Positions 1-46,537 of a stretch of DNA of 46,537 nucleotides are shown piece by piece. How positions within the stretch are numbered: position 1 is the first letter of the stretch; each line of letters begins with the position of its first letter. A model generated the notes under the pieces. The model was not told the origin of the DNA. It saw nothing but the letters and a program-made list of their open reading frames with translations, and did not search any database. Where the stretch lies: positions 1 to 46,537 of the forward strand of contig JAOAFU010000166.1 in NCBI GenBank assembly GCA_026416115.1, written 5' to 3'. The translations under genes and the position numbers were made by a program. Source of the stretch: Bacteroidales bacterium. Its GTDB lineage: Bacteria > Bacteroidota > Bacteroidia > Bacteroidales > DTGW01.

Positions 1-132
1 TTACCTCTCGAAATCTTTGCATACACTAAGGACAAAGATTTGAACCGTTTCGAATCGATTCAGTCAGAAATTTTTGAGTATATAATAGCTACCGTACCCT
101 CTTTCGACCTTGCTATTTATCAGCGTGCCTGA
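1..132 (+). CDS. Mechanosensitive ion channel (MscS family), C-terminal fragment
   Basis: An open frame enters from the left edge and ends at a TGA at 130-132, so only the last 43 residues are visible; it is too short for the ORF track. The peptide starts LPLEIFAYTKDKDL and continues through IQSEIFEYIIATVPSFDLAIYQ. This resembles the cytoplasmic C-terminus of larger MscS-like channels, which read (G)LPLEIY.F(T)....W..YE.IQ.DIFDH. Such channels open under membrane tension and release solutes during hypo-osmotic shock. The last 13 bases overlap the end of the convergent nuclease gene. The identification rests on this short tail only; sequence upstream of the window would settle it. Confidence 0.65.
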   Translation, partial: LPLEIFAYTKDKDLNRFESIQSEIFEYIIATVPSFDLAIYQRA

Positions 133-1187
133 CACGAACGACATTCGAACCTTAGCAACACAGGCAGATGATCGCTGAAACCACCAAGGTACTTCATGCC
201 ATTGTAAGTACGCAAAGGTTTTTTAGTACCAAATTTCTCATCGTCAGTTAGTAAAAAAGGGGGGGCAAATATTTCGGCCCTACTTACCATACAATACTTT
301 TGTTTATTTTTATTTGAAACAAAAGACTGTGAAGTAATTATTTGATCAATAATAATCCATTGATTTTTAAATTTATATGTACCTATCCATTTCGAGTTCT
401 TTATCCACTCTGTACTCCAATTATACAAACGAAAAGGATCGGAATTTTGAGCGCTTCCTTCAGCCTTAAGATATTTGACGATACTCGTATTATGAGGCTC
501 GTCGTTAAAATCGCCCATAATGATAATTCGGGCTAAGATATTCTTCTTAAGAATTGAATCGACTTTCGAACGCAAAACTTTTGCAACAATAATTCTGTTT
601 TCTTCTTTATTTTCGCTGCTTGCATTAGATCGCCTCGATGGCCAGTGATTATAGAAAACATGAAGGGTATCGGATGAACAAAGTATTCCCTTTAAGTAAA
701 GGATATCGCGCGTTCTAAATCTGTCTTTAAGCTTCTCATCGTTACCCACCCTATAGTAAGTAAAGTAAAGCAGACGAAATCTTTCGGGCCAATACAATGC
801 ACCAATATCGATACCTCGAGGGTCGGGCGAATCGTGATGTATAATCTTATAGCCGAAACGTACAAGTCCTGTTTTGTTTACCAACTGGCTTAGTACAAAA
901 GCATTTTCAACTTCGGCCAACCCAATTACTGCAGGTGGTTCCTCGCCAGTGGCCAAAATAACTTTACTTATGTTTTCGAGCTTCTTTCGATACTTTTCCC
1001 AAGTCCAATTTCGTCGCGAATTAGGTAAATATTCATTGTCGCTAGTGTTAGGATCGTCTAAAGGATCGAATAGATTTTCGCAGTTATAAAACATCACCGT
1101 CTGAGCAACAGAAACATTTGAGCAAAAAATAAGGCTGCCCCATAACATCAATACAATTTCCGCTAACGAAAATCGTGCAGATTTCAT
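120..1187 (-). CDS. Secreted endonuclease/exonuclease/phosphatase-family hydrolase
   Basis: A 355-residue protein with an N-terminal signal peptide (about residues 1-28, ending VSVAQ). It shows the ordered motifs of the EEP (DNase I-like) fold: YNCENLF at 34-40, the metal-binding Glu in GLAEVEN at 89-95, DIGAL, NHWPSR, GDFNDEP, and a C-terminal FSDHLPV. Family members are Mg-dependent phosphodiesterases or nucleases, and this one should act in the periplasm or outside the cell; the substrate is not evident. It starts 5 bp after the stop of the upstream lipoprotein gene, so the two are probably co-transcribed. Its 3' end overlaps the convergent channel gene, and the C-terminal tail CRSCQAR lies in that overlap. 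Confidence 0.85.
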   Translation of the reverse strand: MKSARFSLAEIVLMLWGSLIFCSNVSVAQTVMFYNCENLFDPLDDPNTSDNEYLPNSRRNWTWEKYRKKLENISKVILATGEEPPAVIGLAEVENAFVLSQLVNKTGLVRFGYKIIHHDSPDPRGIDIGALYWPERFRLLYFTYYRVGNDEKLKDRFRTRDILYLKGILCSSDTLHVFYNHWPSRRSNASSENKEENRIIVAKVLRSKVDSILKKNILARIIIMGDFNDEPHNTSIVKYLKAEGSAQNSDPFRLYNWSTEWIKNSKWIGTYKFKNQWIIIDQIITSQSFVSNKNKQKYCMVSRAEIFAPPFLLTDDEKFGTKKPLRTYNGMKYLGGFSDHLPVLLRFECRSCQAR

Positions 1188-1192
1188 TTTTA

Positions 1193-2662
1193 TTATTGAT
1201 TTGGATAATACTCGTATGCACCCATATCGGGAGCATCGTCGTATATTCGACTTTTACCACTAAGATCGATGGGATACTCGGATGCTATTGAAAAACTACC
1301 CGATTCACGGGCGGGCGATGACTTATTCAGCCGAAAATCGTAGTAGTAATTTTCTAAATCAATTTTTTGAAATATACTAGCACTTTCTTTGTCGCTAATT
1401 TTGGATTTAACAAATCGGTTAGAACCCGAAGAAGAGATCAAATCATTTGTTCCTTTTATCAGACAATGATCAAAAATATATTCAAAAGCATGATTGTTTG
1501 AAGATACAAGTTTTATTGATGTTTCAATCTCGCCATATAAAATGCAGTTAGCAAATTCTGCTTTCTCGAGTTCACCATAAAATATTTTACGTGTATTTTC
1601 TTTTCCAGGCAAGGTATCGGCAACCAGATAATTTGAAAGATAGAGCGCATAGCCACTTTTAACGCCAAACGAAGGGTAAGCAGCAAAAGTGCAATGATAA
1701 AAGCTATAATTTCCGCCCATGGCAATCATCAAACTTGCCCATTCGCCCTGAGCAAACACACAATTCCAAGCTTTAATTTTAGCCCCAGTAGCAAATAAAG
1801 CAGAGGTATAGTGATTATAGACCCTACTGTTTGAAATTTCTAGCTCAGCTTTACCCGGTTGATTATAAATTCCTACGACCAGACCAAAGGTTGCATTGCG
1901 AATAATGGCATATTCAATACGATTGCCTCGACTCGAGTTAGCAAATCGAATTCCCTCCCATTGACCAGGTATTTTGTCGTAAGGAACAGGAGGTGCATAA
2001 TTAGACTTATCGAGCCTATCGCCTCTAAAAATAACTGGATTTTCATAAGTTCCATTCACCTGAAGCGTACCGTAAACACCCATCCATGCTTTGTTATGGA
2101 AATAAATTGTACAACCAGCTGCGATAGTTAACACTTGATTACTGTCGACGATTGCTGACCCGTAAATTAAATAAGGTTTATCGTTATACCAGGTTTGCGT
2201 TGTTAACACACTATCTCGGATAAGATGAACATCTTGTCCCCAGGCGAGAAGCTTAATACTTTTACTAGAATTGGTACCTGTCATCACCACTATCGAGTCT
2301 TCGATCAACAAAGGTGATAGCTGATTAGTTGGGTCGACTTTTACTTGAGCAAAACCAAAAATACTATCGCCCGGCTCAATTCTGACATTTTGTATGGTGT
2401 TGCCCGATATTCCATCGATATTAATCACAAAAGGAGAATTCGAATTACCAATATAAATTTGAGGTATAACTATTGCTTTCCTGTTAGGATTATATATTTT
2501 AAATCTTCGTGTAGCACTTCCAATAGATGTAAAAACAGTATCAAACATCACAGTATCGGTCGAAAACCGTACTTCGATATTTTCGCTCGTTAACAACTCT
2601 TCCTTCTGACAACCTTGTATAATTACAATAGTCAAGAGCAGTAAAATTGAGAATTTATTCAT
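1193..2662 (-). CDS. Parallel beta-helix repeat lipoprotein
   Basis: I place the start at 2662, not at the ORF-track start 2731, because the protein then begins MNKFSILLLLTIVIIQGC, a standard lipoprotein signal with the lipid-modified Cys at 18. The mature N-terminal part (about 30-160) looks like an Ig-type beta domain (FKIYNPNRKAIVIPQIYIGN). From about residue 170 onward, repeated short beta strands (GNRIEYAIIRNATFGLVV, NSRVYNHYTSALFATGAKI) indicate a right-handed parallel beta-helix. The C-terminus (SPARESGS, DMGAYEY) matches the end of choice-of-anchor beta-helix proteins. It is likely displayed on the outer membrane; no catalytic residues could be assigned. It is the first gene of a two-gene unit with the EEP hydrolase. 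Confidence 0.8.
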   Translation of the reverse strand: MNKFSILLLLTIVIIQGCQKEELLTSENIEVRFSTDTVMFDTVFTSIGSATRRFKIYNPNRKAIVIPQIYIGNSNSPFVINIDGISGNTIQNVRIEPGDSIFGFAQVKVDPTNQLSPLLIEDSIVVMTGTNSSKSIKLLAWGQDVHLIRDSVLTTQTWYNDKPYLIYGSAIVDSNQVLTIAAGCTIYFHNKAWMGVYGTLQVNGTYENPVIFRGDRLDKSNYAPPVPYDKIPGQWEGIRFANSSRGNRIEYAIIRNATFGLVVGIYNQPGKAELEISNSRVYNHYTSALFATGAKIKAWNCVFAQGEWASLMIAMGGNYSFYHCTFAAYPSFGVKSGYALYLSNYLVADTLPGKENTRKIFYGELEKAEFANCILYGEIETSIKLVSSNNHAFEYIFDHCLIKGTNDLISSSGSNRFVKSKISDKESASIFQKIDLENYYYDFRLNKSSPARESGSFSIASEYPIDLSGKSRIYDDAPDMGAYEYYPNQ

Positions 2663-2750
2663 GCAAGAAAATTTGTATTTTGTTGCGAATATAAGATGAA
2701 TTGTGCGATTATTAACGACCAAATGGGTCATAAAATTGTATTTCCTTCAT

Positions 2751-2758
2751 TACCTTTG
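2751..2758 (+). promoter_or_regulatory. -7 promoter element TACCTTTG for the binding-protein gene
   Basis: A perfect TAnnTTTG element lies 15 nt before the ATG at 2774. It supports that start over the ORF-track start at 2696, which would lie upstream of the promoter. No good -33 TTTG box is visible at the expected distance. Confidence 0.6.
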
Positions 2759-2773
2759 TGTAAATTAAATGAT

Positions 2774-4426
2774 ATGAGATTTAGCAATTTTTTTACAAAA
2801 TTTTTGATCTTAAGCTGTTTAGCTATAATAGGATGTAACCAGTCCAAAGAAGTACAACAACTTAAGATTCTTTATTACAATGAGTCGAAAGGAGTTGCCT
2901 CACTCGATCCGGCATATGCCCGAAATCAGTCAGTCATTTGGGTGGTCAATCAGCTTTATAATGGTCTTCTTCAACTGGATGACTCACTAAATATTCGTCC
3001 CTGCATTGCCTATCGATATAGTGTGTCGGAAGATGGAAAAGAATATACCTTTTGGTTGAGGCAAGATGTATATTTTCATCATAGTCCCATATTCCCCTCG
3101 GGAAAAGGCAGACAGGTAACAGCCCATGATTTTGTTTATTCATTTAGGCGTATTCTCGATCCCATGGTTGCATCGCCGGGTGCCTGGATTTTCGGAAAAA
3201 TAAATACTCAAAAAGCAGAAGGAGGTTTTGAAGCAGTAAACGACAGTGTTTTAAAAATATATTTACATTCCTCATTCCCTGCATTTGTAGGTATCCTCAC
3301 CATGCCCTATTGTTTTGTAGTACCCCACGAAGCAGTTGAGCATTTTGGAAAAGATTTCAGAAGTAACCCAATAGGTACCGGCCCTTTTTACCTAAAACGA
3401 TGGGTAGAAGGCGAAAAAATGGTTTTGCTTAAAAATACACAATACTTCGAAAAAGACCAGTACCACAATCCCTTACCTTACCTCGATGCAGTGGTTATCT
3501 CATTTGTAGTCGATAAGCAATCGGAGTTCATGGAATTCATGTCGGGTAAAATCGATTTTATATCGGGAGTAAATCCCTTTTTTAAAGACGAACTTCTTAC
3601 AGCCGACGGGGAACTTCAGGAAAAATACAAAAACAAACTCAATCTTTTAAAATCGCCATACCTTAATATTGAGTATCTCGGTATTCTGGTCGATCCTAAT
3701 AAGCCTAATACAAAAAATAGTCCCCTAATGGATAAGAAAGTTCGACAAGCTATCAACCTGGCAATCGATAGAGAAAAAATGGTAAAATTCTTGCGGAATA
3801 ACATTGGATACCCAGCCTATGCTGGATTCGTACCAAAGGGTATTCCATCATTCTGTGATACTTTCCCTAAAGGTTATCCCTATCGACCCGATTCGGCAAA
3901 AAAAATATTGTTGCAGGCAGGATATACCGAAAGCAAAGGCTTTCCAGTTATTACGCTAACCACTACATCAGACTATGCAGATATTTGCGAATACGTACAA
4001 CACGAATTATCGCAGATAAACATTCCTGTTGAGATTGAAGTAACCAATGGACTTAGTTATAGAGAAATGCTTGCCAATGCCCGCATGATGATGTTCCGAG
4101 CTTCATGGATAGCCGATTATCCCGATGCCGAAAGTTTTCTGGCATTATTTTACAGTCAAAATTTCTCGCCACTTGGTCCTAATTACACCCATTTTAGAAA
4201 TACTCAGTTTGATCAATTTTATATGCAAGCATTAGCTGAGAAAAACGATCAACAACGTCATGAGCTATACCGTCAAATGGATCAGATTATTATCGACGAA
4301 GCTCCTGTTGTCCCCTTATTTTACGATGTAGCTGTTCGTTTTACTCATAAACGAATCAAAAATATGAGACTAAATCCTCTCAATTTACTTGTATTAAAAA
4401 ATGTCGATATCGATATCCATAAATGA
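2774..4426 (+). CDS. Oligopeptide/dipeptide ABC transporter substrate-binding lipoprotein (SBP family 5)
   Basis: A 551-residue protein when started at 2774, giving MRFSNFFTKFLILSCLAIIGC with a lipobox Cys at 21. It has family-5 extracellular solute-binding (OppA/DppA) features: the early SLDPAYARNQSVIWVVNQLYNGL segment, YTFWLRQDVYFHHS, VTAHDFVYSFRRILDP, IGTGPFYLKRWVEGEKMVLLKN, and a C-terminal DEAPVVPLFYDVAVRFTHKRI. These proteins capture peptides or related solutes for an ABC importer. No permease or ATPase genes of an Opp/Dpp system are adjacent, so it is an orphan binding protein here. The ORF-track start at 2696 is rejected because of the promoter position and the missing signal peptide. 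Confidence 0.88.
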   Translation: MRFSNFFTKFLILSCLAIIGCNQSKEVQQLKILYYNESKGVASLDPAYARNQSVIWVVNQLYNGLLQLDDSLNIRPCIAYRYSVSEDGKEYTFWLRQDVYFHHSPIFPSGKGRQVTAHDFVYSFRRILDPMVASPGAWIFGKINTQKAEGGFEAVNDSVLKIYLHSSFPAFVGILTMPYCFVVPHEAVEHFGKDFRSNPIGTGPFYLKRWVEGEKMVLLKNTQYFEKDQYHNPLPYLDAVVISFVVDKQSEFMEFMSGKIDFISGVNPFFKDELLTADGELQEKYKNKLNLLKSPYLNIEYLGILVDPNKPNTKNSPLMDKKVRQAINLAIDREKMVKFLRNNIGYPAYAGFVPKGIPSFCDTFPKGYPYRPDSAKKILLQAGYTESKGFPVITLTTTSDYADICEYVQHELSQINIPVEIEVTNGLSYREMLANARMMMFRASWIADYPDAESFLALFYSQNFSPLGPNYTHFRNTQFDQFYMQALAEKNDQQRHELYRQMDQIIIDEAPVVPLFYDVAVRFTHKRIKNMRLNPLNLLVLKNVDIDIHK

Positions 4427-4537
4427 AAAAATAAATTGAGGATCAGTAAAATATAATATTAAAACAACGATTTAAACTTACGAAGGATCAATGAACACTA
4501 TCAACCATTTTTCTTCAGGGTAATTTAAAACAATCAT

Positions 4538-4545
4538 TAAATTTG
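4538..4545 (+). promoter_or_regulatory. -7 promoter element TAAATTTG for guaA
   Basis: A perfect TAnnTTTG match lies 29 nt before the GTG start of guaA. The -33 region is poorly conserved. Confidence 0.55.
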
Positions 4546-4574
4546 CGCAGGAATATTTTGAAATAGAAGCAACA

Positions 4575-6104
4575 GTGACAGAAAAAATTATTATTCTCGA
4601 TTTTGGTTCACAATACACTCAGCTAATCGCACGCAGGGTTCGCGAATTAAATGTTTATTGTGAAATACATCCTTTCCATCGGATACCTCAGTGGGACGAG
4701 TATACAAAAGGATATATTCTATCGGGCAGTCCTTACTCGGTTCGGGATCAAGGAGCACCAACAATAGATGTTCTACAGCTAACTTCACGCTGTCCTGTAC
4801 TAGGGATATGTTATGGAGCACAACTAATGGCTCATTTAGCAGGTGGAACTGTCGAAGCCTCATCGAGCAGGGAATATGGACGTGCCAATCTTTCATATGT
4901 TAAATCGGACAATCCACTGCTGCAAGACATTTCTCAGCATACACAGGTTTGGATGTCTCATGGAGATAGTATTCAATTAATTCCCGACAATTTCGAAGTT
5001 ATAGCAAGTACCTCAAGCGTAAGAGTTGGGGCCTATCAAATCAAAAATTCAAACACATATGGTATACAATTTCATCCCGAGGTATATCATACTACCGAGG
5101 GTGCAAAACTTCTATATAATTTCGTAGTAAACATATGTGGCTGCAAACAAGACTGGACACCTGCTTCGTTTATCGAAACAACCATCCACGAGCTACAACA
5201 ACAGCTCAATGGTGAAAATGTGGTGCTGGGGCTTTCGGGAGGAGTCGACTCTTCCGTAGCTGCAGTACTTTTACATAAGGCTATAGGCAAGCATCTTACC
5301 TGTATTTTTGTAGATAACGGACTTTTACGCAAGGACGAATTTGCTAAAGTGCTCGATTCGTACCGACACATGGGATTAAATGTTGTGGGTGTCGATGCCA
5401 AAAATATTTTTCTCGATGCACTGAAAGGCGTTACCGACCCCGAGCAAAAAAGAAAAATAATTGGTCGGTGCTTTATTGAAGTTTTTGAAGCTGAAGCTCG
5501 CAAAATACAGGATGTGCGTTGGTTAGCGCAGGGAACCATATACCCCGATGTTATAGAATCGGTTTCGGTAAATGGACCTTCGGCCACAATCAAATCGCAC
5601 CATAATGTAGGTGGACTACCAGAAAAAATGCACTTAAAAGTTGTCGAACCACTAAGATTGCTGTTTAAAGATGAAGTCCGCAGAGTTGGGAGTGCGCTTG
5701 GCTTACCCGAACATTTGCTTCAACGACATCCCTTCCCCGGACCAGGACTTGCCATACGCATCATAGGCGATATCACCCCTGAAAAAGTACAATTGTTGCA
5801 AGAAGTTGATCATATTTTTATAGAATCGTTACGAGCCGAAAACCTGTATAACGAGGTTTGGCAAGCAGCAGCCATTTTGTTGCCGGTCCAATCGGTTGGC
5901 GTAATGGGCGATGAACGAACTTACGAAAGCGTAGTGGTTTTAAGGGCTGTCAACTCGACCGATGGAATGACTGCCGACTGGGCTCGTCTTCCCTACGATT
6001 TTCTCGCCAAAGTATCAAACGATATCATTAATAAAGTCAAAGGAGTAAATCGTGTAGTTTACGACATAAGCTCCAAACCTCCCGCTACTATTGAATGGGA
6101 ATAA
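4575..6104 (+). CDS. guaA: GMP synthase (glutamine-hydrolysing)
   Basis: The 509-residue bifunctional enzyme aminates XMP to GMP using glutamine and ATP, the last step of guanine nucleotide synthesis. The N-terminal class I amidotransferase begins [18 protein letters not shown], with the nucleophile Cys79 in GICYG and the His/Glu pair in IQFHPEV. The ATP-pyrophosphatase P-loop is [16 protein letters not shown] near residue 219. The dimerisation domain holds [14 protein letters not shown] and ends KPPATIEWE, as in the family. Length is normal. The start codon is GTG at 4575; the methionine in the ORF translation stands for this GTG. No upstream ATG preserves the N-terminus, and the promoter sits just ahead. 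Confidence 0.97.
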
Positions 6105-6282
6105 TAGCTTGAACGAACACGATGATTAAAAAAATATTGTTGTTGAGTAAAAAAAAATTATAACTTTAAGGGCAGATGTTATGTGAATGAATTTGTGAGA
6201 GTTTTTAAAGGAATTAGGATGTAAGCTTGAATGAATCCATTGTTAAATCAACCAAAATGCAAACAAATGTAAATATAAACTC

Positions 6283-6675
6283 ATGGAGTTATTGAGGATT
6301 GAATCGACCAAATTTACCCCTGGTATAGTACTGGATCCCCATACTCACGTTTTGGAGTTTTACGGTTTCTCTTTACCCGAAAATGCCATTGAGTTTTATC
6401 AGCCAGTTATCAAATGGCTTACCGCATATAAAAATGAAATACTAAATAAAAACAAATATCCAGAAATAAATGTCATTTTTAAATTTTCCTATTATAACTC
6501 ATCATCGTTAAGAAAGCTTATAGAAATTTTTTCCCTTTTCAGCGAAATGTACCAAAAGGGAGTTCCTGTAACTATTTCGTGGCAGTACGATAGTGAAGAC
6601 CCCTCAATGGCCGAGAGTGGAAAGGAAATTGGCGATATAACCAAAATACCCGTTACTCTCATTGCTTACAATTAA
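6283..6675 (+). CDS. SiaC-family regulatory phosphoprotein (DUF1987), Ser-site paralogue
   Basis: A 130-residue protein homologous to the second SiaC-like protein at 14193-14573: both share a start ME.L.IE.T..TP, SIPEN/SLPEN.IEFY.P...WL, and a Y(Y/F)N(S/T)SS core. SiaC proteins are phosphorylated by a SiaB kinase and dephosphorylated by a SiaA phosphatase, and they switch an effector on or off; in Pseudomonas aeruginosa the site is a Thr and the effector is a diguanylate cyclase. Here the equivalent residue is Ser73 (YNSSS) instead of Thr. It lies 24 bp before an S41 protease gene and is probably the first gene of that operon. The partner kinase is presumably the SiaB 7 kb downstream, which is inference. 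Confidence 0.8.
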   Translation: MELLRIESTKFTPGIVLDPHTHVLEFYGFSLPENAIEFYQPVIKWLTAYKNEILNKNKYPEINVIFKFSYYNSSSLRKLIEIFSLFSEMYQKGVPVTISWQYDSEDPSMAESGKEIGDITKIPVTLIAYN

Positions 6676-6699
6676 TGTATTTATTAAAATTCCAGAATC

Positions 6700-8301
6700 A
6701 TGAACAATATTTTCAGAAAAATAATAGCCGTTTCGACGGCAGTGATGTTTTTTGTACCATTCGTATCGGCTCAGTTTTTTAACGAAAATTCCCTAAAACT
6801 TTTAAGAACACTCGATTATATATACAACAGGTATGTCGATACCGTAAATCAAAAACAACTGGTCGATGCTGCAATAGAGGGTATGCTCTCCGAACTTGAC
6901 CCACATTCTTCGTACCTGAATGTTGAGCAAGCCAAGGAAATGGACGAGTCGATGCAAGGTAATTTCGAAGGTATAGGTGTAAGTTTCAATATTTTAAACG
7001 ACACTATTTTCATTATCAATGTTATTTCTGGAGGTCCGTCTCAAAAAGTTGGAGTCCAGGCTGGTGATAAAATCATCCGGATTGATGGTAATGTTGTTGC
7101 AGGTCAAAAAATTACCAACAAAGAAGTGATGAAAAAACTCAGAGGGCCGAAAGGGACAAAGGTTACCATAACTGTACTTCGCAGGGGGGTTGACGAATTG
7201 CTCGACTTCACTATCGTACGCGATAAAATCCCACTTAACAGCGTAGATGCTGCCTACATGATTAATAGCGAAACAGGTTACATAAAGCTTGATCGATTTT
7301 CGCAAACCACAAGTACTGAATTTGCTAAAGCAATCAAAAAACTGCTCGATCAAAAAGCTAAGAATTTAATAGTCGATCTTACCGACAACGGAGGTGGAGT
7401 CCTTAACGAAGCAATTATGCTGGCCGATCATTTCCTTGAAAAAGATCGACTGGTGGTATACACTAAAGGTGCCCATGTTCCTCGTCAGGAATTTAGGGCT
7501 ACAAATGCAGGTTTATTCGAAAAAGGTAAACTTGTGGTACTTATCAACGAAAACTCGGCATCGGCAAGCGAAATTTTTGCCGGAGCCATCCAAGATTGGG
7601 ATCGAGGAATAATTGTTGGTCGACGTTCTTTTGGTAAAGGCTTAGTTCAGAATTTATTAGACTTAGGCGATGGAACCCGTCTTCGTCTTACAATTGCTCA
7701 TTATTATACCCCGACAGGACGCGATATTCAGAAGCCTTATAAAAAAGGACAGAACGAAGAGTACGAAAAGGATATATTATACCGGTTAAAAAGTGGTGAA
7801 CTAACCTCAAAAGATAGTGTTCATTTCAGCGATTCGCTAAAATTTTATACCCTTATAAACAAACGAGTAGTATACGGTGGTGGCGGTATCATGCCCGATA
7901 TTTTTGTCCCCATCGACACCACTAAAGCCACCAAGCTCTACCGCGACGCTTTTCGTACAGGGGCATTTAATCGATTTGTACTCAATTATGTGGATGTCAA
8001 TCGTAAAAACTTAATGGCCCAATATCCCACTTTTGCGCTTTACAAACAAAATTTCAACGCACAATCGGTTTATCCCCAATTAATCGATTTTCTAAAAAAA
8101 GAAAAAATCGAAATTCAGGATTCGGATGTTGAAAGTTCTAAAGCAACCTTAAGCCGATTGCTTAAAGCGTTTATAGCTCGAGATATTTGGGAATCAAACG
8201 AATTTTATGAGATATACAATGAAGACGAACCCATCGTCCAGGAAGCTCTTAAAATATTGAAAGATTACGACACTATCTTAAAAGGTTCGTCGACCCGATG
8301 A
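6700..8301 (+). CDS. S41-family C-terminal processing peptidase with PDZ domain
   Basis: A 533-residue protease with a signal peptide (about 1-25, ending VSAQ). It has a short helical N-terminal region containing SELDPHSSYL, a PDZ domain at roughly 85-170 (GIGVSFN, GVQAGDKIIRIDG), and the S41 catalytic core with SASASEIFAGAIQDWDRGIIVG followed by FGKG, which supply the Ser/Lys dyad. The C-terminal extension of about 150 residues is typical of Bacteroidota CtpA-like enzymes. It probably cleaves periplasmic proteins from the C-terminus; the targets are unknown. The stop codon overlaps the pnuC start (ATGA), indicating translational coupling. Confidence 0.92.
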   Translation: MNNIFRKIIAVSTAVMFFVPFVSAQFFNENSLKLLRTLDYIYNRYVDTVNQKQLVDAAIEGMLSELDPHSSYLNVEQAKEMDESMQGNFEGIGVSFNILNDTIFIINVISGGPSQKVGVQAGDKIIRIDGNVVAGQKITNKEVMKKLRGPKGTKVTITVLRRGVDELLDFTIVRDKIPLNSVDAAYMINSETGYIKLDRFSQTTSTEFAKAIKKLLDQKAKNLIVDLTDNGGGVLNEAIMLADHFLEKDRLVVYTKGAHVPRQEFRATNAGLFEKGKLVVLINENSASASEIFAGAIQDWDRGIIVGRRSFGKGLVQNLLDLGDGTRLRLTIAHYYTPTGRDIQKPYKKGQNEEYEKDILYRLKSGELTSKDSVHFSDSLKFYTLINKRVVYGGGGIMPDIFVPIDTTKATKLYRDAFRTGAFNRFVLNYVDVNRKNLMAQYPTFALYKQNFNAQSVYPQLIDFLKKEKIEIQDSDVESSKATLSRLLKAFIARDIWESNEFYEIYNEDEPIVQEALKILKDYDTILKGSSTR

Positions 8302-8906
8302 ATGGTTTCTCCGATTGGCTTTTAAATAATTGGATAGAGCTCTTCGGCAGCATTAGTGGATTAATCTATATCTACTTCTCACTACGACGAAGCATATGGC
8401 TTTGGCCAGTAGGACTGATCACCTCTGCTGCTTTTGTTGTAGTCTTTTATGAAGCGCGACTTTTTGCCGATATGGCATTGCAGCTATACTATTGCTTTGC
8501 TAGTATTTACGGATGGATTTTCTGGCTATTTGGTAAAAAACGTCATTACAAATCTGTCGAAAATAAAGAGTTACCTATCAGTCGTTTAACCTTTTTTCAA
8601 TGGCTTATCTCAGCAGCTTTAGTAGTTATCCTAACGCTAATCTATCTACCCTTAGGAAATGCTTTTCATGCTTCATTTCCGATTGTTGATGGTTTAGTAA
8701 CTGCAGCAAGCATAGTAGCTACATGGATGCTGGCACGAAAGATACTGGATCAATGGCTAATTTGGATTGGAGTCGATGCGCTATCAGCAATAATGTTAAT
8801 AGCTAAAGAAAAATATCTTGCTGCAGGATTAATGATTATATACACTATTTTGGCAGTTTTAGGTTATTTGAAATGGCTAAAAGACTTTCGAAAGCAGAAT
8901 GGCTAA
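8298..8906 (+). CDS. pnuC: Nicotinamide riboside transporter PnuC
   Basis: A 202-residue inner-membrane protein with about seven hydrophobic segments. PnuC features visible are the early GSISGLIYIYFSLRRSIWLWPVG segment, YEARLFADMALQLYYCFASIYGWIFW, and a late WIGVDALSAIMLIAKEKYLAAGLMIIYTILAVLGYLKW. The family takes up nicotinamide riboside or thiamine by facilitated diffusion, with phosphorylation inside trapping the substrate. The next gene, overlapping by 8 bp, encodes the nicotinamide riboside kinase domain, so the substrate here is almost certainly nicotinamide riboside. The gene also overlaps the S41 protease stop by 4 bp. Confidence 0.93.
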   Translation: MNGFSDWLLNNWIELFGSISGLIYIYFSLRRSIWLWPVGLITSAAFVVVFYEARLFADMALQLYYCFASIYGWIFWLFGKKRHYKSVENKELPISRLTFFQWLISAALVVILTLIYLPLGNAFHASFPIVDGLVTAASIVATWMLARKILDQWLIWIGVDALSAIMLIAKEKYLAAGLMIIYTILAVLGYLKWLKDFRKQNG

Positions 8907-9420
8907 AAAAATAGCAATATTGGGCCCCGAATGTACGGGAAAAACTACACTTGCAAACCAGCTAGCCGAGTATTTTAATGGAATATGGGTACCCGAGTAT
9001 GCAAGAACCTATGTTGCTAATCTAAATGCCCGATACACCTTCGCCGACGTCGAACACATTGCCAAAACTCAGATTGAGCAAATTTCATCGGCAAACAATC
9101 TACAAAATTTTGTTTTTTTCGATACCGAACTTATTTTAACTAAAGTATGGTTTGAAGTTGTTTTTAAAAAAGAGCCGCCTTGGCTCGATGAAGCAATTCA
9201 ACATAATAGCTTTGATCTTTATCTTCTTACCGATACTTCTATTCCCTGGCAACCCGATCCGGTAAGAGAGAATGGCGGACAAATGCGAGAATTTCTTTTT
9301 CAAAAATACGAATACTACCTTCGTTACTATAAATTCCCTTATGAAATTGTCAATGGTATCGGAGAACAAAGGCTTCACAATGCTATTCAAATTATCAAAC
9401 GGTATTTCCGTCTCACATAA
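8899..9420 (+). CDS. nadR: NadR-type nicotinamide riboside kinase (kinase domain only)
   Basis: The 173-residue ATPase has a P-loop GPECTGKTTLANQLA and the NadR-type VPEYARTYV motif, then FFDTELILTKVWFEVVF and DLYLLTDTSIPWQPDPVREN. It corresponds to the C-terminal ribosylnicotinamide kinase half of NadR, which converts nicotinamide riboside to NMN. The N-terminal HTH and NMN adenylyltransferase domains of enterobacterial NadR are absent, so NAD formation needs a separate adenylyltransferase elsewhere. Overlap with pnuC couples uptake and trapping of the vitamin precursor. The symbol refers to homology, not to the full three-domain protein. Confidence 0.9.
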   Translation: MAKKIAILGPECTGKTTLANQLAEYFNGIWVPEYARTYVANLNARYTFADVEHIAKTQIEQISSANNLQNFVFFDTELILTKVWFEVVFKKEPPWLDEAIQHNSFDLYLLTDTSIPWQPDPVRENGGQMREFLFQKYEYYLRYYKFPYEIVNGIGEQRLHNAIQIIKRYFRLT

Positions 9421-9435
9421 TTTTCCTTACCTTTG
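9405..9435 (+). promoter_or_regulatory. Promoter for the rlmL-type gene (TTTC-N19-TACCTTTG)
   Basis: A perfect -7 TACCTTTG occupies 9428-9435, and a TTTC box at 9405-9408 is placed 19 nt upstream. The -33 part lies inside the end of the nadR coding region. The ATG of the methyltransferase gene is at 9468. Confidence 0.6.
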
Positions 9436-9467
9436 CAGGCTTTTTTACTACAAAAAACTTTTATTCA

Positions 9468-10637
9468 ATGGATAAACCCAAAGATACGTTAGTTGCTAAA
9501 ACTTTTTACGGATTGGAAGATCTATTAGCCAAAGAACTAGAAGATTTAGGGGCAACTAATATACGAAAAGCAAATCGTGCTGTATATTTCGACGGGGACA
9601 AACAGATGATGTATTTGGCTAATTATCATCTTCGAACAGCTATTAGCATATTAAAACCTATCGATAATTTTGAAAGTAAAGATGAGAACGACCTCTACCA
9701 AAAGGTAAAAAATCGCATTGCATGGGATAATTATTTTACCAATAAACACACTTTCTCGGTCGAAGCAACAGTCCATTCGTCCGTTTTTCGTCATTCTCAA
9801 TATGCTATACTTCGTGTAAAAGATGCCATTGTCGATTACTTTAGAGAAAAGACCGGCAAACGACCATATATTGATACCGAGAACCCCGATATTTTAATCA
9901 ATCTTTATATATCTGAAAGACAATGCACCATTTCATTTAATTCTTCGGGCGAACCCCTATTTAAGCGCGGTTACCGAGTTGCAACTTCCATCGCTCCCTT
10001 AAACGAGGTGCTTGCAGCCGGTATAGTAATGCTATCGGGTTGGCATCCATCACAAAACTTAATTGATCCTATGTGTGGGTCGGGAACTATTTTGATAGAA
10101 GCAGCCTTAATAGCCCATCAATTACCCCCAGGAATTTTTCGAAAAAAGTTTGGCTTTGAAACATGGCCCGACTTTGACGCAGAAATTTTTGAAAAAATAA
10201 CTAAAGACGAAAAAGAAAACGTTGACACCTCATCATTCTGCTCAATTATTGGCATGGATGTTGATGATAGTGCACTAACAAAAGCCCGGCTTAACGTAAA
10301 AAATGCGTTTCTAAATCCATACATCCACCTGAAAGTGGCCGATTTCTTTGAATATACCCCACCTTTCAGGGAAGGAGTGGTAATAACAAACCCACCGTAT
10401 GGTAAACGAATAAAAAAAGAAGATATTGAAAATTTTTATAAACGTCTGGGCGATAAACTAAAAAAAGACTACACAGGATTTAATGTGTGGATTATTTCTA
10501 ACAACCTCCAAGCTATGAAAAACGTAGGACTACATCCTGCAAAAAAAATTAAATTATATAACGGCCCCGATATCTGCACATTAAACTGTTACGAAATTTA
10601 CGAAGGAACTAAAAAAACAAGTAAACATAAACCTTAA
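9468..10637 (+). CDS. rlmL: THUMP-domain class I rRNA methyltransferase (RlmL N-terminal type)
   Basis: A 389-residue SAM-dependent methyltransferase. The N-terminal third (about 1-155) is a THUMP RNA-binding region (KTFYGLEDLLAKELEDLGA..., LYISERQCTISFNSSGEPLFKRGYR). SAM motif I is DPMCGSGTILIEAALIA, and the amino-methylation motif IV is TNPPYGKR. This matches the RlmL/YcbY N-terminal family that makes N2-methylguanosine in 23S rRNA (G2445 in E. coli). The RlmK domain found fused in E. coli is missing, as is usual outside gammaproteobacteria. It has its own promoter just upstream despite following nadR closely. Confidence 0.88.
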   Translation: MDKPKDTLVAKTFYGLEDLLAKELEDLGATNIRKANRAVYFDGDKQMMYLANYHLRTAISILKPIDNFESKDENDLYQKVKNRIAWDNYFTNKHTFSVEATVHSSVFRHSQYAILRVKDAIVDYFREKTGKRPYIDTENPDILINLYISERQCTISFNSSGEPLFKRGYRVATSIAPLNEVLAAGIVMLSGWHPSQNLIDPMCGSGTILIEAALIAHQLPPGIFRKKFGFETWPDFDAEIFEKITKDEKENVDTSSFCSIIGMDVDDSALTKARLNVKNAFLNPYIHLKVADFFEYTPPFREGVVITNPPYGKRIKKEDIENFYKRLGDKLKKDYTGFNVWIISNNLQAMKNVGLHPAKKIKLYNGPDICTLNCYEIYEGTKKTSKHKP

Positions 10638-10725
10638 TAGATTGTTAATAAAAAAACTATACTTATTAGATTATGTTTTTTAATGGAGAAAATACTCAAT
10701 TAATAAACGTTTAATTTTAGTATAA

Positions 10726-10755
10726 CTTGGATTTGGAAATTTAGTGGTAAATTTG
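10726..10755 (+). promoter_or_regulatory. Promoter for the DUF5686 gene (CTTG-N18-TAAATTTG)
   Basis: The -7 element TAAATTTG is at 10748-10755 with a CTTG box at 10726-10729, 18 nt upstream. The coding start at 10787 leaves a leader of about 25 nt. Confidence 0.6.
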
Positions 10756-10786
10756 TATAAACCCTTAACCAAACTTAAAACCACAT

Positions 10787-13246
10787 ATGTTTTCCTTACG
10801 AAGCCGAATATTATATACGTTATATTTTTTAATAATACTGAACCTAAACATCTTAGGACAAACCACTCGAATAAAGGGAATTGTTAAAGACGCTCAAACC
10901 GGGGAACCTATAGCCTACGCTTCGATATTCGTAAAAGGTACTTCGATTGTAACTTTTACAAACGACTCGGGTGCATATCTGCTCGAAACCAAACAAAAAA
11001 TAGATTCAATTACCGTATCTTTTCTTGGTTATCGAAGCCAAACCGAAGCAGTCGAACGCGGTGTTACACAAATCATTAATTTTAACCTGCAACCCAATGT
11101 GCTGGTTTTTAATGAAGTAGTTGTGCGACCCGGCGAAAACCCTGCACATCGGATTCTGCGAGCTATTCAGAAAAACAAAAAAAGAAACCAGCTTCAGTAT
11201 ACTACAATCGAGTACAATCGGTATAGCAAGGTTCTTATCTCGCTTAACAATATTGACGATAAATTTAAAAACCGTAAGATCCTTCAGCCATTTAAGTTTG
11301 TTTTCGAGAATGTAGATACCAACAGCTATACAGGTAATGTATACCTACCCATCATTCTTGCCGAAAGTTCAGTAGATGTTTATCAATCGGTTACTCCTCC
11401 ATTACGCAAAGAAGTTGTAAAGGCGACAAAAATATCGGGTATTCAGGATCAAAATATTTTAAACTTTTTTGGCGGGCTCGACCAAAGCTTTAACATATAT
11501 AACGATTATATGGATTTTTATACCGAATCGGGCTTTGTCAGTCCAATTTCACGCGACGGACTACTCTTTTATAAGTATTACCTGGTAGATAGTGCCTATC
11601 GAAACGGACATAAATGTTACAACATTTCGTTCAAACCCCGTAGAAAACAAGAACGTACATTTTTTGGCGATTTTTGGGTAGTCGACACAGTTTTTGCCAT
11701 TCAGCAACTTTCGATGCGGATAAACCCCCAGGCAAACCTAAACTTTATTACCGACCTCTATGCCGAGTATAACTATATCCCTTTGAACGATAGTACATGG
11801 GTAATTAGTCGAGAATTTGTACAGGCAGACATTAATCTTACCGAATCGAAAAAACTTAAAGGCTTGCAAGGGAAGAAAACCATAATTTTTTCGGGTTATA
11901 AAACTACCCCAACAATTCCGGAACAAATACTTGCTAAAAAAGAAGACATTATCGTGTCCGACTCGGCCATCAATTCTAAAATAATCGAAAAGTATCGCCC
12001 TGTTGCCTTGTCGACTAAAGAAGAGAAAACCTATACAATGGTCGATTCGATAAAAAATGTTCCTGCTTTTAAATCGACATATAATACAATCAAAACAGTA
12101 GTTGAAGCTCATTATTCGTTCGACAAGTTTAAAATTGGGCCCTATTTCTCATTCTACAGTTACAACAAAGTTGAAGGACACCGGTTCCGTATTGGGGGGG
12201 TCACGAGTGAAGATTTTAGCCAGCGCATTCAAGTAACCGGCTATGTTGCTTATGGAAGCGAGGATAAAGAGTTTAAATATTACGGGAATTTAATGTACCT
12301 GCTAAGTCGTCAACCTTATGTAAAACTCACTGCTCTTCATCGGCACGATGTAAGTCAAATATACTTAGCACCGGGTGAATTGTTAAACGAAAATATCGTA
12401 TCTTCTTTTTTCAGAAGAGCCGAATTTACTAAGTTACAAATGATAGACAATTCAGCACTTTTGCTTGAAACCGATCTCCATCCAAATCTCTCTGCTCAAT
12501 TTGCTTTAAGTCTTTTTAAAGTCCAGTCGAATAAATATATTCCTTTTATACGTTCAATCGATTCCTCGTGGATCAACCAAATTAATACTACTGAACTTAC
12601 TTTAGGGCTTCATTACGAAAAAGGCCAGAAATTTTATAACACCACCTTCTTCCGTTATCGATATCTCAACGAGCGACCAGCAATCGATTTTACTCTAACC
12701 GGTGGTGTTAAAAATTTTATAGGTGGGCAGTACGACTTTTTAAGAGCCAAAATTAGGTACAGCCAATATCTTAAAACAAACCCATTCGGGTACAACAAAT
12801 ACTATATCGAGGTGGGCAAAATTTTTGGGACAGTACCATGGCCTTTGCTCAATGTTTATAAAGGAAACGAAACATATGGTTTTAATTCAACCGCTTTTAA
12901 CCTAATGAACTATTATGAGTTTGTGGCAAGCGAATTCGTAACCCTATCTACCGAACAACATTTTCAGGGCATCTTTTTCAATTACATCCCTTTTTTACGA
13001 AAGTTGAAATGGCGCGAGGTTGCTACTCTGAAAATAACTATGGGTAGTTTGGACAGTAAAAGTAAAAACCTATTTCTCTTACCTTCGTACATGCACGTAG
13101 TAGATCGTCCTTATACTGAAGTAGGCGTGGGTATTGAAAATATTTTTAAATTTATCCGCATCGATGCCATTTATCGAGCCTCTTATCAAAAAAATCCTAA
13201 TATCGAAAAATTTGGTATCCGTGCAAGTCTACAATTTATTCTTTAG
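10787..13246 (+). CDS. DUF5686 outer-membrane protein with N-terminal carboxypeptidase-regulatory-like domain
   Basis: An 819-residue protein with a signal peptide (about 1-24, ending NILGQ). Residues 25-110 form a CarboxypepD_reg-like beta sandwich (IKGIVKDAQTGEPIAYASIFVKGTSIVTFTNDSGAYLL), the same module found at the start of TonB-dependent SusC proteins. There is no TonB-dependent plug that I can see. The remainder matches the DUF5686 layout, with many alternating amphipathic strands in the C-terminal half (YYEFVASEFVTLSTEQHFQGIFFNYIPFLRKL) and a terminal aromatic-rich strand ending SLQFIL, consistent with an outer-membrane beta barrel. The cellular role of DUF5686 is not established. It is monocistronic by spacing. 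Confidence 0.85.
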   Translation: MFSLRSRILYTLYFLIILNLNILGQTTRIKGIVKDAQTGEPIAYASIFVKGTSIVTFTNDSGAYLLETKQKIDSITVSFLGYRSQTEAVERGVTQIINFNLQPNVLVFNEVVVRPGENPAHRILRAIQKNKKRNQLQYTTIEYNRYSKVLISLNNIDDKFKNRKILQPFKFVFENVDTNSYTGNVYLPIILAESSVDVYQSVTPPLRKEVVKATKISGIQDQNILNFFGGLDQSFNIYNDYMDFYTESGFVSPISRDGLLFYKYYLVDSAYRNGHKCYNISFKPRRKQERTFFGDFWVVDTVFAIQQLSMRINPQANLNFITDLYAEYNYIPLNDSTWVISREFVQADINLTESKKLKGLQGKKTIIFSGYKTTPTIPEQILAKKEDIIVSDSAINSKIIEKYRPVALSTKEEKTYTMVDSIKNVPAFKSTYNTIKTVVEAHYSFDKFKIGPYFSFYSYNKVEGHRFRIGGVTSEDFSQRIQVTGYVAYGSEDKEFKYYGNLMYLLSRQPYVKLTALHRHDVSQIYLAPGELLNENIVSSFFRRAEFTKLQMIDNSALLLETDLHPNLSAQFALSLFKVQSNKYIPFIRSIDSSWINQINTTELTLGLHYEKGQKFYNTTFFRYRYLNERPAIDFTLTGGVKNFIGGQYDFLRAKIRYSQYLKTNPFGYNKYYIEVGKIFGTVPWPLLNVYKGNETYGFNSTAFNLMNYYEFVASEFVTLSTEQHFQGIFFNYIPFLRKLKWREVATLKITMGSLDSKSKNLFLLPSYMHVVDRPYTEVGVGIENIFKFIRIDAIYRASYQKNPNIEKFGIRASLQFIL

Positions 13247-13615
13247 GTTCATGAACTTTATCTTAGATTCGATTGTTAAAGTCTTGATAAGAATTTATTG
13301 TGAAGATAATAAGCAAAATTCGATTGTTTTACTGGATGTTTTAACTGTAAAAACTTGAAAACAAAAATGTGGAATTAAGGTTATCGAAATTAAAACCAAC
13401 CAAATATTTTTTCAATTCTCTTGCACAAGGGTGATATTTACAACCCAAATAATTTATTAACCATTTCTACTTTAAAAAATTTTTGTATAACCTTCGAAAT
13501 ATGAAATGGCTAATAATCCTATAAAAATAAAAATATTATTCTTGTGAAATTATTTTTTTATATTTGTTGAAGTAAAGTAACCTTATCCGCAAGTACTAAC
13601 CTGGCACCTAAACTT
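13247..13615 (+). other. 369-bp intergenic region before siaB, with a -7 element at 13559-13566
   Basis: No coding frame, tRNA or clear hairpin is visible. The stretch is very AT-rich. A perfect TATATTTG (13559-13566) lies 49 nt before the SiaB start and is the likely promoter; the nearest TTG box (13542-13544) is only 14 nt upstream of it, shorter than usual. The rest may hold an untranslated region or a regulator site, but nothing specific can be called. Confidence 0.5.
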
Positions 13616-14173
13616 ATGCATTTTAATTTTGATGAGTATTACAATAAATTAAATGATGATGGCGAGGTTATATTAGCCTATCATGGTACAATAACAGCAG
13701 ATGGCATAAATGGAGTGCTAGAGGCTGTGGAGTCAAAACTCGATGGAATGGGAATTGACCCCAAAGTTAAAAAGAAAGTATATAATGTATTGGTTGAAGG
13801 TTTACAAAATCTTTACCACCATATTGATGAACTGCCTCAAGATTTTGCCCCACAATTTGCACACAAGTTTGGTGTTGTAGTAGTTCGAAAAAAAGAAGAA
13901 TGTATAAAAATTACTCTGGGAAATTTTATTAATGTTAAAAAAACAGCTTATCTTAAAGATAAAATTGACAAAATAAACTCCTTATCGGAGGATGAACTAA
14001 AAGATATGTACAAGTTTATTCTTAATCATCAAAAGTTGTCTGTTAAAGGCGGTGGTGGCTTAGGTTTATTGGATATGGCACGTAAATCGGGAAATAAACT
14101 TGGATATGAGTTCTTCGAATTTAATTCAGATTATCAATTTTTTAGTCTTGATATTACTATTAATTATGTATAA
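13616..14173 (+). CDS. siaB: SiaB-family protein kinase (GHKL-fold, DUF6272)
   Basis: A 185-residue soluble protein. A GHKL-like N-box EGLQNLYHH (Glu61, Asn65) and a glycine-rich lid motif KGGGGLGLLDMARKSG (from about 144), with GNFI at 102-105, match SiaB kinases, relatives of anti-sigma-factor serine kinases. SiaB phosphorylates the small protein SiaC, whose gene starts 19 bp downstream. In P. aeruginosa the siaABCD module also has a membrane phosphatase SiaA and a GGDEF enzyme SiaD; neither is here. A TATATTTG promoter lies 49 nt upstream, and a terminator follows the pair, so siaB-siaC is a self-contained two-gene unit. The symbol is given by family. Confidence 0.85.
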   Translation: MHFNFDEYYNKLNDDGEVILAYHGTITADGINGVLEAVESKLDGMGIDPKVKKKVYNVLVEGLQNLYHHIDELPQDFAPQFAHKFGVVVVRKKEECIKITLGNFINVKKTAYLKDKIDKINSLSEDELKDMYKFILNHQKLSVKGGGGLGLLDMARKSGNKLGYEFFEFNSDYQFFSLDITINYV

Positions 14174-14192
14174 AGTATAAAAGCAGTGTGTT

Positions 14193-14573
14193 ATGGAACC
14201 ATTGATTATTGAAGGTACAGCAAAAACCCCAACGGTGAATTTCAATGCATCGGAAGGATTAATTGAAATTAAAGGACGCTCCATCCCCGAGAACTCTATA
14301 GAGTTTTATAAACCTCTTGTTGATTGGTTAGAAGAATACTCCAAATCGCCTGCGCCCCATACAACCGTAAATATTCAGCTGGAGTATTTTAATACCAGTT
14401 CGTCGAAATGTATTCTCGACGTATTTAAGAAGCTCGAAGCTATTTACAAAAACAAAAACGATGTGAAAATTAACTGGTACTACGAAGAGGATGACGAAGA
14501 TATGCTTGAAGCAGGTGAAGATTATGAATCAATTATCCGTGTACCCTTCAATATGATCGAAATAGTAGATTAA
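14193..14573 (+). CDS. siaC: SiaC-family regulatory phosphoprotein (DUF1987)
   Basis: The 126-residue partner of SiaB. Conserved features are MEPLIIEGTAKTPTVNF, SIPENSIEFYKPLVDWLEEY, and LEYFNTSSSKCILDVF, where Thr68 occupies the position of the phosphorylated Thr of P. aeruginosa SiaC. The acidic stretch YEEDDEDMLEAGEDYE precedes the last strand, as in the other family members. Phosphorylation state should decide whether it binds an effector; which effector is unknown because no GGDEF enzyme is nearby. It is paralogous to the 6283-6675 product, which has Ser at the acceptor position. Confidence 0.88.
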   Translation: MEPLIIEGTAKTPTVNFNASEGLIEIKGRSIPENSIEFYKPLVDWLEEYSKSPAPHTTVNIQLEYFNTSSSKCILDVFKKLEAIYKNKNDVKINWYYEEDDEDMLEAGEDYESIIRVPFNMIEIVD

Positions 14574-14631
14574 TATTAGGCTACATACACGTAAAACAAA
14601 ATAATAATTCCTTTCGAAATATTTCTGATGC

Positions 14632-14656
14632 GATGCCGTAAAGGCATCTTTTTTTT
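14632..14656 (+). terminator. Rho-independent terminator after siaB-siaC
   Basis: A perfect 6-bp stem GATGCC/GGCATC with a GTAAA loop is followed by eight Ts, 58 bp past the siaC stop. Confidence 0.85.
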
Positions 14657-14764
14657 ACTATTGCAACCCGATTAGCAAAAATGTAAAATGCACTTCAATG
14701 CATTTTTGTACAGTTTTTAGCGCGCTTTTGTATGTTACAAACTATTTGAGTAGTAGAAAAAAAA

Positions 14765-15706
14765 TTATAATAAAACAGCTATTTTTCCTTTTGTCCTCCC
14801 GGTCTCGATTTGACGATGAGCAGCCTGTATCTCTTCGAAAGAGTAGATAGAAGAAAGATGAGGAATAATCTGATTGTTTTCGAGCATTTGGGCAATAACT
14901 TTCATATCATTACCATTCGACTCAACGAGCATGGTATAACCATTTTTACCAGTAGCTTTTGATTTCTCGATAACACCGGCACTTTTATTTGAAGGCAAAC
15001 AAATATAAGTTCCTCCCATTTTAAGTGTTTTCAAAGAGCGCTCGATATAATCTCCACCAATTGCATCGAGTACAAAATCGAGTTCTGAAATCTTATCTTC
15101 AAAATTAACAGTTTGATAATCAATAACTTCGTTGGCACCTATTGAAGATACAAAATCAGTATTTTCCTTAGAACAAGTAGCTACTACATAAGCACCTATC
15201 TGCTTGGATATTTGGACTGCAAAATGACCAACACCACCTGCTGCTGCATGAATAAGTATTCTATCGTTTTTGGAGAGTCGGGCAACCTTAGTCAAAGCCT
15301 GCCAAGCGGTTAAAGCTGCCAGGCAAGAAGCTGCGGCCTGCGTATGCGAGATATTCCGGGGTTTACGAGCCAAATGTTCTGCCTTACAAGTAACATACTC
15401 GGCATAAGCTTTTCCATGCCCAGGAAAGTTGATCATGCCAAAAACCTCATCCCCAACTTTAAACTCCTCAACACGAGCACCTACTTCGACAATTTCGCCC
15501 GAAATATCCCATCCAAGAATAATAGGTACTTCGGAGACTAAACGAGCATAAAGCCCAATGCCCATTCGAGTTTTAACATCAATTGGATTAATGCTAATAG
15601 CTTTTACCTTTACAACAACCTCGTCGTCGGCAGCTATTGGTTTGGGAATCTCATCAAATTGAAGTTTTTCAACACCTCCAGGCTCGGTTAAAATTACAGC
15701 TTTCAT
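14765..15706 (-). CDS. Zinc-free NADP-dependent quinone oxidoreductase-like protein (MDR family)
   Basis: A 313-residue medium-chain dehydrogenase/reductase. The N-terminal GroES-like fold begins MKAVILTEPGGVEKLQFDEIPKP, and the Rossmann nucleotide-binding motif is HAAAGGVGHFAVQISKQIGAYVVATCS. Catalytic-zinc Cys/His ligands are not in place, pointing to the quinone oxidoreductase (QOR) branch, which reduces quinones or enones with NADPH. It is the last gene of the rsmB-mntP unit (33-bp gap). The physiological substrate cannot be told. Confidence 0.85.
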   Translation of the reverse strand: MKAVILTEPGGVEKLQFDEIPKPIAADDEVVVKVKAISINPIDVKTRMGIGLYARLVSEVPIILGWDISGEIVEVGARVEEFKVGDEVFGMINFPGHGKAYAEYVTCKAEHLARKPRNISHTQAAASCLAALTAWQALTKVARLSKNDRILIHAAAGGVGHFAVQISKQIGAYVVATCSKENTDFVSSIGANEVIDYQTVNFEDKISELDFVLDAIGGDYIERSLKTLKMGGTYICLPSNKSAGVIEKSKATGKNGYTMLVESNGNDMKVIAQMLENNQIIPHLSSIYSFEEIQAAHRQIETGRTKGKIAVLL

Positions 15707-15739
15707 ACAGCCTTTTACTCAATAACAATAAATCCATGC

Positions 15740-16300
15740 TCAATGTTGTAAATGTTCGAGCAGTATTTTCAGTCCGATAGCCATTAAAATAATTCCTCCT
15801 AAGAATTCAACTTTGTTACCAATGTGCTGGCCAAGTTTTTTACCAAAAAGCATTCCAAGCATGGAAAAAATGTAAGTTGTTGCGCCAATAATCAGTAATA
15901 CCATCGGTATATGAACTTTTAAAAAGGCAAAAGTAATACCGATGACGAAAGCATCCATCGTAGTTGCCAAAGAGAGTGAGATGATCACTTTAGGATCGTT
16001 TATATTAAGGGACGAGTCATTTTTTTCATGGTTCCATGCATCCAAAACCATTTTAATTCCAATTATCCAAAGCAAAACAAAAGCTATCCAATGATCGATG
16101 GATACCACGTAATTGCTAATGGTTATTCCTAAAAACCAACCCAATAGAGGCATTAAAGCCTGAAAAATTGCAAAAACTATTGCAATACGAGTAGCTGCTA
16201 GAAACTGAATATTTTTTTCTTTGATACCGCAAGAAAGAGATACAGCAAAAGTGTCGAACGAAAGACCAATACTTACAAAAAGAACCGCAAAAAAATCCAT
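15740..16300 (-). CDS. mntP: Manganese efflux pump MntP
   Basis: A 186-residue inner-membrane protein with about six hydrophobic helices arranged as two inverted repeats. The repeat signatures are GLSFDTFAVSLSCGI near the N-terminus and ATTMDAFVIGITFAF in the second half, each with the Asp that binds Mn(II) in the MntP/YebN family. It exports excess manganese. The start is 2 bp after the rsmB-type gene stop, so the two are translationally linked. No yybP-ykoY manganese riboswitch is visible upstream. Confidence 0.92.
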   Translation of the reverse strand: MDFFAVLFVSIGLSFDTFAVSLSCGIKEKNIQFLAATRIAIVFAIFQALMPLLGWFLGITISNYVVSIDHWIAFVLLWIIGIKMVLDAWNHEKNDSSLNINDPKVIISLSLATTMDAFVIGITFAFLKVHIPMVLLIIGATTYIFSMLGMLFGKKLGQHIGNKVEFLGGIILMAIGLKILLEHLQH

Positions 16301-16302
16301 TT

Positions 16303-17517
16303 TTATATTAAACGCTTGAGTTGAGCAATATAAAAACCATCGAAATCCGTTTGTGATGGCCTAATATGTTGTTCTTTAACAAGTTCAAATGTTCCCTTTT
16401 TTTTCTCGAGGAAACGTTTAATCTGTTCCTGATTTTCTGATGGTAGAATACTACAAGTGGCATACACTACTATTCCGTCTTTTTTCACAAGATCGGCATA
16501 GCTGTTTAAAACATTAGATTGAATTTTAAGCAGGTTATGAAGGCGTTCGGTATTCATTTTCCACTTAATTTCAGGATTTCGTCTAATCGAGCCAGTACCT
16601 GAACAGGGAGCATCGATGAGTACCCGATCGAAACTCTCTTTCATACGCTTGGTATCTTTGGTACTTTCGATTGCTCTGACTTCGACCATATCAACTCCGG
16701 CACGTGCCAAACGATTTTTTAGCTCAGCGAGCTTGTTTTTTTGAGTATCGAATGCTATTATTTTCCCTTTATTTTGCATTAAACTAGCCAAATGTAAAGT
16801 TTTTCCCCCTGCACCTGCACACATATCGGCTACTCGCATTCCGGGTTTTACCTCAAGAGCCATAGCAATTAGCTGCGAGCCTGCATCCTGTACCTCAAAA
16901 TAACCCTCTTTAAACAAGGATGAAGAATAAATATTAGTTCTTGTCTTTATCAGGAGAGCATCGGGAGCACCTTCAACAAACTGGTTGTCAAAGCCTTCGG
17001 CTTTTAGCTTATGCGATAAATCGGTTGGTTTAATTTTTAGTCTGTTTGCCCGAATATAAATAGGAGCGGGCTTATTCATGGCTTTTAACTCATCCTCCCA
17101 CTCTGCTCCATAAGCTAAAAAACCCATCTGGTCGAGCCAATCGGGAACAGAGTATCTTATTTTCCTAATATTCGATAAGGTCTCGAGCTGTGTCTTTATA
17201 TATGTTGTATCAATGTTTCTTAACTGGGGTATTTTGGGTATTTCTAGTTGCTTAATTACTAGATAGGTACCCAAAAGTTGATAATAGTCAACTGGACGTG
17301 TAACAGGAAAATTATTATGTATTTCGAGTAATAAACGCCACCATCGAACTAATTCGTAACTTATTTCAACTATATTTCCGCGATCATACTCTTCAGTAAC
17401 TCGATTGTTTTTAAATTCGTAGTAGATTACTTTATCCATCAGATGATTATTCTCCATCACCTTTCGGACTATCTCCACGATATGCTGTGCTTGCAGAGGA
17501 GTGATAACAATAGGCAT
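16303..17517 (-). CDS. RsmB/NOP-family rRNA cytosine-5 methyltransferase
   Basis: A 404-residue SAM-dependent methyltransferase. SAM motif I is DMCAGAGGKTLHLASLM, motif IV holds the first catalytic Cys in DAPCSGTGSIRRNPEIKW, and motif VI holds the second Cys in YATCSILPSENQEQI. The two-cysteine arrangement defines RNA m5C enzymes. The N-terminal 150 residues are helical and may correspond to an RNA-binding NusB-like region, but this is weak. It heads the minus-strand operon with mntP and the oxidoreductase, behind a near-consensus promoter. The exact rRNA site cannot be assigned. Confidence 0.9.
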   Translation of the reverse strand: MPIVITPLQAQHIVEIVRKVMENNHLMDKVIYYEFKNNRVTEEYDRGNIVEISYELVRWWRLLLEIHNNFPVTRPVDYYQLLGTYLVIKQLEIPKIPQLRNIDTTYIKTQLETLSNIRKIRYSVPDWLDQMGFLAYGAEWEDELKAMNKPAPIYIRANRLKIKPTDLSHKLKAEGFDNQFVEGAPDALLIKTRTNIYSSSLFKEGYFEVQDAGSQLIAMALEVKPGMRVADMCAGAGGKTLHLASLMQNKGKIIAFDTQKNKLAELKNRLARAGVDMVEVRAIESTKDTKRMKESFDRVLIDAPCSGTGSIRRNPEIKWKMNTERLHNLLKIQSNVLNSYADLVKKDGIVVYATCSILPSENQEQIKRFLEKKKGTFELVKEQHIRPSQTDFDGFYIAQLKRLI

Positions 17518-17532
17518 TGTTTATTTTTTTTG

Positions 17533-17562
17533 CAAAACTAATGATTTTGTCCGTTTAACAAA
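17533..17562 (-). promoter_or_regulatory. Promoter for the rsmB-mntP-oxidoreductase operon (TTTG-N18-TAGTTTTG)
   Basis: On the minus strand a perfect -33 TTTG (17559-17562) and -7 TAGTTTTG (17533-17540) are separated by 18 nt. The gene starts at 17517. Confidence 0.75.
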
Positions 17563-17666
17563 ATGAATTACTGCACTTAAAAGTTGGGGGGTGATATCAA
17601 AGAAAAACGAGGGGTATATGACTTTAAATTCAAATTAAGCAGAAAAAGGAATTTAAAATCAATATA

Positions 17667-17703
17667 TTAAAAAACAAGGCAACCTAAGAAAGATTGCCTT
17701 GTT
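17667..17703 (-). terminator. Rho-independent terminator after groEL
   Basis: A perfect 10-bp inverted repeat AACAAGGCAA/TTGCCTTGTT with an 11-nt loop is followed on the minus strand by six Ts, 25 bp beyond the groEL stop. Confidence 0.9.
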
Positions 17704-17728
17704 AAGATTATCATGAATGGATAAATTC

Positions 17729-19369
<1,641 letters not shown>

Positions 19370-19398
19370 TTATTTTTAAACGGTTTTACAAGAATAAA

Positions 19399-19677
19399 TT
19401 AAATTATTGCTAATACATCACTCTGACGCATCATAAGGTAATCCTTACCATCGATGCTTATTTCGGTACCTGCATATTTTCCGTAGAGAACTTCGTCGCC
19501 AACTTTTAATTCCATGGGTTCATCTTTAGTTCCTGCACCAACTGCAACAACTTTTCCGCGCTGAGGTTTTTCTTTTGCGGTGTCGGGAATGATAATACCA
19601 CTTGCAGTCTTCTGTTCTGCTGCCATAGGTTCAATCAGAACCCGGTCGGCTAACGGTTTTATTTTTACTTCTGCCAT
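19399..19677 (-). CDS. groES: Co-chaperonin GroES
   Basis: A 92-residue protein beginning [47 protein letters not shown]; it contains the mobile loop ([13 protein letters not shown]) that docks to GroEL and ends [14 protein letters not shown]. The ORF-track start at 19707 adds ten residues ([10 protein letters not shown]) not found in the family, so I take the ATG at 19677. The only upstream promoter-like sequence is an imperfect GATATTTG on the minus strand at 19754-19761. Confidence 0.97.
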
Positions 19678-20253
19678 ATTTGAATGATTTTTATTTGGGT
19701 TAAACATTTAATAGCACATGTTTCGACGTTGGGGGTATACTCAGAAACCATGCCAAATATCCCGACACCTCAAAATTGCATTTTTTTATGACAAAATTTC
19801 AGGTCGTGATTTGTAACATTTAGTCAATCATACAAAACTGTTATTTTATCCTTGAATTACCATTGGAAACATAGGTAAACCCATTTCATGTAATCTAATT
19901 TTTGTATACATAAACCAAACATAATTGCTTTCTGGTATGATCGTTTACATTATGAGGATCCTATTATTTATAAAAATTCATTATTTATTTCAAAATATTA
20001 AATATTTCAAATAACTGCTATTAGATTTTTTATTGTAAATTTTGGATTAAAAAAATTGAGGAGGACCATGAATTCATCCGAGATAAACTAAACAACATGG
20101 TTTCGAAGCTTTGACTGGAAAAGATGAGAAATGGATTCAAGCAAGAACAAAAGGGCCTGGACATGGTTCAATAACCAGAGCTATCTATACAAGAAAAATT
20201 CTAATTAAAGAAATTATCAAATTATGAAAATTCAAATAACACGATATTAATAA
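19678..20253. other. 576-bp region between groES and the secG terminator
   Basis: Apart from the possible gene remnant at 20025-20227 this stretch shows no gene. It contains an imperfect minus-strand -7-like GATATTTG (19754-19761) that could drive groES, and an AT-rich segment with repeated TATTTCAAA (around 19985-20012). No tRNA, CIRCE element or riboswitch is recognisable. Confidence 0.5.
20025..20227 (+). pseudogene. Possible frameshifted gene remnant, family not recognised
   Basis: Two overlapping plus-strand frames read like natural protein. Frame one (20025-20114) gives KFWIKKIEEDHEFIRDKL and NNMVSKL before a stop; frame two (20087-20227) gives TGKDEKWIQARTKGPGHGS and ITRAIYTRKILIKEIIKL before TGA. 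Joined by a one-base shift near 20108 they would form about 65 residues of a charged, helical C-terminal domain. There is no start codon with context for the whole, and upstream sequence has decayed or never coded. I do not recognise the family. It could be chance in AT-rich DNA. Confidence 0.3.
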
Positions 20254-20284
20254 TAAACTGTCGGTAGAAGATGCCGACAGTTTA
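20254..20284 (-). terminator. Terminator hairpin after the secG operon
   Basis: A perfect 11-bp inverted repeat TAAACTGTCGG/CCGACAGTTTA with a 9-nt loop lies 25 bp beyond the secG stop. The minus-strand tail is TTATTAAT, moderately U-rich. Confidence 0.8.
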
Positions 20285-20308
20285 GATATATAATTTTGAA
20301 AACTAAAA

Positions 20309-20656
20309 TCAGGGTTGTTGTTCGGGCTGCTGCTGAGTAGGCTGATTTTGCTGCGGAGCAGGAATACGTGGGGTATTATTGGGGTTAATAACATTTTTAA
20401 TCTCATCTTCGAGTACCGACTTCTGCTGAACAGCTCCGTGATTACTTTTTACGACATTTGCCAAAATACAAAGAAAAAGTAAAACCCCTACCAATGTCCA
20501 GGTGGCTTTTTCGAGAAAATCGGCAGTTTTACGAACTCCCATTATTTGGCTTCCGGCAAAATTGGCGGCCAATCCACCGCCTTTTGAACTTTGTGCAAGT
20601 ACAAACAAAATAAGAATTACTGCAACAATAATCATTAATACGTATAAGAAAATCAT
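20309..20656 (-). CDS. secG: Preprotein translocase subunit SecG
   Basis: A 115-residue membrane protein with two hydrophobic helices (about 1-20 and 50-70) flanking the conserved cytoplasmic loop LAQSSKGGGLAANFAGSQIMGVRKTADFLEKATW. SecG assists SecYEG protein export. The C-terminus is extended by a Pro/Gln-rich tail (APQQNQPTQQQPEQQP), common in Bacteroidota SecG proteins. It starts 3 bp after the TPR-protein stop and is the last gene of a four-gene operon ending in a hairpin terminator. Confidence 0.95.
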   Translation of the reverse strand: MIFLYVLMIIVAVILILFVLAQSSKGGGLAANFAGSQIMGVRKTADFLEKATWTLVGVLLFLCILANVVKSNHGAVQQKSVLEDEIKNVINPNNTPRIPAPQQNQPTQQQPEQQP

Positions 20657-20659
20657 ATC

Positions 20660-21619
20660 CTATTCCTTTGGGTTATTTCTCAGTTTCTCTATTTCTTCAA
20701 TTTGGCTTGCAAAGTAAGTGTTTTTTTCGGGAAATTTCAAAATTAATTTCCGATATATTTCAATCGCTTTATCGTAACTTCCCTGTTTTACAAGAATGCG
20801 CGCAAATGTCTCTGTCATAAAATCGTCGTGTTCATCTACACTGTTTGCAGAAATATCGGTTACTGGCGTCGTGTTTTCGATGGGTTGGGGTTTAATGTGA
20901 GGTAATTTTTCTAGAAATTCGTCAATTATAGCAAATTGTTCAGTAGCTTTTCGTGCAAAATTGCCAGTTTGGGGAATATTAATTTTCTCCTCTTCCTCTT
21001 TCAATACGGCTATCTCATCGTTATCAGCATGAGAAGTAGATGTTTTTTCGACGGAAGTTGAACTGTCGTCGAGTTCCAAAAATATATCACTACCCTTGTC
21101 GGCTATTTCAGAAACTAATATAGAAAAATCTTCGGTTGTAATATCGGGTTTAAGAATTTCAATTGAATCGTCGAGTTCAAACTCAACATCGGGTAAAATT
21201 TTTTTTTCGAATTCATCAGAAAGTTCTATCTGGTTGGCCTGGCTTAAAGTCTCGGATAGGGTCTCCTGAAGTGTGTCTTTATCTCGACGAGGCGTAAAAG
21301 GAGTATTGGAAGTATGGGGCGAAGTTGATTTTGTAACAACAGGCTCGTCGGACCGAGAAAATGTTTCTTCTTTACTGTCGATTGAGGAAAATTCGCTGTT
21401 AACAAAATCGAATAAAAGACGTTTATCGAATATATACCAAACATATCGCTCTAGCAACTCTTGATACTTTAAAAAAGAAATGTCTTTATAGTGCTTAAGA
21501 AGTAAAAAATAGGAAGGTTGAAAAAAAGGATATTCTTCAACAATTTTTTCGAACACAGGAAGGTTTTCCGGCGTAAAAAGTTCGGGGTGAGATAATATTT
21601 TATTTACTTCCTCTTTCAT
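20660..21619 (-). CDS. Tetratricopeptide-type protein of unknown function in the secG operon
   Basis: A 319-residue protein with no signal peptide. The N-terminal 70 residues are helical and aromatic-rich (FEKIVEEYPFFQPSYFLLLKHYKD). Residues 75-240 are acidic, low in complexity and rich in Asp, Glu, Ser and Thr, suggesting a disordered linker. The C-terminal end (TETFARILVKQGSYDKAIEIYRKLILKFPEKNTYFASQIEEIEKL) is a TPR-like helical hairpin. It lies between lptE (21-bp gap) and secG (3-bp gap), so a role in envelope assembly or secretion as an adaptor is plausible but unproved. Confidence 0.75.
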   Translation of the reverse strand: MKEEVNKILSHPELFTPENLPVFEKIVEEYPFFQPSYFLLLKHYKDISFLKYQELLERYVWYIFDKRLLFDFVNSEFSSIDSKEETFSRSDEPVVTKSTSPHTSNTPFTPRRDKDTLQETLSETLSQANQIELSDEFEKKILPDVEFELDDSIEILKPDITTEDFSILVSEIADKGSDIFLELDDSSTSVEKTSTSHADNDEIAVLKEEEEKINIPQTGNFARKATEQFAIIDEFLEKLPHIKPQPIENTTPVTDISANSVDEHDDFMTETFARILVKQGSYDKAIEIYRKLILKFPEKNTYFASQIEEIEKLRNNPKE

Positions 21620-21640
21620 AATCCAGAGTTAGCTGTTTTA

Positions 21641-22162
21641 TTACCAATTGGCGAAAGCTTTATTGAAAATATCTTCAGTTATTTCCTCAAAAATAGTTTT
21701 AATAAGTTGTTGTTCTACCTGATTTAACATTTGGGTAGCTGGGAAATCCTGATATCTAGAGAAATTGGCATCGAAATTATATTTAGGCTCGACATTGTTA
21801 ACATATCTTACGCGAACAGTAACGGTTAAGCGGTTTTGAGCAGCTTTATCGTTACCCTGAACAGCCTGAGGCGTAACATCATAACCCACTATTTCTCCCT
21901 CAAAATAAACGTCACCCCCATCGGTCAGCATAGTCAAACGGGTTGAATTTTGAATTTTCTCCCTGAGCTTATCGGTAAGTTGCTGGGCCAAATAAGGACT
22001 GGCATTAGGCGCCCGGTTTTGAAAATAGCGTACTGTACAAGTTTTCACATCGGGTGAGATAGATGCCCCAGTTGTTGAGTAATGCACGGTAAAACAAGAG
22101 GATAAAACTAACAGGAGCAATATTAAACCGTAATAGCTATGTTTTATTTTAATCAAGGTCAT
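21641..22162 (-). CDS. lptE: LptE-family outer-membrane LPS assembly lipoprotein
   Basis: A 173-residue lipoprotein; the signal LILLLLVLSSC places the lipid Cys near 23. Conserved features are HYSTTGASISPDVKTCTVRYFQNRA, LTDKLREKIQNSTRL, YFEGEIVGYDVTPQAVQ, RLTVTVRVRYVN and a C-terminal helix ending FNKAFANW. LptE plugs the LptD barrel that inserts lipopolysaccharide in the outer membrane. The start overlaps the end of the sigma-54 activator gene by 14 bp, so translation is coupled. LptD itself is not in the window. Confidence 0.85.
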   Translation of the reverse strand: MTLIKIKHSYYGLILLLLVLSSCFTVHYSTTGASISPDVKTCTVRYFQNRAPNASPYLAQQLTDKLREKIQNSTRLTMLTDGGDVYFEGEIVGYDVTPQAVQGNDKAAQNRLTVTVRVRYVNNVEPKYNFDANFSRYQDFPATQMLNQVEQQLIKTIFEEITEDIFNKAFANW

Positions 22163-23387
22163 ATTCTTTAATTTTTCTGTAGAGTGTACGTTCTGAAATT
22201 CCTAACTCTTCGGCTGCCAGCTTACGTTTTCCATTGTGCTTGTTAAGGGCTTTAACAATAAGCTCCTTCTCTTTTTCCTGTAAGGACAATGATTCCTCTA
22301 CAACCTCATGCGTATCTTCAATATGCTCTGCAGCGCGTGGTTTTGAGGTCACTGTTTTTACGGTTTCAATTTGTGGTTCAATATCTTCGGATTCGCTTTT
22401 ATATAATCGATTGAAAGCTGATTGATGATCGAGATTAAAGTCTTCGATACGTCCGGTTTGAATAAGCCCGTAAACAAGCTTTTTCAAATCGTTCATATCG
22501 GCTTTCATATCGAAAAGTATTTTATAAAGTATCTCCCGTTCCGAGGCAAAAGAAGAAGCCGACTCGGTATCGTTACGACTAAAAAGTACCGGAAGTTTAT
22601 TTTCAGAATAATTTGGCAAATACATTTTTAACGTTTCAGCATCGATCACTCGTTTTTTTTCTATAATCGAAATCTGTTCGGTAATATTTTTTAACTGCCT
22701 AACATTCCCAGGCCAGTGATAATTTTCGAGCACATGGATTGCCTCTTCGTCGAGGCTTATAGCGGGCATACGATATTTTTCGGCAAAATCGCTGGCAAAC
22801 TTTCTGAACAGCAGATAGATATCTTCTTTTCGCTCTTTTAAAGCTGGAACCGAAATGGGTACCGTGTTGAGACGATAAAACAGATCTTCTCTAAATTTTC
22901 CGTTCTGTATAGCCGTCGGTATGTCAACATTAGTCGCAGCCACCACTCGTACGTTGGTTTTTTGGACTTTAGACGAACCTACCTTAAGAAACTCGCCGGT
23001 CTCGAGTACTCTTAAGAGTCGCACCTGTGTAGCTAAAGGTAACTCGGCAACCTCATCGAGAAAGATGGTACCTCCGTTGGCTACTTCGAAATAACCTTTA
23101 CGACTTTCGTGAGCTCCTGTAAAAGATCCCTTTTCATGACCAAACAGTTCAGAATCGATAGTACCTTCGGGTATGGCACCACAGTTTACTGCTATGTATG
23201 GACCATGTTTTCGGGCACTGAAATGATGTATAATCTGGGGAAATATTTCCTTACCTGCACCACTAGGGCCGGTAATAAGTACCGACAAATCGGTTGGCGC
23301 AACCTGAACTGCAATGTTAATTGCCCGATTCAAAGCCGGATGATTTCCTATGATCCCGAATCGCTGCTTTACAGCCTGTAAATCCAT
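22149..23387 (-). CDS. Sigma-54-dependent transcriptional activator without receiver domain
   Basis: A 412-residue bacterial enhancer-binding protein. The AAA+ domain starts near residue 10, with Walker A GPSGAGKE (40-47), a sigma-54 contact loop GSFTGA (87-92, canonical GAFTGA) and Walker B GGTIFLDEVAELP. After a linker of about 120 residues rich in acidic and basic stretches, a Fis-type HTH ends the protein (NGKRKLAAEELGISERTLYRKIKEYDLD). There is no N-terminal receiver, GAF or PAS sensor, so activity is likely set by abundance or by a partner. It heads the operon with lptE, the TPR protein and secG, a gene arrangement common in Bacteroidota as far as I recall. Confidence 0.93.
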   Translation of the reverse strand: MDLQAVKQRFGIIGNHPALNRAINIAVQVAPTDLSVLITGPSGAGKEIFPQIIHHFSARKHGPYIAVNCGAIPEGTIDSELFGHEKGSFTGAHESRKGYFEVANGGTIFLDEVAELPLATQVRLLRVLETGEFLKVGSSKVQKTNVRVVAATNVDIPTAIQNGKFREDLFYRLNTVPISVPALKERKEDIYLLFRKFASDFAEKYRMPAISLDEEAIHVLENYHWPGNVRQLKNITEQISIIEKKRVIDAETLKMYLPNYSENKLPVLFSRNDTESASSFASEREILYKILFDMKADMNDLKKLVYGLIQTGRIEDFNLDHQSAFNRLYKSESEDIEPQIETVKTVTSKPRAAEHIEDTHEVVEESLSLQEKEKELIVKALNKHNGKRKLAAEELGISERTLYRKIKEYDLD

Positions 23388-23805
23388 AAACCCATAAAAT
23401 TTATGACAAAATTAACCACAAACTGACAAAATTGCAATTTTATTTATCACCATCCTGTATTTTATAACTGCATTAACGATAATGTTTTAAGTCTCGCTGC
23501 ATCAAATCGAGGTTCATGTACGAAATCTCAACCAAGCTCTAACAAACAATAAACCAAAATATTAAGCCCAAACCTGCTGTTAAAAATAATTCGAGGACTC
23601 TTTATTGTATTCTAAAAAAAGAAAAAAACACAACACTTAAAAAGGGTAATATATTTTTCGCTGTAATAAATGATTTACTCGTATTCCATTTCTGCTCAAA
23701 TATGGCTGGAGATAAAATTATATAGAGCAGCTTAATAATATTCGGTCTAATTAAAATTTTTTTTTTCTTATTTTGCCTGCTCAATAAATCAATAACCGAT
23801 AAAAA
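23388..23805. other. 418-bp divergent intergenic region between the sigma-54 activator and namZ
   Basis: Besides the minus-strand promoter listed separately, no gene or RNA is visible. For namZ, the closest promoter-like sequence is TATTTTG ahead of the ATG, one base short of TAnnTTTG. A short minus-strand open frame (23602-23784) is low-complexity and AT-driven and is not taken as a gene. Confidence 0.5.
23407..23438 (-). promoter_or_regulatory. Promoter for the sigma-54 activator-lptE-secG operon (ATTG-N20-TAATTTTG)
   Basis: On the minus strand the -7 element TAATTTTG occupies 23407-23414, 19 nt before the ATG, with a weak ATTG box (23435-23438) at a spacing of 20 nt. Confidence 0.5.
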
Positions 23806-24960
23806 ATGAGAATTACGCTATCCATTTATTTAGTTTTTATTTTACAGGCAAAATTATTTAGCCAAAATATTTTACCAGGCATTTACCAAACAGAGCTATA
23901 TTTCCCAATGCTATCAGGGAAGAAGATAGCAGTAGTAACAAACCATTCTTCAACAATAAAAAACACACATTTAGTCGACACTTTATTATCGCGAGGTCTT
24001 AAAGTAAATAAAATTTTTTGTCCCGAACATGGTTTTCGAGGTCAGGCAGAGGCAGGTGAGCATATCTTAAGCGAAACCGATTCGAAAACGGGACTACCTA
24101 TAATCTCGCTTTATGGAAAACACTACAAGCCCACTCCAAACGATTTAAAAGAAGTGGAGGTAATGGTTTTTGACTTGCAGGATGTAGGGGTACGCTGCTA
24201 CACTTATCTTTCTACCCTGCATTATGTAATGGAAGCGTGTGCAGAAAATAAAATACCTTTAATTGTTCTCGATCGGCCTAATCCCAACGGTTTTTATATC
24301 GATGGTCCCATGCTTGAACCTCGATATCGTTCATTTGTGGGATTACACCCAGTTCCATTAGTTTATGGAATGACCATAGGGGAATATGCTCAAATGATAA
24401 ACGGTGAGGGTTGGTTACGTAAGAACATTAAATGCAATCTTAATGTAATACCTTGTTTGCAATATAGCCACCATCAAAAAATTAAACTCGAGATTGCTCC
24501 ATCTCCTAATTTACGAACTATGCAGGCAATTTATCTCTACCCTTCACTGGTTTTATTCGAAGGTACCGTAATAAGTGTAGGACGAGGTACCCCTTCTCCC
24601 TTCACCTGCTTTGGGCATCCCTTACTCGACAGTGGAAACTTTAATTTTATTCCTAAAAAAAGAATTGGTTCCCCAGCTCCTCTATATGCCGATACTTTGT
24701 GCATAGGTTTTAATCTTGAAAATTATACTTTCCCCACCCCCGAAAACTTTTTTACCATACAATGGCTTCTTTTAGCATACAACCACTTCCCAGAAAAAAG
24801 TCGTTTTTTTAATAAATTTTTCAACTACTTAGCAGGAACCGATAAGTTGAAAAAACAAATTGAAGAGGGTAAAAACGAAGATGAAATTCGGCAATCGTGG
24901 AGGGAGGATATAGAAAAGTTCAAAAAAATTAGGGAAAAATATTTGATCTACCCAGAATAG
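23806..24960 (+). CDS. namZ: DUF1343/NamZ-family exo-beta-N-acetylmuramidase
   Basis: A 384-residue exported protein (signal peptide about 1-20, ending AKLFSQ). Characteristic NamZ motifs are AVVTNHSSTI, CPEHGFRGQAEAGEH, DLQDVGVRCYTYLSTLHYVMEA, VLDRPNPNG, PLVYGMTIGEYAQMINGE, and SVGRGTPSPFTCFGHP. NamZ enzymes release N-acetylmuramic acid from the non-reducing end of peptidoglycan fragments, in cell-wall turnover or scavenging. It is convergent with the M24 peptidase gene, with only 12 bp between the stops. The Arg and His motifs typical of the family look intact. Confidence 0.88.
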   Translation: MRITLSIYLVFILQAKLFSQNILPGIYQTELYFPMLSGKKIAVVTNHSSTIKNTHLVDTLLSRGLKVNKIFCPEHGFRGQAEAGEHILSETDSKTGLPIISLYGKHYKPTPNDLKEVEVMVFDLQDVGVRCYTYLSTLHYVMEACAENKIPLIVLDRPNPNGFYIDGPMLEPRYRSFVGLHPVPLVYGMTIGEYAQMINGEGWLRKNIKCNLNVIPCLQYSHHQKIKLEIAPSPNLRTMQAIYLYPSLVLFEGTVISVGRGTPSPFTCFGHPLLDSGNFNFIPKKRIGSPAPLYADTLCIGFNLENYTFPTPENFFTIQWLLLAYNHFPEKSRFFNKFFNYLAGTDKLKKQIEEGKNEDEIRQSWREDIEKFKKIREKYLIYPE

Positions 24961-24977
24961 GTGTTCTATTTTTTATT
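24956..24977 (+). terminator. Weak terminator-like hairpin at the namZ end
   Basis: AATAG-GTGTT-CTATT, a 5-bp stem starting in the namZ stop codon, runs into a T-rich tail (TTTTATT) that extends into the end of the convergent peptidase gene. The stem is short, so this is tentative. Confidence 0.3.
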
Positions 24978-26169
24978 CAACCAGCATCAAACCAGGATGA
25001 TTTCCAGTAATACAAACACCTCCCGAGGGGGTTACCACAAAGGTATTCTCAATTCCTACCATACCGACTCCAGGAATTCCTTTTTTAGGTTCAACGGCAA
25101 AAGTCATATTTTCCATTAACGGCTCGTCGAATCCTCTCGCAATTACTGGCCACTCGTCGATAGTTAGACCTATTCCATGACCTAAAAATTTGACACTCCT
25201 GCTGCCAAAACCCATAAAATTTTGCAAAAACTCTTCGTCGAGGTTTGCAAAAATTTTTTCATATATCTCAGATAGTACATTTCCAGGTTTCAGTAGCTCA
25301 GCAATATGGTATTGAATTTCGACACATCGCTTGTGTATATCTATTGTTTTGCTGTCGAGGCTACGACCAAACATATAAGTCATCGTTTTGTCGGTATGAT
25401 ATCCGTTATAACCACAGGCTACATCGAGAAATATTAGATCTCCTTTTTTAAGCAAATTTTTAGGGCTACCCATAAAGGGCGAAGCAGGCGAAATACCATA
25501 ATTACCACCAGGTCCGTCGAAACTAGTCGGATGAAGTGAGGCAACACCAAACCCCACCTGTCCGACACCGAGTTCGGTGTCAAACATCGAAAATCGTGTA
25601 ACCCCATGATGCCCATGTTGAAGCAAAATTCGATATAATTCTCCAATAAGCTCAACTTCGCTCATACCCTCTCTAAAAACCTTTACAACCGAGTCCTCGA
25701 GCACAAAGCGATGAATAGCTCCCGATTGTCGCATCTGTGCTAATTCATATTCCGACTTTACTGCTCTAACTTTAGAGACCTGAAGGTCTAAAGATTTTAC
25801 CTTATCAAATGGAAAATATTTGCGGAATCTTTCCAGATAGGCTAGAGGCAAAATTTCTGTCTCGACGAACAAGGTATCAAACGACTTAATCTGATGAAAA
25901 GCCGCAGCATCTTTAAAGCTACTCATAGGCATAATGTGGTCGAAATGCGATTCTTCGCGAGCCCTTTCATAACTACGACGTACCCACAACACTGGCTCTT
26001 GATCAGACGAAATCAGCAACATACCTTCTTGTCGAGTACCAGTAAAGTAGTACATATTGGTTTTGCTAACAATTAATGCATATTGCCAACCAGGATTTTC
26101 CTTATTCATCAGCTTTATAAATCGTTGCATTCTATTACGAAGCTCTTCTTTGGGGAAAAGCAAATCCAT
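24973..26169 (-). CDS. M24-family metallopeptidase (Xaa-Pro peptidase-like)
   Basis: A 398-residue protein with a creatinase/prolidase layout: an N-terminal domain (about 1-140; YFTGTRQEGMLLIS) and a C-terminal pita-bread domain. Metal ligands are visible as Asp residues in DVACGYNGYHTDKTMTYMFG, His in GHGIGLTIDEWPVIARG, and Glu residues in AVEPKKGIPGVGMVGIENTFVV. The family removes N-terminal residues next to proline from peptides using two Mn or Co ions. There is no signal peptide, so it is cytoplasmic. It is single-gene, behind a good promoter. Confidence 0.9.
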   Translation of the reverse strand: MDLLFPKEELRNRMQRFIKLMNKENPGWQYALIVSKTNMYYFTGTRQEGMLLISSDQEPVLWVRRSYERAREESHFDHIMPMSSFKDAAAFHQIKSFDTLFVETEILPLAYLERFRKYFPFDKVKSLDLQVSKVRAVKSEYELAQMRQSGAIHRFVLEDSVVKVFREGMSEVELIGELYRILLQHGHHGVTRFSMFDTELGVGQVGFGVASLHPTSFDGPGGNYGISPASPFMGSPKNLLKKGDLIFLDVACGYNGYHTDKTMTYMFGRSLDSKTIDIHKRCVEIQYHIAELLKPGNVLSEIYEKIFANLDEEFLQNFMGFGSRSVKFLGHGIGLTIDEWPVIARGFDEPLMENMTFAVEPKKGIPGVGMVGIENTFVVTPSGGVCITGNHPGLMLVE

Positions 26170-26189
26170 ATTCGTTTAATTAAGAAATG

Positions 26190-26222
26190 CAAAAGTAGTA
26201 AGTTTTTCTGGGCATCTACAAA
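26190..26222 (-). promoter_or_regulatory. Promoter for the M24 peptidase gene (TTTG-N21-TACTTTTG)
   Basis: On the minus strand TACTTTTG (26190-26197) lies 20 nt before the ATG, with a perfect TTTG box (26219-26222) 21 nt upstream. Confidence 0.65.
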
Positions 26223-26372
26223 TATGCCGAGAAAATAGCATGTTAAGTAATATCAGATTCAAAATTGTCCTTAAAATCGGATGAATAATAGTTTTAGCCA
26301 TCGAAACCATCTTAGAGTAATTATTTTGTTGCTTAAAATAAATTCATCATTAAACAAAAAAATAAATTCACC

Positions 26373-26380
26373 TACCTTTG
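26373..26380 (+). promoter_or_regulatory. -7 promoter element TACCTTTG for the FtsX-like permease gene
   Basis: A perfect TAnnTTTG lies 17 nt before the ATG at 26398, fixing that start rather than the upstream ORF start 26281. The predicted leader is only about 10 nt. Confidence 0.65.
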
Positions 26381-26397
26381 TTACCAAAACAGTATAT

Positions 26398-27639
26398 ATG
26401 CGTTTGGAATGGTTTATAGCACGGCGCACTTTCGACAAAAAAGGCTCTGTATCCGCATCTCAAAAACTTGTAAGGATAGCTATCTTTGGTATTGCACTTT
26501 GTATAGCCGTAATGATTATTTCGGTAGCCATTCTTACAGGTTTTAAAAAAGCCATACGAGACAAAATGATAGGATTTGGCTCGCACATTCAAATTGTTAA
26601 TTATGATGCCAATACTTCATTCGAAACTACCCCTATTGAAAAACAGCAAAACATAATTGAAGCGGTTGAATCGATAGAAGGTGTAAAACATGTACAAACT
26701 TTTGCAATTAAAGCTGGCCTTATTAAGACCGAGACCGATATTCAGGGTATCGTGCTAAAAGGCATAGATAATAAGTTCGACTGGACTTTCTTTCAAAATT
26801 GCCTTACAGTAGGTAATATCTTCGAAGTTAACGATACTGCTCCTAGCTCGGGAGTTATAATCTCTCATTATTTATCAAAATTACTTAAGTTAAAAGTTCA
26901 CGACGAGTTTTTAACCTATTTTATTCAAGATCCACCAAGGGTAAGAAAATTTGTAGTGAAAGGTATTTACAAAACCGATGTAGATGAGATAGATAAAACC
27001 TTTATTCTATGCGATATAGCACATATCCAGAAACTGAACAACTGGCGACGCGATCAAATTAGCGGTTATGAAATAGCTTTGAGAGATTTTAGTCAGATAG
27101 AAGATTTAAAAGCTAAAATAAGTGATGCTGTTTCCTATCAAACGCTTTCGCAAAAATACCTATTAAAGGTAGAAAGTATCAAGGATAAATATCCTCAGGT
27201 TTTTGACTGGTTAAACCTGATGGATATGAATGTGGTAGTAATATTGACGTTAATGCTTGCCGTTAGCGGCTTTAACATGATTGCTGGACTCATTATTCTA
27301 ATCCTCGATCGCACTCAAATGATTGGAACCCTGAAAGCATTAGGCGCAACCGATAGGAGCATACAAAATATTTTTTTAATCCAAGCTTTTCGGTTAATTG
27401 TCATTGGATTGATTTATGGAAATGCAATTGGAATTGGTTTATGCCTAATACAGCAACATTTTAAGTTGCTGCATCTTGATCCGGCATCGTACTATATCGA
27501 GTATGTACCAGTATACCTTAATGCAAGCTATATTTTATTGTTAAACATTGGTGCCACCATCGTAACTTTTGCCATGTTGCTAATACCCTCAAGAATAATT
27601 TCGCGCCTTAATCCGGCAGAAACCATTAAATTTGCATGA
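26398..27639 (+). CDS. LolC/LolE-like ABC transporter permease (FtsX domain)
   Basis: A 413-residue inner-membrane protein if started at 26398 (MRLEWFIARRTFDKKGSVSASQKLVRIAIFGIALCIAVMIISVAILTGFKKAIRDKMIGFGSHIQI). There is one N-terminal transmembrane helix, a large periplasmic MacB-like domain (about 55-265), and three C-terminal helices with the FtsX signature MNVVVILTLMLAVSGFNMIAGLIILILDRTQMIGTLKALGA. This is the LolC/E architecture, which extracts lipoproteins from the inner membrane together with a LolD ATPase; no ATPase gene is adjacent. The 39 extra residues in the ORF track lie upstream of the promoter and are not part of the protein. Confidence 0.85.
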   Translation: MRLEWFIARRTFDKKGSVSASQKLVRIAIFGIALCIAVMIISVAILTGFKKAIRDKMIGFGSHIQIVNYDANTSFETTPIEKQQNIIEAVESIEGVKHVQTFAIKAGLIKTETDIQGIVLKGIDNKFDWTFFQNCLTVGNIFEVNDTAPSSGVIISHYLSKLLKLKVHDEFLTYFIQDPPRVRKFVVKGIYKTDVDEIDKTFILCDIAHIQKLNNWRRDQISGYEIALRDFSQIEDLKAKISDAVSYQTLSQKYLLKVESIKDKYPQVFDWLNLMDMNVVVILTLMLAVSGFNMIAGLIILILDRTQMIGTLKALGATDRSIQNIFLIQAFRLIVIGLIYGNAIGIGLCLIQQHFKLLHLDPASYYIEYVPVYLNASYILLLNIGATIVTFAMLLIPSRIISRLNPAETIKFA

Positions 27640-27652
27640 CAAAACATACACA

Positions 27653-28822
27653 ATGGACGAGACAAGATATCAGCAAAGAGGTGTTTCAGCCTCTAAAGAA
27701 GATGTTCACAGAGCAATAAAGAATATCGATAAAGGCATATTTCCTAAAGCATTCTGTAAAATAATACCCGACTACTTAACCAACGACCCAGCATACTGTG
27801 TTGTTATGCATGCCGATGGAGCAGGTACAAAATCATCCTTGGCTTACCTTTACTGGAAAGAGACTGGCGATATATCGGTGTGGAAAGGTATTGCACAAGA
27901 TGCCCTTGTCATGAACATCGACGATTTACTTTGTGTTGGAGCCACAAAAAACATTTTACTCTCGTCGACAATTGGAAGGAACAAAAATCTGATCCCAGGC
28001 GATGTTATTACTGCAATTATTGAAGGAACTCATCAGCTCTGCGAGGAACTGAGCCAGTGGGGTATCTCTGTTTATCCAACCGGTGGAGAAACTGCCGATG
28101 TTGGCGATCTAGTTAGAACAATAATTGTTGATAGTACAGTAGTTTGCCGCATGAGGAGAGACGAAGTCATCGACAACGCACGAATCCAACCTGGCGATGT
28201 CATTGTTGGTCTTTCTTCAACAGGTCAGGCAATATACGAAAACCAATATAACTCGGGTATAGGCAGTAATGGGCTTACTTCTGCCCGTCACGACATGTTT
28301 ACTCATGAACTGGCCTCAAAATATCCCGAAAGTTACGACCCAATTGTTCCAAATGATCTTATTTACACTGGTAAATTCAAACTCACCGACAAAATCGAAG
28401 GTACAAATCTCGATGCGGGGAAACTCGTTCTCTCTCCCACCCGTACCTATGCTCCTATAATTGCCAAAATTTTACCCCTTTATCGCGATAAAATTCATGG
28501 AATGGTTCATTGTTCTGGAGGAGCTCAAACAAAAGTTCTCCATTTTGTCGATAAAGTTCATGTAGTTAAAAATAATCTTTTCGATACCCCCATACTTTTT
28601 AATCTTATACAGCAACAAAGTCAAACCCCCTGGAAAGAAATGTATAAAGTTTTTAACATGGGACATCGATTTGAGATTTATACCGACCAGGATACTGCCG
28701 AACAAATTATTAAAATATCTAATGAATTTAGTGTTGATGCTAAAATTATCGGACATTGTGAGCCACACAGCTCAAAAAAACTAACCATACGCTCAGAACA
28801 CGGCGAGTTTGTTTACGAATAA
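27653..28822 (+). CDS. purM: Phosphoribosylformylglycinamidine cyclo-ligase (AIR synthase)
   Basis: A 389-residue PurM-family enzyme that closes the imidazole ring in de novo purine synthesis (FGAM to AIR, ATP-dependent). Motifs: RGVSASKEDV near the start, VVMHADGAGTKSSLAYLYWKETGD, DALVMNIDDLLCVGA, PTGGETADVGDLVRTIIVDSTV, and GDVIVGLSSTGQAIYENQYNSGIGSNGLTSARH. It is longer than E. coli PurM (345), as is common in Bacteroidota. I use the ATG at 27653; the ORF track start is a TTG at 27632 that would overlap the permease gene. The gene follows the permease stop by 13 bp. Confidence 0.9.
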   Translation: MDETRYQQRGVSASKEDVHRAIKNIDKGIFPKAFCKIIPDYLTNDPAYCVVMHADGAGTKSSLAYLYWKETGDISVWKGIAQDALVMNIDDLLCVGATKNILLSSTIGRNKNLIPGDVITAIIEGTHQLCEELSQWGISVYPTGGETADVGDLVRTIIVDSTVVCRMRRDEVIDNARIQPGDVIVGLSSTGQAIYENQYNSGIGSNGLTSARHDMFTHELASKYPESYDPIVPNDLIYTGKFKLTDKIEGTNLDAGKLVLSPTRTYAPIIAKILPLYRDKIHGMVHCSGGAQTKVLHFVDKVHVVKNNLFDTPILFNLIQQQSQTPWKEMYKVFNMGHRFEIYTDQDTAEQIIKISNEFSVDAKIIGHCEPHSSKKLTIRSEHGEFVYE

Positions 28823-28902
28823 TTTACAATACTCTACCCTATTTATTACAATTTTCAGTCTCACTCGCTATTAATATTCCATGCTTATACTATACAATTG
28901 GT

Positions 28903-28910
28903 TAATTTTG
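28903..28910 (+). promoter_or_regulatory. -7 promoter element TAATTTTG for the beta-mannosidase gene
   Basis: A TAnnTTTG match 28 nt before the ATG; the -33 region is not well conserved. Confidence 0.45.
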
Positions 28911-28938
28911 ATCTATTAACAACAATATCCAATCCAAT

Positions 28939-31560
28939 ATGAAAACAATACTGAATAAGTTTTTAAGAAAACAGAAAAGATGGGTAAGTTTTTTTTACCT
29001 TTTCACCGTGGTAGCAGGAATTTCTAATTTAACTGGGCAATCATTAGGTAAGAAAGAAATAAAAGACGGATGGCAGTTCTCTCAAGCAGGGATGAACGAA
29101 TGGAAACCTGCAACCGTACCTGGTACAGTACATACCGACCTATTAGACAATAAGGTGATACCCGACCCTTTCTTTCGAACCAACGAAAAAGACCTGCAGT
29201 GGATCGATAAAGTTAACTGGGAATATCAAACTGTCTTTGAGGTTTCGCCCGAGGTTTTGCGTGCTAAAAATATCATTTTAGTTTTTTATGGCCTCGACAC
29301 TTATGCTGATATATACCTTAACGATGCTCCTTTGTTTTCGGCCGATAACATGTTCAGAACATGGAAAATTGATATAAAACCTTATGTAAAACAGAAAAAT
29401 ACGCTTCGTATATATTTTCATTCTCCCATCAATAAAGGTTTGCAATTGCTCGAAAAGCATGGTTATCGTTTACCAGCTGCAAACGATCAATCGGAAAATG
29501 GCGGCTTAGGTCCTAATGCAGTTAGTATATTTACCCGTAAGGCGCCTTATTCGTATGGTTGGGATTGGGGGCCACGTTTTGTCACCTCTGGCATATGGAA
29601 ACCAATAGTGCTTGAATGGTGGAACGATGCTGTAATAAACGATGTGTACCTATTTCAGCAGAATGTAGAAGCCTCAAAAGCAAGTCTAATAGCTAAGATT
29701 GAAGTAGAAGCAATTGAAGCTGGAGATAAGACGCTAAAAATTATATCCAGTGGCAAAACATTGGTACAACAAAACGTAAAGCTTCAAAAAGGTAAACAAA
29801 CTCTTGAACTACCGTTCAATATTTCTAAGCCCCGACTATGGTGGCCCAATGGGATGGGCGATCCTAATCTTTACCAGTTCGAAATTAGCTTGTCCGATAG
29901 CAAAGGTACCATCGATGTTAAAACAATAACTACTGGTTTACGCAAAGTCGAGGTTATCCAAGAGCCCGACGCCGATGGAAAAGGTAAAAGTTTTTACTTC
30001 CGCATCAATGGCAAGAAAGTTTTTGCCAAAGGAGCTAACTACATACCCAACGATGCTTTTGTTACAAGAGTTACAGCAAAAGACTATGAGAAGATTGTAC
30101 TATCGGCAGTACAAGCCAACATGAATATGTTGCGGGTATGGGGTGGAGGCATATACGAATACGACATCTTTTACGATCTGTGCGACAAATATGGTATTAT
30201 GCTATGGCAGGATTTTATGTTTGCCTGCAGCATGTATCCTGGAGGGAATGATTTTTTCGAAAGTATTCGACAGGAAGCTATTGATAATGTTAAACGTTTG
30301 CGCAATCATCCCAGCATCGTATTATGGTGTGGTAATAATGAAATAGAAGTAGCCTGGGCCGAAGGTTATGAAAATATGGGATGGGGTTGGAAACAGCGTT
30401 ATAATGCCCAGCAGCGTAAAAAAATATGGAACGACTACCAACAAATTTTTCACAAAATATTACCCGATGTCGTTAGTAAATACACCCCAGATATTTTTTA
30501 CTGGCCATCCTCTCCCACAGCTGGTGACGATGTGGCGACCTACGAAACTCGCTCGGGTGATATACATTATTGGGGCGTATGGCATGGTCTGCATCCTTTC
30601 GACGATTTTAATAAATATCTGGGACGTTTTATGAGCGAATACGGTTTTCAGTCGTTTCCCGAATTTAAAACTGTTCAGCAATATGCTTTGCCCGAGGATT
30701 ATGATATTACATCGCCAGTAATGGCAGCTCATCAGCGTAGTGGTATAGGAAACCTACGTATCAAGCAGTATATGGCCGACTGGTATCGCGACCCGAAAGA
30801 TTTCCCTTCATTTCTCTATGTGAGTCAGCTCCTTCAGGCCGAAGCCATTAAAACAGCAATATATGCTCATCGCCGAAATATGCCTTACGTTATGGGTTCG
30901 TTATATTGGCAAATAAACGACTGCTGGCCCGTAGCCAGTTGGTCGAGTATCGACTACTATAAACGATGGAAAGCACTGCATTATGCAGTTGCCAAAGCAT
31001 TTAAAAACAGCATTATCATACCCTATCTTAAAAACGATACAGTTCAAATCTTCCTGGCTACCGACAATCCTAAAGGGCTTTCTGGCACATTAAAACTAAC
31101 CCTCATGGATTTACAGGGTAAAATTATCAGCACTCAAGAATTACCTGTTAAGGCAAAAGCAAACGAAGGTAAGCTTTGTTATACAAAAGCAACAAATCAC
31201 ATACTCAACGGATTGTCGACTGAAAAGCATCTACTGTATGCCGAACTTATCGTTGACAAAAAAACTATTGCCGATGATATTTTGTATTTTGTCCGTCCAA
31301 TGAAACTACTTCTCGAAAAACCTGAAATATCCTTCCAAATTCAACAGGACCAAAAAGGTTATAGAATAATACTCAAGAGTAATGTTCTGGCTAAAAATGT
31401 ATTCTTATCACTCAAGAAAGCTAATGGATTCTTTTCTGATAACTATTTTGACCTTCTTCCTGGTAGAGAAACATCTATTTTTCTTACAGAAACAGAGCAA
31501 GGAATTGATATTGAAAAAGAGCTTGAGATTATTACATTGTACGACAGTTACAATAACTAA
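28939..31560 (+). CDS. Beta-mannosidase (glycoside hydrolase family 2)
   Basis: An 873-residue exported enzyme (signal peptide about 1-36, ending LTGQS). The N-terminal jelly-roll has WKPATVPGTVHTDLLDNKVIPDPFFRTNE and WIDKVNWEYQTVFEV, hallmarks of mannosidase-type GH2 proteins. The catalytic acid/base is in WCGNNEIE (Glu468) and the nucleophile in FMSEYGFQSFP (Glu567). The active-site-adjacent YWQINDCWPVASWSS is also present. It removes beta-mannose from non-reducing ends of manno-oligosaccharides, likely in the periplasm. A polysaccharide deacetylase gene and a GH5 gene follow. A terminator-like hairpin lies just after the stop. Confidence 0.92.
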   Translation: MKTILNKFLRKQKRWVSFFYLFTVVAGISNLTGQSLGKKEIKDGWQFSQAGMNEWKPATVPGTVHTDLLDNKVIPDPFFRTNEKDLQWIDKVNWEYQTVFEVSPEVLRAKNIILVFYGLDTYADIYLNDAPLFSADNMFRTWKIDIKPYVKQKNTLRIYFHSPINKGLQLLEKHGYRLPAANDQSENGGLGPNAVSIFTRKAPYSYGWDWGPRFVTSGIWKPIVLEWWNDAVINDVYLFQQNVEASKASLIAKIEVEAIEAGDKTLKIISSGKTLVQQNVKLQKGKQTLELPFNISKPRLWWPNGMGDPNLYQFEISLSDSKGTIDVKTITTGLRKVEVIQEPDADGKGKSFYFRINGKKVFAKGANYIPNDAFVTRVTAKDYEKIVLSAVQANMNMLRVWGGGIYEYDIFYDLCDKYGIMLWQDFMFACSMYPGGNDFFESIRQEAIDNVKRLRNHPSIVLWCGNNEIEVAWAEGYENMGWGWKQRYNAQQRKKIWNDYQQIFHKILPDVVSKYTPDIFYWPSSPTAGDDVATYETRSGDIHYWGVWHGLHPFDDFNKYLGRFMSEYGFQSFPEFKTVQQYALPEDYDITSPVMAAHQRSGIGNLRIKQYMADWYRDPKDFPSFLYVSQLLQAEAIKTAIYAHRRNMPYVMGSLYWQINDCWPVASWSSIDYYKRWKALHYAVAKAFKNSIIIPYLKNDTVQIFLATDNPKGLSGTLKLTLMDLQGKIISTQELPVKAKANEGKLCYTKATNHILNGLSTEKHLLYAELIVDKKTIADDILYFVRPMKLLLEKPEISFQIQQDQKGYRIILKSNVLAKNVFLSLKKANGFFSDNYFDLLPGRETSIFLTETEQGIDIEKELEIITLYDSYNN

Positions 31561-31566
31561 AAAATA

Positions 31567-31593
31567 TAAGGGGCACAATTTGAGTGCCCCTTA
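31567..31593 (+). terminator. Terminator hairpin after the beta-mannosidase gene
   Basis: A perfect 10-bp stem TAAGGGGCAC/GTGCCCCTTA with a 7-nt loop begins 7 bp past the stop. The tail (ATTTATTC) is only moderately T-rich; it could also serve the convergent deacetylase gene. Confidence 0.75.
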
Positions 31594-31648
31594 ATTTATT
31601 CTCATTTATCCAAATATTTTCTACGTAAATTCGATAAATATCTATCCA

Positions 31649-32968
31649 CTATAGCACAAGCTTAGTCTGATAAACTTTTGCAGAACTTTTTACCTGAATA
31701 AAATACATTACACCTTTTTTACGATGAGGCAGATCTACCGTAAATGCATTGCTGCTATAAACATTTTTTGAAATAATAATACGACCCAACGAGTCGGCAA
31801 TAGTCACCTGCCAAAATCGAGCATTAGCATTAGCAGGCCATGAAATGGTTAGTTTGTTTTTTTTGGCAATGACTTTTAAAGATTCAATATCTGAATTTTC
31901 GATCGACGAAGGAAGATTATCTTGCTCATCGGGTGGAATAGAATCAACCTCGGGAACGACCGGAGTATTATCTTTCTTTAGAACCACTAATCCTCCATCC
32001 GGAACGGCATCAAATTCGATGAAAATGGAAGTATCGCGTTTTACAATCCTTGAAAATACAGTTTGTTCATTTTGTTTGACAACAACCGAAGGCCAGTTTT
32101 GAGGAAGGATGCAGCGAAGAGTAAGCGATTGATTATAAAGCGAATCAGGTAATGTATCAACTATTGATAATTCAATTTGGTCATCCGAAGCAGATATAAG
32201 CGTAACCTGTGCAGCATCTCTTTCTTTAGAATATAACGTGGCTGCTTTGAAGGTGGTTACCCAATATTTGGCAGTTCTAGGTTCGAGATATAATAAGCTT
32301 TTCTGGAGTTCGGATGAGGGAATTGGCGAGTATCCACCATCGTTGTCGATACCATGAATCAAAAATACAAGCCATCCCTTCTGAACAGCCGCCTGTTTAA
32401 AATAGTTTTTGAAGTCAGAATAAGTTTTAACTGCACCCAGATTTCCGACTATAATCGAGCTTATATTGTAATAATCGGCAGGGGTAGCTTTTTCAATGTA
32501 TCCCTGACAACCTCGCGCCGAGAGATAATTTACCTTAACGAGTGAATCATTTGATTTAACACAATAAGGATAAGCATGAGTTAAACATGGCCTCCCAATT
32601 TTCTGTTCAATAATAGCCTTTGATTTTGATAATTCAATATCCTGATTTTCAATATTAATCTGGCCAAAATTCGGATGACTCACAGAATGGCTTGCAATTT
32701 CATGACCATTTTCTGCCATAGCTTTTAAAACCGACCAGTTCGATGCCCAATTGGTTACCGTAAAAAGAGTCATCGGAAATCCTGCAGAATCGAACATAGG
32801 ACGAGCCTTTAAAAACTGATTGGAGCAGCCATCATCAAATGTGTAACATATTGCTGCATCTTTAAATCCGTACCATTTGGCAACCTCTACTGATACATTT
32901 TGTGAAATAATAGGAACATTTATTCCAATTATCATTATTGCTGAAGCAAATACTCCTTGAACTTTCAT
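31649..32968 (-). CDS. Secreted polysaccharide deacetylase with probable type IX secretion C-terminal domain
   Basis: A 439-residue protein with a signal peptide (about 1-23, ending IISQN). The NodB-type deacetylase domain (about 30-250) holds the metal and catalytic Asp pair TFDDG (46-47) and the metal-binding HSVSHP (His94, His98). A beta-rich region follows, then a linker with many Pro, Asp and Ser. The last 80 residues (LTISWPANANARFWQVTIADSLGRIIISKNVYSSNAFTVDLPHRKKGVMYFIQVKSSAKVYQTKLVL) resemble a type A T9SS sorting domain, which would send the protein to the cell surface. The substrate could be acetylated mannan or another acetylated glycan. Confidence 0.85.
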   Translation of the reverse strand: MKVQGVFASAIMIIGINVPIISQNVSVEVAKWYGFKDAAICYTFDDGCSNQFLKARPMFDSAGFPMTLFTVTNWASNWSVLKAMAENGHEIASHSVSHPNFGQINIENQDIELSKSKAIIEQKIGRPCLTHAYPYCVKSNDSLVKVNYLSARGCQGYIEKATPADYYNISSIIVGNLGAVKTYSDFKNYFKQAAVQKGWLVFLIHGIDNDGGYSPIPSSELQKSLLYLEPRTAKYWVTTFKAATLYSKERDAAQVTLISASDDQIELSIVDTLPDSLYNQSLTLRCILPQNWPSVVVKQNEQTVFSRIVKRDTSIFIEFDAVPDGGLVVLKKDNTPVVPEVDSIPPDEQDNLPSSIENSDIESLKVIAKKNKLTISWPANANARFWQVTIADSLGRIIISKNVYSSNAFTVDLPHRKKGVMYFIQVKSSAKVYQTKLVL

Positions 32969-32994
32969 ACAAATTAATTTAATTCGTTTTTCGA

Positions 32995-33002
32995 CAAATG
33001 TA
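32995..33002 (-). promoter_or_regulatory. -7 promoter element TACATTTG for the polysaccharide deacetylase gene
   Basis: On the minus strand, 26 nt ahead of the ATG at 32968. A conserved -33 box is not evident. Confidence 0.5.
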
Positions 33003-33157
33003 TTAATCTATGATAAAACGAGAGGTGAAAATTTTGCCTGATAAATAGGGATTTTTTGCCCCAACACACTTATCTGACATAAATTTTACCAAATTTTCTT
33101 CCGTTTCTTTATTAATTGAAGTAATTTTAAGACGTTAAAAATCAAAATTGAAAGACT

Positions 33158-34336
33158 ATGAATCGTAATTATTTGCATACCAACATTAGCAGATTAATGA
33201 CACATCTGAAATTTTTATCTCTAATTTTCGTTCTATTGATCACCTTCAGCTCTTGTCAAAAGACAACTACACATGAGTCAAAATTTATAATTCAAAAAGG
33301 AGTAAACCTCAGCCACTGGCTTTCACAAGATTTTGGGTGGGAACCAAAATATACCTATATCAAGGAATCGGATATTCAATTTATCGATAGTCTGGGTTTC
33401 GATCATGTCAGAATCCCTATCGATGAGCAGGAAATTTGGGACGAACAGGGAAAACTTATCGATCCGGCCGTCAAGCACTTACTTGCTTGCCTCGACTGGT
33501 GTATGAAATACGACTTGCGTGCAATTGTTGACCTTCATATAATTCGTTCGCACCATTTTAACGCCGAAAACGAAGGCGGTAGAAATACTCTTTGGAATGA
33601 CACTGTGGCACAGCAACACTTTGTAAACCTATGGATCGAACTTTCGAAGCTCCTTAGTAAATATCCTACTAGCCATGTAGCCTACGAGCTTCTTAACGAA
33701 GCAGTAGCTCCTTCTGCCGACGATTGGAATAATCTTTTTGGTAAAGCGCTTGCAGCAGTTCGTAAACTCGAACCCACTAGGGTTATCGTTATTGGATCGA
33801 ATATGTGGCAAACAGTTCAAAATGTTCCATTACTCAAGTTACCCGACAATGATACGAACCTTATAATTAGTTTCCATTTCTATAGCCCGCTGTTACTTAC
33901 TCACTACAAGGCCAGCTGGACACCACTTAAATACTTTAATGGAAAAGTCTCGTATCCCGGTTTGGTCATTTCGCAAAAGGATCTTAAAAACTATACCGAT
34001 ACTGCCTCTGAGGCTGCACGAAACATGGTTCAGGAGTTAGCCGAACCATACAACAAAGAGCGAATGCGAAATATGATTAAGCCAGCTATCGAGTTTGCCA
34101 AATCAAAAAATCTTCCCCTATACTGTGGCGAATTCGGTTGCTTACCTACAGTACCGCGTACCGACCGATTAGCATATTATAAAGATCTGATTAGTATTTT
34201 CAACGAAGAAGGGATAGCCTATGCTAATTGGGAGTACAAAGGAGATTTTGGAATATATTTCTTCGATAACATAAAGCTCAAATCTCTTAACCCAGATACC
34301 GCCCTTATCAATATCCTTCTGGGAAAAAATAATTAA
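33158..34336 (+). CDS. GH5-like glycoside hydrolase lipoprotein
   Basis: A 392-residue lipoprotein. Two starts are possible: ATG 33158, or ATG 33197 (MTHLKFLSLIFVLLITFSSC), which gives a cleaner lipoprotein signal with Cys about 20 residues in; I report the longer form. The TIM-barrel GH5 pattern runs from KGVNLSHWLSQDFGW through FDHVRIPIDE, DLHIIRSHHF, VAYELLNEAV (acid/base Glu181) and FHFYSP to YCGEFGC (nucleophile Glu325). Family members cut beta-linked glucans or mannans. Next to a beta-mannosidase, a mannan or glucomannan substrate is likely, but the subfamily is not assignable by eye. deoC follows after 11 bp. Confidence 0.88.
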   Translation: MNRNYLHTNISRLMTHLKFLSLIFVLLITFSSCQKTTTHESKFIIQKGVNLSHWLSQDFGWEPKYTYIKESDIQFIDSLGFDHVRIPIDEQEIWDEQGKLIDPAVKHLLACLDWCMKYDLRAIVDLHIIRSHHFNAENEGGRNTLWNDTVAQQHFVNLWIELSKLLSKYPTSHVAYELLNEAVAPSADDWNNLFGKALAAVRKLEPTRVIVIGSNMWQTVQNVPLLKLPDNDTNLIISFHFYSPLLLTHYKASWTPLKYFNGKVSYPGLVISQKDLKNYTDTASEAARNMVQELAEPYNKERMRNMIKPAIEFAKSKNLPLYCGEFGCLPTVPRTDRLAYYKDLISIFNEEGIAYANWEYKGDFGIYFFDNIKLKSLNPDTALINILLGKNN

Positions 34337-34347
34337 TAACAACAAAA

Positions 34348-35070
34348 ATGATTCATACAATCGACATAGCCCAATTGGCAAAAATGATTGATCATTCAAT
34401 TCTACACCCCACATTTACCGATGATGATCTGAAAGAGAATTGTCAAATAGCTGCTCAATTTCATGTAGCTACAGTATGTGTTAAACCCTACCATGTAAAA
34501 CTTGCCAAAGATTTTTTAAAGAACACAGATGTTGGGATATGTGCAGTAATAGGATTTCCCCATGGAAATAGTACTATTGACATTAAAAATAACGAAACGA
34601 TGCAAGTGATTTCCGATGGCGCAACTGAAGTAGACATGGTTATCAACATTGGCAAAGCTCTTCAACACGACTGGGAATATATTGAAAAGGAAATTAGCCA
34701 GATAAACAAAACATGTGTTGAAAATGGAGCAATTCTTAAAGTAATATTTGAAACAGATTACATCTCCGACGATAGCGATAAAATATCGCTCTGTAAAATT
34801 TGCAACAGGGTTCAAGTTGGATTTGTCAAAACTTCAACTGGCTACGGTTTCACGCGTCAATCCGATGGAACGTATAACTATAGAGGTGCAACCGATCACG
34901 ATCTTAAGTTGCTTCGGGCACATTGTGTCCCTCAAATTGAGATAAAGGCTTCTGGTGGTATCCGAACACTTGATGATCTTCTTCGTGTAAAAAACTTAGG
35001 GGTAACAAGAGTGGGAGCTACTGCGACAAAACAAATTCTCGAAGAAGCTATGAAATTGAAAAAAGTTTAA
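34348..35070 (+). CDS. deoC: Deoxyribose-phosphate aldolase
   Basis: A 240-residue class I aldolase cleaving 2-deoxyribose 5-phosphate to glyceraldehyde 3-phosphate and acetaldehyde. The Schiff-base Lys161 lies in VGFVKTSTGYG. Other family features are MIDHSILHPTFTDDDL, ATVCVKPYHV, CAVIGFPHG and the C-terminal IEIKASGGIRTLDDLL and GVTRVGATAT. It starts 11 bp after the GH5 gene, so the two are probably co-transcribed, although their functions are not obviously linked. A long inverted repeat follows the stop. Confidence 0.96.
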   Translation: MIHTIDIAQLAKMIDHSILHPTFTDDDLKENCQIAAQFHVATVCVKPYHVKLAKDFLKNTDVGICAVIGFPHGNSTIDIKNNETMQVISDGATEVDMVINIGKALQHDWEYIEKEISQINKTCVENGAILKVIFETDYISDDSDKISLCKICNRVQVGFVKTSTGYGFTRQSDGTYNYRGATDHDLKLLRAHCVPQIEIKASGGIRTLDDLLRVKNLGVTRVGATATKQILEEAMKLKKV

Positions 35071-35075
35071 AGTAA

Positions 35076-35123
35076 CGATAAAACTTGTAATGGCGAAAAC
35101 AATATTCGCCATTACAAGTATCG
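35076..35123. terminator. Long inverted repeat between convergent deoC and pyk
   Basis: A perfect 15-bp repeat ACTTGTAATGGCGAA/TTCGCCATTACAAGT (35083-35097 and 35105-35119) with a 7-nt loop; CGATA/TATCG outside it can extend pairing. It lies 6 bp past deoC and 8 bp past the pyk stop. There is no long T-run on either side, but position and strength suggest a bidirectional transcription stop or mRNA 3' end protector. Confidence 0.75.
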
Positions 35124-35130
35124 TATAAAG

Positions 35131-36555
35131 TTATGGCATTAGCAAATGTCGATTGAGTAGTTTGTCGACGGGACTAATTTCTATAAACGAAGCACCAAAA
35201 TTACTTCCATAGTTACCTGCAATCACAACTACTAAGTCGTCCTTCTCGAGCAAATTATGGTCGAGACAATAGGTAAGGGCTTTGTGAACAAACTCGTAAC
35301 TATTTTTCGTTTCCTCGATATATTCAGGAAAAACCCCAAATGACAAGGCAAGCTCTCGAACAACCCTGCGGTTATAGCAAAAAGCAAAAATAGGTTTACG
35401 TCCTCTAAAACCTGACATATTTCTGATCGAACGACCAGTCTCAGTATCGGCAATGATTGCCTTGGCATCGAGTGTAATAGCTGCATCAACAGCTGTTCGG
35501 GTCAAATATGCCGATCGTTGATTACTCAAAACAACTAAAGGCACATCGTACATGTCGTTGAGCGACTTCTCGGCTTCTTGGGCAACCTTAGCCATTGTCT
35601 TTACTGCTTCAACCGGATACTTACCATAAGCTGTTTCGCCACTAAGCATAATGGCATCGGTACGACTAAAGATGGCATTGGCTATATCACTCACTTCCGC
35701 TCTTGTCGGACGCGGATGTTCAATCATCGAATGTAGCATCTGTGTTGCTACAATAACGGGTTTTCGACGTGAGATGCACTTTGAAATAATCATTTGCTGT
35801 ATTCCCGGTATCTTCTCGTAAGGTATTTCAATAGCTAAATCGCCACGAGCCACCATTATGCCATAAACATAATCCAGAATTTCATCCAGATTATCAACGC
35901 CCTGTTGATTCTCGATCTTGGCAATTATTTTTATCGCACTACCATACTCGTCGAGTATGTTTTGTATAGCCAGCACATCTTCTTTGTTACGCACAAAAGA
36001 ATGTGCTATAAAATCGACATCTTCCTGAATACAAAATTTAACAAATTCCTTATCCTTCTCACTAAGCGAGGGTAAACGAAAGCTAACCGAGGGAACATTT
36101 ACACTCTTACGACTTTCGATTTTTCCATCGTTCTGAACCTCACAGCTCAGACTGGTAGCATCTTTGTCCGTAACAACCAGCTCAAGCGAGCCATCATCGA
36201 TAAGAATATGACTACCTACCGGAACATCAGCAACAAATTGTGCATAATTGACAAAAATAACCCCTGGTTGCGAGGGCTCATCGTTGCTTCCCTTCACAAG
36301 AATCTTATCGCCCTTTTTTACATCAAAGGGCTTTGCTACTTCATTGGTTCTGATTTCGGGACCTTTCGTGTCGACAAGAATGGCTATTTCGTCCGAAACC
36401 TTCCGAACGTTGTTAATTACCCTTTTGGCATCATCAAAACTTTGGTGCGCTGTATTAATACGCACTACGTTCATTCCGGCCTCGTACAACTCACGTATAA
36501 ATTCCGGCTCACATCGCCTGTCGGAAATCGTTGCAATGATTTTTGTTTTTTTCAT
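35131..36555 (-). CDS. pyk: Pyruvate kinase
   Basis: The 474-residue glycolytic enzyme converts phosphoenolpyruvate and ADP to pyruvate and ATP. Visible signatures: TKIIATISDRRCEPEFIRELYEAGMNVVRINTAH at the N-terminus, VDTKGPEIRT, the active-site IIAKIENQQGVDNLDEIL, MVARGDLAIEIPYEKIPGIQQMII, ATQMLHSMIEHPRPTRAEVSDIANAIFSRTDAIMLSGETAYGKYPVEAV, and a C-terminal allosteric domain. DRRCEPE replaces the more usual GP(S/A)S loop (TIGPAS), a variant seen in part of the Bacteroidota. It is single-gene, behind a good promoter. Confidence 0.96.
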   Translation of the reverse strand: MKKTKIIATISDRRCEPEFIRELYEAGMNVVRINTAHQSFDDAKRVINNVRKVSDEIAILVDTKGPEIRTNEVAKPFDVKKGDKILVKGSNDEPSQPGVIFVNYAQFVADVPVGSHILIDDGSLELVVTDKDATSLSCEVQNDGKIESRKSVNVPSVSFRLPSLSEKDKEFVKFCIQEDVDFIAHSFVRNKEDVLAIQNILDEYGSAIKIIAKIENQQGVDNLDEILDYVYGIMVARGDLAIEIPYEKIPGIQQMIISKCISRRKPVIVATQMLHSMIEHPRPTRAEVSDIANAIFSRTDAIMLSGETAYGKYPVEAVKTMAKVAQEAEKSLNDMYDVPLVVLSNQRSAYLTRTAVDAAITLDAKAIIADTETGRSIRNMSGFRGRKPIFAFCYNRRVVRELALSFGVFPEYIEETKNSYEFVHKALTYCLDHNLLEKDDLVVVIAGNYGSNFGASFIEISPVDKLLNRHLLMP

Positions 36556-36631
36556 GGCTATTCACTTTCACTACTAACTATTCACTTAATTATATGAAAA
36601 TCAAATAATTTAAAAACTTTTCGGCAAGTTG

Positions 36632-36662
36632 CAAAGGTATTGGTTATTTTCAGAAAAACAAC
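36632..36662 (-). promoter_or_regulatory. Promoter for pyk (GTTG-N19-TACCTTTG)
   Basis: On the minus strand the -7 TACCTTTG (36632-36639) is preceded by GTTG (36659-36662) at a 19-nt spacing; the expected leader is about 70 nt. Confidence 0.65.
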
Positions 36663-36686
36663 CCTATTTTTACCAAAAATTTAACT

Positions 36687-37586
36687 ATGACGTGGGAAGA
36701 AGCTTGTCGTGATTTTCTTACATACTTAAAATTAGAACGTTCGTTATCCCAGCACTCGATTGAAGCATACGAAGATGACCTATTTAAGCTTAAGCAATTT
36801 GCCAAAGAAGAGCTCAAAAAGAAACCCGAACAAATTGAGCACGAAGATATCCAGCAATTTATCAATTGGCTCGAAACATTGAATGTAAGCGCCCGTTCAC
36901 AGGCAAGGATTATTTCGGGCATACGTAGTTTTTACAAGTATCTGTTAATAGATAACAAAATAGATACCAACCCAACAACACTTATCGAAATGCCCAATCT
37001 CGCCCGAAAACTCCCAACAGTCCTCTCTGTTGAAGAAATCGATCTTCTTCTTTCGGCAATTGATTTGAGCCAACCTCATGGTCGAAGAAATAAAGCTATG
37101 CTCGAAACCCTATACTCATGTGGATTAAGGGTAAGCGAACTTGTAGATTTAAAGATAAGCCATTTGCACTTCGACAAAGGATATATAAGGGTTATTGGGA
37201 AAGGGAATAAAGAAAGGCTTGTTCCTATAAGCAATAAAGCAATTAAAGAAATAGAGAATTATCTACCCGATAGGAATAGCATGCTTTCAATAATTCCGCG
37301 TGAGCACGAAGATATCTTATTCCTTAATCAACATGGGAGAAAACTAACCCGCGTTATGGTTTTTACAATTATTAAAGAGTTAGCTAACAAAGTTGGACTA
37401 AAGAAAAAAATAAGTCCCCACACATTCCGTCACTCATTTGCCACTCATCTAGTTGAAGGGGGAGCCGACCTGAGAGCAGTGCAAGAAATGTTGGGTCACG
37501 AAAGCATTATTACAACCGAAATATACACCCACCTCGACAGCGAGTATTTAAGAGATACCATCCTTCGTTTTCACCCACGCAGTTAA
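36687..37586 (+). CDS. xerD: Site-specific tyrosine recombinase XerD
   Basis: A 299-residue tyrosine recombinase that resolves chromosome dimers with XerC at dif. The SAM-like N-terminal core-binding domain covers 1-105. The catalytic set is complete: Arg148 (SCGLRVSEL), Lys172 (GKGNKER), His245 and Arg248 (PHTFRHSFATHL), His271 (LGHESI) and the nucleophile Tyr280 (TEIYTH). Length and end (YLRDTILRFHPRS) fit the XerC/D housekeeping enzymes rather than phage or transposon integrases. No attachment site is visible next to it. Confidence 0.92.
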   Translation: MTWEEACRDFLTYLKLERSLSQHSIEAYEDDLFKLKQFAKEELKKKPEQIEHEDIQQFINWLETLNVSARSQARIISGIRSFYKYLLIDNKIDTNPTTLIEMPNLARKLPTVLSVEEIDLLLSAIDLSQPHGRRNKAMLETLYSCGLRVSELVDLKISHLHFDKGYIRVIGKGNKERLVPISNKAIKEIENYLPDRNSMLSIIPREHEDILFLNQHGRKLTRVMVFTIIKELANKVGLKKKISPHTFRHSFATHLVEGGADLRAVQEMLGHESIITTEIYTHLDSEYLRDTILRFHPRS

Positions 37587-37588
37587 AA

Positions 37589-37622
37589 AAAGTGCCCGAC
37601 AATTTAAGCTGCCAGGCACTTT
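37589..37622. terminator. Bidirectional terminator between xerD and the glutamate-synthase-like gene
   Basis: An 8-bp stem AAAGTGCC/GGCACTTT with an 18-nt loop lies 2 bp past the xerD stop. The plus-strand tail is TTATTAATA, and the minus strand ends in TTTTT, so it can work both ways. Confidence 0.75.
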
Positions 37623-37642
37623 ATTAATAAATAATACTCCTT

Positions 37643-39274
37643 TTACCAATTAAGAATTTTTTTTGCTTCAGCATCCAAGGCTTCGGTCATAAATGGAATA
37701 CCGGTTACCTCTTCAGTTTCGCGGTTTGCTGACATTAAGTCGCTGCGATCGATTGAGGAAATATTGAACTTACGGGCACCCGCCATAAACTGCTGTAAAC
37801 CGCACTTTAGCTTATCAGCATATGTATACATAGCAATTGCACCGAAAGGAATATTATCCATCTCATCAGCACCAACTTTGGCTTTTACTTCCTCCCAACC
37901 GGCAAATATTTCTTCTGGATATTTTCCAACAGCCGTTACCGATGGAGGCAATTCGTCCCAATGCCCATTAAGCTCAGCCTTTTTTTCGGGTTTGAAAACA
38001 CCTTCAATGTTACTACCAAGAAAACCGGGAATCATAGGAGCTCGTCCCATACAAACAATCTTGGTATAAGGAGCAGCCAAAGCTATCGCTTTAAAGATAT
38101 GATCTTCGCGAGCAAAACCACCTGCAAGTGAAATATCGGGAACATACTTACCTTTCTCCTCGAGAATTTTACAATATTCATATGTTTTAGCATGCAAAGC
38201 TAAAGAAGGAACACCCCAATGCTGCATCATATTCCAGGGGCTCATACCAGTACCTCCACCAGCACCGTCGATTGTGAGTAAATCGAGTTTAGCATCAGAG
38301 GCACATTTAATGGCCAAAGCTAAAGCTTCGTTGCCATACGCACCAGTTTTTAAAGTGATGCGTTTGTATCCTAGCTTACGCAAATAGGCAATCGAATCCA
38401 TAAATGAACGATAAACCTCTTCGGCCGAGGAGAGATCGGTACCTCCCAATCGACTATGACGAGCAAAAGAAGTTATAGCACGTGCTTTATAAGCGGCTTC
38501 AACCTTCGGATCGTAAGGATCGGGATCGACCAAATATCCACGATCTTTAAGAAAACGAGCATAATCGATGCTTTCAACTTGTATCTCTCCACCTATATCT
38601 TTGGCACCCTGTCCCCATTTTAGTTCCAAAATTACCTTATCGCCATACTTATTGATAATAAATTCGGCAACCCCATTTCGGGTATCCTCAACATTCATTT
38701 GAACAATAATAGCTCCATATCCATCGAAGTAACGAAGAAATACTTCGATACGTCTCTCAAGTTCGGGAGCCGATGTAATCTTACCCTGCGACATGACAGA
38801 CTTTTTATCGACCCCAACTACATTTTCGCCAACTACAATAGGAATTCCGCATAGAGCAGCACCAACTGCAAACGAATTCCAATATTTTGCTGCAATGAAG
38901 GTCGAACCTAATGCACCTGTCATAATGGGTATTCGACATTTGGTCTTAACTTCGTTACCAAATTCGGTCTCGACATTTACATTGGTGAACAAACAATAAT
39001 CGGGACTATTATCCTTTGCCCCATGAGCACCATAGGCATAGCCTTGAATTCGTAAAGCATGATAACCTATCCCAAGCGATGTCACATGATTTGCGCCCGC
39101 AGTTATGTCACCAAAATTGCGAGGATATAGCAATTTTCGCCCCACCAGCGAAGACATCCATGTTTCGCAAGTGCCTTTACACGAAGACAAACAAAGGGTA
39201 CATAACCCCGATTCTGCCGGAACGCCACGATTTACCGTTCCAATGGCATCGTTGTTTTTAAGCCATGAAATCAT
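37643..39274 (-). CDS. FMN-binding glutamate-synthase-related protein (archaeal-type GltB domain)
   Basis: A 543-residue flavoprotein resembling the central FMN/synthase domain of glutamate synthase: NFGDITAGANHVTSLGIG, GALGSTFIAAKYWNSFAVGAALCGIPIVVGENVVGV, VILELKWGQGAKDIGGEIQVESI, ITLKTGAYGNEALALAIKCASDAKLDLLTIDGAGGGTGMSPWNMMQHWG, VPSLALHAKTYEYC, and ISLAGGFAREDHIFKAIALAA. The glutaminase domain of bacterial GltB is absent. The N-terminus has four closely spaced cysteines (CTLCLSSCKGTC, 25-36), suggesting an iron-sulfur site. It has an unusually strong Shine-Dalgarno, no TAnnTTTG element, and an operator-like repeat upstream. True activity as glutamate synthase is unproved. Confidence 0.85.
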   Translation of the reverse strand: MISWLKNNDAIGTVNRGVPAESGLCTLCLSSCKGTCETWMSSLVGRKLLYPRNFGDITAGANHVTSLGIGYHALRIQGYAYGAHGAKDNSPDYCLFTNVNVETEFGNEVKTKCRIPIMTGALGSTFIAAKYWNSFAVGAALCGIPIVVGENVVGVDKKSVMSQGKITSAPELERRIEVFLRYFDGYGAIIVQMNVEDTRNGVAEFIINKYGDKVILELKWGQGAKDIGGEIQVESIDYARFLKDRGYLVDPDPYDPKVEAAYKARAITSFARHSRLGGTDLSSAEEVYRSFMDSIAYLRKLGYKRITLKTGAYGNEALALAIKCASDAKLDLLTIDGAGGGTGMSPWNMMQHWGVPSLALHAKTYEYCKILEEKGKYVPDISLAGGFAREDHIFKAIALAAPYTKIVCMGRAPMIPGFLGSNIEGVFKPEKKAELNGHWDELPPSVTAVGKYPEEIFAGWEEVKAKVGADEMDNIPFGAIAMYTYADKLKCGLQQFMAGARKFNISSIDRSDLMSANRETEEVTGIPFMTEALDAEAKKILNW

Positions 39275-39279
39275 AATTT

Positions 39280-39288
39280 CCTCCTTTT
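39280..39288 (-). promoter_or_regulatory. Strong Shine-Dalgarno AAAAGGAGG for the glutamate-synthase-like gene
   Basis: The minus strand reads AAAAGGAGG-AAATT-ATG: a full match to the anti-SD core with 5-nt spacing. Most other genes in this window lack any SD, so this one stands out. Confidence 0.75.
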
Positions 39289-39320
39289 CTTGTTGTAAAA
39301 TACCCAGCTAATATAAATAA

Positions 39321-39357
39321 ATATTTTTGAATAATATTTGAATAAATATTCAAAAAT
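39321..39357. promoter_or_regulatory. Operator-like triple repeat upstream of the glutamate-synthase-like gene
   Basis: ATTTTTGAATA (39323-39333) and TATTCAAAAAT (39347-39357) form a perfect 11-bp inverted repeat, and the loop between holds a third, direct half-site ATATTTGAATA (39334-39344). It lies 47-83 bp before the ATG, where a regulator could bind. No regulator gene is adjacent. Confidence 0.5.
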
Positions 39358-39490
39358 CTATCTATTAATTCCTTATCATGATTCAATTATTCAACATTTC
39401 TAAAGATTTTAAATAAGCGCTGTTTTAAAGCGAAACTTATTTTTGCTTTATAAAAAAAACAAAAAATATCCAATTTCCATTATATAAAGC

Positions 39491-39498
39491 TATCTTTG
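39491..39498 (+). promoter_or_regulatory. -7 promoter element TATCTTTG for the DUF1573 gene
   Basis: A perfect TAnnTTTG match 59 nt before the ATG at 39558; no convincing -33 box. Confidence 0.5.
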
Positions 39499-39557
39499 TA
39501 GGAAGTTTTACAAAAATAGGAGCTATATTAATAAGATTCTTCAAACTGTCAATAAAA

Positions 39558-39965
39558 ATGAGGACATACTTAGTATTCTTTCTGGGGCTCTTTGCAATGA
39601 TCGTACTGAGCTGTTCGTACGCAAAAAGTGGTGATAAAAAAGCAGGCAAAATGGTATTTGCAGAGACAGAACATGACTTTGGAACAATAGCGGAAGGTAG
39701 CGCAGCGGAATTTGCATTTGTATTCCGAAATGTTGGAAACGAACCCTTGATAATCAGCAACGTACAAACTTCGTGTGGTTGCACTGTACCAGCCTGGAGT
39801 CAAGAGCCTGTAAAAAAACACGAACAAGGAGTGGTAAAAGTACAATATAATACCCGTATTTTAGGCAGTTTCAAAAAAACCATTCACGTTCATTCTAACG
39901 CTGCGAATTCTCCTATTACCTTAACCATTAAAGGGACTGTTGTGCCTAATAAAACAGAAAACTGA
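39558..39965 (+). CDS. DUF1573 lipoprotein
   Basis: A 135-residue protein with a lipoprotein-type signal (MRTYLVFFLGLFAMIVLSC, Cys19). The mature part is a single Ig-like DUF1573 domain: FAETEHDFGTIAEGSAAEFAFVFRNVGNEPLIISNVQTSCGCTVPAW, then VVKVQYNTRILGSFKKTIHVHSNAANSPITLTIKGTV. The TSCGCT motif is the family hallmark. The role is unknown. The aminotransferase gene follows after 26 bp, so they are probably co-transcribed from the TATCTTTG promoter. Confidence 0.9.
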   Translation: MRTYLVFFLGLFAMIVLSCSYAKSGDKKAGKMVFAETEHDFGTIAEGSAAEFAFVFRNVGNEPLIISNVQTSCGCTVPAWSQEPVKKHEQGVVKVQYNTRILGSFKKTIHVHSNAANSPITLTIKGTVVPNKTEN

Positions 39966-39991
39966 AGAAAATTTTTTAAATCGTCAGAACA

Positions 39992-41221
39992 ATGCCTAAA
40001 ATATCTCAAAGGGGCTTACGGATGCCCCAATCACCTATTCGGAAACTTGTACCCTATGCCGAAGAAGCTAAGCGAAAAGGCATAAAAGTTTACCATTTAA
40101 ATATTGGTCAACCCGATATACCTACAGCGCCGCTTATGCTCGAAGCAATAAAAAACTATAATGTCAAAGTGGTGGAATATAGCCACTCGGCTGGTAATGA
40201 ATCGTATCGACGCAAATTGGCCGATTATTACAAACGATTGAACATAAATGTCGATTACACCGATATCATGATAACCACCGGTGGATCTGAAGCAATAAAT
40301 TTTGCATTTTTAAGTACAATGGACGAAGGAGATGAGGTGATTATTCCAGAACCTTTTTATGCCAATTACAATAGTTTTGCCTCGGCTGCTGGCATTGATG
40401 TAGTTCCAGTAACTTCCTCTATTCAAAATGGTTTTTCACTTCCACCAATTGAAGAATTTGAGAAGGTTATTACGGCCCGAACCCGAGGAATTATGTTAAG
40501 TAATCCCAATAATCCCACTGGGTGTCTATACACTAAAGACGACTTACAAGAACTGAAACGTATTATTCAAAAATACGACCTGTATTTGTTCGCCGACGAA
40601 GTATACAGAGAATTTTGCTACACCAGTGAAAAGTTCTATTCGGTAATGGAACTGGAGGGTATCGAAGAAAATACCATACTTATCGATTCCGTTTCGAAGC
40701 GTTACAGTGCTTGTGGAGTAAGAATTGGTGCACTAGTTACCCGCAACAAAAATGTTATTAGTACCGCCATGCGATATGCAATGGCCCGCCTTAGTCCTCC
40801 CTCTTTTGGCCAGATTGCTGGCGAAGCCGCTATCGACACCCCAGCCGAATATTTTGAAACAGCATACAACGAATATTTACAACGCCGAAATTATCTGGTC
40901 GAACGTTTAAACAAAATGAAAGGCGTGTTTTGTCCACTACCCAAAGGTGCTTTTTATACAATAGCTCATCTGCCTGTTGATGATGCTGAAAAATTTGCAA
41001 CATGGCTTTTAAAAGATTTTAATTATAATGGTCAGACCGTGATGTTGGCCCCAGCAAGTGGTTTTTACGCAACTCCAGGTTTAGGAAAAACTGAGGTTCG
41101 GATTGCATATGTTCTAAATATCGAAGATCTAAGTCACGCACTTGATTGTATTGAAGAAGGATTAAAAGTTTACCCAGGAACTCTAATCCGGCACTCGAAA
41201 CCTGTAGCACTTTCTGTATAG
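39992..41221 (+). CDS. PLP-dependent aminotransferase (class I, aspartate aminotransferase-like)
   Basis: A 409-residue fold-type I aminotransferase. Visible motifs: LNIGQPDIPTAPLMLEAI, the PLP-phosphate/ring segment TTGGSEAINFAF, NPNNPTG, the ring-stacking ADEVYREFCY, the Schiff-base Lys236 in SVSKRYSACGVRIGALVT, and a substrate Arg near VRIAYVLNIEDL. The substrate could be aspartate, but several related amino-acid aminotransferases share these features. Downstream of the DUF1573 gene; the next gene has its own promoter. Confidence 0.92.
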   Translation: MPKISQRGLRMPQSPIRKLVPYAEEAKRKGIKVYHLNIGQPDIPTAPLMLEAIKNYNVKVVEYSHSAGNESYRRKLADYYKRLNINVDYTDIMITTGGSEAINFAFLSTMDEGDEVIIPEPFYANYNSFASAAGIDVVPVTSSIQNGFSLPPIEEFEKVITARTRGIMLSNPNNPTGCLYTKDDLQELKRIIQKYDLYLFADEVYREFCYTSEKFYSVMELEGIEENTILIDSVSKRYSACGVRIGALVTRNKNVISTAMRYAMARLSPPSFGQIAGEAAIDTPAEYFETAYNEYLQRRNYLVERLNKMKGVFCPLPKGAFYTIAHLPVDDAEKFATWLLKDFNYNGQTVMLAPASGFYATPGLGKTEVRIAYVLNIEDLSHALDCIEEGLKVYPGTLIRHSKPVALSV

Positions 41222-41257
41222 TTTTTCCAGTGCTATAGCTTTTTATTTCATTTTTAT

Positions 41258-41265
41258 TATCTTTG
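41258..41265 (+). promoter_or_regulatory. -7 promoter element TATCTTTG for the LPP20-like gene
   Basis: A perfect TAnnTTTG match 41 nt before the ATG at 41307. Confidence 0.5.
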
Positions 41266-41306
41266 TTTAAGATAAGCGTTCGGTCTGTAAATTTCAAACT
41301 AAGAAA

Positions 41307-41849
41307 ATGAAATTGAAATATTCTCTTATAGCAATAATCATCACTGCTACCCTAACCTCGTTTGAAAATAAACCTAAAGAAATTGATATCCCTTGCAAGA
41401 AAGAAGGATTATCCGATAGCCAACATTTTCGAGCTAGCGGATCGGCTAAAAGCCGCGACATGGCAAGTGCAAAAGACAAATCCCTTTTAATTGCCAAACA
41501 AACACTTGCCTCGTTAATTAATTCAACTATTCAATCGGTATCCAATAACTACACTAGCAGTACTTCTGAAAAAAATAGTTTCAAGGAAATATTTGAAACC
41601 ATAATCCGCGAAACTGTAAACCAGCAGTTAAAAAATGTTAGCATAACCTGTCAAAAGGTTAATCAAACCAAAGAAGGCTATGAGGTTTTTACAGCCGTTG
41701 AAATGTCTAAAATCAAGCTCATCGATGCTATTAGCACCTCTATAGGCAGCGATGAAAGTCTTAAAAGCAGCTTCGACGAACAAAAATTTCGTGACATTTT
41801 CGAAGCTGAAATGAAAAATATTTCGAATGAATTGGAAATGAAACAGTAA
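41307..41849 (+). CDS. LPP20-like secreted protein of unknown function
   Basis: A 180-residue protein with a signal peptide (about 1-18, MKLKYSLIAIIITATLTS). The mature part is one alpha/beta domain: the segment FRASGSAKSRDMASAKDKSLLIAKQTLASLINSTIQSV has the G-x-(A/G)-S...A...A..A...L pattern of LPP20-family outer-membrane-associated proteins, followed by YEVFTAVEMSKIKLIDAI and a charged C-terminus. Similarity is weak by eye. No lipobox Cys is present; a Cys at 29 is not in lipobox context. Function unknown. It is convergent with the receiver gene. Confidence 0.65.
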   Translation: MKLKYSLIAIIITATLTSFENKPKEIDIPCKKEGLSDSQHFRASGSAKSRDMASAKDKSLLIAKQTLASLINSTIQSVSNNYTSSTSEKNSFKEIFETIIRETVNQQLKNVSITCQKVNQTKEGYEVFTAVEMSKIKLIDAISTSIGSDESLKSSFDEQKFRDIFEAEMKNISNELEMKQ

Positions 41850-41898
41850 GTTACACCTCCACTCTTAAATAAATTGAAAAAAATAAAGAACCGATAAG

Positions 41899-42285
41899 CT
41901 ATACCAACGTATTTTCGAAAATCTTCTTTAGAATTTGGGGATTAATATCTTCTTTAATAATATAATTTCTAGCACCAGCTTCAAGCATCTGCATGACATA
42001 CTGCATCTCTTTGTGAAAAGATAATGCAATAATTATAATAAACCTGTTCTGCTCTGTAGCAAGTCGCGTTGCTTCAATACCATTCATATCGGGCATTTCT
42101 ATATCCATAAATACCATATCGACGTGCCGGTGTTTGATTATTTCAATAGCTTCTAAGCCGGAACTGGCTTCCAGAATACTTTCGATCCCCTCGGGGTTTG
42201 ATTGTTCGAGCATATACCTCAATGCCTCACGGAAATGTTGGTTATCATCAACAAGCAAGATATGATATTTTTTTTGTGGAAGCAT
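41899..42285 (-). CDS. Stand-alone response-regulator receiver protein
   Basis: A 128-residue CheY-like protein consisting of one receiver domain. The acid pocket is Asp13-Asp14 (LVDDNQHFREAL), the phospho-acceptor Asp61 is in MVFMDIEMPDMNG, the conserved Thr/Ser is Ser89 (ALSF) and the Lys is Lys111 (NYIIKED). There is no output domain, so it must act by protein contact or in a phosphorelay. It lies 102 bp downstream of a NarL-type regulator on the same strand; the promoter-like GATATTTG ahead of it has one mismatch to TAnnTTTG. Confidence 0.88.
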   Translation of the reverse strand: MLPQKKYHILLVDDNQHFREALRYMLEQSNPEGIESILEASSGLEAIEIIKHRHVDMVFMDIEMPDMNGIEATRLATEQNRFIIIIALSFHKEMQYVMQMLEAGARNYIIKEDINPQILKKIFENTLV

Positions 42286-42387
42286 AGGTGGAATTCATTT
42301 TATCGGTAAACAAATATCTTTTATAGTTTCGAAAAAAAAATGAGGAAAATCACCCATTTTTGAAAAATTATTTTTAAAAAAGAGTAT

Positions 42388-43032
42388 TTACTCAAGATGA
42401 ATAAGGTTATTTTTAATAGCGAAAATAGCCAAACTAATCGAGTTAGAAGAGTTAGTTTTTTCAAGCAAACTGGCTCTGTGTCGTTCTACTGTTCGATGAC
42501 TTATATGTAATGCCTCTGAAATTTGCATAGTGGAATACCCTTTACAGATATATTCCAGTACTTCTCTCTCTCGTCTCGATAATTTTATTGTTGGAGCTTC
42601 GTTTCTGTCACGAATAAGCTTAAGTAAGAGCTCTTGCGAAAAATAATTTTTTCCACTCAAAACCGACTTGATAGCTTCCTTTAATTCACTGGCATCACAA
42701 TCCTTAAGAATAAATCCCTTCACTCCAATTTCAATCATCGAGTTATAGTAAGCATCATCGCCAAACATCGATAAAACCAAAATTTTCAAATCAGGATACT
42801 TTTCAAGAGCTATTTTCGATGCATCGACGCCATTCATACCTGGCATGCTAATATCCATCAAAACTAAATCGGGAACTATGTACTGAAGTAATTCAAGAAA
42901 TTCTTTTCCATCAGAAGCTTCTCCTACAACCTCAATTTCCCCGCTTTCCTGAAGGATATATTTTAGACCATCCCTAAATAGCTTGTGATCATCGACAATA
43001 AATATTTGGGGTTTTCTTTTGGGGACTGTCAT
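42388..43032 (-). CDS. NarL/FixJ-family response regulator with LuxR HTH
   Basis: A 214-residue protein: a receiver domain (Asp14/Asp15 in FIVDDHKLFRDGL, Asp60 in LVLMDISMPGMNG, SMFGDDAYY, Lys in GFILKDCDA) at 8-125, and a LuxR-type HTH at about 148-205 (LSRREREVLEYICKGYSTMQISEALHISHRTVERHRASLLEKT). Phosphorylation should promote dimerisation and DNA binding. No histidine kinase is encoded beside it apart from the hybrid kinase beyond the tRNA, which normally carries its own regulator, so the cognate kinase is unknown. Confidence 0.93.
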   Translation of the reverse strand: MTVPKRKPQIFIVDDHKLFRDGLKYILQESGEIEVVGEASDGKEFLELLQYIVPDLVLMDISMPGMNGVDASKIALEKYPDLKILVLSMFGDDAYYNSMIEIGVKGFILKDCDASELKEAIKSVLSGKNYFSQELLLKLIRDRNEAPTIKLSRREREVLEYICKGYSTMQISEALHISHRTVERHRASLLEKTNSSNSISLAIFAIKNNLIHLE

Positions 43033-43051
43033 AGATCTATATTTGTTAATT

Positions 43052-43083
43052 CAAATATAAAAATTTTAGTACAACAACACAAG
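43052..43083 (-). promoter_or_regulatory. Promoter for the NarL-type regulator gene (CTTG-N20-TATATTTG)
   Basis: On the minus strand -7 TATATTTG (43052-43059) lies 19 nt before the ATG and CTTG (43080-43083) is 20 nt further upstream. Confidence 0.6.
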
Positions 43084-43130
43084 GGGATTTGTAACGAATG
43101 TATTTTGTTGATAATATTTTTAGGAAGGTG

Positions 43131-43204
43131 TGGAGGATAAGGGAATCGAACCCTTGACCTTTTGCATGCCATGCAAACGCTCTAGCCAACTGAGCTAATC
43201 CCCC
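43131..43204 (-). tRNA. tRNA-Ala (anticodon GGC)
   Basis: The minus strand reads GGGGGATTAGCTCAGTTGG...GGTTCGAATCCC...CTCCA over 74 nt. The acceptor stem pairs GGGGGAT with ATCCTCC (one G-U), the D-arm is AGCTCAGTTGGCTAGAGC, the anticodon stem-loop is TTTGC-ATGGCAT-GCAAA giving anticodon GGC, and the T-arm is AAGGG-TTCGAAT-CCCTT. The 3' CCA is not encoded. It reads alanine GCC and GCU codons. A near-perfect promoter lies just upstream. Confidence 0.97.
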
Positions 43205-43217
43205 GGCTTTTGCCCTG

Positions 43218-43248
43218 CAAAAGTAGAAAAAAGAATATTTTTTGCAAA
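43218..43248 (-). promoter_or_regulatory. Consensus promoter for tRNA-Ala (TTTG-N19-TACTTTTG)
   Basis: On the minus strand a perfect -33 TTTG (43245-43248) and -7 TACTTTTG (43218-43225) are spaced by 19 nt, ending 14 nt before the tRNA 5' end. This is the best promoter match in the window. Confidence 0.85.
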
Positions 43249-43729
43249 AAATAATTCAACTTTTATGTTTCTTTTATCACAATAGAAAATAATAAGCAAG
43301 TTACGACCTCCCCATACAGGCAGTTTAAAAAATTATTGCCAATAAACCATAAGGCGTTCCAAAATTTATTGAAACATTCTCTCAAATTAAATTTAATACT
43401 GCTAAGAAGAAGATAGAAAATTTGGAGTTTGTAAATTTTAAATTATAACCTGCACGCATGCGATTCTATTGAGAAAATTTTAAAAACCCAAGAACAAAAA
43501 TCTAACTTCTCAAAAACTAATAATAAGCTTATTCTATTTTGTTTTCCTAATCAATACTCGCACAATTTTATTTAATATGCAATAGCTAATTTTTCGAAGT
43601 TTACTATTCTCATTAAGTTTTTCTTACTTTTGTTACAGGTTTCTTACTTTCAATTAGAAAAGACACCTATGCTAAATTTAAAAAAATGTTGTTATTTTGA
43701 GACTTCGAAATTTGATTGGAACAAAACAT
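43249..43729. other. About 480-bp AT-rich region between tRNA-Ala and the hybrid kinase
   Basis: Apart from the kinase promoter element near the right end, I see no coding frame, structural RNA or clear hairpin. The stretch is strongly AT-rich with several A-runs, and could hold regulatory sites for the divergent tRNA and kinase. Confidence 0.5.
43625..43632 (+). promoter_or_regulatory. -7 promoter element TACTTTTG for the hybrid histidine kinase gene
   Basis: A perfect TAnnTTTG match about 98 nt before the proposed ATG at 43730; this implies a leader of roughly 90 nt. Confidence 0.5.
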
Positions 43730-46537
43730 ATGACTAGGACTAATAAAAGATATATATTGCTATATGGTTTATTGTTGATTTTATTGTGCCTCGAAATTCA
43801 AATTAATGCAAGGCCTTTAGACAAAGTTATTTTCGAACATTCAGCTTTAGCTGGAAATGCATCAGTTACCTCAATTAATACTATTGTTCAGGATAAGGGA
43901 GGATTTATTTGGTTGGGTACACACGATGGGTTATTTCGTTTTGATGGATACGATTACAAAATATTTAAGCGCGAACCCAACAATCCAAATAGCCTCTCAA
44001 ATAATCAAATTATGACCTTAGCTGTTGATGTAAAGGGTCGTTTATGGATAGGTACTTTGGGAGGTGGTGTAAATATTTATCTACCCCAAACCGAACAGAT
44101 AATTAATGCACAAAACAGTCCCAATCTCATACAATCCTTACGAAGTAATGAGGTTTGGTGTTTATATCTCGACATGGATAATCGAATGTGGGTTGGCACT
44201 TCCGATGGTCTATTCCAAGCCCAGATAATAGAAAAAAACGATAAAATAGAAAGCATACAGTTTAAAGAATATAATAATATCACCCGTGCTAACTCCAACG
44301 AGCGTTTTTGGGTAAGATGCTTGTTTCAGGACGAAAGACAGGTTTTTTATGTAGGAACTCTTTCGGGCTTATACTATCTCGATTTATCCAGAAATATTAT
44401 GACGCCTGTCGACATTCCCATCGTCCGCTCCAAAATGGTAACCACTATTTGCATGGGTAAGAAGAACGACATATGGCTCGGTACAATCGAAGATGGAGTT
44501 TATCATGTTACATTCGATAAAAATGGAAAGTTTATAGCTCTCGATGAACTTTCTTCGCCTCAAAGTAAACTTTATATGCCACTTAAACGAATCGAAAAAA
44601 TGATAGTAGACCGATTCGGAAATTTGTGGATTGCTTCGCGCCAGGGCCTTGGACGAATAAACTTACTTTCTGGACAACACACTACCTACTATGCCGACGT
44701 AAACGATCGTACAAGCCTGAAGGACAATAGATTAAGTTCTGTTTTTGAAGATCGTAACGGAGTAATTTGGATAGGTACCGAAACAAACGGTCTTAATCGA
44801 GTAGATCTTTATCAGAAACAATTTCTCACCATACGCAAAAGCCCAAACTCCCAATACTCTTTGAGCGACAACTATGTAACCTCTATTATAGGAAAATCTG
44901 ATCAACGGATATGGGTAGCCACAGACGGTGGTGGAATTGATAGATTATTTTTCAAACAAGGAGAGTATTTTGTCGAAAAACCAAGTTGGAACAACCGTCT
45001 GCTTAATAAAAATATACTAAGCATTTACGAGGGCAAAGATGGAGAACTTTGGTTTGGATCAACTCGCAATGCTTTTGGAAAAATAAATATTAACACAGGG
45101 CAGGTAAGCTACACCTATGTGTTTGGTTATGTATTTTCTATACTCGAAGACAGCAATGAAAATGTTTGGCTTGGCACATGGGGGAGTGGCTTATATCGCT
45201 ATAACAAAAAAACCGGATCTTTAACCAACTTTAAAAAAAGCTATAAAGACACTACCTCATTAAGCAGCGATATAGTTATTGCTATTTATGAGGATCGCAA
45301 TAATCAGATATGGATAGGAACCAAAGGAGGAGGATTGTGTAGAATAATCGATGACCTAAAATCCGAGAACTTACGGTTTGAGTCATATACAAATCGTTAC
45401 AACGACTCCCTTAGTCTATCGCACAACGATGTTTATTGTATCTTACAAAGCACAAAAGGCGACTTGTGGTTGGGTACAGGTGGCGGACTAAATAAAATGA
45501 TTGTACAGCATACCCCCAAAGGAACACAAGTGCTCTTCAAAGCTTATATGGAAAAAGATGGTCTTCCTAACAATACTATCTATGGAATACTTGAAGATAA
45601 AGAAGGAAATTTATGGATGAGCACTAATAAAGGGCTATCGCGATTTACTCCTAACCAACCCCACTTTACCAACTACGATATTCACGACGGAATTCAATCG
45701 AACGAATTTCATCTAAATGCTTATTTTCAAGACGATAAAGGAAGAATGTACTTTGGAGGAAGTAATGGTATCACCGTTTTCGATCCTAATGCAATTCAAT
45801 ACAATCCTTTTATTCCCGAAGTTATCTTTACTGCTCTTAAAATACAAGGCAACGAAATAAAAGTAAACCAGGAATTTAACGGACGAACCATCCTTACCCA
45901 ATCGATAAATTATACAAACGAGCTTGTAATTACATACAAAGACAAAGAATTTACTATCGAATTCTCTTCTACCCACTATGCTATTCCCGAGAAAAATAAG
46001 TTTAGATACCGACTGGTAGGATTTAACGACAAGTGGCAAGAGGTATCAAATAAATATCGTTCTGTTACGTATACCAACCTTAGTCAAGGAGAATATACTT
46101 TGCAAGTCATGGCATCGAACAACGATGGGGTATGGCCAACAAAACCACGAGAACTTAAAATCAAAGTATTACCTCCTCCATGGCTTACTATTTGGGCATT
46201 TATTATCTATGCAATACTAATTGCATTGGCAGTAATAATGTTTAAAAAGTACACCCTTATCAAAGTCACTCGTAAGCATCAGCTGGTAATCGACAGCCTT
46301 GAGAAGAGGAAAATAGAAGAACTCTCAAAAATGAAAATTCAGTTTTTTACTAACATTTCACATGAGTTAAGAACACCTTTAACGCTCATTAGTAACCCAC
46401 TTCAGGACCTTATTAACAATAAAAAAATAGATAGTAACATAAAAAAAGATTTAACAATAATTCAACGTAACGTTGATCGTCTGCTTCAACTTGTAAATCA
46501 ATTGCTCGACTTTAGAAAGATTGATAGCGGCGAATTA
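43730..46537 (+). CDS. Propeller-type hybrid histidine kinase (HTCS-like), 3' truncated by the window
   Basis: The ORF track omits this gene because it runs off the right edge; 936 codons are visible from ATG 43730. A signal/anchor (MTRTNKRYILLYGLLLILLC) is followed by a dozen or more two-component-regulator propeller repeats with the pattern D..G.(I/L)W(I/L)GT..GL (FIWLGTHDGLFRFDG, IWIGTETNGLNRVD, LWLGTGGGLNKM), then a Y_Y_Y beta domain (about 690-800; FSSTHYAIPEKNKFRYRLVGFNDKW). A transmembrane helix near 820-842 (WLTIWAFIIYAILIALAVIMF) leads to a HisKA domain with FFTNISHELRTPLTL. In Bacteroidota such proteins sense carbohydrates in the periplasm and usually carry a receiver and AraC HTH beyond the kinase; those parts would lie outside the window. 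Confidence 0.93.
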   Translation, partial: MTRTNKRYILLYGLLLILLCLEIQINARPLDKVIFEHSALAGNASVTSINTIVQDKGGFIWLGTHDGLFRFDGYDYKIFKREPNNPNSLSNNQIMTLAVDVKGRLWIGTLGGGVNIYLPQTEQIINAQNSPNLIQSLRSNEVWCLYLDMDNRMWVGTSDGLFQAQIIEKNDKIESIQFKEYNNITRANSNERFWVRCLFQDERQVFYVGTLSGLYYLDLSRNIMTPVDIPIVRSKMVTTICMGKKNDIWLGTIEDGVYHVTFDKNGKFIALDELSSPQSKLYMPLKRIEKMIVDRFGNLWIASRQGLGRINLLSGQHTTYYADVNDRTSLKDNRLSSVFEDRNGVIWIGTETNGLNRVDLYQKQFLTIRKSPNSQYSLSDNYVTSIIGKSDQRIWVATDGGGIDRLFFKQGEYFVEKPSWNNRLLNKNILSIYEGKDGELWFGSTRNAFGKININTGQVSYTYVFGYVFSILEDSNENVWLGTWGSGLYRYNKKTGSLTNFKKSYKDTTSLSSDIVIAIYEDRNNQIWIGTKGGGLCRIIDDLKSENLRFESYTNRYNDSLSLSHNDVYCILQSTKGDLWLGTGGGLNKMIVQHTPKGTQVLFKAYMEKDGLPNNTIYGILEDKEGNLWMSTNKGLSRFTPNQPHFTNYDIHDGIQSNEFHLNAYFQDDKGRMYFGGSNGITVFDPNAIQYNPFIPEVIFTALKIQGNEIKVNQEFNGRTILTQSINYTNELVITYKDKEFTIEFSSTHYAIPEKNKFRYRLVGFNDKWQEVSNKYRSVTYTNLSQGEYTLQVMASNNDGVWPTKPRELKIKVLPPPWLTIWAFIIYAILIALAVIMFKKYTLIKVTRKHQLVIDSLEKRKIEELSKMKIQFFTNISHELRTPLTLISNPLQDLINNKKIDSNIKKDLTIIQRNVDRLLQLVNQLLDFRKIDSGEL

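Follow-up and report, generated by a model that had tools for sequence, protein, structure and literature searches.

The closest described relative of the genes treated here is the SiaABCD partner switch of Pseudomonas aeruginosa, made up of the PP2C/SpoIIE phosphatase SiaA, the kinase SiaB, the phosphoprotein SiaC and the diguanylate cyclase SiaD (PMC7647112, PMC8457831; structures 6k4f, 6kko and 7e6g). The roles of SiaC T68 and SiaB E61 have been described there (PMC7647112), and SiaC contacts SiaD through alpha2 and alpha3 around T68 (PMC8457831). In the HsbA/HsbD and BgrV/BgrR partner switches, STAS-domain proteins also act on diguanylate cyclases (PMC8457831). A different kind of output is known from Mycobacterium tuberculosis, where the FHA-ABC transporter Rv1747 is tied to Ser/Thr phosphorylation (PMC5549992). 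SiaC-family proteins are widespread, and those studied in the papers that we found act through c-di-GMP. Our survey of the open-access literature (subscription papers were outside its scope) found no study of DUF6272, of SiaC partner switching in Bacteroidetes, or of SiaC together with an ABC transporter.

The window, by which we mean the whole stretch of 46,537 nucleotides that was analysed, holds a siaB-siaC pair and a second siaC gene some distance upstream:

6283..6675, + strand: siaC2, second SiaC paralogue of 130 aa with a Ser acceptor (YYNSSS), between guaA and ctpA
13559..13566, + strand: TATATTTG, resembling the Bacteroidetes -7 promoter box by sequence, without a -33 box at canonical spacing
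13616..14173, + strand: siaB, SiaB-family (DUF6272, GHKL-type) protein kinase of 185 aa, from Pfam, NCBIfam and alignment to P. aeruginosa SiaB
13796-13798, + strand: codon of the predicted catalytic E61 of siaB, aligned to P. aeruginosa SiaB
14193..14573, + strand: siaC, SiaC-family (STAS-like) phosphoprotein of 126 aa, from Pfam and alignment to P. aeruginosa SiaC
14394-14396, + strand: codon of the acceptor T68 of siaC, invariant in 64 full-length orthologues
14632..14656, + strand: intrinsic-terminator-like stem-loop 3' of siaC (6-bp stem at 14632-14648) with a run of 8 T

Judged by their sequences, siaB and siaC are real, intact genes. The siaB product matches Pfam DUF6272 at E 7e-36 (123 bits, cut-off 26.6) and NCBIfam SiaB_fam_kinase (NF038262) with 139.1 bits (cut-off 85), and aligns to the SiaB chain of the P. 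aeruginosa complex 6kko at E 3e-8; the siaC product matches Pfam SiaC (PF09345) at E 2.5e-47 (159.9 bits, cut-off 24.5) and aligns without gaps to the SiaC chain of the same complex at E 5e-17. These matches confirm a first, sequence-only reading of this DNA, which had seen a GHKL-type kinase directly before a SiaC with a Thr in YFNTSS. That Thr lies in a YxNTSS loop and falls on the P. aeruginosa acceptor; because the alignment is gap-free, it is T68 in both proteins, and SiaB E61 too is numbered as in P. aeruginosa. The SiaB residues E61, Q64 and N65 and the lid KGGGGLG line up with their P. aeruginosa counterparts, and the lid together with the N-box residues E61, Q64, N65, H68 and H69 is invariant in 74 orthologues. 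Both proteins score far under the cut-offs of the Pseudomonas equivalog models (69.9 bits against 225 for SiaB, NF038264; 100.5 bits against 150 for SiaC, NF038265), so we regard them as members of the families and not as biofilm-regulating equivalogs.

The pair had also been credited with a promoter and a terminator of its own. The terminator-like stem and T run do exist; chance would give roughly one site of this kind per region, but the position of this one fits the end of an operon. Upstream of the window siaB, the canonical Bacteroidetes -33/-7 pair was not found by the pattern test, and a scan for sigma-70-like promoters returned no more sites than chance would. The -33/-7 pair does precede siaB in 42 of 72 orthologues, against 2 of 73 control stretches. 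The genes 3' of the window siaC encode a zinc-binding dehydrogenase and an Mntp-type efflux pump.

Relatives of the window SiaC occur in at least 556 stretches of genome_contigs, and the best 80 of these, all from Bacteroidota MAGs, were read. At 79 related loci SiaC is 75-87% identical, siaB almost always lies upstream of siaC, at a median distance of 24 bp, and the gene order guaA, (siaC2), ctpA, pnuC, AAA (nadR-like) gene, rlmL-like gene, siaB, siaC is widely kept. A SpoIIE phosphatase gene was found within 10 kb at a single one of the 79, which makes the arrangement lacking the phosphatase the conserved form. The next gene after siaC, in convergent orientation, encodes a TerB-ABC protein of about 1025 aa at 68 of the 79 loci; this linkage has been lost in the window's genome and its family. 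The cassette is no isolated oddity; it is a conserved locus whose likely output can be named by comparative genomics. Median pairwise identity at the related loci is 81% for SiaC, 77% for ribosomal protein S1, 55% for SiaB and 58% for the transporter, the comparison of SiaC with S1 being subject to selection bias since the loci were picked by SiaC similarity. Two unusual forms were seen. At L128:158-1201 a 347-aa open frame, apparently a SiaB-like/SiaC-like fusion, directly precedes a type-1 siaC (the type is defined below), and a 602-kb Bernardetia plasmid of a Cytophagales strain carries an orphan siaB-siaC pair (L213:6419-7378), with no annotated SpoIIE, GGDEF or TerB-ABC gene within 7 kb.

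The sequence-only reading reported neither a SiaA phosphatase nor a GGDEF protein in the window, and our searches of the window likewise found no SpoIIE and no GGDEF domain. The whole-genome search that it proposed separates the two absences. The assembly (3.08 Mb, 92% complete) encodes 11 SiaC proteins, 7 SiaB domains in 6 genes and 14 SpoIIE phosphatases, and at that completeness it holds no GGDEF domain at all. The phosphatase is thus absent from the locus and not from the cell, whereas the diguanylate cyclase is absent from the genome as a whole. With 14 SpoIIEs, phosphatases are plentiful in trans: those on contigs C81, C201, C99 and C227 adjoin SiaC or SiaB-SiaC, and the other 10 adjoin no SiaC. 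The same reading held that a siaA/siaD pair elsewhere, binding this SiaC, would make the system the standard one. Contig C81 does supply SpoIIE-SiaB-SiaC, and the fourth gene there encodes an ABC transporter, not SiaD.

That reading missed siaC2 (6283-6675), which lacks a siaB of its own in the window and has one in the relatives L088, L103 and L106. Of the genome's SiaC proteins, five are encoded next to a siaB, and four of these have Thr as acceptor; the six without a neighbouring siaB all have Ser. Pfam searches of the neighbours of the other SiaC paralogues (DNA ligase, HypD, IspD, RNase H and others) gave housekeeping genes and no common output. Since the genome has 11 SiaC proteins to 4 TerB-ABC proteins, not every SiaC can own a transporter. 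One gene of this genome, 362 aa, encodes two tandem SiaB (DUF6272) domains (L042:11656-12744).

The transporter of about 1025 aa combines TerB, ABC ATPase and ABC-2 membrane domains, and it meets SiaC in two gene orders. On C81, a SpoIIE gene truncated where the contig ends is followed on the same strand by SiaB, SiaC and TerB-ABC; this gene order, there with a GAF-PAS-PAS-SpoIIE protein of about 870 aa, was found in all 10 other tandem-form genomes of the order that were read in detail, and outside Bacteroidales in G049. Among 119 genomes of the order, the tandem form of SiaC and TerB-ABC, mostly with 20-150 bp between the genes, is present in at least 36 and the convergent form in at least 20; one or the other arrangement is present in at least 41 of the 51 genomes that carry SiaC. 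In trees, the copies from convergent loci (type-1) and those from tandem loci (type-2) separate into clades of their own, both for SiaC and for the transporter (support 1.0 for the transporter clades, 0.95 for type-2 SiaC, weak for type-1 SiaC), as if SiaC and the transporter had been duplicated as one unit. The type-1 clade includes a transporter of the window's own genome, encoded on C232; both type-1 partners are therefore retained in this genome, although their genes are not linked. SiaC-transporter linkage is thus present in relatives and in the paralogous operon on C81 and absent at the window locus. For the type-1 pair adjacency alone is weak evidence, as it is convergent and lies within a region syntenic over many genes.

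For one type-1 transporter, residues 1-262 were modelled well (pLDDT 84): seven helices, corresponding to the TerB region, are followed by a beta domain. The best Foldseek matches of this model in the PDB are, with few exceptions, FHA domains; most probabilities are >0.8, but the E values are 0.02-0.6, and at such E values the FHA-like assignment is a lead, not proof. The Foldseek search against viral structures gave no useful match. Beside TerB-ABC in both arrangements we found two further genes, one encoding about 305 aa and the other about 145 aa (L168:7595-9005, L198:5598-6977, L185:3060-4449), for which a Pfam search returned no convincing family; their products are possible partners of the transporter. 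In addition, on C59 (L046:931-6395) a TerB-ABC gene is directly followed by a SpoIIE phosphatase gene with no SiaB or SiaC, and at L195:7188-7754 a SiaB without SiaC lies close to a type-1 transporter cassette.

Co-occurrence links the two families as gene order does. SiaC is present in 51 of the 119 genomes of the order, in up to 21 copies. Forty-nine genomes have both SiaC and TerB-ABC, 2 have SiaC only, 4 have the transporter only and 64 have neither (Fisher P 4e-26, a statistic that ignores the relatedness of the genomes). HypD, a control of roughly similar prevalence, showed no association (16 of 51 SiaC genomes against 24 of 68 others, P 0.7). GGDEF is rare in the order (5 of 119 genomes, two of them with SiaC), and 49 of the 51 SiaC-bearing genomes lack it. 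The median SpoIIE count is 17 in SiaC-bearing genomes versus 1 in the others. When 248 genomes from the phylum were surveyed, TerB-ABC appeared in just five, exactly the five members of the class that have SiaC, and these lack GGDEF. Outside the class, SiaC was present in nine genomes, each of them with GGDEF and without TerB-ABC. Two of these nine (loci L204 and L205) carry a SpoIIE-SiaB-SiaC-GGDEF operon in siaABCD order. The fourth operon position is held by a cyclase in one class and by the transporter in the other. An Azospirillum plasmid has the SpoIIE-SiaB-SiaC-GGDEF operon with a histidine kinase gene in between.

The face through which P. aeruginosa SiaC meets SiaD is near-invariant in type-1 SiaC (n=64), with positions 63-82 and 97-111 at >=97%. 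Y65, N67, T68 and S69 are kept, and nine SiaD-contact positions carry fixed replacements (D29R, Y31I, I71S, M75L, D79K, R103D, L107A, E110D, D114I). Type-1 and type-2 SiaC have in common R/K29, I/L/M31, A107 and I/L/M114; SiaC proteins of other classes mostly have E/Q/S29, Y/F31 and S/T/M107, and often D114. On this sequence evidence the changes fit a new partner on the same SiaC face, with shared ancestry within the class as an alternative cause. The acceptor is Thr in all ABC-linked SiaC proteins examined and Ser in most unlinked paralogues.

The two independent gene orders, the co-occurrence, the matching type-1 and type-2 clades and the changes at SiaD-contact positions together point to the transporter as output. 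We think it likely that the cassette supplies the kinase and the substrate of a partner switch of the SiaABC type, and that in Bacteroidales this switch has the TerB, FHA-like, ABC transporter as its output and not a diguanylate cyclase; the earlier suggestion that the output may be something else is probably right, given a genome without GGDEF and the comparative linkage to the transporter. We also lean, a shade less firmly, towards the fuller account, in which the SiaABC switch exchanged its cyclase for the TerB-FHA-ABC transporter and gates it directly, the window pair being a conserved stand-alone copy served by a phosphatase in trans. A SpoIIE made elsewhere in the genome would, on a signal, remove the phosphate from SiaC T68; the best candidate would be the SpoIIE of the C81 operon, or else one of the unlinked SpoIIEs. 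Unphosphorylated SiaC would then use its alpha2/alpha3 face to dock on the N-terminal, cytosolic region of the transporter, a binding step that we infer, and would thereby change transporter activity. SiaB is predicted to phosphorylate T68 with ATP and so to end the docking.

A standard siaABCD system, with SiaC activating a diguanylate cyclase encoded elsewhere, is nearly refuted and in our judgement highly improbable. SiaB and SiaC are plainly related to their P. aeruginosa counterparts, and true operons of that type occur in other classes of the phylum and, as a variant, on the Azospirillum plasmid, but the own genome and nearly all SiaC-bearing genomes of the order offer no GGDEF protein to activate, and the residues of SiaC that would contact SiaD are changed. 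The idea of a decaying remnant that lost siaA and siaD draws on the absence of both from the window; it is refuted by conservation, the catalytic and acceptor residues being invariant over dozens of genomes and the siaA-less form being kept at 78 of 79 loci. A stronger rival, which we nevertheless hold to be unlikely, has type-1 SiaC acting on some other, unlinked partner (e.g. a transcription or stress factor); its position next to the transporter would then reflect inherited synteny, and only the type-2 paralogue would control the transporter. It would account for a type-1 linkage that is convergent, at a locus without SpoIIE, and lost in the window's own family; the conservation of SiaC above that of ribosomal protein S1 may also hint at several partners, subject to the selection bias mentioned. 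Yet in both gene orders the transporter joined to SiaC belongs to one and the same family, the clades of the type-1 and type-2 pairs match, and the two types share changes at SiaD-contact positions.

The polarity of the switch could also be the reverse of that between SiaC and SiaD in P. aeruginosa, with phospho-SiaC as the active form and the FHA-like domain of the transporter reading phospho-T68. FHA domains prefer phosphothreonine, the predicted N-terminus of the transporter combines TerB helices with a beta domain for which the top PDB matches are, with few exceptions, FHA, and Thr is the acceptor wherever SiaC is linked to the transporter. Rv1747 offers a comparison (PMC5549992). However, the FHA matches are weak, Thr is the acceptor in most cyclase-class SiaC proteins as well, and phosphorylation breaks SiaC-SiaD binding (PMC8457831); we consider reversed polarity improbable. 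If the switch does act on a transporter, this would explain the role of many SiaB, SiaC and SpoIIE genes in a large group nearly devoid of c-di-GMP enzymes, would give a named, testable partner to an unstudied signalling network, and would mean that a partner switch can trade one output for another and still keep its kinase, its substrate and the order of its genes.

Among described systems, HsbA/HsbD and BgrV/BgrR resemble the present one in that a STAS-domain protein modulates a partner enzyme in a partner-switch pathway, and differ in belonging to other protein families and in having cyclase outputs. Rv1747 is alike in architecture only, as an ABC transporter with a regulatory, FHA-type cytosolic N-terminus and a connection to Thr-phosphorylation signalling. 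It differs in working without SiaB or SiaC; its signalling involves Hanks-type kinases, and we know of no TerB domain in it. With P. aeruginosa SiaABCD the locus shares the SiaB-SiaC pair and its gene order, E61, T68 and the YxNTSS loop, and its genome shares SpoIIE. It departs from SiaABCD in a genome without SiaD or any GGDEF protein, a locus without the phosphatase, altered SiaD-contact residues of SiaC, many SiaC paralogues per genome and, as seems likely, a TerB, FHA-like, ABC transporter as output.
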